A stretch of 64,000 nucleotides of DNA, taken from NCBI GenBank assembly GCA_902520695.1, contig CABYOT010000002.1:62001-126000 (forward strand), given 5' to 3'. The position numbers were made by a program, and so were the translations under genes. The DNA is from an uncultured Pelagibacteraceae bacterium. GTDB taxonomy: Bacteria; Pseudomonadota; Alphaproteobacteria; Pelagibacterales; Pelagibacteraceae. Numbering within the stretch: the first letter of the stretch is position 1; every line of letters starts with the position of its first letter. Shown in pieces: positions 1-64,000 of the stretch. The notes beneath the pieces were generated by a model. It did not search any database, had not been told where the DNA came from, and saw only the letters and a list, made by a program, of their open reading frames with translations.

Positions 1-253
1 ACAAGCAGAGCAAGAGGGTCTGGATAAAATATTTTTAGAATCAGGCTTTGAATGGAGAGAGCCAGGCTGTTCAATGTGTCTAGCAATGAATGCGGATAAG
101 CTTAAACCTGAAGAAAGATGTGCATCTACCTCTAATAGAAATTTTGAGGGTAGACAGGGAAGAGGTGGTAGAACACATTTAGTTAGTCCAGCAATGGCTG
201 CAGCAGCTGCAATTTCTGGAAACTTAGATGATGTTAGAAAATACCAAAATTAA
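1..253 (+). CDS. leuC: 3-isopropylmalate dehydratase large subunit, C-terminal end (partial)
   Basis: This is the last 83 codons of LeuC, cut by the left window edge; reading starts at base 2. LeuC and LeuD form the aconitase-type isomerase that converts 2-isopropylmalate to 3-isopropylmalate in cytosolic leucine synthesis. The visible part has [11 protein letters not shown], which carries two of the cysteines that hold the [4Fe-4S] cluster, then [12 protein letters not shown] and [13 protein letters not shown], all typical of the LeuC C-terminus. The stop codon is followed directly by the ATG of leuD, so the two subunits are almost certainly translated together. The assignment is firm despite truncation. 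Confidence 0.95.
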
Positions 254-859
254 ATGAATAAATTTATCTCAATAAAAAGTGTTCCTGCTTATCTACCTAT
301 CGTCAATATAGATACAGATATGATAATTCCTAAACAGTTTTTAAAAACCATAAAAAGAACTGGACTAGGGAAAAATTTATTTTTTGAAATGAGATATGAT
401 CAAAGTGGTAAAGAGATAGATGACTTTATTTTAAATAATAGTCCATATAATAATTCTAAAATTTTAATTGCAGGAAAGAATTTTGGATGTGGTTCTTCCA
501 GAGAACACGCTCCTTGGGCTTTAATGGATTTTGGAATAACTTGTGTAATTAGTTCAAGTTATGCAGATATATTTTATAATAATTGTTTTAAAAACGGGAT
601 TTTGCCAATTACAATTTCAGAGGATCAAATCAAAGAAATTTCAGAGTACTCGAATAGAAAAGAGGAAATTTCTGTAAATTTGCCTGAGCAAACAATAAGT
701 TTTGGTAATAAAGAAATAAAATTTGAAATAGATCAATTTAAGAAAAAATGTCTAATAGAGGGATTAGATGACATTGCGTTATCTCTAGAAAAATCTGAAA
801 AAATAGTTTCATACGAAAATAAAATTAAAGAAGCAAAACCTTGGATATTTAATGATTAA
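254..859 (+). CDS. leuD: 3-isopropylmalate dehydratase small subunit
   Basis: LeuD is the swivel-domain partner of LeuC in the second step of leucine synthesis. The 201-residue length is normal for the proteobacterial form. The substrate loop [13 protein letters not shown] is at about residues 78-90, preceded by the [14 protein letters not shown] signature at 18-31. The ATG follows the leuC stop with no spacer, and the 3' end overlaps leuB by 8 bases, so leuC-leuD-leuB is one transcription unit. Nothing in the sequence suggests an unusual form. Confidence 0.97.
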
Positions 860-1958
860 AATTAAAAAAAGAAAAATTTTGTTATTACCAGGGGATGGTA
901 TCGGACCTGAGGTAATTGCGGAAGTCAAAAAAATAATTGAATGGTTCAACTCAAATAAATCCTTGGACTTTGAAATTGACCAAGATTTGGTTGGAGGTGC
1001 TGCTTATGATAAACATGGAACTCCAATAACTGATGAAGCTTTTTACAAGGCACAAGAAAGCGCTGCAGTAATATTGGGTGCTGTTGGTGGACCAAAATGG
1101 GATAATATTGATTTTTCAAAAAAACCAGAGAGAGCTCTATTAAAATTAAGAAAAGAATTAAAATTATTTGCAAATTTAAGACCTGCAATTTGTTTTAAAC
1201 AACTCGTTGATGCCTCAAGTTTAAAGCCTGAATTTGTCTCTAATTTAGATATTCTTTTTGTTAGGGAATTAACGGGTGGTATTTACTTTGGTGAACCTAG
1301 AGGGATAAAACCAATTGATAATGGCGAAAGAAAAGGAATTAATACTCATATCTATACTACTAGTGAAATCGAGAGAGTAGCCCGTGTTGCATTTGATCTA
1401 GCCAGAAAAAGGAATAATAAAGTTACTTCCTGTGAAAAGTCGAATGTCATGGAGGCAGGTCAATTATGGAAAGAAGAAGTGCAAGCAATTCATGAAAAAG
1501 AATATAGTGATGTAGAATTAAAACATATGCTAGCAGATAACTGTGCAATGCAGTTAGTAAGAAATCCTAAACAATTTGATGTGATAGTAACAGATAATCT
1601 TTTTGGTGACATGTTATCAGATGAAGCTGCAATGTTAACTGGTTCTCTAGGGCTTTTGCCATCTGCGTCCCTTGGAGCCAAAGATAAAAATGGTAATATG
1701 AGATCTTTATATGAGCCAGTTCATGGATCAGCACCCGATATAGCAGGTCAAGGTATTGCTAATCCAATAGCAACAATACTGAGTTTTGCAATGGCTTTAA
1801 GATATTCTTTAGACCTAGATAAAGAGGCAGATAGTTTAGAAAAAGCTGTTCAAGGTGTGCTTGATGAGGGTCTTAGAACTAAAGACATTATTTCTAAGGG
1901 AATGAAAGAAGTATCAACATCAGTGATGGGAGATGCGATAATTTCAAAATTGCAATAA
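852..1958 (+). CDS. leuB: 3-isopropylmalate dehydrogenase
   Basis: LeuB oxidises and decarboxylates 3-isopropylmalate to 2-oxoisocaproate using NAD+, the last leucine-specific step before transamination. It is a beta-decarboxylating dehydrogenase of 368 residues, the usual length. Visible signatures are [10 protein letters not shown] near the N-terminus, the metal- and substrate-binding [11 protein letters not shown] at about 248-258, and the NAD-binding [18 protein letters not shown] near residue 290. The start overlaps leuD by 8 bases. A 26-base gap separates it from the DMSP genes, so read-through into dmdC is possible. Confidence 0.97.
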
Positions 1959-1984
1959 TTAAACATTTATTCTAAAGTATATTT

Positions 1985-3748
1985 ATGCCAACTTATAACG
2001 CACCAGTAGATGATATGATGTTTCTCTTTGATAAATTGAGAAACAATAAAAAATATAATGAAATTGAAAAATATAAAGAAGTTAATACAGAATTAGTTAA
2101 AGATATTTTAGACGAAGCAGCAAAAATTACTCAAAACTTAATCCTACCTCTTGCAAAAAGTGGAGATGAAACGCCAGCTGTTTTAGAAAATGGTGTGGTT
2201 AGAACTCCTCCAGGATATAAGGAAGCTTATCAAAAATTTATAGAAGATGGATGGATTTCTTTATCTTGTGATCCGAAATATGGTGGTCAAGGAATGCCTA
2301 AAACAGTAAGCACTTTCTTTGATGAGATGTTATCATCTGCAAGTTTATCTTTTAAACTTTACAGTGAATTGACTATAGGAGCATATAACTGTTTGTTAAG
2401 GCACGCTGATGATGAAATAAAAAATACTTATTTACCCAAAATGGTTGAGGGTAAATGGAGCGGCACAATGTGTTTAACAGAACCAGTATGTGGAACAGAC
2501 TTAGGTCTTCTAAAAACTAAAGCAGTAGATCAAAATGATGGAACTTACAAAATTAGTGGCCAAAAAATTTTTATTACTTCAGGTGATCAAGATTTAACAG
2601 AAAATATTATTCATTTAGTATTAGCTCGATCAACAGACTCACCAGCAGGAACAAAAGGTATCAGTTTATTTTTAGTTCCAAAATTCGTTTTAAATAAAGA
2701 TGGATCAGTTGGGCCAAGAAACGGAGTTTCAACAGGATCAATAGAAAACAAAATGGGCATTAAGGGATCTGCAACATGTGTATTAAATTTTGATGATGCT
2801 GTTGGTTATATGATTGGACCTAAAAACAAAGGCCTTAACTCTATGTTCACAATGATGAATTTGGAGAGAATTATTGTTGGGATTCAAGGGTTAGGTATTT
2901 CTGAAATTGCATACCAAAATTCCCTTACTTACGCCAAAGAAAGAAAACAAGGAAAGGCATTTAATTCAAAATCAAATAATGGTGCAGATTTTATTATTGA
3001 TCACGTTGATATTAGACGGTCACTTTTGAGTATGAAGTCTATGATAGAGGGACAAAGAGCCTTGAGTTTCTGGCTGTCTCAACAAATTGAGGTTAGCTTA
3101 AATCATTCTGATGAAAAAATAAAACAAGAAGCTTCAGATCTTGTTTCATTAATGACTCCAGTTGTTAAATCGCTTTTCACGGACAATGCAATGGAAATAA
3201 CAAGTGAAGCAATGCAAATTCATGGAGGATATGGATTTACTAAAGATCAAGGCATTGAACAATTCTACAGGGATAATAGAATTACACCTATTTATGAGGG
3301 AACAAATTCAGTTCAGGCTGCTGACTTAGTCTTCAGAAAATTAATCAATAAAAATGGTGATATTATTGAAAACTACCTAAATTTGGTTAAAGACGAGATT
3401 AAAATTACTGACAAAAAAGCCGAGCCTTTTGTAAAACAACTTAACTATCATCTTGATATTTTGTCAAAATTTACTGATTGGATGAAGGAAAAAATAAAAA
3501 GTTCTCCAGAAGATGCAAGTGGAGCATGTAATGATTATTTAAAAGTTCTTGGTTTAGTTGCAACTGGGCATGCTTGGTTAAAAGTTCTAGAAGTTTCCTT
3601 TAAAGAATATGAGAGCAATAAAGATTTTTATGAGGATAAAATCCAAACTGCAAACTTTTTCTTTAATAGAGTACTTCCTAGGATAGAAAGTAGTTATATT
3701 ACTGCAACTACTGGAAGTAATTATATTATGAATTACAAATTTAATTAG
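1985..3748 (+). CDS. dmdC: 3-methylmercaptopropionyl-CoA dehydrogenase (DmdC)
   Basis: DmdC is the FAD-dependent acyl-CoA dehydrogenase that converts methylmercaptopropionyl-CoA to methylthioacryloyl-CoA in DMSP demethylation. At 587 residues it belongs to the long acyl-CoA dehydrogenase subgroup, with an extra N-terminal segment and a C-terminal helical domain. The central part shows CLTEPVCGTDLG and IHGGYGFTKDQGIEQFYRD, and the catalytic base is probably Glu438 in PIYEGTNSVQ, the usual Glu of this family. Long acyl-CoA dehydrogenases are hard to separate by sequence alone, so the call leans on the adjacent dmdB (1-base gap) and dmdA. No dmdD-type hydratase gene lies in the window, so the next step must be encoded elsewhere. 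Confidence 0.88.
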   Translation: MPTYNAPVDDMMFLFDKLRNNKKYNEIEKYKEVNTELVKDILDEAAKITQNLILPLAKSGDETPAVLENGVVRTPPGYKEAYQKFIEDGWISLSCDPKYGGQGMPKTVSTFFDEMLSSASLSFKLYSELTIGAYNCLLRHADDEIKNTYLPKMVEGKWSGTMCLTEPVCGTDLGLLKTKAVDQNDGTYKISGQKIFITSGDQDLTENIIHLVLARSTDSPAGTKGISLFLVPKFVLNKDGSVGPRNGVSTGSIENKMGIKGSATCVLNFDDAVGYMIGPKNKGLNSMFTMMNLERIIVGIQGLGISEIAYQNSLTYAKERKQGKAFNSKSNNGADFIIDHVDIRRSLLSMKSMIEGQRALSFWLSQQIEVSLNHSDEKIKQEASDLVSLMTPVVKSLFTDNAMEITSEAMQIHGGYGFTKDQGIEQFYRDNRITPIYEGTNSVQAADLVFRKLINKNGDIIENYLNLVKDEIKITDKKAEPFVKQLNYHLDILSKFTDWMKEKIKSSPEDASGACNDYLKVLGLVATGHAWLKVLEVSFKEYESNKDFYEDKIQTANFFFNRVLPRIESSYITATTGSNYIMNYKFN

Positions 3749-3749
3749 A

Positions 3750-5378
3750 ATGAACCCCTATGAAACAAATTTGGATAAAAACGATGCCAATTATGTTCCA
3801 TTAACCCCTTTATCATTTCTAGAAAGAGCAAAAGATATTTACCCAAACTACGAAGCAGTAGTTTATGAAAGTAGGAAATACACTTGGAGTGAAGTTTATA
3901 AAAGATGTATTAAGTTTGCCAGTGCATTAGATAAATTAGGTATTAAAACAGGTGATACGGTATCTGTTTTGGCTTTCAACACACCTGAAATATTCGAAGC
4001 ACATTACTCAATACCTATGGTCGGAGCAGTTATTAATGCTATTAATACAAGACTAGACTCAAAAACGATTAGTTACATTTTAAATCACAGTGAAGCAAAG
4101 GTTCTAATTGTAGATAGACAATTTCATGATGTAGTAAAAAAAGCGTTAGAGGAAGTTAATTCAAAAATTACTATAATTGATATAAATGATAAAGATGCAA
4201 ACTTAACCGATTCTAAAAATATTGGATCTTTGGAATATGAAGAGTTTTTAAATTCTGGAGATGAAAATTTTAAATGGAAAATGCCAAAAGATGAGTGGCA
4301 AGCTATAGCGTTAGGTTATACCTCTGGAACAACTGGTAATCCAAAAGGAGTTGTTTATCATCACAGAGGATCATATTTAATGGCAACAGGAAGTGCAGTT
4401 GCATGGAACATGCCTAATCAATTAAATTTTTTATACACAGTACCAATGTTTCATTGTAATGGCTGGTGCTATCCCTGGACAATGTCAATGATACATGGTC
4501 GAGTAATTTGTCTGAGAAATATTGATGTAAAAAAGATATTTGAATTAATTGATAAATATAAAGTTACTCATTTTGGTGGAGCACCAATAGTTTTAAACAT
4601 GTTAGCTAATGCACCTCAGGATCAGCAAAAAGAGTTAAAAAGAAAAGTATATGTATTAACAGCAGGTGCTCCTCCTCCGAGTATAATTTTCGAAAAAATG
4701 CAAAAGTTAGGCTTTGAAGTAATGCACGTATATGGTCTAACGGAAACCTACGGTCATATTTTACAGTGTGCATGGAATCAAGAATGGGATGAATTAGATC
4801 AAAATAATCAAAACGAAATAAGAGCAAGACAAGGTGTAAGGTATCCCAATACGGAAGGCGTTATTGTAATGGACCCTGAAACCATGAAGCCTGTTCCTCA
4901 TGATGGAAAAACAATGGGTGAAATTATGATTAGAGGAAATGTAGTGATGAAGGGTTATTTTAAAGATAAAGAAGCGACAGAAAAATCAATGGATGGAGGA
5001 TGGTTTCATTCTGGCGACTTAGCTGTAACACATCCAAGTGGTTACATAAAAATACAAGACCGATCAAAAGATATTATAATTTCAGGAGGAGAAAATATTT
5101 CATCTATTGAGATAGAAAATACGATTTCAAAACATCCTGCTGTATCACTGGCAGCTGTTGTAGCAAAACCAGATGAAAAATGGGGTGAAACACCTTGTGC
5201 TTTTGTTGAGTTAATCGAAGGAAAATCAAGCTCAGAGGAAGAAATTATTAAATTTTGTCGAGAAACTCTTGCTGGATTTAAACTTCCTAAGAAGGTTGTG
5301 TTTACGCCGCTACCAAAGACATCCACTGGAAAGATTCAAAAGTTTGAACTGAGAAAACAAGCTAAGGAATTAAACTAA
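3750..5378 (+). CDS. dmdB: 3-methylmercaptopropionate-CoA ligase (DmdB)
   Basis: DmdB activates methylmercaptopropionate, the product of DmdA, to its CoA thioester with ATP. The 542-residue protein is an ANL-superfamily adenylate-forming ligase. It shows the P-loop YTSGTTGNPKGVVYHHRG, the TVPMFHCNGW motif with His235 and Trp239 (His and Trp at this spacing are described as functional in characterised DmdB), the GLTETYG motif, the SGDLAV hinge region and the C-terminal catalytic Lys528 in STGKIQK. It lies between dmdC and dmdA, which supports this substrate over generic medium-chain fatty acids. Confidence 0.9.
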   Translation: MNPYETNLDKNDANYVPLTPLSFLERAKDIYPNYEAVVYESRKYTWSEVYKRCIKFASALDKLGIKTGDTVSVLAFNTPEIFEAHYSIPMVGAVINAINTRLDSKTISYILNHSEAKVLIVDRQFHDVVKKALEEVNSKITIIDINDKDANLTDSKNIGSLEYEEFLNSGDENFKWKMPKDEWQAIALGYTSGTTGNPKGVVYHHRGSYLMATGSAVAWNMPNQLNFLYTVPMFHCNGWCYPWTMSMIHGRVICLRNIDVKKIFELIDKYKVTHFGGAPIVLNMLANAPQDQQKELKRKVYVLTAGAPPPSIIFEKMQKLGFEVMHVYGLTETYGHILQCAWNQEWDELDQNNQNEIRARQGVRYPNTEGVIVMDPETMKPVPHDGKTMGEIMIRGNVVMKGYFKDKEATEKSMDGGWFHSGDLAVTHPSGYIKIQDRSKDIIISGGENISSIEIENTISKHPAVSLAAVVAKPDEKWGETPCAFVELIEGKSSSEEEIIKFCRETLAGFKLPKKVVFTPLPKTSTGKIQKFELRKQAKELN

Positions 5379-5428
5379 TATAGTTTCTTTACAAAAATCA
5401 AATAAGATGGCAGAAATGCTCAAAAAAA

Positions 5429-6538
5429 ATGAAAACTTTTTTAATAGCAAAATCAAGAAGACTTAGAGGTACACCATACACCTCTAGAATTGAAAAACAA
5501 GGTGTAACTGCTTATACTATATATAATCATATGTTGCTGCCAGCAGCATTTGGTTCTGTAGAAGATGCTTATCATCACTTGAAAGAGCATGTCCAGATTT
5601 GGGATGTTGCCGCTGAAAGACAAGTTGAAATTTCTGGTAAAGACTCAGCAAAATTGGTTCAATTGATGACTTGCAGAGATTTATCAAAATCCAAAGATGG
5701 AAGATGTTATTACTGCCCAATCATTGATGATAATGCAGGTTTAATTAATGATCCTGTGGTTCTAAGATTAAATGAAAATAGGTGGTGGGTCTCTTTAGCT
5801 GACTCAGATGTAATTCTATTTGCCAAAGGATTAGCGATTGGAAACAAATTTGACGTAAAAATTTCTGAACCCGATATTGATATAATGGCAGTTCAAGGAC
5901 CAAAATCATTTCAATTAATGGAAAAAGTTTTTGGAGAAAAAATTGTAAATTTAAAATTTTTTGGGTTTGATTATTTTGAATTTGGTGGAGATAAACATCT
6001 TATTGCAAAGTCAGGATGGTCTAAACAAGGTGGCTATGAAATTTATATGGAACACAACGAGTCAGGTTTAAAACTGTACGATCATCTTTTTGAAATTGGT
6101 AAGGAATTCAATATTAGACCAGGTGGACCAAACCTTATTGAACGTATTGAGAGTGGTTTACTTTCCCATGGTAATGATATGGACAATGGAGATAATCCAT
6201 ATGAATGTGGTTTTGATAAGTATGTTAATATAGATAGTGATGTTGATTTCTTAGGTAAAGAAAAACTGAAAAAAATTAAAGCCGAGGGAATTAAAAAAAA
6301 ACTTATGGGAGTAAAAATTGATGCTAAGGAAATTAGCGTTAATGGCTCAATGGATCTAGTAGACGAAGATAATAATATAATTGGAGAATTAAGATCTGGT
6401 TGTTACAATCCGACTTTTAAACAAGTCATTGGGATTGCAATGATTAACAAACCACACTTTGAGACTTCGAAATCCTTTAAAATCAATATAAATGGCTCTG
6501 ATTTTGATGGAAAAGTTTGTGATTTACCTTTCATTTAG
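5429..6538 (+). CDS. dmdA: DMSP demethylase (tetrahydrofolate-dependent), DmdA
   Basis: DmdA moves a methyl group from dimethylsulfoniopropionate to tetrahydrofolate, giving methylmercaptopropionate and 5-methyl-THF. It is a GcvT-fold aminomethyltransferase homologue. The 369-residue length equals that of the crystallised P. ubique enzyme, and stretches such as [34 protein letters not shown] and [11 protein letters not shown] match that protein closely as I recall it, so this is a true DmdA and not a GcvT or sarcosine dehydrogenase. A 50-base gap follows dmdB, so it may have its own promoter, although I see no convincing boxes. The 5-methyl-THF can feed methionine synthesis or be oxidised for energy. 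Confidence 0.95.
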
Positions 6539-6557
6539 TATAAAACTTTAAAATATC

Positions 6558-7568
6558 ATGAATATAGCAATAGTAGGAGCGACAGGAAACGTAGGTCGAA
6601 AATTAATAGAAGTTCTGGAAAAAAAAAACTTTCCAATAACAGAGGCTTACTTAGTTGCGTCTTCAAATAGTGAAGGAAAAAAAATCAATTTTTTAGGAAA
6701 AGAGCATACTGTTAGTAATTTAGAACAATTTGATTTCTCAAAAGTAAAAATTGCTTTTTTTGCAGCTGGTTCTTCAATTGCTGAAAAATGGGCACCGATC
6801 GCAGCAGAAAAAACAATTGTAATTGATAATTCAAAATTCTTTCGAAAAGATCCAGAAATTCCTTTAATTGTTCCAGAGGTAAATTCCAAAGAATTACCTA
6901 AATTTAAAAATAAGAATATTATAGCAAATGCCAATTGTTCGGTAATACCAATAGTTGTAGCTCTCAAACCATTGCATGATTTGTATAATGTAAAAAGAAT
7001 AGTTGCATCAACTTATCAATCTGTATCAGGAGCAGGTAAGGCAGGAATGGATGAACTTATTTCTCAAACTAAAGAAGTCATGGAAAATAAAGATGTTGAG
7101 TCAAAAAATTTTACTAAGCAAATCGCTTTTAATGCCATACCACATATTGATAGTTTTCTTGAAAATGGAAGTACAAAAGAAGAGCAAAAAAATCATGATG
7201 AGGTAAAAAAAATTTTAGATAGTAAAATTAATATAACATCTACTTGTGTAAGAATCCCTGTTCTTGTTTCTCACTCCATAAGTGTGAATGTTGAATTTAA
7301 CAAAAAACATGACTTAGAAGAAATAAGAAATGTCTTATCATCATCACCAGGATGCAAGGTAGTTGATGAGCAAAAAGATGGAGGATACATTACGCCAGTT
7401 GAAGCTGAAGACAAATTTGAAACATTCATATCAAGAATTCGCGAGGACTCTTCTCAACCAAATTCAATTAATTTGTGGGTTGTGTCTGATAACTTATTAA
7501 AAGGTGCTGCACTTAATGCAGTTGAAATTGCTGAGGCTTTAGTAGAAAAAGATTTTTATGGAAAATAA
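6558..7568 (+). CDS. asd: Aspartate-semialdehyde dehydrogenase
   Basis: Asd reduces aspartyl phosphate to aspartate semialdehyde, the branch point to lysine/diaminopimelate, threonine and methionine. The 336-residue protein opens with the Rossmann motif IVGATGNVGRKLIEVL and carries the catalytic cysteine Cys127 in ANANCSVIP, with the conserved TYQSVSGAGKAGMDEL that follows it. The last 11 bases overlap the start of sdhC, so it is probably translationally coupled to the succinate dehydrogenase genes even though the pathways are unrelated. Confidence 0.96.
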   Translation: MNIAIVGATGNVGRKLIEVLEKKNFPITEAYLVASSNSEGKKINFLGKEHTVSNLEQFDFSKVKIAFFAAGSSIAEKWAPIAAEKTIVIDNSKFFRKDPEIPLIVPEVNSKELPKFKNKNIIANANCSVIPIVVALKPLHDLYNVKRIVASTYQSVSGAGKAGMDELISQTKEVMENKDVESKNFTKQIAFNAIPHIDSFLENGSTKEEQKNHDEVKKILDSKINITSTCVRIPVLVSHSISVNVEFNKKHDLEEIRNVLSSSPGCKVVDEQKDGGYITPVEAEDKFETFISRIREDSSQPNSINLWVVSDNLLKGAALNAVEIAEALVEKDFYGK

Positions 7569-7941
7569 AAATCCAATTTCGCCACATATACAAATTTATA
7601 ATTGGCACATCTCCTCACTGGTTTCAATTTCACACAGAATAACTGGTATAATAAACTTTTTCACTATAACTTTAATAGGCATATGGATAGCTTCTTTACT
7701 ATTGGGTGAGCAGAGTTATCAGAATATTAATTTGTTCTTATCATCTTTTTTAGGCAAATTTTTTTGTCTTGGAATTATTTGGTCTTTTTCATTTCAAATG
7801 CTTAGTGAAATAAGACATTTGTTTATGGATTTAGGTTATGGTTTTGAGCAAAAAACTACAAAAATAACAGGACTAATTGTGCTAATCGGATCATTTCCAC
7901 TTACTGTAATAATCTTTATTATTGGAAGAGTTTTAATTTAA
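7558..7941 (+). CDS. sdhC: Succinate dehydrogenase cytochrome b556 subunit
   Basis: SdhC is one of two membrane anchors of complex II and passes electrons from the Fe-S subunit to ubiquinone. The 127-residue protein has the NxxISPHxxIYxW start of alphaproteobacterial SdhC, the quinone-site motif SISHRITG at 24-30 and three hydrophobic segments (about 30-50, 65-83, 103-125). His87 in EIRHLFMDLG corresponds to the haem b ligand His84 of E. coli SdhC. The start overlaps asd by 11 bases and the stop overlaps sdhD by 1. The ligand expected from SdhD is missing (see sdhD). Confidence 0.93.
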   Translation: MENKNPISPHIQIYNWHISSLVSISHRITGIINFFTITLIGIWIASLLLGEQSYQNINLFLSSFLGKFFCLGIIWSFSFQMLSEIRHLFMDLGYGFEQKTTKITGLIVLIGSFPLTVIIFIIGRVLI

Positions 7942-8264
7942 TGGGATCAGTTACAAAAAAATGGTTGTTCTTAAAAGTAAGTTCAGCAATATTAGTGCCT
8001 TTAATGCTATGGTTTGCGATTAATCTAGCTTCTATTTACGATAAAGGCTTTGAACAGGTATTACTATTTGTGTCTTCTCAACCTTCAAAGTTTTTGTTAA
8101 GTCTTTTTTTGATTTTTGCATATTTTTTCTCTGCACTAAGTATTAGCGAGGTTTTTGAGGACTATATCGAAGATCAAAAAATCAAAAATGCCGCAAATAA
8201 ATCTTTAAATATCTTTGCTATAGTATTTCCATTATTAATCATTATCTTAATATTTAGTTTATAG
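7941..8264 (+). CDS. sdhD: Succinate dehydrogenase membrane anchor subunit SdhD, lacking the haem-ligand histidine
   Basis: Its position between sdhC and sdhA, its 107-residue length and three hydrophobic segments (about 12-32, 50-70, 87-107) identify the second membrane anchor of complex II. The family motif that ends in aspartate-tyrosine is present as VFEDYI, with Asp74 and Tyr75 at the quinone site. The histidine that normally lies 11 residues before that Asp (His71 in E. coli) is Phe63 here, and the next conserved Gly is Ser67. The whole protein contains no histidine, so bis-histidine ligation of haem b by SdhC and SdhD cannot occur in the usual way. The gene is otherwise intact. Confidence 0.88.
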
Positions 8265-8266
8265 TT

Positions 8267-10042
8267 ATGAGTGCATACAAAATTATTGATCATGAATATG
8301 ATGTTGTTGTTCTAGGTGCAGGTGGTTCTGGGCTAAGAGCAGCTGTAGGATTGAGTGAAGCTGGATTAAAAACTGCATGTGTCTCTAAAGTGTTCCCAAC
8401 CAGAAGCCACACCTCCGCAGCACAAGGCGGTATTTCAGCAGCACTTGGAAATATGGGTGAAGATGATTGGAGATGGCATATGTACGACACTGTTAAAGGT
8501 GCTGATTGGTTAGGAGACCAAGATTCTATAGAATATTTATGTAAGGAAGCACCAGCTGCTGTTCTTGAATTAGAAAAGTATGGAGTTCCATTTAGCAGAA
8601 CAGATGATGGCAAAATTTATCAAAGGCCTTTTGGTGGTATGACAAAAAACTATGGAAATGAGACTGTACAAAGAACTTGTGCAGCAGCAGATAGAACTGG
8701 ACATGCAATACTTCACACATTGTATGGACAAGCTTTAAAGCATAACACTGAATTTTTTATAGAGTACTTTGCATTAGATTTAATTATGAAAGATGGAGCA
8801 TGCAAAGGTATAATTGCTTGGAACCTAAACGATGGAACAATTCACAGATTTAAGTCCCACACAACAATTATAGCAACAGGGGGTTATGGAAAAGTGTATT
8901 ACTCAGCTACATCAGCTCATACTTGCACTGGAGATGGTAATGCCATGGCTCTTAGAGCTGGATTACCTTTACAAGACATGGAATTTGTACAATTTCATCC
9001 AACGGGAATATATGGTCATGGAACATTAATTTCCGAAGGTGTAAGAGGAGAAGGTGGTTATTTAGTAAATTCAAAAGGAGAAAGATTTATGGAGCGTTAT
9101 GCTCCTAAAGCAAAAGATTTAGCATCTAGAGATGTTGTAAGTAGATCAATTGCTGTAGAAATTAATGAGGGTAGAGGTATTGGAAAAGAACAGGATCATG
9201 TTCATCTTCATATTGATCATTTGGATCCAAAAGTTATAGATGAGAGACTTCCAGGAATATCAGAGGCTTCAAAATTATTTGCAAATGTTGATGTAACTAA
9301 GGAACCTATCCCAGTAGTACCTACAGTGCATTATAATATGGGTGGAATACCAACAAATTATAAAGCAGAAGTTTTAACATTAAATGGATCTGAAAAAACT
9401 GTACCTGGGTTAATGGCTATTGGAGAAGCAGCATGTGTTTCTGTTCATGGCGCAAATAGATTAGGTTCAAACTCATTAATAGATTTAGTAGTTTTTGGAA
9501 GAGCGGCAGCGAAAAGAGCTGCAGAGTTAGTAAAACCTGGAATGAAGCATGATGAAATTGACAAAAATGAAACGGATAGATGTTTAGATAGATTTGACAA
9601 ATTAAGAAACTCAGAGGGTTCAAATCCAACATCTGAACTGAGACTTTCAATGCAAAAAACGATGCAATCAAAATGTGCTGTATTTAGAACTGAGAAAACA
9701 TTAAAGGAGGGCGTTGATGAAATTAGAAAACCTTATGATGGAATGGACTCTCTTTCTGTAAAAGATAAGTCATTAATCTTTAATACTGATTTAGTTGAAA
9801 CACTAGAATTTGACAACTTAATAAGACAAGCAATAACTACAATGGACTCTGCGTATCATAGAAAAGAAAGCAGAGGAGCTCATGCAAGAGAAGATTTTCC
9901 AAAAAGAGATGATGAGAATTATATGCAACACACTCTGTCTTGGTGTAATGGTTCAAAAACTAAAATTAATTATAGACCTGTTCATAGATCAACACTTACA
10001 AATGATGTACAATATTTTCCTCCACAGGAAAGAGTGTATTAA
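8267..10042 (+). CDS. sdhA: Succinate dehydrogenase flavoprotein subunit
   Basis: SdhA oxidises succinate to fumarate on the cytoplasmic face of complex II. The 591-residue protein has the FAD-binding [14 protein letters not shown] near the N-terminus and His48 in [11 protein letters not shown], the residue that carries covalent FAD in this family. Further conserved segments are the substrate-site [26 protein letters not shown] and the C-terminal [12 protein letters not shown]. Two bases separate it from sdhD and its stop overlaps the sdhB start by one base. No anomalies seen. Confidence 0.98.
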
Positions 10043-10812
10043 TGGTTCAATTAAATTTACCTGCAAACTCAAAGGTAGAAAAAGGTCAATATTATAAAGA
10101 TAAAACAGGTTCAAAAAATATTAGAAAAATAAATATTTATAGATGGGATCCATCTAAAAATGAAAATCCAAGACTTGATACTTATGAAGTTGATATGGAT
10201 AATTGTTCATCTAAAGTCCTTGATGTTTTAAACAAAATAAAAAATGAAATAGATCCTTCTATAGCTTACAGAAGATCTTGTGCCCATGGAGTTTGTGGAT
10301 CTTGTGCGATGAATATGAATGGAAAAAATGGTTTAGCATGCACGAAGTCCCATTCTGAACTGGATGGAGATATTGATATTTATCCTTTACCACATCTAAA
10401 AGTCTTAAAAGATTTAATCGGTGATTTAAGCACATTATATAAACAATATGAGTCTGTTGAACCTTGGTTAAAAACCTCAAAAGTAAATGATAAAGAGAAT
10501 ATCCAATCTAAAGACGACAGAGCAAAATTAGATGGATTATATGAATGTATTATGTGTGCATGTTGTTCAACGTCTTGTCCAAGTTATTGGTGGAACGGTG
10601 AAAAATATTTAGGTCCTGCAGTTTTACTTCAAGCTTACAGATGGATAATTGATAGTAGAGACGAGGACAGAAAAGAAAGACTAAAAAAGGTTGCTGACGA
10701 ACTTAAGCTTTATAGATGTCATACTATCTTGAATTGCACAAATGCTTGTCCCAAGGGCTTAAATCCTGCAAAAGCTATTGCAGAGATAAAGAAAATGCTT
10801 GCAACAGCTTAA
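10042..10812 (+). CDS. sdhB: Succinate dehydrogenase iron-sulfur subunit
   Basis: SdhB carries electrons from FAD to quinone through three clusters. All ligands are visible: Cys80, Cys85, Cys88 and Cys100 for [2Fe-2S]; Cys169, Cys172 and Cys175 in [12 protein letters not shown] for [4Fe-4S]; and Cys179, Cys226, Cys232 in the two C-terminal motifs, with Cys236 in [12 protein letters not shown], completing the [3Fe-4S] and [4Fe-4S] sites. Length (256) is normal. The Fe-S path is therefore complete although the haem site in SdhC/D looks altered. Confidence 0.98.
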
Positions 10813-10836
10813 TTACTTAATTAAATAATTTCAATC

Positions 10837-13297
<2,461 letters not shown>

Positions 13298-14458
13298 ATG
13301 AATATCCACGAGCACCAGGCAAAAGAAATACTTAAAAAGTATGGCGCGGTTGTACCCGAAGGGGTTTATGCTCTTAATGTAAATGAATTAATTGAAAAAG
13401 TAAAAAATCTCAAAGCCGATAAGTATGTATTAAAAGCTCAAATTCATGCAGGAGGTAGAGGAAAGGCTGGAGGAGTAAAAATTGTTGATAATATTGCTCT
13501 TTTGGAAGAGGAAGCGAAAAAATTGTTTGGTAAAACATTAGTTACTCATCAAACTGGACCCTCAGGAAGAGAAGTGAAAAGATTGTATGTTGAAAATGCA
13601 TCAGAAATAGAAAAAGAATTCTATCTGTCTTGTCTTGTTGACAGGACATCTGCGAAAATTGCATTTATTTCCAGTGATCAGGGGGGAATGAATATTGAGG
13701 AAGTTGCTGTAAAATCACCAGAGAAAATAATCACTACTAAAGTAGATTTTAATGAAAGTATTTCAGAGGAAGACTGTAACAAAATTATTAAAATTTTTGA
13801 TTTAGGCAAAGATGCAAGTAAACAAGCAATCAATTTGATAAAATCAATTTACAAAATGTTCATTGATACAGATGCAAATTTAGTAGAGATAAATCCTCTC
13901 ATTTTAACCAAAAAAAACAAAATTGTATGTTTGGATGCAAAGATGACTTTTGACGAAAATGCATTATTTAAACATCCAGAAATTCAAAAACTTAGAGACT
14001 TAAATGAAGAAGAAGAAACTGAAATTGAAGCAAGCAAATATGATCTTGCATACATTAAATTGGATGGAAATATAGGATGTATGGTAAATGGTGCTGGATT
14101 AGCAATGGCTACTATGGATATTATTAAATTATATGGAGAAGAGCCTGCAAATTTTTTAGATGTAGGTGGTGGTGCCTCTAAAGAAAAAGTTTCAGCAGCA
14201 TTTAAAATTATCTTATCTGACAAAAATGTTAAAGGAATACTAATAAATATTTTTGGAGGAATAATGAGATGTGATGTACTCGCGCAAGGTGTTGTAGATG
14301 CAGCAAAAGAAATTAAAATAAAAGTTCCTTTAGTTGTAAGACTTGCAGGAACAAATTTTAAAGAGGGAAAAGAGATTTTAGATAACTCAGGATTAGAGAT
14401 TATATCTGCAAATGATTTATCTGATGCAGCAAAAAAAATAGTTGAGGCAATAAAATAA
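13298..14458 (+). CDS. sucC: Succinyl-CoA synthetase beta subunit (ADP-forming)
   Basis: SucC provides the ATP-grasp domain of succinyl-CoA synthetase, which makes ATP from succinyl-CoA in the TCA cycle. The 386-residue length is standard. It starts with [16 protein letters not shown] and shows [16 protein letters not shown] in the nucleotide site and [16 protein letters not shown] in the C-terminal CoA-ligase-like domain. The ATG follows the mdh stop directly, and the stop overlaps sucD by one base. Confidence 0.98.
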
Positions 14459-15333
14459 TGTCAGTTTTAATTAACAAAGATACCAAAGTAATTTGTCAAG
14501 GTTTTACTGGTGCTCATGGAACTTTTCATTCTGAGCAATCTATTAAATATGGAACTAATCTAGTAGGTGGAGTTACGCCTAAAAAAGGAGGTCAAATTCA
14601 TTTGGAAAGACCAGTATTTAATACAGTTAAAGAGGCCAAAGACCAGACAGGTGCAAACGCAACAATGATTTATGTTCCTGCAAAGTTTGCAGCTTCAGCA
14701 ATTATAGAGGCAATAGATGCATCCATGGATTTGATTGTATGTATAAGCGAAGGTATTCCAATTTTAGACATGCTAAGAGTAAAAAGGAAACTTTTAGAAT
14801 CTAAATCAAGACTTATCGGTCCTAACTGTCCAGGTATAATAACCCCTAATGAATGTAAAATTGGAATAATGCCTGGCAATATACATAAAAAAGGAACAGT
14901 AGGCATTGTTTCTAGATCAGGAACATTAACTTACGAGGCTGTTGCTCAAACTTCAGAAAATGGTCTAGGTCAATCTACATGTATAGGAATAGGTGGAGAT
15001 CCAATAAATGGTACAAATTTTATTGATTGCCTAGATCTATTTTTAAATGATGAAGAAACTGAGTCTATTGTAATGATTGGAGAGATTGGTGGAACTGCTG
15101 AAGAAGAGGCTGCTGAATTTATAAAAAATCATAAGATAAAAAAACCAATGGTTGGATTTGTAGCTGGAATTACAGCGCCACCTGGAAGAAGAATGGGTCA
15201 CGCTGGCGCAATAATATCAGGAGGGAAAGGCAACGCTGATGAGAAAATTAAAATTATGGAAAAATCTGGTATTACAATGGCAAAATCACCGTCTGAAATT
15301 GGAATAACTTTGTTGAATAAATTGTCTAATTGA
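14458..15333 (+). CDS. sucD: Succinyl-CoA synthetase alpha subunit
   Basis: SucD binds CoA and carries the phosphohistidine intermediate. The 291-residue protein has the CoA-binding [15 protein letters not shown] near the N-terminus, [11 protein letters not shown] at the subunit contact and the phosphorylated His248 in [12 protein letters not shown]. It is coupled to sucC by a one-base overlap; 33 bases separate it from sucA. Confidence 0.98.
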
Positions 15334-15366
15334 TAACATCTTATTCGTGTATAATTATAATTAAAA

Positions 15367-18267
15367 ATGTCATCATCTAAAAATTTAGAATACAAAAAAA
15401 CTTCGTTTCTTAATAAATCAAATAGTGCATTTATAGAACAAATGTATGTGAAGTATGTAAATAATGACCCAAATTTACCTGAAAGTTGGAAAAAATATTT
15501 TATGGATATTGGTGATGATATAAATTCAATTGTAAAAGAGGTTAATGGACCATCTTGGAGTCCTAGAAAAAATAAAATTGATGAGAGTAAAATATTTGAA
15601 AATGAGGTTGAGATTGCAAAAAGTCAAAATCATGAAATAGGTCAGAAAGATATAATCGCCAGTAATAGCAATTCTATTAAAGCAGTCTCTTTGATTAGAG
15701 CCTATAGACAGCGTGGTCATTTATTATCAAAAGTTGATCCATTAGAAATTAGAGAGAGTGAATATCTTGACGAACTACATCCTGAAAATTATGGATTTAA
15801 AAAAGATGATTATAGTAAAAAAATTTATTTGGATGGTGTCTTAAATAAAGAATACTCTAATATAAAAGAAATTCTCTCTGTATTAAGAAAAATTTATTGT
15901 GGAAATATTGGTTATGAATACATGCATATTTCAAATCCAACAGAGAGAAAATGGTTCCGTGATAGAGTTGAAAAAGATGAAAATTCTTTGAAATTTACAG
16001 TAAATGGAAAAAATGCAATTTTAAATAAATTAATACAAGCCGAGGGTTTTGAAAAATTTTTGCACACAAAATATGTTGGATCAAAAAGATTCGGTCTTGA
16101 TGGTGGTGAAAGTCTAATACCTGCTTTAGAGCAAATAATTAAAATTGGCGGTCAGTCAAATATAAAAGAAGTTAAAATTGGCATGTCTCACAGAGGAAGA
16201 TTAAATGTTCTAGCTAACGTTTTACAAAAATCATATAAAAGAATATTCAATGAGTTTGCCGGTGAAATTAATAATACAGAGGAAGATAGTGCTGGTGATG
16301 TAAAATATCATTTGGGAGCATCTTCCGATAGAGAATTTGATGGAAATGTTGTTCATGTAAGTCTCACTGACAATCCTTCACATTTAGAGGCTGTTAATCC
16401 AGTAGTCTTAGGTCAAACCAGAGCAAAGCAATTTTTTCATCAGGATCTAAAAAGAAATAAGGTTATTCCAATTTTAATTCATGGAGATGCTGCTTTCGCT
16501 GGACAAGGGGTAGTAGCTGAATGCTTTGCTATGTCTGGTTTGCCAGGGCATAATACTGGTGGAACAATTCATATAATTGTAAATAACCAAATTGGATTTA
16601 CAACTAGTCCAAGATTTGCAAGATCTTCACCTCACCCTTCAGATATTGCTAAAATGGTTGAAGCGCCAATAATTCACGTTAACGGCGATGATCCAGAGGC
16701 TGTTGTTTATGGATCAAGAATTGCAACAGAGTTCAGGCTAAAATTTAATCGAGATGTGGTTTTGGATTTAGTTTGTTACAGAAGATATGGACACAATGAG
16801 GGAGATGAGCCCTCTTTCACTCAACCTCTTATGTATAAAAAAATAAGATCACACCCTTCAACGGCAAAAATTTATGGATCAAAACTTATAGAAGAGGATT
16901 TACTATCGGAAAATGATTTAAGTAATCAAATTAAGAAATTCAAAATTTTATTAGATGATCAATTTAAAACTGCAAAAGACTATAATCCAAAAATAGAATG
17001 GTTTGAAGGAGCCTGGTCGAGTTACAAACCTAAAAAAGGAAAAGATAAAAAGGGTATAACAGGAGCAGATACCAATTTATTAAGAAATATCTCAGATAAA
17101 ATAAATATAATTCCTAATGAAATTAATGTTCATAATACAATTAGTAAAATATTTGCAAATAGAAAAAAAACAATCGATCAAGGTTCAAACATTGACTGGT
17201 CATCAGCAGAATCACTTGCTTTTGGTTCATTGCTAGAAGAGGGTTTTCCAGTAAGGTTTGTGGGTCAAGATTCCGGTAGAGGAACTTTTAGTCAAAGACA
17301 CTCAGTTTTACGTGATCAATTAGATAATTCTAGATATATACCTTTGAATAGTATTTCAAAAACTCAAAAGAAATTTGAAATTGTCGATAGCTTTTTATCG
17401 GAGTTAGCAGTTCTTGGTTTTGAATATGGTTATAGTTTAGTTGAGCCAAATACATTAACAATCTGGGAAGCACAATTTGGAGATTTTGCAAATGGAGCGC
17501 AAGTTATAATAGATCAATTCATATCTTCAGGTGAGAGAAAATGGCAGAGAGCCTCTGGTTTAGTCATGTTATTGCCCCATGGATATGAAGGTCAGGGTCC
17601 TGAGCATTCATCTGCTAGATTAGAAAGATTTTTACAATTGTGCGCTAATGATAATCTTCAAGTGATGAACTGCACAACTCCAGCTAATTACTTTCATGCT
17701 CTGAGAAGACAAATTCATCGTGATTTTAGGAAACCTTTAGTTTTAATGACACCAAAGTCACTTTTAAGAAACAAATATTGCGTTTCAAGTATTGAGGATT
17801 TTAATAAGCAAACTTCATTTCATCGTATTTTATGGGACCACGCATTAAATGACCAGTCTAAAAATTTCATTAAATTGAAAAATCCACCAGAAATTAAAAA
17901 AGTTATTCTTTGTTCTGGAAAAGTTTATTTTGATTTATTAGCTGCCAGAGAAAAAATTAAAAGAGACGATGTGATCTTGTTTAGAATAGAACAATTATAT
18001 CCTTTTCCTGTAAAAAGCTTAGTTAAGGAACTTAAGCCTTATGCAAATAATGCTAAATTTTATTGGTGTCAAGAAGAACCAAAAAATATGGGAGCATGGT
18101 TTTCAGTGAGGGATTATATTCAATGGACATTAGAAACCATTAAAGCTAAAAATAATAATATTTCTTATATTGGAAGAAATCCTGATGCATCTCCCGCAAC
18201 TGGCTATGCAAAAAGGCATATGGTAGAACAAGAAGAGATTATAAAAAAAGTTTTTGATAATGAGTGA
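15367..18267 (+). CDS. sucA: 2-oxoglutarate dehydrogenase E1 component
   Basis: SucA is the thiamine-diphosphate-dependent decarboxylase of the 2-oxoglutarate dehydrogenase complex. The 966-residue protein has the N-terminal lipoyl-subunit-binding segment ([20 protein letters not shown]), the [13 protein letters not shown] motif, the ThDP/Mg site from [10 protein letters not shown] to [11 protein letters not shown], and the pyrimidine-binding region EFGYS and [12 protein letters not shown]. The last bases overlap the sucB start by 8. A complete TCA cycle through 2-oxoglutarate is therefore supported. Confidence 0.98.
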
Positions 18268-19600
18268 AAAAATATTAGTTCCTGCATTAGGTGAAAGTAT
18301 TACAGAAGCAACTGTTTCAAAATGGCTTAAAAAGGTTGGAGATCCAGTTGAAACAGATGAAGCTATTGTTGAACTTGAGACTGATAAAGTCAACTTAGAA
18401 GTTCCTTCACCAATAAGTGGGGTTTTATCAGAAATGAATTCAAAAGATGGAGATACTGTTGAAGTTGGGGCAGTGCTAGGTTCTATTTCAGAAGGAAAAT
18501 CAAATGTAGAAAAAAAAGCACCCTCAAAGCAAGAAAAAGAAGAAGAAACTATTGGTGAAGATAAAATAAAAGAGGAAAAAACTAACGTCATAAATCTAGA
18601 TATAGAAAAAAAACTTACTCCAAAATTAAATGAAATTTCTGCAACTAGTAAAGAAGAGCCCATGGAACTTTTAAATGAGGTAAATGAAGAACCTCTTCTA
18701 TTAACTGACGAAGTTCAAACAACTCAAACCACAAAAGTTAATCCTATTATTCTTTCACCAGCGGTGAGAAAAATTGCTGATGAAAATAATATTGATGTTG
18801 AAAAGGTTAAAGGTACAGGAAGAGATGGTAGAATATTAAAAGGTGACCTTTTAAGCTTGATGGGCGCAAATCCACAACCTAATCAAAGAAGAATTCAATA
18901 TGGTGAGGAAGAGAGAATTAAAATGACAAGGTTGAGACAAACTATAGCTAAAAGACTAAAACAAGCACAAGAAAATGCAGCAATGTTAACAACATTTAAT
19001 GAAGTTGATATGTCTGGAATAATGTCAATGAGAAAGGACAATCAAGAAGATTTTAAAAGTAGATATGGAATAAAGCTAGGATTAATGTCTTTCTTTGTGA
19101 AAGCCTGTGTTGTTGGGTTAAAATTATTTCCAGCAATAAATGCTGAAATTGAGGGTGAAGATATTATTTATAAAAATTATTATAATATAAGTTTTGCAGT
19201 TGGTACTGATAAAGGTTTGGTTGTACCGGTTTTGAGAAATGCTGATGAAATGTCATTTGCTGATATAGAAAAAGAAATCAAAAGACTATCAGAAAAAGCC
19301 AATAGTGGAAATTTGTCAATTGAGGATCTTCAAGGAGGAACATTCACAATTAGTAATGGTGGAGTTTATGGCTCAATGTTATCAACTCCTATTTTAAACC
19401 CACCTCAATCTGGAGTATTGGGAATGCATAACATTGTAGAAAGACCAGTTAATGTTAACAGCGAAATAAAAATTAAACCAATAATGTATTTAGCATTATC
19501 ATATGATCATAGAATAATTGACGGAAAAGAGTCGGTCACTTTTCTAAAAACTGTTAAGGAGAATCTTGAGGATCCTAGGAGATTATTTTTAAACATATAA
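18260..19600 (+). CDS. sucB: 2-oxoglutarate dehydrogenase E2 (dihydrolipoamide succinyltransferase)
   Basis: SucB transfers succinyl groups from E1 to CoA through a lipoyl arm. I start it at the ATG at 18260 ([13 protein letters not shown]) and not the TTG two codons upstream, because the family begins at this residue. Domain order: one lipoyl domain (lipoyl-Lys in [12 protein letters not shown], about residue 43), an acidic/lysine-rich linker, an E3-binding domain ([15 protein letters not shown] to GRILKGDL), and the catalytic domain ending in [12 protein letters not shown] with the active His and Asp. It overlaps sucA by 8 bases and lpdA by one. Confidence 0.97.
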
Positions 19601-20994
19601 TGGATAAAAAATTTGATGTTACAGTAATTGGTGGTGGTCCTGCAGGATATGTTTGCGCTATAAGATTGGCCCAATTAGGTTTAAACACTGCATGTGTTGA
19701 GTCAAGAGGATTTCTAGGAGGAACCTGTTTAAATATTGGATGTATACCATCAAAAAGCTTATTAAACCTCTCTGAGAATTTTCATAAGGCTAAAAACTTT
19801 GCTGATATTGGTATTGAGACAGGTGAGGTAAAACTAAATTTAAAAAAAATGATGGAAAACAAAGAAAAATCAGTATCAACTTTGACAAAAGGCGTGGAAT
19901 ATTTGTTTAAAAAAAACAAGGTCACTTACATTAAGGGAACTGGAACAATAAGAGCAAAAGATGAAATATTAGTAAAAAATAATAGTCAAGAGACAAAAAT
20001 AAAGTCGAGCAAAATAATCATTAGCACTGGCTCTGCTCCTTTACCTCTTCCGGGTATAGAGTTTGATGAAAAGCAAATACTTTCCTCTACAGGTGCATTG
20101 TCCATTTCTAAACTACCAAAAAAAATGATTGTTGTAGGTGGTGGATATATTGGTTTAGAAATGGGATCAGTTTGGTCTCGATTGGGAACCGAAGTACAAG
20201 TTGTAGAGTACCTAGATCATATTACCCCTGGATTAGATAAAGAAATTTCTAGAGAGTTTATGAAAATTTTGAAAAAACAAAATATTAAATTTGATCTAAA
20301 CACTAAGGTCGAAAAAATTTCTAAAAATAGTGAGGGCGTTATCGTTGAAATTTCAAATGAAGGAAAAAAAAGTAAGCTAGAAGCAGATGTGGTTCTTATT
20401 TCAGTAGGTCGAAAACCTTATACTGATAACTTGAATTTAGATAAAATTGGTGTCAGTCTTGACAAAAAAGGAAGAATAAAAGTTGATAAAAATTTTGAGA
20501 CAAATATAAAAAATATTTATGCAATAGGTGATGTAATAGATGGTCCTATGCTTGCTCACAAGGCAGAGGAAGAGGGTATTGCTGTTGCAGAACTCATTGC
20601 AGGTCAATCTGGACATGTAAATTATAACTTGATACCAGGAGTAATATATACATCTCCAGAAGTTGCTTATGTAGGTGAAAATGAGGAACAACTTAAAGAA
20701 AAAAATATCAGTTATAAAATTGGAAAATTTCCTTTTATGGCTAATTCAAGAGCTAAAGCAATAAACGAGCCAGAGGGATTCGTTAAAATATTAGCTGAAA
20801 GTACAACAGACAGAGTCTTGGGAGTACATATAATCGGACCTCATGCTGGAGAAATGATTGCAGAAATGTCAGTTGCAATGGAATTTGGCGCTAGTTCTGA
20901 GGATATTGCAAGAACATGTCATGCTCACCCTACTTTTTCAGAAGCAATAAAAGAAGCTGCATTATCGGTAGATAAAAGACAAATTCACTCTTAA
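19600..20994 (+). CDS. lpdA: Dihydrolipoyl dehydrogenase (E3)
   Basis: This FAD enzyme reoxidises dihydrolipoamide of 2-oxoacid dehydrogenase complexes and the glycine cleavage H protein. The 464-residue protein has the FAD motif VIGGGPAGYVCA, the redox pair Cys43/Cys48 in GGTCLNIGCIPSK, the NAD motif VVGGGYIGLEMGS, and the catalytic His443 with Glu448 in HAHPTFSEA. It ends the sucCDAB operon, which points to the 2-oxoglutarate complex as its main partner. Confidence 0.97.
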   Translation: MDKKFDVTVIGGGPAGYVCAIRLAQLGLNTACVESRGFLGGTCLNIGCIPSKSLLNLSENFHKAKNFADIGIETGEVKLNLKKMMENKEKSVSTLTKGVEYLFKKNKVTYIKGTGTIRAKDEILVKNNSQETKIKSSKIIISTGSAPLPLPGIEFDEKQILSSTGALSISKLPKKMIVVGGGYIGLEMGSVWSRLGTEVQVVEYLDHITPGLDKEISREFMKILKKQNIKFDLNTKVEKISKNSEGVIVEISNEGKKSKLEADVVLISVGRKPYTDNLNLDKIGVSLDKKGRIKVDKNFETNIKNIYAIGDVIDGPMLAHKAEEEGIAVAELIAGQSGHVNYNLIPGVIYTSPEVAYVGENEEQLKEKNISYKIGKFPFMANSRAKAINEPEGFVKILAESTTDRVLGVHIIGPHAGEMIAEMSVAMEFGASSEDIARTCHAHPTFSEAIKEAALSVDKRQIHS

Positions 20995-21013
20995 TATATT
21001 TCATAATTTATTT

Positions 21014-22969
21014 ATGAAATATCCTGTTTTAATACCTAATATATTTAACTTCCCTTTTACATATGAAAGCGACATAGATCTTAAAGTTGGAGACTATGTT
21101 TATGTACCATTTGGAAAATCAAAAATAACAGGAGTTATTTGGGACACGTTCGAAAAAACAAACAAAAAAAATTTTAAGGTAAAAAAAATTCTTAAAAAAA
21201 TAGAAATTAAACCACTTAAAAAGGAAACAATAACTTTTTTGAATTGGTTTTCGGAATATAACCTAGTGCCAAAAGGAATGTGTTTAAAATTACATCTACT
21301 AAGTGGAGAAGCAATTACTAATTACGAAGATGAAAATTATTTACCTTATACTAAACAAAAGTTTGTAAATAAGTTTACCCTATCATCAGATCAAAGAGAA
21401 ATATTTGAGGAAATGTCAAAAAAAAACAATAAATTTAGAGTCCATCTTTTACAAGGAACTACAGGTTCTGGAAAAACAATTGTTTATTTTAAGCATATAA
21501 AACAATTGTTAGAAAAAGGGCAACAAGCAATGATTTTATTGCCTGAAATAGGTTTAACTGCAGAATTTGAAAATAAATTTGAAGAATTTTTTGGTTTTAG
21601 TGCTGCAGTGTGGCACTCAAGAATAACACCTAAAAAAAAGAAAATAATCTGGAGTGGAGTATCATCAGGAAAAATTAATGTAATTATTGGAGCTCGTTCC
21701 TCATTATTTTTACCATTTAAAAATCTTGGAATTATAGTTGTAGATGAAGAGCACGATCAATCATTCAAACAAGACGAAGGAATAATTTACAATGCAAGAG
21801 ATATGGCAATTGCTAGAGCTAATTTTGAAAATATCCCTATCAATCTTGTTACTGCTGTACCCTCAATAGAAACATATGCAAATATTAAGAAAAAGAAATA
21901 TTCTGTATCACGTTTAACTAAGAGATATAAAGATGCAAATTTACCTTCATATGAAATAATAGACTTAAACAAAAATAAGTTAGATAAACAATCATGGATT
22001 GCTAATAAAACTTTAGAAAAGGTAAATAATCACTTAAAAAAAAATGACCAAGTATTATTTTTTATTAATAGAAGGGGTTTTGCTCCATATGCTCTTTGTA
22101 AGAAATGTTTAAATGTTTATTCTTGTCCAAATTGTTCAATAAATTTAGTATATCACAAACATAAAAATAAATTACTTTGTCATTATTGTGGTTTTCAATC
22201 TCGGTTAAGTAGGGATTGTAAGAAAGGTGGATTATGTGATTTTGTTTTTAGTGGCCCTGGTGTCGAGAGAATTTCTGAAGAGGTTAAACTTAAATTCCCA
22301 AATAATAAAATATCAATTTTCTCAAGTGATACCATTAATAAAAAATCTTCTAAAAAAAAATTAGAAGATATAGTTAAAGGAAAAATTGATATACTTATTG
22401 GAACACAATTAATTTCTAAAGGTTTTCATTTTCCAAAATTAAACTGCATTGTTATTCTAGATATTGATCTTAATTCAAATGGACATGATTTAAGAACTGC
22501 AGAAAAAAACTTACAACTCTATCATCAATTATCTGGACGCGCTGGCAGAACTGGTAAACCAGCTACAGTATATTTTCAAACATACAACTCAAACCAAAGT
22601 ATTATAAATCAAATAACAAATCCTGATCCTTTTATTTTTTTAGAAAATGAATTGAAATTAAGAGAAAAGAACAATTTACCACCTTATGAAAGATTTGTTT
22701 CATTAATACTAACCTCTTCAAATGAAAGAAGTTTAGAAAAAGAGTCAATGGACATAAAAAAAATGTTATTAAAATCCTTAAACGACAAAATTTTGGGACC
22801 TGTTAATGCACCTATATATAGAGTTAGACGAAAGTATAGGCAGAGACTTTTGATAAGATCTAAAAAGGGTTCTAATATTCAAAAAAGATTGAGTGAAATC
22901 TTAATTACATACAAATTACCTAAAGAAATAAAACTAACAGTTGATGTTGACCCAATAACCTTTAATTAA
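21014..22969 (+). CDS. priA: Primosomal protein N' (replication restart helicase PriA)
   Basis: PriA reloads the replisome at stalled forks. The 651-residue protein is shorter than E. coli PriA, mainly in the N-terminal DNA-binding part. Helicase signatures are Walker A GTTGSGKT at 148-155, DEEH at 244-247, and the C-terminal LIGTQLISKGFHFPKL and QLSGRAGRTGKP. The zinc-binding cluster spans about 362-408 with three CxxC pairs; the fourth pair is spaced CKKGGLC and not CxxC, a small departure from the E. coli pattern. It follows lpdA by 19 bases and may be read from the TCA operon. Confidence 0.95.
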   Translation: MKYPVLIPNIFNFPFTYESDIDLKVGDYVYVPFGKSKITGVIWDTFEKTNKKNFKVKKILKKIEIKPLKKETITFLNWFSEYNLVPKGMCLKLHLLSGEAITNYEDENYLPYTKQKFVNKFTLSSDQREIFEEMSKKNNKFRVHLLQGTTGSGKTIVYFKHIKQLLEKGQQAMILLPEIGLTAEFENKFEEFFGFSAAVWHSRITPKKKKIIWSGVSSGKINVIIGARSSLFLPFKNLGIIVVDEEHDQSFKQDEGIIYNARDMAIARANFENIPINLVTAVPSIETYANIKKKKYSVSRLTKRYKDANLPSYEIIDLNKNKLDKQSWIANKTLEKVNNHLKKNDQVLFFINRRGFAPYALCKKCLNVYSCPNCSINLVYHKHKNKLLCHYCGFQSRLSRDCKKGGLCDFVFSGPGVERISEEVKLKFPNNKISIFSSDTINKKSSKKKLEDIVKGKIDILIGTQLISKGFHFPKLNCIVILDIDLNSNGHDLRTAEKNLQLYHQLSGRAGRTGKPATVYFQTYNSNQSIINQITNPDPFIFLENELKLREKNNLPPYERFVSLILTSSNERSLEKESMDIKKMLLKSLNDKILGPVNAPIYRVRRKYRQRLLIRSKKGSNIQKRLSEILITYKLPKEIKLTVDVDPITFN

Positions 22970-23067
22970 TGGGCAAATTTTGCACTATTTAGTCAATCTG
23001 TTACTTGAAGACACTAAACTCATATGCTACTTAATCCAAAAAAATCTTCTAAAATAAAGAGTCAAAA
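22970..23067. other. Intergenic region before the ATP synthase operon
   Basis: This 98-base gap separates priA from atpH and is the longest break among the plus-strand genes of the first 28 kb, so it probably carries the atp promoter. Candidate boxes such as TATGCT in the middle lack a convincing -35 partner, so I do not name a promoter. There is no tRNA-like structure and no U-tailed hairpin. Confidence 0.5.
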
Positions 23068-23625
23068 TTGAGCAAAAATAACAGTTTTTCAGCAACTACA
23101 GCAAGCAGGTATTCTTTGGCACTATATGAACTGGCTAATGAAAGTAATTCAATAGATGAGGTTGAAAAACAATCAATATCTTTTTTAAGATTAATAGATG
23201 AAAGCAAAGATTTTAGTTCATTAATAAAAGATCCAACTAACTCTGTAAATGAACTTCAGGATGTAATTAACAAAATTGCTGAAAATTATAAATTAAACTC
23301 TTTAATGTCGAAATTTTTAGGTTTTCTAATATCTAAAAGAAGATTTTTTTATGTAAGAACAATTCTTCAGGATTTTGTAGATACTTGTTCGAAAAAAAGA
23401 GGAGAAGTAAAAGCTGAACTAATTTCCTCTAAAGAATTATCAGGAGAACAAGTAACTAAAATAAAAGACGAACTATCTCAAAATTTTAAAGCAAAAATAA
23501 AATTAGACTACAAATATGACAAAAGTTTAATTGGAGGTTTAGTAATACAAGTTGGTAGTATTATGGTAGATACCTCTATTAAAAATAAATTACAACAAAT
23601 CGAAAATACAATGATAGAGGCTTAA
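23068..23625 (+). CDS. atpH: ATP synthase F1 delta subunit
   Basis: AtpH links F1 to the peripheral stalk. The 185-residue length and SATTASRYSLALYELA at the N-terminus, with GGLVIQVGSIMVDTSIKNKL at the C-terminus, are typical of the OSCP/delta family. The start is a TTG at 23068, because no in-frame ATG precedes the conserved N-terminus; an AAAGAG lies just upstream. It leads the F1 operon atpHAGDC, the order normal for alphaproteobacteria, where the Fo genes are encoded elsewhere. Confidence 0.93.
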   Translation: MSKNNSFSATTASRYSLALYELANESNSIDEVEKQSISFLRLIDESKDFSSLIKDPTNSVNELQDVINKIAENYKLNSLMSKFLGFLISKRRFFYVRTILQDFVDTCSKKRGEVKAELISSKELSGEQVTKIKDELSQNFKAKIKLDYKYDKSLIGGLVIQVGSIMVDTSIKNKLQQIENTMIEA

Positions 23626-25161
23626 ATGGAAATAAATCCTTCAGAAGTTACAAAAATATTAAAAGAACAAATTAAAAAGTTTGGTGACAAAGCTGAGGTT
23701 ACTGAAGTTGGTCAAGTTTTATCAGTAGGTGATGGTATAGCAAGAATTTATGGATTAGATAATGTTCAAGCTGGAGAAATGGTAGAATTTTCTGACGGTT
23801 CGAAAGGAATGGCATTAAACTTAGAAAGTGAAAATGTAGGTGTAGTAATTTTTGGTGATGATAAAGCAGTTAAAGAGGGTGATACTGTTAAAAGAACTGG
23901 TGCAATTGTTGATACACCAGTTGGAAAAGAATTGCTTGGCAGAGTAGTTGATGGTTTAGGAAACCCAATTGATGGAAAAGGCGCGTTAGATAAAAGTTTA
24001 AAAAGAAGTAGGGTTGAGGTTAAAGCTCCTGGCATAATTCCACGTAAATCTGTAAGTGAACCAATGCAGACTGGTCTTAAATCAATTGATAGTCTAGTTC
24101 CAATTGGAAGAGGACAAAGAGAATTAATTATTGGTGACAGACAAACTGGTAAAACAGCAGTTGCAATTGATGCTATAATAAACCAGAAAAAAATTAACGA
24201 GTCAGGTGATGAGAAGAAAAAATTATATTGTATTTATGTGGCCGTAGGACAAAAGAGATCTACAGTTAGACAGATTGAAAAAACACTAGAAGAAGCTGGA
24301 GCGATGGAATATACAACAATAGTTGCAGCAACGGCGTCAGATGCAGCACCTTTGCAATTTTTAGCCCCTTATACTGGATGTACTATGGGCGAGTATTTTA
24401 GAGATAATGGGATGCATGCCTTGATTATATATGATGATTTATCAAAACAAGCTGTTGCATATAGACAAATGTCACTTCTATTAAGAAGACCTCCTGGAAG
24501 AGAAGCTTATCCTGGCGATGTCTTTTATCTACACAGTAGATTACTTGAAAGAGCAGCAAAATTGGGTGATGAACATGGTGGAGGCTCTTTAACAGCTCTT
24601 CCAATCATTGAGACTCAAGGAGGTGACGTTTCTGCATTTATACCAACAAATGTAATCTCAATTACTGATGGACAAATTTTCCTTGAAACTGAACTTTTTA
24701 ACCAAGGAATAAGACCTGCCATAAATGTTGGATTATCCGTATCAAGAGTTGGATCATCTGCTCAAACTAAAGCTATGAAGAAAGTTTCAGGGTCCATGAA
24801 ATTGGAGCTCGCGCAATATCGAGAAATGGCTGCGTTTGCACAATTTGGTTCAGACCTCGATGCGTCTACTCAGAAATTACTTAACAGAGGATCAAAGTTA
24901 ACTGAACTTTTAAAGCAAAATCAATATTCTCCCATGACAGTTGCAGAACAAGTCATTTCTGTATTTTGTGGAGTTAGAGGACATCTTGATGATATTGAAC
25001 AAAAGGATATTTCAAGTTTTGAGAGTAAAATTATTGAAAAATGTAAATCTGAAAAGCCAGATATTATTGAGTCAATAACAGCATCAGGAAAACTTGAAGA
25101 TGATAAAGAAAAAGAATTGAATGAAATTATTTTACAACTTAAGAAAGATTTCAACTCATAA
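23626..25161 (+). CDS. atpA: ATP synthase F1 alpha subunit
   Basis: AtpA is the non-catalytic nucleotide-binding subunit of F1. The 511-residue protein has Walker A GDRQTGKT at 170-177, the [16 protein letters not shown] Walker B region, and the signature [17 protein letters not shown]. The ATG follows the atpH stop directly. Length and motifs are unremarkable. Confidence 0.99.
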
Positions 25162-25167
25162 AAAATA

Positions 25168-26043
25168 ATGGCTAGTTTGGACGATCTAAAAAAAAGAATA
25201 TCAAGTGTTAAGTCTACACAGAAGATTACGAAGGCAATGAAAATGGTCGCTGCTGCAAAATTGCGAAGAGCTCAAGAGAGCGCTGAGAAAGGTAGACCTT
25301 ACTCTGATAAAATGAATAATATTATTTTAAATTTATCAAATGGTATCTCAGACATTGAAAATGCTCCAAAACTTTTATCAGGTACTGGTGAAGACAAAGT
25401 ACATTTGTGTGTTGTTATGACATCAGACAGAGGTCTTTGTGGTGGTTTTAACACAAATATTATTAAAAAGGCTAAACAGTATTTTCAAAAAGTTTTAGAT
25501 GAGGGAAAAACCTTAAAAATTATTACGGTAGGAACCAAAGGTTATGACCAACTAAAACGTTTATACGGTGATAATATTATAGAGAGAATATCTTTTAAGG
25601 ACTCTAAAAATGTAAATTATTTTGATGCAGATAAAGTTGGCAAAATAGTTATTGAAAAATTTGAAAAAAAAGAATTTGATGTATGTGCAATTTTTTATAA
25701 CCAATTTAAGAATGTAATTACTCAAATACCACAAGAACAACAAATTATTCCTTTAAAAACATCTGAAAAGGAGGAAAATTCATCAGAAGATAATTATGAA
25801 TTTGAACCTGAAGAAGATGAGATATTGAGCAACTTGTTACCTAAAAATATTTCAACACAGATTTTTAAAGCGATGTTAGAAAATTCAGCTAGCGAGCAAG
25901 GTTCAAGAATGAGTGCAATGGACAATGCAACAAGAAACGCAGGTGAAATGGTTGACAAACTTACTATTGAGTATAATAGAAGTCGTCAGGCAGCAATTAC
26001 TAAAGAGTTAATAGAAATAATTTCAGGAGCAGAAAGTTTATAA
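25168..26043 (+). CDS. atpG: ATP synthase F1 gamma subunit
   Basis: AtpG is the central rotor shaft of F1. The 291-residue protein begins SLDDLKKRISSVKSTQKITKAMKM after residue 1 (split by family into two helices) and ends with the conserved SRQAAITKELIEIISGAESL. The CVVMTSDRGLCGGFN motif is present. An acidic stretch at about residues 200-220 (EENSSEDNYEFEPEEDE) lies in the globular part, where alphaproteobacterial gamma subunits often carry extra residues. Confidence 0.97.
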   Translation: MASLDDLKKRISSVKSTQKITKAMKMVAAAKLRRAQESAEKGRPYSDKMNNIILNLSNGISDIENAPKLLSGTGEDKVHLCVVMTSDRGLCGGFNTNIIKKAKQYFQKVLDEGKTLKIITVGTKGYDQLKRLYGDNIIERISFKDSKNVNYFDADKVGKIVIEKFEKKEFDVCAIFYNQFKNVITQIPQEQQIIPLKTSEKEENSSEDNYEFEPEEDEILSNLLPKNISTQIFKAMLENSASEQGSRMSAMDNATRNAGEMVDKLTIEYNRSRQAAITKELIEIISGAESL

Positions 26044-27464
<1,421 letters not shown>

Positions 27465-27465
<1 letters not shown>

Positions 27466-27857
27466 TGAGCGAAGAATATTCTGTAGAAATAGTAAACCCT
27501 GAAAAATCATTTTTATCAAAAAATGATGTCACCGAGGTAGTTGTCCCTGCATTTGAAGGTGAGATAGGGATTTTAAAAGACCATATTTCTATTATTTCTT
27601 TTTTAAAACCAGGAATAATTAAAATATTTTCAAAGTCTGGCAATGAAAGGTTTTATGTAAATGATGGAATAATTGAATTTAAAGATAATAATCTTTCTAT
27701 ACTTACAAGTCTTATTTTAAATTTAAAAGACATTGATAAAGAAAAAATTTCAGATATTCAGAAATCTGCTGAGAAAGAACTTAGTAAGTCTGATATAAAT
27801 GATCAGGAAAAATATTTGCTAGATCAAAAACTTGAAGTATTAAAATCAATTAACTAA
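27465..27857 (+). CDS. atpC: ATP synthase F1 epsilon subunit
   Basis: AtpC sits on the rotor and can inhibit ATP hydrolysis. The 130-residue protein has the beta-sandwich fold signature FEGEIGILKDHISIISFLKPG and a C-terminal helical part. The last 12 bases overlap the end of the convergent rppH gene, so no intergenic terminator exists for the atp operon. Confidence 0.94.
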
Positions 27858-28325
27858 AATTTTTTTTACTTCTTCTTGAACTTTTTCGTATACATGGAGT
27901 TTAAATTCTACCACAAGTTCAGTAATTTTATCTGGATCTACCCATTTCCATTCAAGAAATTCTGGATGTTTTGTTTTAATATTAATTTCTTTTTCATCAC
28001 CATTAAATCTCATTATATACCATTGTTGTTTTTGACCTTTAAATTTGCCTTTCCAAATAATTCCTAATAATTCATTTGGTAAATGGTAGGTAAGCAAGCC
28101 ATCAATTTTTTTAATTAAACTTACTGATTTAATGCTAGTTTCTTCCTCTAATTCTCTAATTGCAGCTTTATAAAAATCTTCACCTTTATCAACTCCACCT
28201 TGTGGCATTTGCCAAAAGTTTTTTTTATTATCTATTCTTTTTGCAACAAAAATTTTGTTTTCTTTATTTAAAACAACTATCCCGACACCACTTCTAAGTG
28301 GCAAATTTTTATATTTCTCTTTCAT
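27846..28325 (-). CDS. rppH: RNA 5'-pyrophosphohydrolase (Nudix)
   Basis: RppH removes pyrophosphate from mRNA 5' ends and so triggers decay. The 159-residue protein has the RppH-type N-terminus LRSGVGIVVLNKENKIF, the FWQMPQGGVDKGE sequence and a full Nudix box at residues 43-65 (G-x5-E, then RELEEET). It is the last gene of the rplU operon, one base after ctpA, and its 3' end overlaps the convergent atpC gene by 12 bases. An Ap4A-hydrolase activity is possible, but the alphaproteobacterial orthologue is usually called RppH. Confidence 0.93.
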   Translation of the reverse strand: MKEKYKNLPLRSGVGIVVLNKENKIFVAKRIDNKKNFWQMPQGGVDKGEDFYKAAIRELEEETSIKSVSLIKKIDGLLTYHLPNELLGIIWKGKFKGQKQQWYIMRFNGDEKEINIKTKHPEFLEWKWVDPDKITELVVEFKLHVYEKVQEEVKKILVN

Positions 28326-28326
28326 T

Positions 28327-29469
28327 TTAGCCGTTTAAAAGCTCTAGAGCAAATTGAAGTTGATTGTCTGTGTCAGTATTAAACCTAAAGTCATCAGATC
28401 CTTCAGCTATCTCAATATCAGGCGAAACACCTATTTCTGAAATAGATTTTCCAGATGGAAGATAATATTTTGATACAGTTAATCTTATTGCACCTTTATT
28501 TTTGAGTGGAATAATGGATTGGACAGAGCCTTTACCATAGCTATTTTCTCCTATTATTATTGCCCTTTTGTGATCCTTAAGTGCACCTGCTACAATTTCA
28601 GAGGCGGATGCAGAACCATAATTTATTAAAACAACAATTGTGTTTCCATCTAATATGTCACCTCTTTTTGCAAAGAATTTTCTACTTTCATATTTCCTTT
28701 TACTTTTTGTTGAAACAATTTCTCCACTATCTATAAAAAAATCTGTAATTTTAATTGCTTGAGAAAGTAGCCCACCTGGATTGTTTCTTAAATCTAAAAT
28801 AAAATTTTTAACATTTTCATTTTTTTTAAATTCTTTTATTTTATCTCTAATTTGACCACTACTATTTTCATTAAATGAGGTAAGTCTTAAATAACCAGTT
28901 TGATTATTTAATATCTCAGATTTTACAGATGAAACTTTAATTTTTTCTCTTGTAATATTAAAAACTAATGCCTTTCGTTCACCTCTTCTTCTGACTGTTA
29001 TTTCAATATCTGATCCAACAGGACCTCTCATTATATCGACCGCTTCACTTAAGGATTTACCTTGAACCTGAATATCATTAATTCTTACTATGTAATCACC
29101 AGCTTTAACTCCTGCTTCAGCAGCAGGTGAGTCGTCCATAGGAGTTATTACTTTTATAACTCCAGCTTCCATACTCACTTCAATTCCAAGCCCTCCAAAT
29201 TCACCACTTGTTTCCGTTTGCATACTTTGATAAGATTGAGGTGACATATAAGCTGAATAAGGATCTAAAGATTGAAGAACACCATTGATTGCAGCATCCA
29301 TTGCATCACTTTGGTTCACCTCATCAACAAATTCTTTATTAATTTTATCTAAGACTTCTGAAAAAACATCTATTTTTTTATAAATATCATTCTCTTCTGA
29401 TGCGCTAACAATATTAGTTACGAAAAAAAAAATAAATAACGATAAGTAATATATTTTAAGTTTTTTCAT
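28327..29469 (-). CDS. ctpA: Carboxyl-terminal processing protease (S41 family)
   Basis: CtpA is a periplasmic Ser/Lys protease that trims envelope proteins, in several bacteria peptidoglycan hydrolases. The 380-residue protein begins with a signal peptide (hydrophobic residues about 6-21, VSASEE cleavage area), then a PDZ domain (about 85-165, GGLGIEVSMEAG) and the S41 domain with NPGGLLSQAI, the catalytic serine in GSASASE at 285-291 and the general-base Lys313 in YGKGSVQ. The start codon overlaps the rsfS stop by one base. The place next to rsfS and rppH is common in alphaproteobacteria. Confidence 0.95.
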   Translation of the reverse strand: MKKLKIYYLSLFIFFFVTNIVSASEENDIYKKIDVFSEVLDKINKEFVDEVNQSDAMDAAINGVLQSLDPYSAYMSPQSYQSMQTETSGEFGGLGIEVSMEAGVIKVITPMDDSPAAEAGVKAGDYIVRINDIQVQGKSLSEAVDIMRGPVGSDIEITVRRRGERKALVFNITREKIKVSSVKSEILNNQTGYLRLTSFNENSSGQIRDKIKEFKKNENVKNFILDLRNNPGGLLSQAIKITDFFIDSGEIVSTKSKRKYESRKFFAKRGDILDGNTIVVLINYGSASASEIVAGALKDHKRAIIIGENSYGKGSVQSIIPLKNKGAIRLTVSKYYLPSGKSISEIGVSPDIEIAEGSDDFRFNTDTDNQLQFALELLNG

Positions 29470-29819
29470 TATATAATTACTTTTTCTTTAGGAATTAATT
29501 CAGACCATATTTTTTCTAATTCATAAAATTTTCTTTTTTCAGGATTGAAAATATGAATAATAAGATCTATTCCATCTACAAGTTTCCAATCGCTACTTTC
29601 TCTTCCTTCAATTTTACAATTACTTACACCATTTTTTTTCAAGTATTCATATACTTGCTCTGATAAAGCTTGGATATGTCTTGAAGACGTTCCGCTAGCG
29701 ATTATCATTTGATCCGCGATTGACGATTTTCCATCTAAATCTATTGAAACAATATCCAGGGCTTTATTTGCATCTAAGAGATTTACCACATCTTTGTGAA
29801 GAGAAGAGATTTTGTCCAT
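29469..29819 (-). CDS. rsfS: Ribosomal silencing factor RsfS
   Basis: RsfS binds ribosomal protein L14 and blocks subunit joining when nutrients are scarce. The 116-residue protein shows the family pattern KALDIVSIDLDGKSSIADQM, IASGTSSRHIQALSEQVYEYLK and ESSDWKLVDGIDLIIHIF. It lies between nadD (17 bases upstream) and ctpA, the usual place. Regulation of translation in starvation fits an oligotroph, but that is family knowledge. Confidence 0.95.
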   Translation of the reverse strand: MDKISSLHKDVVNLLDANKALDIVSIDLDGKSSIADQMIIASGTSSRHIQALSEQVYEYLKKNGVSNCKIEGRESSDWKLVDGIDLIIHIFNPEKRKFYELEKIWSELIPKEKVII

Positions 29820-29836
29820 TAATTAATAAAAGAGTA

Positions 29837-30373
29837 TCAAATTTTTCTTAATTTTGAAGATGAAATATTGACCTTATTAAATTTTATAAATTTTAAGCTT
29901 TTCTTACTATATTTTTTAAAGCTTCTAGAACTTAATGATTTTGCCTTATATCTGTCTCTATCAAATACTAGAATGTTACAAATAGATGAAATTAAATCAG
30001 GATTCTTCCATTTGTGAAAATTAATCAAACTATCTGCTCCCATTATAAAATAAATATCAGTCTTTTTATTGTTTTTTTTTATATACTTTATCAGGTCAAT
30101 TGTTCTATTTGATTTAATTTTATCCTCAAAATATTTAACTTTTATAAATAGATTTTTTTGAGCAATCTTTTTTGCAAAATTAATTCTTTTATTTAAACTT
30201 AAACTACTTTTCCCTTTAAATGGATTTTTTTTGGTTACCACCCAAATAATTTTATCAATATCAAATCTTTTTTTTGCCTCTTTAGAGATACTTAAATGTC
30301 CTTTATGTGCTGGATCAAAAGTGCCTCCAAGAATACCAATTTTTTTTTTATTTCCTTGTTTGTCCAGATCCAT
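29837..30373 (-). CDS. nadD: Nicotinate-nucleotide adenylyltransferase
   Basis: NadD adenylates nicotinate mononucleotide in NAD synthesis. The nucleotidyltransferase motif GILGGTFDPAHKGHLSISK is near the N-terminus and SSSKLRK near the C-terminus matches the ISSTxIR motif. I choose the ATG at 30373 (MDLDKQ, 178 residues) over the one three codons upstream, because a GAGA lies at SD distance from it and the N-terminus stays short as in the family; either start overlaps proA by 26-35 bases. Confidence 0.92.
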   Translation of the reverse strand: MDLDKQGNKKKIGILGGTFDPAHKGHLSISKEAKKRFDIDKIIWVVTKKNPFKGKSSLSLNKRINFAKKIAQKNLFIKVKYFEDKIKSNRTIDLIKYIKKNNKKTDIYFIMGADSLINFHKWKNPDLISSICNILVFDRDRYKAKSLSSRSFKKYSKKSLKFIKFNKVNISSSKLRKI

Positions 30374-31591
30374 ATATCTCATATTTGTAACTAAGTAGCT
30401 GGTTTAGTCCAACAGGACCTCTTGGTGGAAGTTTATTTGTTGAAATTCCAACCTCACCTCCAAAACCAAATTCTCCTCCATCAGCATACTGTGTTGAAGA
30501 ATTGTGAATAGCGATCGAACTTTTAACATTTTTTATAAAAAATTTTGCAGAAATTTTATTGTTTGTAATTATCGCATCAGTATGCATTGTTCCGTATTTA
30601 TTTATATGATTTACTGCATCATTAATATTGTTTACTAATTTTACAGATATTTTTGCAGATAAATGTTCCTTCGACCATGTTTTATTATTTGCTAATTTTG
30701 AATTCCCGTTAAACAATTTAGAAATTTTTCTATCAGCATAAATATAGCAACCTCTTTCAGTGAGTTCATTTAATATCTCATTTACATTTTTAGATTTATT
30801 TTTATGTATTAAGAGTGTCTCAGTAGCTCCACAAATGCTAGTATTGCGCAACTTAGCATTGATTAATATTTTCTTTGCCATATTAAGATTAGCATCTTTA
30901 TCAATATATGTATGACATATACCTTCAAGGTGACCAATTACAGGAACAGAGGATAAATCTTGAACTTTTTTTACAAGACTTTTTCCACCCCTTGGAATAA
31001 TAACATCTATATATTCTGACATTTTTGACAACATATAGTCGACCAGTTTTCTATTTTTATTCTCTATAAACTGAACAAAATTCTTATTTATTTTATTTTT
31101 TTCTAAAGATTTTCTAAAAAGATCAGCTAAAATTTTATTACTAAAGTAAGCCTCTGACCCTCCTCTTAATATTACGCAGTTCCCAGATTTAAAACAAAGT
31201 GTGGATACATCCGAAGTAACATTTGGTCTACTTTCATAAATTACGCCAATAATACCAATTGGAATTGATACTTTCTTAAGTTTTAAGCCGTTTGGTCTTT
31301 TCCAGGTTTCTATATCAACATCTACTGGATCCTTAAATTTTGAAATAGTTTTAATTGACTTAATAATTGACCTTATTTTTTCATTATTAAGAGCAAGTCT
31401 TTTAATTAAATTCTCTTTAAGTTTTTTAGATTTGGCAATTTTTATATCTTTTGCGTTTTCGACCAAAATTTTGTTTTGGTTTTTTAAAATAAGTTGAATG
31501 TAATAATTTAATACTTTATTTTTTCTTTTATTACTTATTTTGTTTTGAAAAGCAATTTTTGCATTTAAACCAATTTTTTCTAAAATTTTAC

Positions 31592-31595
<4 letters not shown>
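30348..31595 (-). CDS. proA: Glutamate-5-semialdehyde dehydrogenase
   Basis: ProA reduces gamma-glutamyl phosphate to glutamate semialdehyde for proline synthesis. The 415-residue protein shows IPIGIIGVIYESRPNVTSDV, LRGGSEAYFSN and PRGGKSLVKKV. The catalytic cysteine is Cys255 in TSICGATETLLIH. Its start overlaps the proB stop by 4 bases, so kinase and reductase are coupled, as is usual since the intermediate is labile. Confidence 0.96.
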
Positions 31596-33686
<2,091 letters not shown>

Positions 33687-33701
33687 TTAATTAGCTGTCT
33701 A

Positions 33702-33956
33702 CTAATTAGGCTTTACTGATACGTAAGTTCTGTCTGATTTACTCTTTTTAAAAACAACTTTTCCTTTAACAACAGAAAAAATTGAATGGTCTTTACCCAT
33801 TCCAACATTTTCCCCAGGAAAAATTTTAGTGCCTCTTTGTCTTACAATAATATTTCCAGGTATTACTAATTCACCACCATATTTTTTCACACCAAGTCTA
33901 CGGCCAGCGCTATCTCTTCCATTTCTAGATGATCCACCTGCTTTTTTTGTTGCCAT
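33702..33956 (-). CDS. rpmA: 50S ribosomal protein L27
   Basis: L27 reaches into the peptidyl transferase centre with its N-terminus. The 84-residue protein begins [18 protein letters not shown] and has [19 protein letters not shown], both diagnostic. No cleavable N-terminal extension of the Firmicutes kind is present. It lies 11 bases after rplU in the operon. Confidence 0.98.
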
Positions 33957-33967
33957 AAATTACCTAT

Positions 33968-34378
33968 TTATTTTGAAGCCTCAGTTTTTTCTTTTGTAGC
34001 TTCTTTAACTACAACTTCACTTTTTTTCATCTTTTCAGCCTCTGATAAAAGTTTACCATCTTTTGAAAAAATTTTGTTTATTCTTATTAGTGAATACTGT
34101 TGTCTGTGTCCGTTTTTACGTCTTGAATTTTTTCTTCTTCTTTTTTTAAAAATTAGAACAGTTCTTTCTTTGCCATTTTTTAATAGTTCAGCTTCAACTT
34201 TCGCACCATCTAAAGTTGGTGTACCTAATTCAATGCTCTTATCATCTCCATAAGCTAAAATTTCATTGAATTCCACTTTAGTGGCTGGATTTGACTCAGC
34301 TAATTTTTCTATTTTAATTATTTCACCAGCTGAGACTTTGTACTGTTTTCCACCTGTTTGTATAACTGCGTATGACAT
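33968..34378 (-). CDS. rplU: 50S ribosomal protein L21 with C-terminal extension
   Basis: L21 binds 23S rRNA in the large subunit. The first about 100 residues match the family (SYAVIQTGGKQYKVSAGE, KKRRRKNSRRKNGHRQQYSLIR, the latter split across a basic loop). The protein is 136 residues where E. coli has 103; the extra part is a lysine/glutamate-rich tail ending KEKTEASK, of a type common in alphaproteobacterial L21. It is the first gene of the nine-gene minus-strand operon and has a good promoter 28 bases upstream. Confidence 0.96.
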   Translation of the reverse strand: MSYAVIQTGGKQYKVSAGEIIKIEKLAESNPATKVEFNEILAYGDDKSIELGTPTLDGAKVEAELLKNGKERTVLIFKKRRRKNSRRKNGHRQQYSLIRINKIFSKDGKLLSEAEKMKKSEVVVKEATKEKTEASK

Positions 34379-34405
34379 TAACGAACCTAATTTTTAATTA
34401 TCAGC

Positions 34406-34433
34406 AATATAGTCAGGGCCTTATTTTAGTCAA
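34406..34433 (-). promoter_or_regulatory. Sigma-70-type promoter of the rplU-rpmA-obgE-proBA-nadD-rsfS-ctpA-rppH operon
   Basis: On the minus strand a TTGACT box (34433-34428) is separated by 16 bases from TATATT (34411-34406). The boxes match the consensus at 5 of 6 positions each and lie 27 bases before the rplU start codon, in the only gap (65 bases) upstream of this operon. That predicts a short leader of about 20 bases. Confidence 0.72.
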
Positions 34434-34443
34434 GCTGAATAAG

Positions 34444-35163
34444 CTAGAAATTATCCTTTAAATCTCTCAATTTTGAGAAGTTTTCAACATTTTTTGATCT
34501 TAAAAAAATATTAGTTTGTAGCTCATCTTCAAGTGTCGATGGAATAGTTGGCTGACCTTTGGCCAGACGATTTTTTATAAACTCAATTTTCGAAATTAAG
34601 GCTTTATTTTCTGGATCGTGTTTTAGGCAAAAATCTGAATTTTTTAATGTATATTCATGTCCACAATAAATTTCTGTCTCAATTGGTAAATTCTTTAACA
34701 ACTGCAAAGAATTAAACATCTGTTCATGAGTGCCCTCAAACACTCTTCCACAACCTAATGAAAATAATGTATCTCCAGAAAATAATGCATTTTCATTAAA
34801 AAAATAGAAACATATATGACCTAAAGTATGTCCTGGAATATGAAAAACTTTTGCTTCAAATATACCGTCTTTCCAAGTTTCATCATTTTTTACAGATATA
34901 TCTATTTCAGGTATTCTATGTTTATCCTCATTAAATCCTATAACCTTAGCATTATATAATTTCTTGAGCTCTTTATTGCCTCCAACGTGATCATAATGAT
35001 GGTGAGTATTCATTATGAATCTTAATCTTAGATTAAGACTTTCAATTTTATTTATAATAGGCTCTGCTTCACTAGGATCAATTACAATGGTAGACTTTGT
35101 TAACTCATCAATTAATAAATATGAAAAATTATCTTCTAAACATTTTACAATTTCTATTTTCAT
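34444..35163 (-). CDS. gloB: Hydroxyacylglutathione hydrolase (glyoxalase II)
   Basis: GloB hydrolyses S-lactoylglutathione in methylglyoxal detoxification. The 239-residue metallo-beta-lactamase-fold protein has the metal motif THHHYDH at 53-59, HIPGHTLGHICFYF, FSGDTLFSLGCGRVFEG and YCGHEYTLKN, the last being typical of GloB as opposed to other family members. It is third in the metX-metW operon, one base after metW; that position is seen in other alphaproteobacteria, with no clear biochemical link to methionine. Confidence 0.94.
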   Translation of the reverse strand: MKIEIVKCLEDNFSYLLIDELTKSTIVIDPSEAEPIINKIESLNLRLRFIMNTHHHYDHVGGNKELKKLYNAKVIGFNEDKHRIPEIDISVKNDETWKDGIFEAKVFHIPGHTLGHICFYFFNENALFSGDTLFSLGCGRVFEGTHEQMFNSLQLLKNLPIETEIYCGHEYTLKNSDFCLKHDPENKALISKIEFIKNRLAKGQPTIPSTLEDELQTNIFLRSKNVENFSKLRDLKDNF

Positions 35164-35164
35164 T

Positions 35165-35761
35165 TTACTTTTCTAATAAAAAAATACCTAATTCAGATAT
35201 TAGGTTTTTATATTTTAAATTTGAAGTTGTAATATTTGAAATTTTCTCTCCATTTAAAGAAATTGATTTGTAAATATTAACTCTTTTGTTGTTACAAAAA
35301 TTATAAAAATCTTGAATTGTACACATATGTAGGTTGGGAGTATTATACCATTGATAAGGTAAATTCTTTGTAACTGGCATTTCTCCTTTTAATAGCAAAT
35401 CTAATCTAACTTTCCAATGTCCAAAATTTGGAATTGTAACAATTACCTTTTTTCCTACTCGTAATAGATTTTCAATAACATTTTCTGGGCTCATAAATGC
35501 TTGAAGAGTTTGACTTAATATTACATAATCAAATGATAAATCCGGAAATTGCTTTAAATCATTCTCTGCGTCACCTTCAATAACAGCCAAACCTTTAGAT
35601 AAACATTTTTTTACTTTTTCTTTAGAAATTTCAAGTCCTCTAACATCTACCACTTTATTTTTTAATAGATATTCCATCAAAATTCCATCGCCACATCCAA
35701 CGTCCAAGACTCTTGATTTTTCCTCAATAAACTTAGAAATAACTTTAAATTCTTCTTTCAT
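35165..35761 (-). CDS. metW: Methionine biosynthesis protein MetW
   Basis: MetW is a methyltransferase-fold protein of 198 residues that always accompanies MetX in alpha-, beta- and many gammaproteobacteria and is needed for full homoserine acetylation in some. It shows VLDVGCGDG at about 18-26, the PNFGHWKVRLDLLLKGEMPVT stretch split as IPNFGHWKVR and the PYQWYNTPNLHMCTIQDF segment, all typical of MetW. It overlaps metX by 17 bases, so translation is coupled. Confidence 0.95.
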   Translation of the reverse strand: MKEEFKVISKFIEEKSRVLDVGCGDGILMEYLLKNKVVDVRGLEISKEKVKKCLSKGLAVIEGDAENDLKQFPDLSFDYVILSQTLQAFMSPENVIENLLRVGKKVIVTIPNFGHWKVRLDLLLKGEMPVTKNLPYQWYNTPNLHMCTIQDFYNFCNNKRVNIYKSISLNGEKISNITTSNLKYKNLISELGIFLLEK

Positions 35762-36860
35762 TGATATTAGAATAAGTTGTATTTAAATAATTTTTAATAG
35801 TGCTTAAAAAATCTGGCACGTCTAATAGAAAGGAATCGTGGCCTTTGTCGGTTTTTATTTCTACAAAACCAACATCAGCACCAATTGCATTAAGCGCTAT
35901 TACAATATCTTTATTCTCAGAGGTTGGGTATAACCAATCAGAAGTAAAGGAAATGATGAAAAATTTTGTTTTGGTATTTTTAAATGCTTTGGAAAGGTTT
36001 CCTCCATATTGTTTAGTTAAATCAAAATAATCCATCGCTCTAGTGATATACAAATAACTATTTGCATCGAATCTATCTACAAATACAGACCCTTGATATC
36101 TTAAATAACTCTCAATTTGAAAGTCAGCATCAAATCCAAATTTTAAATCAGATCTTTCTTGAAGATTCCTACCAAACTTTTCTTGTAAACCTTGTTTTGA
36201 TAAATACGTGATATGAGCAGCCATCCTAGCAACAGCCAAACCTTTATCTGGATTTGTTGATTTTTGATCATACAACCCATCTCTCCAATTGCTATCAGAC
36301 ATTATTGCTTGTCTTCCAAGTTCATTAAAAGCAATATTTTGAGCTGAATGACTAGCCGTACAAGCAATTGGTAAAGCTACTTTAGCCTTATTCGGAAAGT
36401 TTGATACGAATTGTAAAACTTGCATTCCACCCATGGAGCCGCCAGCAACTGCAAATAATTTTTCTATCTTTAAGTAATCTAATAGATTGTATTGAGCATT
36501 AACCATATCGTTAATTGTAATTACAGGAAAATTTGTACCTATAGGTTTATTGGTCAAAGGATCAATAGTTCCTGGTCCGTAGGATCCCATACATCCACCA
36601 ATAACATTTGCACAGATAACAAAAAATTTATCAGTATCGAATGATTTACCTGGACCAACTGCATAGTTCCACCAACCCTCTTTTTTTGTAATCGGATTGA
36701 TGCCTGAAGCATACTGGTCGCCAGTTAACGCATGAAAAATTAATATAGCATTATCTTTCTTCTCATTAAGATTTCCATAGGTCTCATAAGCTAATGGAAA
36801 GTTCGATATTTCTTTGCCACAATCAAGCTTAAGAGTTTTCTCAATAATTATATTTTTCAT
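35745..36860 (-). CDS. metX: Homoserine O-acetyltransferase
   Basis: MetX acetylates homoserine to O-acetylhomoserine, the acceptor for sulfide or methanethiol in methionine synthesis. The 371-residue alpha/beta-hydrolase has the nucleophile Ser142 in GGSMGGMQ, Asp308 in FTSDWLYPT and His341 in DKGHDSF, a complete triad. The leader holds a SAM-II riboswitch, so SAM most likely represses it. In a DMSP-degrading organism the methanethiol released by the Dmd pathway could be captured on its product, which is inference. Confidence 0.96.
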   Translation of the reverse strand: MKNIIIEKTLKLDCGKEISNFPLAYETYGNLNEKKDNAILIFHALTGDQYASGINPITKKEGWWNYAVGPGKSFDTDKFFVICANVIGGCMGSYGPGTIDPLTNKPIGTNFPVITINDMVNAQYNLLDYLKIEKLFAVAGGSMGGMQVLQFVSNFPNKAKVALPIACTASHSAQNIAFNELGRQAIMSDSNWRDGLYDQKSTNPDKGLAVARMAAHITYLSKQGLQEKFGRNLQERSDLKFGFDADFQIESYLRYQGSVFVDRFDANSYLYITRAMDYFDLTKQYGGNLSKAFKNTKTKFFIISFTSDWLYPTSENKDIVIALNAIGADVGFVEIKTDKGHDSFLLDVPDFLSTIKNYLNTTYSNINERRI

Positions 36861-36911
36861 TTTATTTTAATTGCTCATAAAAATTTTGCTGTAATGAATT
36901 GTGAGAAAAAA

Positions 36912-36964
36912 AACTTATTTAGCAGGTTTTTTAAAGCGCTCGCAATTCAGTTAAATCAGCGCAA
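36912..36964 (-). ncRNA. SAM-II riboswitch aptamer in the metX leader
   Basis: The minus strand carries GCGCUGAUUUAACU, which matches the conserved 5' part of SAM-II. P1 pairs GCGCU (36962-36958) with AGCGC (36940-36936). The 3' part has the conserved GCUAAA followed by an AGUU (36915-36912) that is complementary to AACU in the P1 loop (36952-36949), forming the pseudoknot. The order and spacing match the crystallised Sargasso Sea metX aptamer as I remember it. It lies about 50 bases before the metX ATG. I see no strong terminator or SD overlap, so the output mechanism is open. Confidence 0.9.
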
Positions 36965-36988
36965 AAAGCTTTTATAAGATAGCTTTTT
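36963..36988. repeat. Inverted repeat across the metX -10 region
   Basis: AAAAAGCT (36963-36970) and AGCTTTTT (36981-36988) form a perfect 8-bp inverted repeat with a 10-base centre that contains the proposed -10 box. It could be an operator for a dimeric regulator or only a chance feature of A/T-rich DNA. The rest of the 201-base gap between metX and hisC (36989-37061) must hold the hisC promoter; TTGTAT and TATTTA with 16-base spacing is a weak candidate. Confidence 0.4.
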
Positions 36989-36997
36989 AGATGTCAA
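36971..36997 (-). promoter_or_regulatory. Probable metX promoter
   Basis: On the minus strand a perfect TTGACA (36997-36992) precedes TATAAA (36976-36971) with a 15-base spacer. Transcription would start close to 36964, exactly where the SAM-II aptamer begins, which supports both calls. The spacer is two bases shorter than ideal. Confidence 0.6.
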
Positions 36998-37061
36998 TTT
37001 TTTTAGAATTATTGATTGTATTATCTAATTATCTGACTATTTATTAATAAAACTAAGCATC

Positions 37062-38147
37062 ATGAATACTCCATTATTTAGAAAATTAAACCTAGAGGCT
37101 TACAAGCCTGGAAGATCCTTCTTAAATAAAAAAAAAAGTATTATAAAATTATCAGCTAATGAATCAGCCTTAGGCATGAGTAAAAATGCTAATAATGCAA
37201 TAATAAAATCCAAAAATAATATATCAAAGTATCCAGATGGGAAATTTAAGGAATTAACATCCACAATTTCAAAAAAATATAATTGCAAGCAAAATCAGAT
37301 TATCTGTGGATCTGGATCTGACGAAATTATTCAAATGCTATGTCAGTTATTTTTAAACAAAGGTGATGAAGTAGTCGTGCCAGAGTACAGTTTTTTAATG
37401 TACAGAATTTATGCAAAAATAGTAGGAGCAAAAGTTATATTTTCTAAAGAAAAAAATTTTAAAGTATCAAATGATGAAATTATAAAAAAAATAACAAAAA
37501 GAACAAAGATTGTATTTATAGCTAATCCAAATAATCCTACAGGTACATATATTTCTAAAAATCAACTATTAGACCTAAGGAAGCGATTAAATAAAAAAAT
37601 TTTATTGGTAGTCGATGATGCATATTTTGAATATATGTTAAATAAAGATTATAGATCAGGCCTGGAACTTTTTAAAAATCAAAATAATGTATTTGTATTA
37701 AGAACTTTTTCAAAAATTTATGGTCTTGCATCCCTAAGAGTTGGATGGGGTTATGGAAGTAAAAAAATCGTAGATGCTTTATATAAAATTAAACCACCGT
37801 TTAATGTAAATAAGATAGCACAGGAATGTGCAGTTGAGTCTCTTAAAGATAAAAGTTTTATCAAAAAATCTGTAAAACATAATTTAGATTGGGCCAGAAA
37901 AATAAAAAAAATAATGAATTCTTATAATATTCAAACAAATGAAATTGGACCAAATTTTTTTCTTTTAGATTTTAAACGTTGTAAATTAAATGCAAGTTTT
38001 GTTGAGAGAAATCTTGAAAAATCAGGAATTATTCTTAGAGAAATGAATTCGTATGGTATTAAAAATTGTTTAAGGCTTACAATAGGAAATGTGAAAGAAA
38101 ATATACTTTTAATTAAACAGATGAAAAAAATTTTTAAAAATGTTTAA
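37062..38147 (+). CDS. hisC: Histidinol-phosphate/aromatic aminotransferase
   Basis: HisC is a PLP-dependent aminotransferase (fold type I) that acts on histidinol phosphate and often also on aromatic 2-oxoacids. The 361-residue protein has LSANESALGMS at the N-terminus, the ANPNNPTGTY motif and the PLP lysine Lys218 in RTFSKIYGLASLRVGWGYG. It sits directly before tyrA (8-base overlap) and away from other his genes. This suggests a role in tyrosine/phenylalanine synthesis, possibly in addition to histidine; which substrate dominates cannot be read from sequence. Confidence 0.9.
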   Translation: MNTPLFRKLNLEAYKPGRSFLNKKKSIIKLSANESALGMSKNANNAIIKSKNNISKYPDGKFKELTSTISKKYNCKQNQIICGSGSDEIIQMLCQLFLNKGDEVVVPEYSFLMYRIYAKIVGAKVIFSKEKNFKVSNDEIIKKITKRTKIVFIANPNNPTGTYISKNQLLDLRKRLNKKILLVVDDAYFEYMLNKDYRSGLELFKNQNNVFVLRTFSKIYGLASLRVGWGYGSKKIVDALYKIKPPFNVNKIAQECAVESLKDKSFIKKSVKHNLDWARKIKKIMNSYNIQTNEIGPNFFLLDFKRCKLNASFVERNLEKSGIILREMNSYGIKNCLRLTIGNVKENILLIKQMKKIFKNV

Positions 38148-39039
38148 AAATATATTAATCGTTGGCTGTGGATTAATTGGATCTTCAATTTTAAGAGCAT
38201 CTATAAATAAAAAAATTTCTAAAAACTTTTTTGTTTTCGAAAAGTCAAAAAAAAATATTAGAGAAATCAAAAAAATAAATAAAAAAATAATTATTTTAAA
38301 GAAACTAGATAATAAAATTTCAGATATTGATCTTGTTATACTTGCTACTCCAATGAGTCAGTATGAAAGAGTTATCCCCTATTTAAATAAGTATTTAAGT
38401 AAAAAATCTTTAATTACCGATGTAGGCTCCACAAAGGAAAATATAAAAAAATTAAAAAATAAGAGCCTTCCAAAGTCACTTGACTGGATTATGAGTCATC
38501 CGATATCTGGATCAGAGGTAAGTGGACCAAAGTATGGAAGTAAAAATCTATTTATTAATAAATGGTGTATAGTTTTTAGTGACAAAAACAAAGTTAAACA
38601 GAAAAAATTGGTTAATTTTTGGACAAAGATTGGTTCTAAAGTAATAATTATGGATGAGAAAGTTCACGATAAGATATTTTCAATTACAAGTCATTTACCC
38701 CACTTAATAGCTTACAATTTAATAAAGACCGCTCAAGATTTTCAAAAAACTCAAAAAAAAGATATAATTAAATTTAGTGCAGGAGGGTTAAGAGATTTTT
38801 CAAGGATAGCTGCATCAAACGAAATAATGTGGAGAGATATTTTTTTTAATAACAAAAAAAATGTTGTGAGTGCAATTAATTTGTTTATTAAAAATTTAAA
38901 ATCTTTTAAAAAAAATATTGAAAATTTAGATGACAATATATTGAGAAAAAAATTGGTTAATTCAAAAAAAGTAAGACAGCAAATATTGAATTTAAAACAA
39001 GATATAGCAAAGCCAGATTTTGGAAGAGATCAAAACTAA
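38140..39039 (+). CDS. tyrA: Prephenate/arogenate dehydrogenase
   Basis: TyrA oxidatively decarboxylates prephenate or arogenate on the way to tyrosine. The 299-residue protein begins with the Rossmann motif VGCGLIGSSILRA and has LATPMSQYERV, TDVGSTKENIKK, the active-site SHPISGSEVSGP and SHLPHLIAYNL, all conserved. No ACT or chorismate mutase domain is attached. Its stop codon is nested with that of the convergent downstream gene (shared word CTAA). Confidence 0.93.
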   Translation: MFKNILIVGCGLIGSSILRASINKKISKNFFVFEKSKKNIREIKKINKKIIILKKLDNKISDIDLVILATPMSQYERVIPYLNKYLSKKSLITDVGSTKENIKKLKNKSLPKSLDWIMSHPISGSEVSGPKYGSKNLFINKWCIVFSDKNKVKQKKLVNFWTKIGSKVIIMDEKVHDKIFSITSHLPHLIAYNLIKTAQDFQKTQKKDIIKFSAGGLRDFSRIAASNEIMWRDIFFNNKKNVVSAINLFIKNLKSFKKNIENLDDNILRKKLVNSKKVRQQILNLKQDIAKPDFGRDQN

Positions 39040-39791
39040 ATCGATATAATTTTAATCACTTTTAAATTTGTAGTTTTTTCAATTAATTTAATGGTTTTTA
39101 TTATTGGCATTATTATTACTTTTTTTCTTGGACCATATGCATGAATTAATTCTTTTGCATTTAAACAAACTGCAACATGTCCTTTCCAAAAAATAATATC
39201 TCCTTTCTTAAAAAATCTTTTATTCCTAACACCTTTTTTGATTTTAACTTGATCTTTTGTATCTCTAGGAAAGAACTTATGGTTATATTTATAAAAAATT
39301 TGGAGTAATGCCGAACAATCAATACCATCAAAAGTTTTGCCACCCCATTTATATTTTATATTCAAAAAAAGTTTTAATATTTTATTAAAATTATAATTTT
39401 TTTTATTTAATCTTTGTAATTCATTTAATTTTATCCATTTATTATTTTCAAACATTACAAAGTTATTTTTTTTATTTATAATCTGGATTTCAGATGAAAA
39501 TGGAAGGTATTTTTTTGTTAAAAATTTAATATTGTTTTTTGGTTTATTGTAAATCTTTGATTTTAATATACTGACTTTGTGAGTTTTGTTTAAAACTTTA
39601 TTAAATTTTTTGATTTTTATAAAACCTACGTAATTGTCAAAATCAGTTATGATCTTAAAAAAATCTTTCTTTTTTCCAATTATCCTAAATTTTTCACCGT
39701 AAATTAATTGTGTACTTATATTTGATTTCTTTGAGGCCAGCTCATAAATGTTTAAATAGGAATTCTTACAGAAATAGCTATTTTGCACCAA
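39036..39791 (-). CDS. NlpC/P60-family peptidase with N-terminal SH3-like region
   Basis: This is probably a peptidoglycan gamma-D-glutamyl-diamino acid endopeptidase. The C-terminal NlpC/P60 domain (about 135-251) has the catalytic Cys159 in WGGKTFDGIDCSALLQ, His205 in WKGHVAVCL and a polar third residue near His217 (IHAYGP). The N-terminal part (about 10-125) looks like two bacterial SH3 modules (AQLIYGEKFRIIG-type and YLPFSSEIQI). No signal peptide is visible, so export is uncertain. It is very Lys/Ile/Asn-rich. It overlaps ampG by 14 bases, which suggests a shared role in cell-wall turnover. Confidence 0.85.
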   Translation of the reverse strand: MVQNSYFCKNSYLNIYELASKKSNISTQLIYGEKFRIIGKKKDFFKIITDFDNYVGFIKIKKFNKVLNKTHKVSILKSKIYNKPKNNIKFLTKKYLPFSSEIQIINKKNNFVMFENNKWIKLNELQRLNKKNYNFNKILKLFLNIKYKWGGKTFDGIDCSALLQIFYKYNHKFFPRDTKDQVKIKKGVRNKRFFKKGDIIFWKGHVAVCLNAKELIHAYGPRKKVIIMPIIKTIKLIEKTTNLKVIKIISI

Positions 39792-41151
39792 TTTTAACTT
39801 TTTTCCTTATGAACCAAAGACAAATTAGTGATGGAATCACCATTACAGTTGTTATTATAAAAAATGTACCCCAGTCTCCATTTAGCCAATCTACTAGTGC
39901 ACCTGATGAAGAGGCAAGGGTGGTTCTTCCAGCAGTTCCAATGGATGCTAATAATGCATATTGTGTTGCCGTGTATGTCCTATCTACTAATAAAGAAATA
40001 AAAGCAACAAATGCAACTGTTGCAAATGCAGCTGTTATATCATCAGCTATCACAGCTATTGCAAATAATAATTCTGATTTACCTGTCCAGGCCAATAATG
40101 CGAAAAGTAAATTAGTTACAGCCATCAAACCTCCAGCAAAAAACATAGTTTTGACAGTTCCAGCTCTCATCGCCATTACACCACCTATTAAAGTGAAAAC
40201 TACGGTTGTTATCCATCCTAATCCTTTAGAATAAATTGCTATTTGTCCTTTTGAAAATCCAATTTCTTTGTAAAAAACAATAGACATACGTCCTAAAAAT
40301 GCCTCACCTATTTTAAATAAAAACACAAATCCTAATATCCCAACTGCAATTGCAAAACCATTTTTCTTGAAAAAACTTATTATTGGTCCACCAATAGTTC
40401 CCGAAATGTAAGCAATAAAATTTGTTAAAACATTATTTGATCCAAGCTTGTTTATAATCATTTGATCTGTTTCTTTTTGATTATTCTGTCTGTTAATATC
40501 AATTGGCTCATGAACAAACATCAAACAAATATTCATTAATATAATTAAAACACCTAAAACTAAAAAAGTAGCTTGCCAATAATCTGCTACTCCCATATTT
40601 TGAAAAAATTCAGCAGTAAATAATGCTACAACGCCTCCTAATTTATAACCAGTCCACCAACCAACTACTGCCATAGCTGCACCTGCTGCCATGGATTTCC
40701 CCTCATTTGCATCAATTTGTTCAATTCTCAACGCATCAACAGTTATATCTTGGGTTGCAGAAGCTATTGCAATTATTAATCCAACACTAATCAAAAGTGC
40801 TAAATTTTGTGTAGGATTTATAAAACTCCAAACTATCAAGCTGAGTAAAATAATTAATTGCATTAAGACGATCCAACCTCGTCTATGTCCTAATTTTTTT
40901 GTCAAAAGAGGAATTTGTATTCTATCAATTATTGGAGCCCATAAATAATTAAAAGCATAAACTCCAAATATTAATCCTGCCCAACCAATTGTTGATCTAC
41001 TTAATCCTTCTTCTTTTAGCCAAAGACTTAAGCTACTTGCAATTAATACCCATGGAAAACCACTTATTGCTCCTAGAAGCAATATTCTTAACATTCTTAT
41101 ATCTTTATAAACCAATAAGGAATCAACCCAGCTTTGTTTTGTTTTAGACAT
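39778..41151 (-). CDS. ampG: AmpG-type muropeptide permease (MFS)
   Basis: AmpG imports anhydro-muropeptides released during growth for reuse. I start it at MSKTKQSW (41151), whose ATG overlaps the trkH stop by one base, and not five codons upstream; the protein is then 457 residues. The N-terminal LLLGAISGFPWVLIASSLSLWLKEEGLSRSTIG region (given here as landmarks FPWVLIASSLSLW and EEGLSRSTIGW), RIPLLTKKLGHRRGW-type loop (QIPLLTKKLGHRRGW) and SATQDITVDALRIE are characteristic of AmpG. About 12 hydrophobic segments are visible. The genes amgK and murU of cell-wall recycling are in the same window. Confidence 0.88.
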   Translation of the reverse strand: MSKTKQSWVDSLLVYKDIRMLRILLLGAISGFPWVLIASSLSLWLKEEGLSRSTIGWAGLIFGVYAFNYLWAPIIDRIQIPLLTKKLGHRRGWIVLMQLIILLSLIVWSFINPTQNLALLISVGLIIAIASATQDITVDALRIEQIDANEGKSMAAGAAMAVVGWWTGYKLGGVVALFTAEFFQNMGVADYWQATFLVLGVLIILMNICLMFVHEPIDINRQNNQKETDQMIINKLGSNNVLTNFIAYISGTIGGPIISFFKKNGFAIAVGILGFVFLFKIGEAFLGRMSIVFYKEIGFSKGQIAIYSKGLGWITTVVFTLIGGVMAMRAGTVKTMFFAGGLMAVTNLLFALLAWTGKSELLFAIAVIADDITAAFATVAFVAFISLLVDRTYTATQYALLASIGTAGRTTLASSSGALVDWLNGDWGTFFIITTVMVIPSLICLWFIRKKVKIGAK

Positions 41152-42599
41152 TAATATTTTCTCCAAAATGATGGAATAAACAATACTAATACAGCAAACA
41201 ACTCTAATCTACCTAAAATCATTGCTATGCTTAAAATCCATTTTGAAAAATTAGATAAATCGGAAAAATTACCATTTGGACCAATAATATCACCTAAACC
41301 GGGTCCCACATTTGATATTGATGTTGCAGCGGCGGATATTGAAGTTGTCAAATCTAAACCACTTGTTGATAAAAGAGCAGTTATAATAAAAAAAATTACA
41401 ATGTATAAAAATATAAAGGAAATAATTGATGCTAAAAATTTTTCATCAATATTATTATTTTCATATTTTATTTTAAATATACCTCTTGGATAAATTATTT
41501 TTTTTAGTTGTACAGCAACAAACTGTAATAAGATTTGAACTCTAAATATTTTAATCCCACAAGCTGTAGAGCCTGCACATCCACCGATGAACATAAGAAT
41601 AAGAAAATAAATTAATGGAAATTGACCCCATTCACTAAAATTTTGAGTTACATAACCAGTACCAGTCAGGATTGATATTACATTAAACATAATCGACCTG
41701 ATATTAGTTTCAATAAAACTTTGATTTTTTATAAACAGATATAAATACATTAAGACAATTGAAAAAAGTATAATTTTTATAAAAGTTTTAATTTGCGTAT
41801 CTGTAAAAAATATTTTTTTATCTCCATTTAAGTATTTGATATAGGCAATAAATGGAATACTTCCTAAAATAATAAATATTATTGATGTAAATTCTATTAA
41901 AGCATTATCAAAGTAACCTATAGACTCATTATAATTTGAAAATCCTCCAGTTGCGATTGTTGTCATAGAGTGAACTATACTATCAAAGTAGTTCATCCCA
42001 AATATTTTATAAAATAATGCGCATATAAAAGTTAATCCTGAGTATATCAAAACCAGTCTCAATGCTATTTCTTTTGATCTAGGTAAAATTTTTTCTGGAG
42101 TATCACTAGTGGATATAATGAACAACTGCATTCCACCAATATTCATAAGTGGCATTAAAGTAATTGCCATCACAATGATACCGATTCCACCTAACCATTG
42201 AAGCATTCCTCTCCAAAGTAATATACTTTTAGGAGTTTCATTTAAATCGGTGATTATAGTTGATCCAGTTGTGGTAATACCTGACATACTCTCAAAAAAA
42301 GCATCTGTTACACTCAATGCAATATCAGAAAATATGAAAGGAAGTGAACCAAAAATAGCAATACTCAACCAAGATAAAGCTGTTAAAAGAAATGCTTGAG
42401 GTAAACTGATTTTTTTATCATGATCTAAATTAGTAAGTAAAAAAAGAATTCCAAAAATAATTGTTACAATTCCAGAACTTATGAAACCTGAGTTTAGTTC
42501 ATTATAAAAAAACTGCGATAAAATCGGCGCAATCATCGATAAACCTAAAATAATTTGTAAAATTCCTAGGGTAAAAAAAACTGTTTTATAATTGGGCAT
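41151..42599 (-). CDS. trkH: Trk-type potassium uptake protein TrkH
   Basis: TrkH is the membrane channel subunit of Trk potassium uptake. The 482-residue protein has about 10-12 hydrophobic segments and the pore-loop sequences SGITTTGSTII, TIATGGFSNYN, LTGTGYVTQN and STSISNVGPGLG, each with the selectivity glycine. The cytosolic partner TrkA is not in the window. The minus-strand order is trkH-ampG-NlpC/P60 with overlaps at both joints. Confidence 0.93.
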   Translation of the reverse strand: MPNYKTVFFTLGILQIILGLSMIAPILSQFFYNELNSGFISSGIVTIIFGILFLLTNLDHDKKISLPQAFLLTALSWLSIAIFGSLPFIFSDIALSVTDAFFESMSGITTTGSTIITDLNETPKSILLWRGMLQWLGGIGIIVMAITLMPLMNIGGMQLFIISTSDTPEKILPRSKEIALRLVLIYSGLTFICALFYKIFGMNYFDSIVHSMTTIATGGFSNYNESIGYFDNALIEFTSIIFIILGSIPFIAYIKYLNGDKKIFFTDTQIKTFIKIILFSIVLMYLYLFIKNQSFIETNIRSIMFNVISILTGTGYVTQNFSEWGQFPLIYFLILMFIGGCAGSTACGIKIFRVQILLQFVAVQLKKIIYPRGIFKIKYENNNIDEKFLASIISFIFLYIVIFFIITALLSTSGLDLTTSISAAATSISNVGPGLGDIIGPNGNFSDLSNFSKWILSIAMILGRLELFAVLVLFIPSFWRKY

Positions 42600-42684
42600 T
42601 TTGATTGGACATTATTTTATGGTAAATAAATTTCAACTCTATAAGAATTATTAAAAACGTTATTTATAGGCTGTTTAATTAAAA
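42600..42684. other. Divergent promoter region between trkH and lysS
   Basis: These 85 bases must hold the promoters for both trkH and lysS. On the plus strand TTGATT (42601) and TAAATA are 16 bases apart, and on the minus strand TTGAAA and TAATGT have the same spacing, but both -10 boxes are weak. I see no other structure. Confidence 0.4.
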
Positions 42685-44253
42685 GTGATAGATAAAACCA
42701 ATATAGATAAAACAAACGCTTGGCCCTTTATTGAAGCTAAAAAGCTTCTAAGGGAAAGAAAAAAAAATATTGAAAACAAGGGAAAAATTATTCTTCAAAC
42801 AGGATATGGTCCTAGTGGCTTACCACACATTGGTACGTTTGGTGAGGTGGCAAGAACCTCAATGATTGTTAATGCTTTAAATCATTTATCAGATCTACCT
42901 AAAGAAATAATTACTTTTTCTGACGATATGGATGGACTTAGAAAAGTTCCTGAAAATATTCCCAATCCCGAAAAACTTGAAGAAAATCTTCATAAACCCT
43001 TAACTCAAGTTCCGGATCCTTTTGGAAAATTTAACAGTTTTGGTGAACATAATAATGAGATGTTAAAAAATTTCTTAGATAAATTTAACTTTGAATACAG
43101 TTTTAAAAGTTCATCAGTTCTTTATAAGTCTAGTTTTTTCAATGATACGTTAAAATTAATTTTAGAAAATTATGAGGGAATAATGAACATAATTATTCCT
43201 ACCCTTGGTAAAGAAAGACAAAAAACATATTCCCCATTTTTACCAATATGTCCAGATACAGGGGTTGTATTAGAGATACCAGTTTTAGAACTAGATACTA
43301 AAAATTCAAAAATAATTTTTGATAATAATGGCAAAAAATTAGAAAAAAGTATTTTAGATGGTAATTGTAAATTACAATGGAAAGTAGATTGGGCTATGAG
43401 ATGGTATGCCCTTGATGTAGACTTTGAGATGTATGGGAAAGATTTGATTGAGAGTGCAATTTTATCTACAAAAATCATAAAATTATTGGGTAAGTCAAAT
43501 CCATCGGGCTTTGCATATGAGTTATTTTTAGATGAAAAAGGTGAAAAAATATCGAAGTCAAAAGGAAATGGTATTACAATAGATCAGTGGTTAGAGTATG
43601 CATCACCCGAAAGTCTCTCTTTGTATATGTACCAGAATCCAAAAAGAGCAAAAAAACTTTATAGAGAAGTAGTACCAAAAGCTGTCGATGAATATCTTGA
43701 TTTTATTGAAAAAGGTAAAACTCAAAACGAACTTCAAAAACTAATGAACCCTGTTTGGCATGTTCACAATTCAGAGATACCTGAAGAAAATTCAATTATG
43801 TCCTTCTCAATGCTATTAAATTTAGTAGAGACCAGCAATGCAGATAATAAAGAATTACTTTGGAAGTTTGTTAAGAAATATAAGAAAGATATTAATGAAG
43901 ATATGCATCCAATTTTTGACAAGTTAATATCTTACGCAATTAAATATTTTAATGACGCTATAAAATCTAAAAAGATTTATAAAAAACCAAATGAAAGCGA
44001 GAAAATTGCTTTAGAAGCTTTAGTAAACTCTTTAGATAATTGCGATGATGCAATGAAACCAGAGGATATTCAGACTACAATTTATACAGTCGGCAAAGAG
44101 AATGGCTATAAAGAAAATTTGCGTGATTGGTTCAAGTTAATATATGAGGTAGTTTTTGGGGCAGAAAATGGACCACGATTTGGTTTTTTTATAAGCTTTT
44201 TTGGGGTTCAAGAAACTAAAGAATTAATAAAAAGTAAATTAGAAAATGTTTAA
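42685..44253 (+). CDS. lysS: Lysyl-tRNA synthetase, class I
   Basis: This enzyme charges tRNA-Lys. It is the class I form (also called LysK) found in archaea and some bacteria including many alphaproteobacteria, unrelated to the class II LysRS. The 522-residue protein has the HIGH-type motif SGLPHIG (PHIG at 47-50) and the KMSKS-type motif KISKS at 288-292. The start is GTG at 42685, because there is no ATG before the conserved N-terminal helix (NAWPFIEAKKLL). The 3' end overlaps pyrD by 8 bases. Confidence 0.95.
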   Translation: MIDKTNIDKTNAWPFIEAKKLLRERKKNIENKGKIILQTGYGPSGLPHIGTFGEVARTSMIVNALNHLSDLPKEIITFSDDMDGLRKVPENIPNPEKLEENLHKPLTQVPDPFGKFNSFGEHNNEMLKNFLDKFNFEYSFKSSSVLYKSSFFNDTLKLILENYEGIMNIIIPTLGKERQKTYSPFLPICPDTGVVLEIPVLELDTKNSKIIFDNNGKKLEKSILDGNCKLQWKVDWAMRWYALDVDFEMYGKDLIESAILSTKIIKLLGKSNPSGFAYELFLDEKGEKISKSKGNGITIDQWLEYASPESLSLYMYQNPKRAKKLYREVVPKAVDEYLDFIEKGKTQNELQKLMNPVWHVHNSEIPEENSIMSFSMLLNLVETSNADNKELLWKFVKKYKKDINEDMHPIFDKLISYAIKYFNDAIKSKKIYKKPNESEKIALEALVNSLDNCDDAMKPEDIQTTIYTVGKENGYKENLRDWFKLIYEVVFGAENGPRFGFFISFFGVQETKELIKSKLENV

Positions 44254-45286
44254 TATTTTAAGACCACTAATTTTTAAATTTAGCCCTGAGGTAGCTCATT
44301 CTCTAGCAATAAAAGCACTAAAGTTAAATAATATTCCTTACTCAAAACCCAAAGATAATCATATTTTAGAAACAACTTTTTGTGAAAAAAAATTATCTTC
44401 TCCAATTGGTGTTGCTGCTGGATTTGATAAAAATGCTGAAGTATATAATCCTCTCTTTAATCTTGGATTTGGTTTTGTTGAAGTAGGGACAATCACTCCA
44501 AAGCCTCAATTTGGTAACCCTAAACCTAGAGTTTTTAGACTTGAAGAAGATGAAGCTCTTATAAATAGATTAGGTTTTAATAATTCTGGTTCAGAACAAA
44601 TTAGTAAGAGAATTAAGGAAAATAATAAAAAAGGTTTTTTAGGAATAAATATTGGACCAAATAAAGACTCCAAAGATAGAGTTGAGGATTATTTAATTTG
44701 TTTTCGTAAATTTTATAATTTAGCTGATTATATAACTATAAATATCTCCTCACCAAATACAGAAAATTTAAGAGATTTTCATAACCAGGATGAACTAAAT
44801 TTATTGATTGGTAAATTAAAAAATGAAAGAAAAGAGTTAAATTCAAACATTCCACTAGCAATAAAAGTCTCACCTGATTTAAATGATTATCAAATTAATA
44901 AAGTATCTAAAATCATTTTAGAACAAGAAATAGGAATCATTATTGTTTCCAATACCACAGACAAGAATAGAGAAAATTTAAAAAATATAAACAAATTAGA
45001 AAAGGGTGGACTGTCAGGCAAACCAATTGAAAAGATTTCAAACGAGGCAATTTCTAAGTTTTACAAAATTCTAAAAGATAAAACAAAGATAATAGGAGTG
45101 GGTGGTGTTAGTAGTGGACAAGATGCTTTTGAAAAAATCACATCTGGAGCTACACTTATTCAATTATATACTGGAATGGTTTATAGAGGTCCACGTATAG
45201 CTTCAAAAATAAGTAAAGAATTAATTGATTTATTAAAAAATAAGGGATTTAAAAATGTTTCAGAGGCTATTGGAATTAAAAATTAA
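44246..45286 (+). CDS. pyrD: Dihydroorotate dehydrogenase (quinone), class 2
   Basis: PyrD oxidises dihydroorotate to orotate in pyrimidine synthesis and passes electrons to the quinone pool. The 346-residue protein has the N-terminal membrane-associating helix (FKFSPEVAHSLAIKALK), SSPIGVAAGFDKNAEV, the FMN and catalytic-serine region TINISSPNTENLRDF and VGGVSSGQDAFEKI. Class 2 (no PyrK partner) is expected in proteobacteria. Confidence 0.96.
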   Translation: MFNILRPLIFKFSPEVAHSLAIKALKLNNIPYSKPKDNHILETTFCEKKLSSPIGVAAGFDKNAEVYNPLFNLGFGFVEVGTITPKPQFGNPKPRVFRLEEDEALINRLGFNNSGSEQISKRIKENNKKGFLGINIGPNKDSKDRVEDYLICFRKFYNLADYITINISSPNTENLRDFHNQDELNLLIGKLKNERKELNSNIPLAIKVSPDLNDYQINKVSKIILEQEIGIIIVSNTTDKNRENLKNINKLEKGGLSGKPIEKISNEAISKFYKILKDKTKIIGVGGVSSGQDAFEKITSGATLIQLYTGMVYRGPRIASKISKELIDLLKNKGFKNVSEAIGIKN

Positions 45287-45288
45287 TC

Positions 45289-45317
45289 TTGACGCGATAA
45301 GATTCAGATCCTATACA
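45289..45317 (+). promoter_or_regulatory. Strong sigma-70-type promoter of rpmB
   Basis: TTGACG (45289-45294) and TATACA (45312-45317) are separated by exactly 17 bases. The start codon of rpmB is at 45330, so the expected transcription start near 45324 leaves a leader of about 6 bases, with no room for a Shine-Dalgarno site. The transcript is therefore close to leaderless. Confidence 0.72.
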
Positions 45318-45329
45318 AGCTGATAATTT

Positions 45330-45611
45330 ATGTCTAAAAAATGCGAACTTACAGGAAAAATCCCGCTCAAGGGTCATAACGTTAGTCATGCTAACAATAA
45401 GACTAAAAGAAGATTTCTTCCAAATCTAAAAAAAGTTAAGTTTAAAAGTGAGCTACTTAAGAGAAGTTTAAGATTAACCGTCTCAAATGCTGGTGTTAGA
45501 TCAGTAGATAAAAAAGGTAGTTTTGACCAATTTCTTATTTCAGCAAAGTCAAAAGATTTATCCTTAAGACTAAAAAAATTAAAAAAATCAATAGTTAGTA
45601 AATCAGCATAA
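45330..45611 (+). CDS. rpmB: 50S ribosomal protein L28
   Basis: L28 is a large-subunit protein. The 93-residue sequence shows [20 protein letters not shown] and [13 protein letters not shown], then [17 protein letters not shown], all typical of alphaproteobacterial L28, which is longer than the 78-residue E. coli form. It has its own promoter just upstream and is joined to the next gene by a one-base overlap (TAATG). Confidence 0.97.
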
Positions 45612-46159
45612 TGAATAAAGTATTTCTAATCCTCTCATTTTTAATGGGATTGGTTGTTTTAGCATCTAATTATTTAGTCCAATTTCCAATTCAATATTAT
45701 GGTCTACAAGAAATTCTTACTTATGGAGCATTCAGTTATCCAATAGCATTTTTAATAACTGATCTAGCAAATAGATCTTTTGGTAAATTAGTTGCTAGAA
45801 AAATTGTATATATAGGATTTACAATAGGTATTTTGTTTACACTAATTTTCTCAACAAATTTTGCAGATTTAATTTCAGTAAGAATAGCAATTGGTTCAGG
45901 AACAGCATTTATTATCGCTCAATTACTGGATGTACAAATATTTGATCAATTAAGACAAAAAAAATGGTTTATTGCACCACTTGCCTCTTCATTAATTGGT
46001 TCTACCGTTGATACATTTTTATTCTTTTCAATTTCATTTTATGGAACAGGAATACCTTGGATGACACTTTCTTTAGGAGATTTAACAGTAAAGATTTTTG
46101 TAGCTTTAGTAATGTTAATACCTTTTAGATTATTACTAGGCACTTTAAAACCTGCTTAA
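45611..46159 (+). CDS. yhhQ: Queuosine precursor transporter (YhhQ/VUT family)
   Basis: This membrane protein takes up queuosine precursors such as preQ0 or preQ1 in characterised members (PF02592 family). The 182-residue protein has five to six hydrophobic segments and the family landmarks SYPIAFLITDLANRSFGK, ASLIGSTVDTFLFFSISFYG (start at SLIGS) and WMTLSLGDLTVK. It is co-transcribed with rpmB. The substrate is assigned from the family; no other queuosine gene is in the window. Confidence 0.85.
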   Translation: MNKVFLILSFLMGLVVLASNYLVQFPIQYYGLQEILTYGAFSYPIAFLITDLANRSFGKLVARKIVYIGFTIGILFTLIFSTNFADLISVRIAIGSGTAFIIAQLLDVQIFDQLRQKKWFIAPLASSLIGSTVDTFLFFSISFYGTGIPWMTLSLGDLTVKIFVALVMLIPFRLLLGTLKPA

Positions 46160-46160
46160 T

Positions 46161-47225
46161 TCAAATTTTTGGCTCTTGTTGTGTCATGCAATGAATAGCT
46201 CCAAAACCCCAAATTAAATCACTACAATCAATAGCAATAACTTTTCTGTTTGTAAAAAATTTTCTAAAAATTTTTAAAACCTTTTTGTCTTCTTTTACAT
46301 TAAATACTGGAACTAAGACTGTTTTATTACTTATAAAAAAATTTAAATAACTTGCTGGAACACGAGTTTTTTTTATGACAATTGGACTTGGCATAGGAAC
46401 CTTTATAATTTTAAATTTTTTTCCGTTTTCATCAGAACTTTTACTTAATATTTTTAAATTTTCCTTAAGAGCTTTGTAATTTTTATCTGATCTATTCTTT
46501 TCTATAGCTATCATAATTGTGCTTTTTGAAACAAACCTTGCTATATCATCGATATGACCGTGCGTGTCATCTCCAACAATTCCTTTATTAAGCCAAATAA
46601 AATTTTTTGTATTTAAGTATTTTGAAAACAATTTTTCATAGTCAATTTTTTTGAAACCTTTATTTCTCTCTTGTTTACTGCTTAATAAGCACTCTCTTGT
46701 TAACAGTATGGATCCAGAACCATTATTATCAAATGCTCCTCCCTCCATTACTACTCTTTGAATTTTATTTGAATTTGCTTTTTTTGGTAAAATACTTTCA
46801 ATATTTAAATACCTACTAATATAGTTATTAATTTTATTATCATTTCTGAAATTTTTATATTTTGACCAGGCATTAAATTTAAAATTTAGCATGGATTTTT
46901 TTTTATTTTTTTTGTTGACTAAAAATATTGGTCCAGTGTCTCTTAACCAAAGTCTGTCTGTCTTAAGTTTATGAAACTTAATATTAGATATATTACAACC
47001 TATTTTTTTTAAATATTTTTTTATGGTATTTATTTTGTTGTTACTATTGACTAATAAATCTATTCGTTGATGTTTTGTTAAATATTTTATTATGTTTCCA
47101 ACTACATTTGGAATATTTTCAAATAGTCCAGGCCAATCATTTTTATTGTGAGGCCAAGACATCCAAACGGATTTTTGAGGCTCCCATTCTGCTGGCATTC
47201 TAAATTCATTAATTTTTTTACTCAT
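46161..47225 (-). CDS. aguA: Agmatine deiminase
   Basis: AguA hydrolyses agmatine to N-carbamoylputrescine and ammonia. The 354-residue protein belongs to the peptidylarginine-deiminase-like family, with MPAEWEPQKSVWMSWPHNK at the N-terminus, LRDTGPIFLVN, VMEGGAFDNNGSGS, the HGHIDDIARFV site and the catalytic Cys346 in GAIHCMTQQEP. It is the last gene of the minus-strand polyamine operon and overlaps aguB by 8 bases. No arginine decarboxylase of the classical kind is in the window, so the agmatine source is unknown. Confidence 0.93.
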   Translation of the reverse strand: MSKKINEFRMPAEWEPQKSVWMSWPHNKNDWPGLFENIPNVVGNIIKYLTKHQRIDLLVNSNNKINTIKKYLKKIGCNISNIKFHKLKTDRLWLRDTGPIFLVNKKNKKKSMLNFKFNAWSKYKNFRNDNKINNYISRYLNIESILPKKANSNKIQRVVMEGGAFDNNGSGSILLTRECLLSSKQERNKGFKKIDYEKLFSKYLNTKNFIWLNKGIVGDDTHGHIDDIARFVSKSTIMIAIEKNRSDKNYKALKENLKILSKSSDENGKKFKIIKVPMPSPIVIKKTRVPASYLNFFISNKTVLVPVFNVKEDKKVLKIFRKFFTNRKVIAIDCSDLIWGFGAIHCMTQQEPKI

Positions 47226-48099
47226 CTTGAGGATTTTTGAGAATATTTTTGTAAAATTCAGTTCTTCTGTCTCTTAAAAAGGGCCAATGCTGTCTAGCAG
47301 TATCTATTTTTTTATAATCTACCTCACAAATCAAAATATCTTCTTTTTTATTTCCTGCTTTTGCAATGACTTTACCACTAGGATCTATCACCATTGAGTT
47401 TCCCCAAAATTCAATTTTTTTCTTACCTTTTGTTTCCACCCCAACTCTATTTATAGCAGCCACATAAGTTCCATTAGCAATAGCGTGCGATTTCTGTATT
47501 GTTATCCAAGAGTCTAATTGAGATTTTCCAAACTTTCTTTTTTCTTTTGGATGCCATCCAATAGCAGTAGGGTAAAAAATAATTTGGGCCCCTTTCAAAG
47601 CTGTTAACCTTGCTGCTTCAGGGAACCATTGATCCCAACATATGAGTGGACCTATCTTGCCAAACTTAGTTTTCACACTTTTGAAGCCAAGGTCTCCAGG
47701 GGTGAAATAAAATTTTTCATAATAACCAGGGTCATCAGGTATATGCATCTTACGATATTTAGATAATATATTACCATTTTCTCCAATTATGATACTTGTA
47801 TTATGATAAAACCCAGATGTTTTTTTTTCGAACATTGTAATATTTAATACAACACCAAGCTCCTTTGCTAGGTTACAAAATATTCTAGAGGTTGTTCCCG
47901 GAATTTTTTCAGCCAATTTAAAATTTGAATGACTTTCTGTTTGGCAAAAGTAATTAGTCAAAAATAGTTCAGGTAGACATATAATCTTTGCCTTTTTTTT
48001 TGCAGCTTTTTTTATATTTTTTATAGCTAAATCAATATTTGACTGAATTGTACCTAAAGATTTACTTTGTATTAAACCGATTTTGATTTTTTTGATCAT
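47218..48099 (-). CDS. aguB: N-carbamoylputrescine amidase
   Basis: AguB converts N-carbamoylputrescine to putrescine, CO2 and ammonia. The 293-residue nitrilase-superfamily protein has the full triad Glu44 (CLPELF), Lys117 (KYRKMHIPDDPGYYEK) and Cys154 (LICWDQWFPEAARL). The sequence AIGWHPKEKRKFG is typical of AguB. It lies between the deoxyhypusine-synthase-like gene (3-base gap) and aguA (8-base overlap). Confidence 0.94.
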   Translation of the reverse strand: MIKKIKIGLIQSKSLGTIQSNIDLAIKNIKKAAKKKAKIICLPELFLTNYFCQTESHSNFKLAEKIPGTTSRIFCNLAKELGVVLNITMFEKKTSGFYHNTSIIIGENGNILSKYRKMHIPDDPGYYEKFYFTPGDLGFKSVKTKFGKIGPLICWDQWFPEAARLTALKGAQIIFYPTAIGWHPKEKRKFGKSQLDSWITIQKSHAIANGTYVAAINRVGVETKGKKKIEFWGNSMVIDPSGKVIAKAGNKKEDILICEVDYKKIDTARQHWPFLRDRRTEFYKNILKNPQDE

Positions 48100-48102
48100 T
48101 GA

Positions 48103-49143
48103 TCAAAATATCTTGGAAAAATTTTTTCTCTCTCTATTTTTCCATTCACCTTTATGATAGGCGTCACTTGCTATTAAGGGTAATACACTTGTTGCTTCTG
48201 CAAAAACCATTTGCTCTTTGGTTATGTCTACTTTGCCCCATGAGCTTGCCTCTTTTAATGTTGAGCTACTGCATGCTCCATCTCTAGAGTCAGCAACTGT
48301 TATTTGAATAGCATATTTATGCATATCTACATCTTTTCCTAAAAGTTCAGCACAAATGACAGTGTCTTGAATAAAATTTTTTGGCACACCTCCTCCAATC
48401 ATAAATAGTCCTGACCCTTTAGATTTTATTTTAATTTCAGTTAATTCTCTAAACTCTCTTATTGAGTCAATTGTAATATGATTTTTTGGATTTCTTTCTT
48501 GGTGCATCACAAGTCCAAATCCAGCACTTGAATCAGTAAATGCTGGACAGAAAATTGGAACATTGTTGTCATATGCAACTTCTATTAATGAGTCTTTCTT
48601 TTTTGCATTAGTTTTAAGATATTTACCAATCTCTTTTATAAATTCTCTTGATGTATAACTTTTGGGCTCCAATTGATCTGCAATTTCCCCGATAGTTTTA
48701 TCACACATCTGAAGCTCTTCCTCATCAATATAAGTATCATATATTCTATCTACGTAGTTATTTCTTAACTCTGTATCATCTTGATACTGTGATCCCTGAT
48801 AATGCTTAAAACCAAGTGCCTCGAAGAAATCCATATCAATAATTGAAGCCCCTGTAGCTACTATTGCATCAACCATATTATATTTAACTAAATCTCTATA
48901 AATATGCATACATCCAGCAGCAGAAGTTGATCCTGCGAGTGTTAAAAAGATTGTGCAATCTTTATCTTTTATCATTTCATTATAAATATTTGCAGCATTT
49001 GCAGTCTCTCTTGAAACGAAAGACATTTTTTCCATTGAAGAAACAATTTTTCGAGCGTCAAAAGAAGTTATATCGATATGCTCAACTTCTTTACTAAGTA
49101 AATCACTTTTTCTATTACTTGACTGGTTTTTATTATCTGACAT
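48103..49143 (-). CDS. Deoxyhypusine synthase-like protein (possible homospermidine synthase)
   Basis: The 346-residue protein is homologous to deoxyhypusine synthase, which in eukaryotes and archaea modifies eIF5A using spermidine. Bacteria lack eIF5A, and some bacterial homologues make homospermidine, so a free-polyamine substrate is likely. The NAD-site and core motifs TLAGSTSAAG, VPIFCPAFTDSSAG and GGGVPKNFI are present. The lysine that forms the covalent intermediate is kept (Lys304 in SSWGKVD), but the catalytic His pair of the human enzyme (GGGVVKHH) is Asn-Phe here. It is coupled to the ornithine decarboxylase gene by a one-base overlap. Confidence 0.85.
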   Translation of the reverse strand: MSDNKNQSSNRKSDLLSKEVEHIDITSFDARKIVSSMEKMSFVSRETANAANIYNEMIKDKDCTIFLTLAGSTSAAGCMHIYRDLVKYNMVDAIVATGASIIDMDFFEALGFKHYQGSQYQDDTELRNNYVDRIYDTYIDEEELQMCDKTIGEIADQLEPKSYTSREFIKEIGKYLKTNAKKKDSLIEVAYDNNVPIFCPAFTDSSAGFGLVMHQERNPKNHITIDSIREFRELTEIKIKSKGSGLFMIGGGVPKNFIQDTVICAELLGKDVDMHKYAIQITVADSRDGACSSSTLKEASSWGKVDITKEQMVFAEATSVLPLIASDAYHKGEWKNRERKNFSKIF

Positions 49144-50321
49144 TAAGCAACAAGAAAATCTTTATTTGCTTCTTTGTCATACATCGTCATGATTGGATTA
49201 TCCTCAACTTCGTAAATATCATCAGAATAAAATCCATTAAAATTAGTTCTAAAAGTTAATCCATACGCTCCAAGCTGTCCTAACTCTATATAATCATTTT
49301 CTTTTATATTATTTGGTAAAATAAAAGGACCTTTCATATAATCCATACTATCACATGTTGGGCCGTAGAAATCGAAAGATGTTAATTTCTTGGAGATTAA
49401 TCTTCCATTAGTTATCATTTTTGATGGGTAAACAATATTAGGAACACCTGCGTCAAATAAAGTTCCATACGTTCCATCATTTATATAAAGTTTCTGTTTT
49501 TTTCTTAAATCAACTCTTACAATCGTTGAGCCGCTTTCTGCAACAATCGCTCTTCCAGGTTCACAAATAATTTCTGGAAGCTTATCTAATTTTAAATTAT
49601 TTAAAGCTTTTTTAATTTCATTAAAGTAAGCATCTAAAGATTGAGGAATAAGATCAGGATAAATAGTTGGAAAGCCTCCTCCAACATTAATTACATCTGG
49701 AATAATTTTAGTTTTTTTAATTATATTACCTATTTCAAATATTCCTTTTGAATAAGATATTGGGTGCATACATTGTGAACCAACATGGAAACTAAGTCCA
49801 ATTTTTTTAGAATATTGTTTTGTTAATCTAAGTAATCCAGTTGCTTCAGTATTAATTGCGCCAAATTTTTTTGATAAATCAATCTCTGCATGTTCATTAG
49901 ATACAGAAACTCTAACAAATAATTCTAAGTCTTTAGCGTAATTTGTACTTTCTAAAATTTTAATTAATTCATCTTTAGTATCCAAAGAAAAGGCCTTAAC
50001 ATTATATTTGAAATATGCCTCTTTAATACTTTCTCTACTTTTAACTGTATGCATATAAGAACAATTTGCGTTTGGACTTATTTTTCTAATGGCCTCAATT
50101 TCATTTATAGATGCTACGTCAAAACGATTTATACCGCTCTCAACAATGGTTTTAAGAACTACTGGATGAGGGTTAGTTTTTAACGCATAAAGTATTTTTC
50201 CAGGGAAATTTTTTTGGAAGAATTTTGAAGCCAATTTAATTGACTCCTTTCTAATACAATAAACAGGTCCTGTCGGTCTCAGTTGATTAACTAATTCTTC
50301 AACTGACTTAAATTTTTGCAT
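49143..50321 (-). CDS. odc: Ornithine decarboxylase (PLP fold III)
   Basis: This enzyme decarboxylates ornithine to putrescine. The 392-residue protein is of the alanine-racemase-fold ODC type, with PLP lysine Lys48 in LYALKTNPHP, SFHVGSQCM, VGGGFPTIYP, the phosphate-binding EPGRAIVAESG, NDGTYGT and the catalytic Cys323 in YGPTCDSMD. Lysine or arginine decarboxylation cannot be excluded; an arginine activity would feed aguA and aguB in the same operon. It is the first gene of the operon, with a good SD (AGAGGTG) and a structured 144-base leader region. Confidence 0.88.
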   Translation of the reverse strand: MQKFKSVEELVNQLRPTGPVYCIRKESIKLASKFFQKNFPGKILYALKTNPHPVVLKTIVESGINRFDVASINEIEAIRKISPNANCSYMHTVKSRESIKEAYFKYNVKAFSLDTKDELIKILESTNYAKDLELFVRVSVSNEHAEIDLSKKFGAINTEATGLLRLTKQYSKKIGLSFHVGSQCMHPISYSKGIFEIGNIIKKTKIIPDVINVGGGFPTIYPDLIPQSLDAYFNEIKKALNNLKLDKLPEIICEPGRAIVAESGSTIVRVDLRKKQKLYINDGTYGTLFDAGVPNIVYPSKMITNGRLISKKLTSFDFYGPTCDSMDYMKGPFILPNNIKENDYIELGQLGAYGLTFRTNFNGFYSDDIYEVEDNPIMTMYDKEANKDFLVA

Positions 50322-50346
50322 ATCTGCACCTCTAAAAAAAATTTAC

Positions 50347-50378
50347 AAAAAAAACCTTCATATCACGTATGCAAGTTT
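50347..50378 (-). terminator. Terminator-like hairpin in the odc leader (candidate attenuator)
   Basis: On the minus strand AAACUUGCAUA (50378-50368) and UAUGAAGGUUU (50362-50352) form a stem with 10 of 11 pairs around a five-base loop, followed at once by a run of eight U (50354-50347). This is the layout of an intrinsic terminator. It sits 25 bases before the odc start codon and after no upstream gene on that strand, so its natural role would be attenuation of the polyamine operon. Confidence 0.6.
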
Positions 50379-50397
50379 CATAAATGCAGCATTTATG
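50379..50397. repeat. Perfect 19-bp palindrome between odc and regA
   Basis: CATAAATGC, a single A, then GCATTTATG make a perfect inverted repeat. It abuts the terminator-like hairpin of the odc leader and lies 69 bases before regA. It may be an operator for a dimeric regulator acting on either divergent gene, or a second RNA hairpin in the odc leader. Confidence 0.65.
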
Positions 50398-50431
50398 GGA
50401 AATAATTAATAATGTAAAGTAAATAATGCTA

Positions 50432-50461
50432 TTGAAATATTAAAATTTACTTCCATATAAG
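50432..50461 (+). promoter_or_regulatory. Possible regA promoter
   Basis: TTGAAA (50432-50437) and TATAAG (50456-50461) are 18 bases apart, only 4 bases before the regA ATG. If used, the mRNA would be leaderless, with the start at or near the A of the ATG. The distance is tight, and AAGGG in the same place could instead be part of a ribosome site of a longer transcript. Confidence 0.3.
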
Positions 50462-50465
50462 GGCT

Positions 50466-51029
50466 ATGATTAACCAACCAACACTCCAAAAACTAAGTGA
50501 TTTTGAAGATAAAACCCTTTTAATAGTAGACGATGACAATCCATTTAGACAAAGATTGGCTAGAGCTATGGAAAAAAAAGGTTTTACAGTTACACAAGCT
50601 GAGAGTGTAAAGATTGGTATTGATACAGTAAAATCAAAAAGCCCTGCATTTGCTGTTGTTGATCTAAGATTGAATGATGGGAATGGACTAGAGGTAGTAA
50701 AAGAAATCCAAAAGGGAAACCTTAAAAGTAGAATTGTTATGCTAACTGGATATGGCAATATTCCAACAGCAGTTGCTGCAATTAAAGAGGGAGCAATTGA
50801 TTATATTGCTAAACCTGCGGATGCAGATGATGTTGAAAAAGCACTTTTAGCTGATCCAAATCAAAAACCAGCCCCACCTGAAAACCCAATGTCAGCTGAT
50901 AGAGTAAAATGGGAGCACATCCACAGAGTTTTTGAGTTATGTAACAGAAATGTCTCTGAAACTGCAAGAAGACTTAAGATGCATAGAAGAACTCTTCAGA
51001 GAATACTATCTAAAAGATCTCCCAGATAA
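50466..51029 (+). CDS. regA: Response regulator of the RegA/ActR/PrrA family
   Basis: RegA-type regulators control redox- and energy-related genes in alphaproteobacteria. The 187-residue protein has a receiver domain (acidic pocket VDDDN at 21-25, phospho-acceptor Asp66 in VVDLRLNDG, Lys116 in IAKPADADD) and a Fis-type helix-turn-helix at the C-terminus (NVSETARRLKMHRRTLQRIL), as in RegA. The cognate sensor RegB/ActS is not adjacent. It is divergent from the polyamine operon and could control it. Its end abuts the convergent ABC gene with a one-base gap. Confidence 0.92.
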   Translation: MINQPTLQKLSDFEDKTLLIVDDDNPFRQRLARAMEKKGFTVTQAESVKIGIDTVKSKSPAFAVVDLRLNDGNGLEVVKEIQKGNLKSRIVMLTGYGNIPTAVAAIKEGAIDYIAKPADADDVEKALLADPNQKPAPPENPMSADRVKWEHIHRVFELCNRNVSETARRLKMHRRTLQRILSKRSPR

Positions 51030-51030
51030 T

Positions 51031-51960
51031 TTAATTTTTTGTGAGTCTTAAAAATACATCTTCAAGATCTCCATCATCGGTTGAAATATCTTGTATTTTA
51101 ATATCTTGTTTTTTTATTTCTGTAATTATGGAGTCGATGCTTAGTTTGCTCTTTTCATAGGATAAAACTAACCTTTTCCCATCATTTGATAAAACTTTTA
51201 ATGACTCAAAAGTGTTATCCTTAATATTAGTTTTTTTATCTGTACTGACATATACAATTTTTGTTTTAATTCTTTCTAAGAGATTTTTAGTAGTATCCAA
51301 AGCAACTAATTTTCCTCCACTTAGAATACCAATTCTATCACACATTTTTTCTGCTTCCTCAAGATAATGAGTTGTTAATATTGTTGTTACCCCTTGTTTG
51401 TTCAAAGATTTCACGTTTTCCCACAATGTATTTCTAAGCTCCACATCTACTCCTGCAGTAGGTTCATCTAAAATTATAATTGGAGGTTGATGCACCATCG
51501 CTTTTGCTACAAGCAATCTTCTTTTCATACCACCTGATAAAGCTCTAGCATAACTGTCAGCTTGTTCCTCTAATGATACCAATTTCAATATAGTATCTGT
51601 AATTCTATCTTTTTTTCTAATTCCATATAGTCCTGCTTGAAGCTCTAAGAGTTTTCTGGGACTAAAAAATGGATCAAAGTTGACCTCTTGTGGAACAATT
51701 CCAATAGAGGCTCTAACTTGTCTAGGATTTTTATCTAAGTTAAACCCCCAAACATTTACTTCACCACCAGTTTTTATAACTGATCCACCTAATATGTTTA
51801 TAAATGTACTCTTTCCAGCCCCATTTGGTCCTAATAGACCAAAAATTTCACCTTCTTTCACCTCTAAGTTTAAATTATTAAGTGCATGAGTTTGTTTTGA
51901 ACCATTTTTTGAATAAACTTTATTCAAGTTTTTAACAGTTAAAACGTTTTTTTTATTCAT
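51031..51960 (-). CDS. ABC transporter ATP-binding protein (ABC-2 exporter type)
   Basis: The 309-residue protein has Walker A GPNGAGKST at 44-52, the signature LSGGMKRR at 141-148 and Walker B IIILDEP at 161-167, followed by a C-terminal domain of the kind found in ABC-2 exporters (DrrA/YadG-like; VEDVFLRL near the end as LEDVFLRLTKN). No permease gene is adjacent on either side: polA lies divergently upstream and regA convergently downstream. The exported substrate is unknown. Confidence 0.88.
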   Translation of the reverse strand: MNKKNVLTVKNLNKVYSKNGSKQTHALNNLNLEVKEGEIFGLLGPNGAGKSTFINILGGSVIKTGGEVNVWGFNLDKNPRQVRASIGIVPQEVNFDPFFSPRKLLELQAGLYGIRKKDRITDTILKLVSLEEQADSYARALSGGMKRRLLVAKAMVHQPPIIILDEPTAGVDVELRNTLWENVKSLNKQGVTTILTTHYLEEAEKMCDRIGILSGGKLVALDTTKNLLERIKTKIVYVSTDKKTNIKDNTFESLKVLSNDGKRLVLSYEKSKLSIDSIITEIKKQDIKIQDISTDDGDLEDVFLRLTKN

Positions 51961-52010
51961 ATGAGGGCATACATTTATTACATTTATAAAAATTAAGATA
52001 TCATTACATT

Positions 52011-54785
52011 ATGGAGAAAATTAAAAAAAGTGACCATTTTTACTTAATAGATGGTTCGGGATACATTTTTAGAGCATATTATGCCCTTCCTCCTTTAACT
52101 AGAAAAAGTGATGGATTACCAGTTGGTGCTGTCAGCGGTTTTTGCAACATGCTTTTTAAATTATTAGAGGACTCTAAATCAGATGATAATCTAGAAAAAC
52201 CAACACACTTTGCAGTGATATTTGATTCAGCAAGAAAAAATTTTAGAAATGAAATATATTCAGAGTATAAAGGAAATAGATCTGATGCACCTGACGATCT
52301 AATTCCTCAATTTGAATACATTAGGAAATCTGTAAAAGCCTTTAATTTACCTTCAATTGAGTTAATCAATTATGAGGCAGATGATTTAATTGCAACATAT
52401 GTAGAAAAAATTTTAGACTTAGGTGCAAAGGTAACAATTGTTTCTTCAGACAAAGATTTAATGCAGCTTTATAAAAAAGGGGTGAGAATTTATGACCCAA
52501 TGAAGAGCAAATTTATAAATCAAGACGATGTCCACAATAAATTTGGAGTTACTCCAGAAAAAGTAATAGATGTCCAATCTTTAGCTGGTGATAGCACAGA
52601 TAACGTGCCTGGTGTACCTGGTATAGGAATTAAAACTGCTGCTGAATTAATAAATCAATATGGAACTTTAGAAAATTTACTAAAAAATGCATCAAAAATA
52701 AAACAAAATAAAAGAAGAGAAGCTTTAATAAATAACAAGGACGATGCAATTATTAGCAAAAAATTAGTTACGTTAAAAAAAAATGTACCTGTAAAAAATA
52801 AAATTGAAGAATTCATATTGAAAAGTGTTGATCAAGATAAGCTTTATTCTTTTTTAAGAGAAATGGAATTTAATAGGCTATTAAGTTCTGCTATCTCAAA
52901 GTATGGAGACACAAATAACCTTGTAACTAAAGATATTGATAAAAATTCAGAAAAAACAACAGAAATTACGAAAAAAAATTATCAATTAATTAAAAATGAG
53001 AAGGAGATTGAAGATTGGATGAAACAATCTGAGGAAACAGGTGAATTTGCAATAGATACTGAAACAACTTCATTAGACCCTCATACAGCAAAGTTAGTAG
53101 GTATTTCAATCTCTAACAGTATTGGAAATGCATGTTACATTCCATTAAATCATGTTAGTGGAAACAATCTTGACGAAAAAAAAGTCTTAAGTATTTTAAA
53201 GAATTATTTGCAGGATGAGAGCATTAAAAAAATAGGACAAAACATTAAGTTTGATTTTATTGTCTTTTATCACCGTGGAATCACTTTGAATTCCATGGAA
53301 GATACTATGCTTATGTCTTACACACTAGATGCTGGTAAAAATAGGCATAATATGGATACACTTTCAGAGATTCATCTAGGCCATAAAACTATAAAATTTA
53401 AAGATTTAGTTGGTACGGGAAAAAAACAACTAAATTTTTCTGAAGTGGAAATATCTGAAGCTAAAAATTACGCAGCTGAAGATGCAGATATTACATTTAG
53501 ATTGTACAAAATTTTTTTAAAATCATTAAAAGCAGAAAAATTACTAAATATTTATGAGTTATTTGAAAAACCTCTAATAAAAATACTAGCAGAGATGGAG
53601 ATAAAAGGTATTAAACTTGATAAATCTTCACTAAACAAACTGTCTTCAAAATTTACAACTAAAATTGAAAAATTAGAAAAATCTATTTTTAAGATTTCAA
53701 AGAAAACATTTAACATTGGATCAACTAAGCAACTTGGTGAAATAATGTATAACGATTTAAAAATAGCAGCTTTAAAAAAAACAAAAAAAGGTAGTTTTGC
53801 TACTAGTGCTTCGGTTTTAGAAGATTTAGCTTTTAAAGGTTATGAATTTCCACAACTCATCTTGGAATGGAGGCAAATTAGTAAGCTTAAAAATACTTAC
53901 TCAGATGCATTGCCAGAACATATAAATCAAAATACTAAAAGAGTTCATACATCTTTTTTGTTAGCAGCTACTACAACAGGTAGACTTGCATCTAGTGATC
54001 CAAATCTACAAAATATTCCAATAAAATCAGATGACGGCAAGGATATTAGAAAAGCGTTTGTTTCTGAAAAAAACAACAAATTAATTTCAGCAGACTACAA
54101 CCAAGTTGAGATGAGAATTTTGGCTGATCTAGCAGATGTAAAACAGCTAAAAAAGGCCTTTTTAAATAATGAGGATATTCATACTTTGACAGCCAGCCAG
54201 GTTTTTGGAAAAGAAATTAATAAAATTGATCCAGAAACAAGAAGAAAAGCAAAAGCAATTAATTTTGGAATAATTTATGGTATTTCACAATATGGCTTAG
54301 CCAAACAAATCAATGTTTCAAACAATGAAGCAGAGGAATTTTTAAATTCTTACTTTAAAAAATTTCCAGAAATTAGAGATTATATGAAAACAACTGTGAA
54401 TTTTTGTAGAAAAAGTGGTTATGTGAGCAATATATTTGGAAGAAAAACCCATCTTACTGGAATTAACGATAAGAATTTTAATGTAAGAAATTTTCAGGAG
54501 AGGGCAGCTATAAATGCACCAATTCAAGGGTCAGCATCAGAGATAATGAGATTAGCAATGATCAGGATAAATAAAGAAATCTCCAACAATAAAACTAATA
54601 GTTTAAAAATGTTGTTACAGATACATGATGAGTTAATTTTTGAGGAAAGCTCTAAAGAAACAAAAAAAAGTACTAAATTAATAAAGGATTTAATGTTGAG
54701 TGTGAAAGATAGTGAACTTCATTCATTTTCAATACCTCTTTTAGTAGATGTAAATACTGGAGAAAATTGGGGTGAACTTCATTAA
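52011..54785 (+). CDS. polA: DNA polymerase I
   Basis: PolA fills gaps and removes RNA primers. The 924-residue protein has all three domains: 5'-3' exonuclease (about 1-300; SSDKDLMQL, GDSTDNVPGVPGIG), a 3'-5' exonuclease with Asp349 and Glu351 in AIDTETTSLD, so proofreading is likely active, and the polymerase with motif A Asp695 (SADYNQVEMRIL), motif B (RRKAKAINFGIIYG) and motif C Asp873 (QIHDELIFE). A 50-base divergent gap separates it from the ABC gene. Confidence 0.98.
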   Translation: MEKIKKSDHFYLIDGSGYIFRAYYALPPLTRKSDGLPVGAVSGFCNMLFKLLEDSKSDDNLEKPTHFAVIFDSARKNFRNEIYSEYKGNRSDAPDDLIPQFEYIRKSVKAFNLPSIELINYEADDLIATYVEKILDLGAKVTIVSSDKDLMQLYKKGVRIYDPMKSKFINQDDVHNKFGVTPEKVIDVQSLAGDSTDNVPGVPGIGIKTAAELINQYGTLENLLKNASKIKQNKRREALINNKDDAIISKKLVTLKKNVPVKNKIEEFILKSVDQDKLYSFLREMEFNRLLSSAISKYGDTNNLVTKDIDKNSEKTTEITKKNYQLIKNEKEIEDWMKQSEETGEFAIDTETTSLDPHTAKLVGISISNSIGNACYIPLNHVSGNNLDEKKVLSILKNYLQDESIKKIGQNIKFDFIVFYHRGITLNSMEDTMLMSYTLDAGKNRHNMDTLSEIHLGHKTIKFKDLVGTGKKQLNFSEVEISEAKNYAAEDADITFRLYKIFLKSLKAEKLLNIYELFEKPLIKILAEMEIKGIKLDKSSLNKLSSKFTTKIEKLEKSIFKISKKTFNIGSTKQLGEIMYNDLKIAALKKTKKGSFATSASVLEDLAFKGYEFPQLILEWRQISKLKNTYSDALPEHINQNTKRVHTSFLLAATTTGRLASSDPNLQNIPIKSDDGKDIRKAFVSEKNNKLISADYNQVEMRILADLADVKQLKKAFLNNEDIHTLTASQVFGKEINKIDPETRRKAKAINFGIIYGISQYGLAKQINVSNNEAEEFLNSYFKKFPEIRDYMKTTVNFCRKSGYVSNIFGRKTHLTGINDKNFNVRNFQERAAINAPIQGSASEIMRLAMIRINKEISNNKTNSLKMLLQIHDELIFEESSKETKKSTKLIKDLMLSVKDSELHSFSIPLLVDVNTGENWGELH

Positions 54786-54835
54786 AAACAAATAATTGCC
54801 CTAATATGAACAATTTAGTATTTTTATTTTAATTT

Positions 54836-55540
54836 ATGTCACAAACAATTGCGTTAGTAGATGATGATAGAAATTTATTAACATCTGTACAGATGGCTTT
54901 AGAAAAGGAAGGTTTTAAAGTTCAAACTTATATTGATGGTGAAAATGCTCTAGTTGGGTTATCAAGAACCCCACCTGATCTTGCTGTGATTGATATAAAA
55001 ATGCCAAGAATGGATGGTGAGGAACTTCTGAGAAAACTTAGAAAAAAAACTTCTATGCCAGTTATTTTTTTAACTTCAAAAGATGAAGTTACTGATGAAG
55101 TTAGTGGTTTAAAGCTTGGTGCAGATGACTTTGTTGGAAAAACTGGAGGATTCTCAACTAAAGTTTTAGTTGAGAGAATTAAAGTACAATTAAGAAAAAA
55201 AGATAAGGACATAAATATAGAAGAAAATAAAAATGTAATTTCTCATGGTAAGTTAAAATTAGATCCTTCCCAACTTGAATGCGAGTGGGATGGAAAACAA
55301 TTGCCTGATAAACTGACTACGACAGAATTTAAAATTGTTGAGGAGCTAGCAAAAAGACCTGGAATGATTAAAGAGAGAGCCTTGCTTATGGATGTAGCTT
55401 ATCGAGAGGACACAGATATAGAAGATAGGACTATTGATAGTCACGTTAAAAGAATAAGAAAAAAATTTAAAAAGGTAGATAGTGATTTTTCAGCAATTGA
55501 AACAAGATATGGAAGTGGATATAGATGGAATGTTAAATAA
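54836..55540 (+). CDS. chvI: Response regulator ChvI (OmpR family) with altered switch loop
   Basis: ChvI with its sensor ChvG controls envelope, acid and nutrient responses in alphaproteobacteria. The 234-residue protein has a receiver domain (VDDDRNLL, phospho-acceptor Asp53 in VIDIKMPRMDG) and a winged-helix output domain (about 125-234; TIDSHVKRIRKKF, ETRYGSGYRW). The conserved lysine Lys102 is normally followed by cis-Pro (KPF); here the sequence is GKTGGFSTK, so the Pro is lost and two residues are inserted. The sensor gene follows after 5 bases. Confidence 0.9.
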   Translation: MSQTIALVDDDRNLLTSVQMALEKEGFKVQTYIDGENALVGLSRTPPDLAVIDIKMPRMDGEELLRKLRKKTSMPVIFLTSKDEVTDEVSGLKLGADDFVGKTGGFSTKVLVERIKVQLRKKDKDINIEENKNVISHGKLKLDPSQLECEWDGKQLPDKLTTTEFKIVEELAKRPGMIKERALLMDVAYREDTDIEDRTIDSHVKRIRKKFKKVDSDFSAIETRYGSGYRWNVK

Positions 55541-55545
55541 TAATT

Positions 55546-57048
55546 ATGGGAAAAATACTAAAAAATCTGTCTATATTACAGAAATTCCTTTTTATTAATT
55601 TAGTAGTCTTTATATTTATAATAATAATAACGTTCTTCTACTTAGGTGCAATCCAAAAAAATTTGATCAATGAAAAACAAAAAAATCATACAAATATCAT
55701 AACTCAAACAATATTAAATCTTGAAAAATCAAATATAAAATTAAATGAGTATGGAATAAGCGAATTTTTATTTTCTAAAAAATCTCGATTTCCTTATTTC
55801 GAAAAACTAGATAGAGTAATATTTTTTGACGATAAATTAAATTGGATTGGCGATACAAGATCTATTCCACCATCATTATTATTAATTGAAGAATTAACTG
55901 AACAATCAAGTGAAGATAATTTTAATAATCAAGAAAATAAAAATGAAACAATTTTCGATGAAGACCTTAATAAATATTATTTATCAGGATCTAAAAAATC
56001 TTTAACCAACTTAAAACAAATCCAAGAACAGTTTTTTGTTTTTAGTATTAAGAGTATTAATTATTTAAATAATAATGGCTACATTCTTATATCTGAAAAC
56101 GCTGATAATATAATTGCACAAATTGAAGAGAGAGAGAACTTTATTATTAGAACGGCTCTAGTGGTACTCTTGGTTATCATTATTTTTTCATATGTCTTAA
56201 ATAGATATTTTTTAAAACCTATTAAAAATTTAGTTACTTATACAAAAATAATAAAAGACAAAAGTAACGAAAAAACAGATATTGAAAGGGTTAAGACGAG
56301 AAATGATGAATTAGGAATATTATCAAAATCACTTGATGAAATGACCAGTGAATTAAATAAAAGAATTACAACTGCTGAAAATTATTCAACAGACTTACTT
56401 CATGAAATTAGAAATCCTCTTGCTTCATTAAAAAGTGCATCTGAGATAATTTCAGAAACAGAAGATAAAACTAAAAGAGAAAAATTAATTAATATCGTAT
56501 CACATGATGTTGAGAGAATAGAAAGATTAATTACTGATTATTCTCAAATGCTAAAAGATGAGGCAGCAATTTCCACAGAGACTATGCAAAAAATTGATAT
56601 AAAAGATATTGCAAAATCTGTGGTTGATGATTTTAATAATATTTATAATTCAAAAAGAAAAATACAAATAAGATTAAAGTCAAATGGATCTGAGAATTAT
56701 TTTATACTTGGTATCAACAATAGGGTAGAGCAAATTATTGCAAATTTACTTGAGAATTCAATTTCTTTTAGCGATGAGAATCAAGAAATTATAGTTGAGC
56801 TTAGTAAAGACAAAGAAGGTAAGCCAAGACTTATCGTAATTGACGAAGGGACTGGTTTTAGCGAGAAGGACACCACAAAAATTTTCAATAGATTTTACAG
56901 CAATAGACCTAAAAATTTTGGAGAACACTCTGGCTTAGGCCTAAATATAGTGAAAAACTTAGTTGAATTGCATAATGGTCAAATTAAAGCTGAAAATAAT
57001 CAACATAAGGGTGCGAGAGTTGAAATTATTTTCCCGGCGACCCAATGA
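55546..57048 (+). CDS. chvG: Sensor histidine kinase ChvG
   Basis: ChvG is the membrane sensor for ChvI. The 500-residue protein has TM1 at about 14-34, a periplasmic domain of roughly 165 residues, TM2 at about 203-221, a HAMP region (NRYFLKPIKNLV onward), the phospho-accepting His286 in LLHEIRNPLASL and an ATPase domain with N box NLLENSISFSDEN, G1 DEGTGFSEKD and G2 GEHSGLGLNIVKN. In Rhizobiales chvG is commonly followed by hprK and PTS genes before ahcY; here ahcY follows after 42 bases. Confidence 0.92.
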   Translation: MGKILKNLSILQKFLFINLVVFIFIIIITFFYLGAIQKNLINEKQKNHTNIITQTILNLEKSNIKLNEYGISEFLFSKKSRFPYFEKLDRVIFFDDKLNWIGDTRSIPPSLLLIEELTEQSSEDNFNNQENKNETIFDEDLNKYYLSGSKKSLTNLKQIQEQFFVFSIKSINYLNNNGYILISENADNIIAQIEERENFIIRTALVVLLVIIIFSYVLNRYFLKPIKNLVTYTKIIKDKSNEKTDIERVKTRNDELGILSKSLDEMTSELNKRITTAENYSTDLLHEIRNPLASLKSASEIISETEDKTKREKLINIVSHDVERIERLITDYSQMLKDEAAISTETMQKIDIKDIAKSVVDDFNNIYNSKRKIQIRLKSNGSENYFILGINNRVEQIIANLLENSISFSDENQEIIVELSKDKEGKPRLIVIDEGTGFSEKDTTKIFNRFYSNRPKNFGEHSGLGLNIVKNLVELHNGQIKAENNQHKGARVEIIFPATQ

Positions 57049-57090
57049 AAAGTTGATTAATATAAATAAAGTTGCTACAAGCCCTATCTT

Positions 57091-58377
57091 ATGACAGATT
57101 ATAAAGTAAAAGATATTAACGAAGCTGAATTTGGAAGAAAAGAGATCTCTTTAGCAGAGACTGAAATGCCTGGATTAATGGCAGTAAGAGCCGAGTATAA
57201 AGGTAAAAATCCACTTAAAGGTGCTAGAATTTTAGGTTGTCTACATATGACAATTCAAACAGCAGTTTTGATTGAAACCCTGGTTGATTTAGGTGCAGAA
57301 TGTAGATGGTCTTCATGTAATATATTTTCAACACAAGATCATGCAGCAGCAGCAATTGCAAAAGCTGGTATCCCAGTATTTGCTTGGAAGGGTGAGACAG
57401 AGGAGGAGTACTGGTGGTGTGTTAAACAAACTATTGAGGGTAAAAAAGATTGGATCCCTAACATGATTTTAGATGATGGTGGAGATCTCACTGCTCTTAT
57501 GCATAAAGATTATAAAGATTTATTAAAAGGTGTAAAAGGCTTAAGTGAAGAAACAACAACAGGAGTTCTAGCGCTAAAAAAAATGGAAGAACAAGGTCAA
57601 TTGTTAGTGCCAGCAATTAATGTAAACGACTCAGTTACAAAATCAAAATTTGATAACTTATATGGATGTAGGGAAAGTTTAGTTGATGGAATTAAAAGAG
57701 CTACTGATGTCATGATGTCAGGAAAAGTTGCAATTGTTGCGGGCTTTGGAGATGTAGGAAAAGGTAGTGCAGCATCTTTAAGACAAAGTGGAGCAAGAGT
57801 CTTAGTAACTGAAACCGACCCCATTTGTGCATTGCAAGCTGCTATGGAAGGTTATGAAGTAGTTTTAATGGATGAAATGATAGGTCAAGCAGATATTGTT
57901 GTAACTGCAACTGGAAATAAAGATGTAGTAACAGCAGATCATATGAGAGCTATGAAAGATAGATCTATTCTATGTAATATTGGTCACTTTGATAATGAAA
58001 TACAAGTTGAGGCTTTGAAAAATTATAAATGGGATGAGGTAAAACCTCAAGTTCACGAAATAACATTCCCAGATGACAAAAGATTAATTTTGTTAGCTGA
58101 GGGAAGACTTGTAAATTTAGGTTGTGGAACTGGTCACCCAAGCTTTGTAATGAGTGCCTCATTTACCAACCAGGTTATTGCGCAAATTGAGCTTTGGAAC
58201 AATTCAGATAACTATGAAAATAAAGTTTATGTGCTTCCTAAACACTTAGATGAAAAAGTGGCAAGACTTCACCTAGATAAAGTTGGTGCAAAATTAACAC
58301 CATTATCAAAAGAGCAAGCTGACTATATAAGCGTAACACCAGAGGGACCATATAAGCCTCATGCTTATCGCTACTAG
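57091..58377 (+). CDS. ahcY: S-adenosylhomocysteine hydrolase
   Basis: AhcY splits S-adenosylhomocysteine to adenosine and homocysteine, which relieves methyltransferase inhibition and returns homocysteine to methionine synthesis. The 428-residue NAD-bound enzyme has [18 protein letters not shown] at the substrate domain, [13 protein letters not shown], the NAD motif [16 protein letters not shown], and the C-terminal [23 protein letters not shown] end. It is slightly shorter than many proteobacterial forms because one insertion is absent. It overlaps tsaE by 17 bases. Confidence 0.97.
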
Positions 58378-58840
58378 AAGCGGCAAAATAAATATTTCTA
58401 AAGAAAAAGATACAAAACTTGTAGCTGAAAAACTTTGTAAACTTATTAATGTAGGAGATTTCATACTTTTAACTGGCAATTTAGGTGTAGGAAAAACTAC
58501 GTTCATTAAATACATTATAAATTCTCTTCAAAGAATAAATAGACAGAAAATATCAGAGGTTCCTAGTCCTACTTTTAATATTACAAATGAATATCAGATA
58601 AACAAAATTTCAATAAAGCACTATGATTTATATAGAATTAAAAATCAAAAAGAGCTTAATAACTTAGGTATCCAAGAAAACTTAAAAAAACAAATAACCC
58701 TAATTGAATGGCCAGAAATTGTAAAAAAATTGAAAATTAAAAATAGTATTAGCTTAATATTTAAATATAATAAAAGCTATACCGAGCGTTATCTTACAAT
58801 AATTTCAAAAAACAAAAAAATAATTAATGAATTTAAATAA
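58361..58840 (+). CDS. tsaE: tRNA threonylcarbamoyladenosine synthesis ATPase TsaE
   Basis: TsaE is the ATPase that activates the TsaD complex for t6A37 modification of ANN-decoding tRNAs. The 159-residue protein has the P-loop [10 protein letters not shown] beginning at residue 39, [11 protein letters not shown] and the HYDLYRI and EWPEIVKK motifs. It overlaps ahcY by 17 bases and the next kinase gene by 14; tsaE followed by amgK and murU is the usual alphaproteobacterial order. Confidence 0.93.
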
Positions 58841-59777
58841 ATTGAAAAAACTAACTGGAGATGCATCATTTAGAAATTTTTATAGAGGAAAAAAAAATAT
58901 AATTGTTCATTGTAAAAAAAATAAAAAAAGTAATTTGTTAGAATATGATGCTGTTAATAAAATATTAATAAAAAAAAATATTATAGCCCCTAAATTAATA
59001 TCTCAGAATTACAAAAATAATTATATAGAGATTGAAGATTTTGGGGATTTAACGGTTTTTAAAAAATTTCAAAAAAAATCAATAAATAAAAAAATTTACT
59101 ATAAAAAAATTTTAAATTTATTGATCAAAATTAAAAACATAAAAGCTAAGTATCAAAAAACGTTTTTGAAAACCAATTATAAAGTTCCAGACTATTCATT
59201 AAAAAAATTATTAGATGAGAGTAATTTATTCTTAGACTGGTATTTGCCAAAATATGTAAAAAGAGAAAAAAATAGAATTTTAAATGTCAAATTTAATAAG
59301 ATATTTAAAAAATTACTAAATAATATTTATTATAAAAATAAAGTTTTTGTACATCGAGATTTTCATATATCTAATATAATGATAACTAAAAAAGGTTTAG
59401 GATTGATAGACAGTCAAGATGCTGTCTATGGTAATATTGCATATGATTTGGCATCTCTTATCGATGATGTTAGGTTTAAAACAGATAAGAAGATTAAAAA
59501 TTTTATTTTTAATGAGTTTATAAAAAAGAATAAACACTTAGACCCTAAGAAGTTTAAAAATGACTTTGAAATTCTGTCCGTATTGAGGAATTTAAAAATA
59601 ATTGGCATATTTACCAGATTATCTGTGAGAGATAAAAAAAACAAATACCTCAAACTTATACCTCACGCATGGGACTTGATAGAATACAGAACTTTGAATA
59701 ATCCAATATTCAAAGACTTAAATTACATTTTAACTAAAAACTTTGATAGGAAAATTAGAAAATTTTATGAAAATTAA
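58827..59777 (+). CDS. amgK: N-acetylmuramate/N-acetylglucosamine kinase (AmgK-type phosphotransferase)
   Basis: AmgK phosphorylates the anomeric position of MurNAc and GlcNAc in a recycling shortcut that bypasses MurA. The 316-residue protein has an aminoglycoside-phosphotransferase fold: LTGDASFRNFYR near the N-terminus, the catalytic loop HRDFHISN with His176 and Asp178, and the metal-binding LIDSQDAVYG. The specificity is inferred from the adjacent murU and from the conserved tsaE-amgK-murU order. The protein is very lysine-rich. Confidence 0.87.
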   Translation: MNLNKLKKLTGDASFRNFYRGKKNIIVHCKKNKKSNLLEYDAVNKILIKKNIIAPKLISQNYKNNYIEIEDFGDLTVFKKFQKKSINKKIYYKKILNLLIKIKNIKAKYQKTFLKTNYKVPDYSLKKLLDESNLFLDWYLPKYVKREKNRILNVKFNKIFKKLLNNIYYKNKVFVHRDFHISNIMITKKGLGLIDSQDAVYGNIAYDLASLIDDVRFKTDKKIKNFIFNEFIKKNKHLDPKKFKNDFEILSVLRNLKIIGIFTRLSVRDKKNKYLKLIPHAWDLIEYRTLNNPIFKDLNYILTKNFDRKIRKFYEN

Positions 59778-60453
59778 AACTGCTCTTATACTCTGTGCTG
59801 GATTTGGTAAGAGAGTACAACCAATAACAGATAGTTTGCCCAAGCCATTAATAGTTTATAAAGATGAAACTTTATTAGAAAATACAATTAATTTTCTTAT
59901 AAAAATAAAAATTAAAAAAATTAAAATTAATGTTTTTTATTTAAAAGAAAAGATTATTGATTTTATTAATAGTAAAAATTTTCCAATAAATATTGAAATT
60001 GTAGATGATGGTGAAACAATTTTAGGAACAGGGGGTGGTACTTTAAGTCTAATTAAAAAATCTTATGAAGATGATGTTCTAGTAATCAATCCAGATACAA
60101 TTTGGAATGACAGTTATGTCAAATCAATTTTAGAAATGGAGAAAATTTACTTTGAAAAAAAAATAAAAAATATCTTGTTAATTGTAAATAACTTAACATG
60201 TTTTGATAAAAGATTTAATGGAGATTTCGAGATAAAAAATAATATCCTTCTCAAAGAAAAAATAAATAATTTTAAATATACTGGATGTCAAATATTTAAT
60301 AAGGAATTAATATCACACAAACAATTAAATTATTTTCCTATATCCGAAATATGGGATGAACTATTAAGAGAAAGTAAACTTTATGGTTATGAGTATAAAG
60401 GTGAATTTATGCATTTAACTGATTTTGAAATATACGAAAAATTATTTATTTAG
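59767..60453 (+). CDS. murU: MurNAc-1-phosphate uridylyltransferase (MurU-type nucleotidyltransferase)
   Basis: MurU makes UDP-MurNAc from MurNAc-1-phosphate. The 228-residue protein starts at the ATG at 59767 (MKIKTALILCAGFGKR), because the upstream TTG at 59743 would add eight residues before the invariant nucleotide motif. It has AGFGKRVQPITDSLPKPL, the LGTGGGTL loop and VINPDTIW. It overlaps amgK by 11 bases. Its TAG stop is nested with the gpmA stop in TTAG. Confidence 0.88.
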   Translation: MKIKTALILCAGFGKRVQPITDSLPKPLIVYKDETLLENTINFLIKIKIKKIKINVFYLKEKIIDFINSKNFPINIEIVDDGETILGTGGGTLSLIKKSYEDDVLVINPDTIWNDSYVKSILEMEKIYFEKKIKNILLIVNNLTCFDKRFNGDFEIKNNILLKEKINNFKYTGCQIFNKELISHKQLNYFPISEIWDELLRESKLYGYEYKGEFMHLTDFEIYEKLFI

Positions 60454-61160
60454 AAAACTAAAAGATCTTTTGCTCTATCCTTGTCTAAATACTTTGCACT
60501 CTTAATCTTTCCTTTTTCAGATACAATCAATAGAGGATTGCCAGTTGGTATTTCCAAACTCGAAATATTTTCATTATCTAAATTAAATATATATTTACAT
60601 AATGACCTAATTGAATTTCCATGAGCCGATACAATAATATTTTTATCTAGTTTAGGTTCAATATTTTTTTTATAAAAAGGTATTACTCTTTCATAAGTAT
60701 TTTTTAATGATTCTGTATCTGGAATTTTATCTTTGGGAACATTTTTATATATATCAATATTCACAGGATGATATGGGCTAGTTTTTTTTAGTGGCTCAGG
60801 TGGGTTATCCCAAGATCTTCTAAAAGTATGAATTTTTTCTTTTCCATAAAGTTTTTTCATTTCATCTTTATTTAAACCTGTTAACGCTCCGTAGTGTCTT
60901 TCATTTAGTTCCCAGGCATTAACAATATTTTGATCTTTAATTCTCATAGTGTTGAGGATTAAATTAAGTGTTTCGATCGATCTAGTCTGTAATGATGTAT
61001 AAAAATACGATAATTCAAGGTTTAATTCCTTAATTAATTCTCCTGCCTTACAAGCTTCAAGTTTGCCCTTGGCAGCTAAACCTACATCTACCCAGCCAGT
61101 AAAACGGTTTTCTAGGTTCCATTCACTTTGTCCGTGTCTAACAAGTATTAAATTGTTCAT
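60450..61160 (-). CDS. gpmA: 2,3-bisphosphoglycerate-dependent phosphoglycerate mutase
   Basis: GpmA interconverts 3- and 2-phosphoglycerate. The 236-residue protein begins NLILVRHGQSEWNLENRFTG with the phosphohistidine His9, has ERHYGALTGLNKDEM, RRSWDNPPEP and the second histidine in SAHGNSIRSL. It is transcribed toward murU. With no other glycolytic gene here its role could be glycolytic or gluconeogenic. Confidence 0.96.
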   Translation of the reverse strand: MNNLILVRHGQSEWNLENRFTGWVDVGLAAKGKLEACKAGELIKELNLELSYFYTSLQTRSIETLNLILNTMRIKDQNIVNAWELNERHYGALTGLNKDEMKKLYGKEKIHTFRRSWDNPPEPLKKTSPYHPVNIDIYKNVPKDKIPDTESLKNTYERVIPFYKKNIEPKLDKNIIVSAHGNSIRSLCKYIFNLDNENISSLEIPTGNPLLIVSEKGKIKSAKYLDKDRAKDLLVF

Positions 61161-61224
61161 AAATTTAACACAAATATAAATTAAATTAGATTGACATAAA
61201 GCTAAATCTTTTTATTTTATTAAA

Positions 61225-61533
61225 ATGAGTTCATTTGAAGATAGAAAAAAAAGTTTTGAAAAGAAATTTGCTCATGATCAAGAGCTTCAATTCAAAGTTA
61301 GTGCTAGAAGAAATAAATATCTAGGTGAATGGGTGTCTCAAATATTAAGTTATAATCCAGATCAAGAAAAAGAGTACATTCAATCAGTAATAAAAGCAGA
61401 TTTTGCTGAAGCAGGAGATCAAGACGTTTTTGTAAAAATTAAAGAGGATTTGAAAGAAAAAAACGTATCAGATGAAGATCTACGAAAAAAAATGGACGAA
61501 TTAAATGAAAAAGCAAAAACTGATTTTAATTAG
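61225..61533 (+). CDS. DUF1476 protein, F1-ATPase zeta-subunit homologue
   Basis: The 102-residue protein belongs to the alphaproteobacterial DUF1476 family, whose Paracoccus member is the zeta subunit that inhibits ATP hydrolysis by F1. SFEDRKKSFEKKFAHDQEL with ARRNKYLGEW and DFAEAGDQDVFVKI follow that protein closely. The N-terminal segment is the inhibitory part in Paracoccus; in some other genera the homologue does not inhibit strongly. The gene is 34 kb from atpHAGDC. It overlaps the next gene by 29 bases. Confidence 0.88.
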   Translation: MSSFEDRKKSFEKKFAHDQELQFKVSARRNKYLGEWVSQILSYNPDQEKEYIQSVIKADFAEAGDQDVFVKIKEDLKEKNVSDEDLRKKMDELNEKAKTDFN

Positions 61534-62020
61534 TTTTTTTTTTCTCTTATTTAATATTAATCCCTTATTATCTTCAGATCAAAATTATTTATTAATTTCG
61601 GGTAAACCAAAAATTACAGATGGTGACACAATCAAGATTAATAATAAAAAAATTCGCTTTGGTGGAATTGATGCTCCCGAAAGTTTTTTTTTTGGAAAGA
61701 AACAATCTTGTGTTTTTAACAATGTTGAAATTCTATGTGGTAAGTTATCTAAAGATAAGCTCATTGAAAAAATTGGAAATCAAATTGTTAATTGTAAAAT
61801 AGAACAAAATAAAGATCAATATAGCAGATTAATAGGTGAATGTTTTTTAAAAAATGAAAGCCTATCAGTTTTTATGGTCAAGAATGGTTATGCATTTGAT
61901 TATCCTAAATACTCAAACGGTAAATTTAAAAAATATCAAGTTTTTGCAAAAAAATTTTCTTTGGGTTTATGGCAAATGCAATTTGAATATCCTTGGATAT
62001 GGAGAAAAAAAAATAGATAG
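61505..62020 (+). CDS. Secreted thermonuclease-like protein (SNase domain)
   Basis: The 171-residue protein has a signal peptide (hydrophobic residues about 5-22) and a staphylococcal-nuclease fold domain: ITDGDTIKINNKKIRF, GGIDAPES, YSRLIGECFL and VKNGYAFDYPKYS. The Asp, Arg and Glu residues of the nuclease site have counterparts here, so it could be a periplasmic or secreted nuclease that scavenges nucleic acids. The ATG lies inside the end of the DUF1476 gene, a 29-base overlap in another frame. Confidence 0.82.
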   Translation: MKKQKLILISFFFLLFNINPLLSSDQNYLLISGKPKITDGDTIKINNKKIRFGGIDAPESFFFGKKQSCVFNNVEILCGKLSKDKLIEKIGNQIVNCKIEQNKDQYSRLIGECFLKNESLSVFMVKNGYAFDYPKYSNGKFKKYQVFAKKFSLGLWQMQFEYPWIWRKKNR

Positions 62021-62022
62021 TA

Positions 62023-62628
62023 ATGAAAATGACTCGAAATAAAAATATATATTTATTTTTAATTTTTATTTTATTTTCTAGTTGCTCCTCAATTCCTAAA
62101 AATACTGCAGATGGCTGTTCAATATTTTCAGAAAGATATCTTTGGTACAAACATGCAAAAAAAACTGAACAAAAATGGGGCACACCTATTTACCTGCAAC
62201 TTGCTATAATTAAAATGGAGTCAGATTTCGATTGGTTGGCAAAACCACCTAGACAAAAATTATTTAAGGTTATTCCTTATAAAAGACCGTCAAGTTCTTT
62301 TGGTTATTCTCAAGCAATTAGAGGAACCTGGAAACAATACAAAGACGAAACAGGGAATAAGTATGCTACTAGGACAAGATTTAAAGATAGTGTAGATTTT
62401 ATTGGGTGGTACACAAACAAAACAGAAAAGATCCTAAAAATCCCAAAAAATGACGCTTTTAAGCAGTATGTTGCTTATCATGAAGGCTGGGGAAATTACA
62501 AAAATTATAGAAAGAACCAAAAAATTATTCTTTTAGCAAAAAAAGTTGAAAATCAATCTAAGAAATACAAGGAACAGCTTAATAATTGTCGAAAGTCACT
62601 TACTACTAAAAAATATATTATATTTTAG
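62023..62628 (+). CDS. Lipoprotein with a lytic-transglycosylase-like domain
   Basis: The 201-residue protein has a lipoprotein signal with lipobox LFSSC (Cys21). The mature part resembles the lysozyme-like SLT fold: KKTEQKWGTPIYLQLAIIKMESDF with the likely catalytic Glu66, SSSFGYSQAIRGTWKQYK and YVAYHEGWGNY. It would cut glycan strands at the inner leaflet of the outer membrane. It follows the nuclease gene by two bases. The exact enzyme class is not certain. Its stop is nested with that of the RND gene in TTAG. Confidence 0.8.
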   Translation: MKMTRNKNIYLFLIFILFSSCSSIPKNTADGCSIFSERYLWYKHAKKTEQKWGTPIYLQLAIIKMESDFDWLAKPPRQKLFKVIPYKRPSSSFGYSQAIRGTWKQYKDETGNKYATRTRFKDSVDFIGWYTNKTEKILKIPKNDAFKQYVAYHEGWGNYKNYRKNQKIILLAKKVENQSKKYKEQLNNCRKSLTTKKYIIF

Positions 62629-64000
62629 TTTAATTGTTTTTTAAGCTCTATATCAACTGCATCAATTCTCTTCGTATTTTTTGCTAGAGTTAAATACATT
62701 GTTGGAGTTACATATAAAGTGAAAAAGGTAGAAATTATCATTCCACCAAGTATAGTTGCACCTACAGCAAGTCTTGAACCTTCTCCAGCACCTGGACCAA
62801 TATTTCCAATTACTAAAGGCAACATAGCAATCATTGTGCTCAGAGATGTCATTATAATTGGTCTAAATCTTAAACTGCAGGCTTCTTTTACGGCTTTTTC
62901 AATTTCTTTGCCTTTAGTTCTCAATTGATTTGCATAATCAACTATAAGAATACTATTTTTTGTTGAAATACCAATTAGTATTACTAAGGCGATTTGTGAA
63001 AATATATTTATTGATGAATTTAAAAATAGAATAAATATTAACCCTCCAAATACTGCGAGTGGAACAGTCAAAATAATTATAAATGGGTGTATAAATGAAT
63101 TAAAAGTAGCTGACATAACAAGATAAGCTGTTAACAATGCTAGGGCAAATATAATGTAAAGTTCATTGCTTGTTTCTTTTAATTCTTCAGATTTTCCTTT
63201 CCAGGTAATTTGTTTATCTGGAGCAACATTAGTCATCGTTTCCTCTAAATACTTTATCGCCTCAGCTAAAGTATAACCTTCACTTATGTTAGCTGATATT
63301 GTTACAGCACGCTGTCTGTTATATCTTGACAACTTACTTGCTGTTCCCTTTTCATTAAATTCAACAAGATTAGATAGAGAAACTAAATTACCTGTTTTTT
63401 CTGATCGAACAAATATTTTACTTAAACTTTCTTTATTTTTTCTATCTTCTAAATATTGTTGTAAAATAATAGGGTATTCTTTTCCAAGTTTATTAAATTT
63501 TGTAACCGTCTTACCCCCATACAAAGTTTCTAGTGTTTGACCTATTGCTTCAGTTGATATTCCTAAGTCTTTTGCTTTATTTTTGTTAATTTTTATATTT
63601 ACTTCAGGTTTATTTCTTGTGTAGTCAGATTCAAGTCTTGATAAATTTCTGTTCTTTCTTAGCATTCTAATAACTTGAGATTGTATTTGCTCTAGTTCTT
63701 CATATGTATTTCCATAAATAACCATTTGAACAGGCTTATTGTAACTAGAAACTCTTATGGACTGTGGAGAAATAGGAAAAGCTAGTGTTTGGGGCACTGT
63801 AACTATTTTTCCAATTGCTTGCCTCATTATTGTTTGAGAATTCTGTTTTCTATTTTTCCAATTATCTAAAAGTGAAATTATTAAGAAACTATTTTCAGAG
63901 CCAAAACCTGGAACTATCATTAAAAATCTGTTGTAAGGACTACTTTCTCCATCTAGCAGTGGAATAAGTCTTTTTTCAACGTCTTCAGCCCTTTTTTGAG
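62625..64000 (-). CDS. RND-family efflux transporter, C-terminal part (partial)
   Basis: This is the C-terminal 458 codons of an AcrB/MdtB-type inner-membrane efflux pump. The frame is open up to the window edge (codons before the Met at 63920 read SSPYNRFL and continue), so the gene starts outside. The second periplasmic porter half ends near VAPDKQITW, followed by TM segments 8-12 with landmarks PLAVFGGLIFILF, SILIVDYANQLR and RPIIMTSLSTMIAMLPL. A heavy-metal or multidrug substrate cannot be told apart here. Adaptor and outer-membrane partners would lie outside. Confidence 0.93.
   Translation of the reverse strand, partial: QKRAEDVEKRLIPLLDGESSPYNRFLMIVPGFGSENSFLIISLLDNWKNRKQNSQTIMRQAIGKIVTVPQTLAFPISPQSIRVSSYNKPVQMVIYGNTYEELEQIQSQVIRMLRKNRNLSRLESDYTRNKPEVNIKINKNKAKDLGISTEAIGQTLETLYGGKTVTKFNKLGKEYPIILQQYLEDRKNKESLSKIFVRSEKTGNLVSLSNLVEFNEKGTASKLSRYNRQRAVTISANISEGYTLAEAIKYLEETMTNVAPDKQITWKGKSEELKETSNELYIIFALALLTAYLVMSATFNSFIHPFIIILTVPLAVFGGLIFILFLNSSINIFSQIALVILIGISTKNSILIVDYANQLRTKGKEIEKAVKEACSLRFRPIIMTSLSTMIAMLPLVIGNIGPGAGEGSRLAVGATILGGMIISTFFTLYVTPTMYLTLAKNTKRIDAVDIELKKQLN

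What the first reader, a model, noticed from the sequence alone, without database searches (positions are those of the whole stretch)
7941..8264. SdhD has no histidine: the haem b axial ligand position is Phe63
In complex II, haem b is held by one His of SdhC and one of SdhD. SdhC keeps its ligand (His87 in EIRHLFMD). In SdhD the motif anchored on Asp74-Tyr75 puts Phe63 at the place of E. coli His71, the nearby conserved Gly is Ser67, and no His occurs anywhere in the 107 residues. The gene is otherwise intact, in its normal operon, with the quinone-site Asp-Tyr retained. Either this complex II has lost haem b, or the haem is held by SdhC and another residue. Loss of an iron cofactor would fit an iron-poor surface ocean.
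Basis: partly seen in the sequence, partly recalled or inferred. Interest (0 to 1): 0.72.

Follow-up and report, generated by a model that had tools for sequence, protein, structure and literature searches.

The report
Ocean bacteria's haem-free respiratory complex II
In the most common ocean bacteria (SAR11), the enzyme succinate dehydrogenase has lost both histidines that normally hold its haem, and the haem's socket has been rebuilt with other residues, so this central respiratory enzyme very probably works without a cofactor that nearly all its relatives keep.

Summary
In detail: SdhD (7941-8264) has no histidine, and Phe63 sits at E. coli SdhD His71, by sequence, profile and structure. 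It aligns with E. coli His91, which binds a haem propionate. The ligand column (E. coli His84) is Gln80, so this complex II has lost both axial ligands. It is a clade trait: in crown SAR11 (3 genera, 115 loci) none of the 110 read at both columns has both His. Sister SAR11 genera (14 of 14) and a class sample (SdhC 105/108, SdhD 103/105) keep them. Other pocket residues changed too: SdhC Gly88 to Glu (113/113), SdhD Arg20 to Lys (110/112). Quinone-site residues did not. Best reading: a haem-free, working type C complex II, like that recently shown by cryo-EM in yeast, with the socket refilled by side chains; Glu84 may stand in for a haem propionate. My paper searches found no report of this in SAR11. 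Iron saving is possible but untested: the switch occurred once, and one sister genus, probably also oceanic, keeps both His. Haem absence itself needs a purified enzyme.

The parts
7558..7941 (+). sdhC, 127 aa; haem ligand column (E. coli His84) is Gln80; Glu84 replaces a haem-facing Gly (E. coli Gly88); His87 = E. coli His91 (propionate residue); Ser23, His26, Arg27 kept
   Evidence: TIGR02970, 118.1 bits, cut-off 52.3; alignment to 1nek_C
7795..7797 (+). codon (CAA) of SdhC Gln80, the lost haem ligand
   Evidence: position computed, letters; alignment; 101 of 113 crown SAR11 rows are Gln, 12 His
7807..7809 (+). codon (GAA) of SdhC Glu84, Gly in haem-binding relatives; proposed stand-in for the distal haem propionate
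   Evidence: Glu in 113 of 113 crown rows, Gly in 14 of 14 sister-genus rows; the role is inferred
7941..8264 (+). sdhD, 107 aa, no His; haem ligand column (E. coli His71) is Phe63; Lys12 = Arg20, Ser15 = Ala23, Ser67 = Gly75; quinone-site Asp74-Tyr75 kept
8127..8129 (+). codon (TTC) of SdhD Phe63, the lost haem ligand
   Evidence: position computed, letters
8267..10042 (+). sdhA, flavoprotein, ordinary
   Evidence: TIGR01816, 949.3 bits, cut-off 727.35
10042..10812 (+). sdhB, iron-sulphur subunit, ordinary (the His of its RCHTILNC stretch is present; that this is E. coli His207 is recalled, not aligned here)

Best explanation
This is a working succinate:ubiquinone oxidoreductase with the type C membrane-anchor fold but without haem b. 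Electrons run from FAD through the three Fe-S clusters to ubiquinone at a site made of SdhB, SdhC Ser23/Arg27 and SdhD Asp74/Tyr75, a route that does not need the haem. In the ancestor of crown SAR11 the haem pocket was rebuilt once: SdhD His was replaced by an aromatic residue, SdhC Gly by Glu, SdhD Arg20 by Lys, Ala23 by Ser/Gly, Gly75 by Ser/Thr. The SdhC His then became Gln in the window's genus and separately in genus g9. Side chains now fill the space. Glu84 of SdhC, one helical turn from His87 and facing SdhD Lys12, probably takes over the salt bridge that the distal haem propionate made and so keeps the network next to the quinone site. SHOWN: the substitutions, their spread over the clade, the register, the conserved quinone site, and conservation of the ligands outside the clade. 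INFERRED: the single ancestral rebuilding of SdhD, haem absence in the protein, the Glu-for-propionate role, and any benefit.
For: Register. Survey: class SdhC ligand column His 105/108, SdhD 103/105; sister SAR11 genera g5, g6, g7, g10 His/His 14/14; crown: g1 99 loci (QF 63, QY 19, QH 7, QN 4, HF 1, 5 incomplete), g8 HF 9/9, g9 QF 5 + HF 2. Named SAR11 loci: 63 of 65 lack at least one ligand His, 52 lack both. Column scan: class-conserved columns that switched in the crown include SdhC 87, 88 (G to E 113/113) and SdhD 19, 20 (R to K 110/112), 23, 75, while SdhC Ser27/Arg31 and SdhD Asp82/Tyr83 stay. The crown is one clade, 99*. Precedent: yeast complex II is type C, functional and haem-free with Tyr at the SdhD ligand column, and new residues incl. 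Glu four after it and a Lys replace the haem's bonds (PMC13066397 sections 7, 8, 13). E. coli haem is off the direct electron path; SdhC His91, SdhD Arg20 and SdhB His207 bind the distal propionate (PMC3290573 passages). In the class sample an acidic residue at either haem-facing Gly goes with ligand loss: 3 of 4 against 1 of 101, Fisher p 8.5e-5, not corrected for kinship. The genome keeps a ferrochelatase, so haem is made and the loss is specific.
Against: No protein or spectrum was examined. SdhC His26 and His87, close to the haem in E. coli, remain conserved in the crown and could hold a haem. In E. coli, single ligand mutants are reported to retain haem (Maklashina 2001, title only, in reference lists), so loss of one ligand, as in g8 (9/9) or the 7 QH members, need not mean haem loss. 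Met22 of SdhD is nearly fixed in the crown (108/112, Leu in 13 of 14 sisters) and is a possible new ligand. Seven same-genus members still have the SdhD His and 12 of 113 crown rows the SdhC His. The crown switch is one event on the tree, so the linked substitutions are not independent replicates within SAR11. Not all switched columns lie at the haem (SdhC 9, 40, 52, 74, 124 and SdhD 12 switched as well). A Ser at SdhD 23 alone leaves the haem in place in E. coli (A23S spectra, PMC3290573). The SdhC model superposes on E. coli SdhC less well (Z 12.1, rmsd 4.8) than SdhD does, so the SdhC register rests mainly on sequence.
Confidence: 0.82

Rival explanations
1. Haem b is still bound but by other residues: SdhC His26 or His87 on one side, SdhD Met22 or Tyr/His63 (in some members) on the other, or as a five-coordinate haem.
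For: His26 is kept in 113 of 114 and His87 in 113 of 113 crown rows, and Met22 is almost fixed in the crown. E. coli SdhC His30 (= His26) lies about 3.5 A from the haem ring (PMC3290573). E. coli single ligand mutants retain haem (title only).
Against: His26 and His87 are as conserved in haem-binding relatives, where they are not ligands, so their conservation needs no new role; one member (L013) has Thr for His26. The window's SdhD has no His. Gly to Glu on the haem-facing side of SdhC and Gly to Ser/Thr on SdhD would crowd a porphyrin (geometric inference). By helix count Met22 lies below the level of the iron (inference).
Confidence: 0.13
2. The loss is an adaptation to iron scarcity: dropping the haem saves one of about ten iron atoms per complex II in the open ocean. 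(A question of cause; compatible with the best explanation.)
For: Both ligands are kept in the clade g5+g6+g7. L318, which I recall as a lake MAG (its title gives only the isolate name), is nearest to g6, and the group looks like brackish/freshwater SAR11 clade III by branching and genome size (inference). PMC10030771 passages report iron-transport and efflux genes in parts of that clade. The ligands are lost in genera that hold many of the named Pelagibacteraceae single-cell genomes.
Against: One transition only, so no test. Genus g10 and its relative L312, of the same series of single-cell genomes, keep both His. Most complex II iron, the Fe-S clusters, is retained.
Confidence: 0.3
3. Neutral drift: in small genomes the haem, dispensable for turnover, was lost because its benefit is slight, and the pocket was then repaired for stability. 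(A question of cause; compatible with the best explanation.)
For: The four ligand losses in the class sample (L199, L225, L232, L233) are all in genomes of 1.2-1.4 Mb, 4 of 15 fetched genomes of that size or less by my count of the table. In genus g1 the SdhD column varies among Phe, Tyr, Asn, His, as expected once the constraint is gone.
Against: Phe is the only letter in the largest g1 subclade of the tree, and Glu84 and Lys12 are all but fixed in the whole crown, which looks like selection for a new arrangement.
Confidence: 0.5
4. SdhD is a decaying or non-functional gene.
For: None beyond the lost ligand and a modest score to general SdhD models.
Against: Quinone-site Asp-Tyr 112/112 and SdhC Arg31 114/114 kept in crown rows; open frames without inner stops in all listed SdhD matches; operon intact; confident SdhD fold.
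Confidence: 0.01

Closest known systems
Haem-free type C complex II of Saccharomyces cerevisiae (PMC13066397; PDB 9QDL/9QDM)
   Same: Type C fold, intact quinone site, no His at the SdhD ligand column, haem-pocket residues replaced, Gly to Glu four residues after a ligand column, a Lys on the SdhD side in the new bonds.
   Different: Yeast keeps the SdhC-side His (His156) and has Tyr108 on the SdhD side; its new Glu is on SdhD. The window's SAR11 lost both ligands and its new Glu is on SdhC, the mirror position. Haem absence is shown in yeast, inferred here.
Escherichia coli SdhCDAB (type C, bis-His haem b)
   Same: Subunit folds, quinone-site residues, propionate-network residues SdhC His91 and Arg31.
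   Different: SAR11 lacks both axial His, Gly88 and Gly75, and has Lys for Arg20.
E. coli SdhC/SdhD ligand mutants (Tran 2007, Maklashina 2001/2010; titles seen in reference lists only)
   Same: A variant lacking haem b is in print; PMC13066397 says these studies show haem is not essential for assembly or activity.
   Different: Laboratory mutants; SAR11 is a natural form fixed in a clade, with further pocket changes.
Type D fumarate reductase FrdCD (no haem)
   Same: Two three-helix membrane subunits, no haem.
   Different: Different family: SAR11 SdhC scores 21.6 bits to Fumarate_red_D, below its cut-off of 25, and 98.9 to Sdh_cyt; the SdhD model aligns better to E. coli SdhD (Z 13.7) than to FrdD 1kf6_D (Z 9.5).

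Membership tests
Type C complex II (SQR with one haem b) | Two membrane subunits of three transmembrane helices, sdhCDAB type | tested here: met
   TIGR02970, TIGR02968, TIGR01816 and SdhB subfamily models over cut-off; three long helices in each AlphaFold2 model; top structural matches are E. coli SdhD and SdhC
Type C complex II (SQR with one haem b) | Quinone-site residues SdhC Ser27, Arg31; SdhD Asp82, Tyr83 | tested here: met
   Ser23, Arg27, Asp74, Tyr75; conserved across the crown
Type C complex II (SQR with one haem b) | Axial His on SdhC (E. coli His84) | tested here: not met
   Gln80 (101 of 113 crown rows Gln, 12 His)
Type C complex II (SQR with one haem b) | Axial His on SdhD (E. 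coli His71) | tested here: not met
   Phe63 (105 of 112 crown rows not His)
Type C complex II (SQR with one haem b) | One haem b present | not testable with these tools
   needs spectroscopy or a structure
Haem-free sub-type C as in yeast | SdhD ligand column Tyr | tested here: not met
   Phe in the window; Tyr in 19 of 96 same-genus rows
Haem-free sub-type C as in yeast | SdhC ligand His kept | tested here: not met
   Gln in the window; kept in g8 (9/9) and part of g9 (2/7)
Haem-free sub-type C as in yeast | Glu four residues after the SdhD ligand column | tested here: not met
   Ser67 in the window; Glu is on SdhC instead. Three class genomes (L225, L232, L233) have the SdhD Glu
Type D fumarate reductase | FrdC/FrdD sequence families | tested here: not met
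   below cut-offs

The most novel reading that the evidence does not exclude
The most abundant heterotrophic bacteria of the ocean run the TCA cycle through a haem-free type C complex II that arose stepwise. The SdhD ligand was lost first in crown SAR11, then the SdhC ligand twice, with a Glu that replaces the haem propionate. Separate losses in a second family of the order (SdhC His to Tyr) and in other small-genome alphaproteobacteria, like that in yeast, follow a shared rule: a haem-facing Gly four residues after a ligand becomes acidic. Haem b of complex II would then be a dispensable part that evolution has removed several times and replaced with a protein salt bridge.
Probability: 0.5. 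Interest if true: 0.78.

Novelty: new variant of a known kind. Interest (0 to 1): 0.66.

Why it matters
The role of haem b in complex II is a long-standing open question: it is conserved, yet lies off the electron path. SAR11 gives a natural series (both His; SdhD lost; SdhC lost; both lost) inside one bacterial order, each with an intact quinone site. Putting these natural pairs into E. coli would test whether the haem serves stability, catalysis, oxygen-radical control or nothing. It also means that calling SAR11 SdhC a 'cytochrome b556 subunit' (the name of the model it matches) is probably wrong, which matters for iron budgets and proteome models of the most numerous cells in the sea.

Tried and rejected
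Rejected: sequencing error or strain oddity (seen across the clade). Rejected: His87 as haem ligand. Rejected: a second complex II membrane anchor in the genome (one search finds only this pair; the assembly is about 91% complete, so a missed copy is possible). Rejected: an organism that makes no haem (ferrochelatase present). Led nowhere: phmmer of the single SdhD against PDB sequences (no true hit; the profile worked). mis-read loci on the minus strand, mended. One search picked the wrong Asp-Tyr in loops for some rows, corrected. In one search a motif filter missed the SdhC anchor in some rows (6 class rows among them); the alignment columns are the better count there. In one search some rows picked the wrong subunit as query; only clear rows were used. 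Paper searches for haem in SAR11 complex II, or for bacterial complex II that lost haem, listed no such report (titles and abstract starts of the listed papers only; open-licence PMC papers). Two E. coli papers (PMC2888824, PMC2084287) are not held, so I know them only from titles and recall. A model of the SdhC-SdhD pair with haem could not be made with the tools. Ligand loss outside Alphaproteobacteria was not searched for.

Sampling limits; 12 of 60 same-genus genomes and 22 of 40 f2 genomes had no SdhD match and were not read there, and two matching genomes (G028, G100) were not fetched, so the f2 rows are a selected set; 47 of 398 order genomes had no SdhC match, 12 of them among the 151 at least 90% complete; of the 351 with a match only those fetched were read (30, 30, 20, besides those). 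The 30 were chosen mostly as low-scoring outliers, so members with His or Asn on SdhD are over-represented; 108 of 119 other matching class genomes were fetched; 22 of 143 had no match. The 99 g1 loci are from 98 genomes (own genome twice, L003 and L126). The tree used 54 g1 rows after near-identical rows were dropped, 6 of 7 g9 rows, 7 of 17 f2 rows and 10 class rows. One search kept the best 80 of 580 relatives.

Full report
WHAT IS THERE. The window lies in the genome of a SAR11 bacterium: the nearest named SdhC, 100% identical, is from a Pelagibacteraceae single-cell genome, AG-457-O03. At 7558-10812 is an ordinary sdhCDAB operon. SdhD, 7941-8264, has 107 residues and no His. Its score to the SdhD model TIGR02968 is 45.6 bits against a cut-off of 41.8.

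THE REGISTER. Phe63 is the equivalent of E. coli SdhD His71. A profile of 49 relatives matches 1nek_D without a gap at offset +8. The AlphaFold2 model of SdhD (mean pLDDT 92.4) superposes on E. coli SdhD over 105 residues, 3..107 on 11..115. By the same offset Lys12 = Arg20, Ser15 = Ala23, Ser67 = Gly75, Asp74-Tyr75 = Asp82-Tyr83. The SdhC model (pLDDT 87.1) matches E. coli SdhC less closely (Z 12.1, rmsd 4.8 over 121 residues), so its register rests mainly on the sequence alignment.

THE CORRECTION. The alignment to E. coli SdhC puts His87 on His91 and Gln80 on His84. PDB entry titles name SdhC His84Met and SdhD His71Met mutants, SdhD His71 is called the haem ligand in PMC3290573 (passages), and the same paper has SdhC His91, SdhD Arg20 and SdhB His207 bound to the distal haem propionate. 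That SdhC His84 is the SdhC ligand is recalled knowledge. It agrees with yeast, where the SdhC-side His156 lies 11 residues before Asp167 (PMC13066397), as Gln80 lies 11 before Asp91. So both axial ligands are gone.

HOW WIDE. Searches read both ligand columns (SdhC, SdhD). Own genus g1, 99 loci of 98 genomes: QF 63, QY 19, QH 7, QN 4, HF 1, incomplete 5. Genus g8: HF 9 of 9. Genus g9: QF 5, HF 2. Other genera of the same family, g5, g6, g7, g10: HH 14 of 14. A second family of the order, f2 (17 loci, a selected set): YH 15, HH 2. Class sample of 108 loci: SdhC His 105, Tyr 3; SdhD His 103, Tyr 1, Val 1 of 105 read. Among 80 named loci, the 65 SAR11 ones are QF 40, QY 10, HF 10, QN 1, HN 1, FF 1, HH 2; the 15 others are all HH. 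Codons fit single-base steps from His: CAY to TAY (Tyr), AAY (Asn) or CAR (Gln), with Phe (TTY) one further step from Tyr.

NOT ONLY THE LIGANDS. A scan of all columns for those conserved in the His/His set and replaced in the crown returned, in E. coli numbers, SdhC 9, 40, 52, 74, 84, 87, 88, 124 and SdhD 12, 19, 20, 23, 71, 75. Eight of these fourteen (SdhC 84, 87, 88; SdhD 19, 20, 23, 71, 75) are the two ligands, or sit within one helical turn of them, or are described next to the haem in PMC3290573; six are elsewhere or not known to me. The most complete are SdhC Gly88 to Glu (113 of 113, against Gly 14 of 14 in the sisters) and SdhD Arg20 to Lys (110 of 112, against Arg 14 of 14). The quinone-site residues SdhC Ser27 and Arg31 and SdhD Asp82 and Tyr83 do not change.

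ORDER OF EVENTS. On a tree of SdhA N-terminus, SdhC and SdhD with six pocket columns left out (100 rows, quick method, SH-aLRT only), g1+g8+g9 form one clade (99*), g10 is its sister (85), g5+g6+g7 lie outside (97*) and f2 further out. The fewest changes are 3 for His against not-His on SdhD and 4 for the SdhC letter. The simplest reading is one loss of the SdhD His at the base of the crown with two returns of His in g1; separate losses with retention in g1 are not excluded. The SdhC His became Gln in g1 and in g9. Genus g1 member L020 has His on SdhC; whether that is retained or regained is unsure.

HOW IT PROBABLY WORKS. In E. coli the haem is not in the direct electron path (PMC3290573). 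In yeast a 2026 cryo-EM paper shows complex II without haem: Tyr at the SdhD ligand column bonds the SdhC His, and new residues, among them Glu112 four after the ligand column and Lys73, replace the propionate bonds (PMC13066397 sections 7 (first part), 8 and 13 read). SAR11 shows the same kind of change at the mirror place: Glu four residues after the SdhC ligand column, beside His87 and on the side of SdhD Lys12. I infer that Glu84 takes the place of the distal propionate and that side chains fill the rest. This is an inference from sequence and pseudo-symmetry; no complex was modelled.

OTHER LINEAGES. In the class sample four genomes lost a ligand (L199, L225, L232, L233), all of 1.2-1.4 Mb; by my count of the table, 15 of the fetched class genomes are of 1.4 Mb or less. 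Three of the four have an acidic residue at one or both haem-facing Gly columns, against one of 101 with both His. The sample is small and kinship is not corrected.

WHY. Iron saving is a fair idea: one of about ten iron atoms per complex (established knowledge). But the change is one event, g10 and L312 keep both His and are probably oceanic too (inference from the record name), and small genome size goes with loss elsewhere. I leave the cause open.

WHAT IS KNOWN. Haem-free type C complexes are published for yeast; the same paper says that Tetrahymena and Perkinsus complexes lack the haem (passage). A haem-less E. coli variant is in print (title only). My searches listed nothing on SAR11 or on a natural haem-free type C enzyme in bacteria, in a library that lacks most subscription papers. 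A paper on iron limitation in Pelagibacter does not mention sdh or succinate dehydrogenase (term search of its main text).

Noticed in passing
L049-L065 (family f2 of the same order): 15 of 17 loci have Tyr at the SdhC haem-ligand column with SdhD His kept, and Cys/Ser at the haem-facing SdhC Gly: a separate, opposite-sided ligand loss.
   Followed up: partly
L199, L225, L232, L233 (unnamed alphaproteobacteria, 1.2-1.4 Mb genomes): Further losses of one or both haem ligands; L225, L232 and L233 have Glu four residues after the SdhD ligand column, as yeast Sdh4 does, and L233 also after the SdhC one.
   Followed up: partly
window SdhD Met22 (codon 8004-8006): Met22 is nearly fixed in crown SAR11 (108 of 112) where sisters have Leu (13 of 14): cavity filler or possible new haem ligand.
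   Followed up: no
L013 SdhC: The otherwise conserved His26 (E. coli His30, next to the haem) is Thr in this same-genus genome.
   Followed up: no
L181: An alphaproteobacterium with both ligand His but Asp and Ser at the two haem-facing Gly columns: possibly an intermediate.
   Followed up: no
window SdhD Glu70: The column of E. coli Gln78 (proximal propionate) is Glu in all Pelagibacterales rows read, also those with both His, but Val in 85 of the 105 class rows.
   Followed up: no
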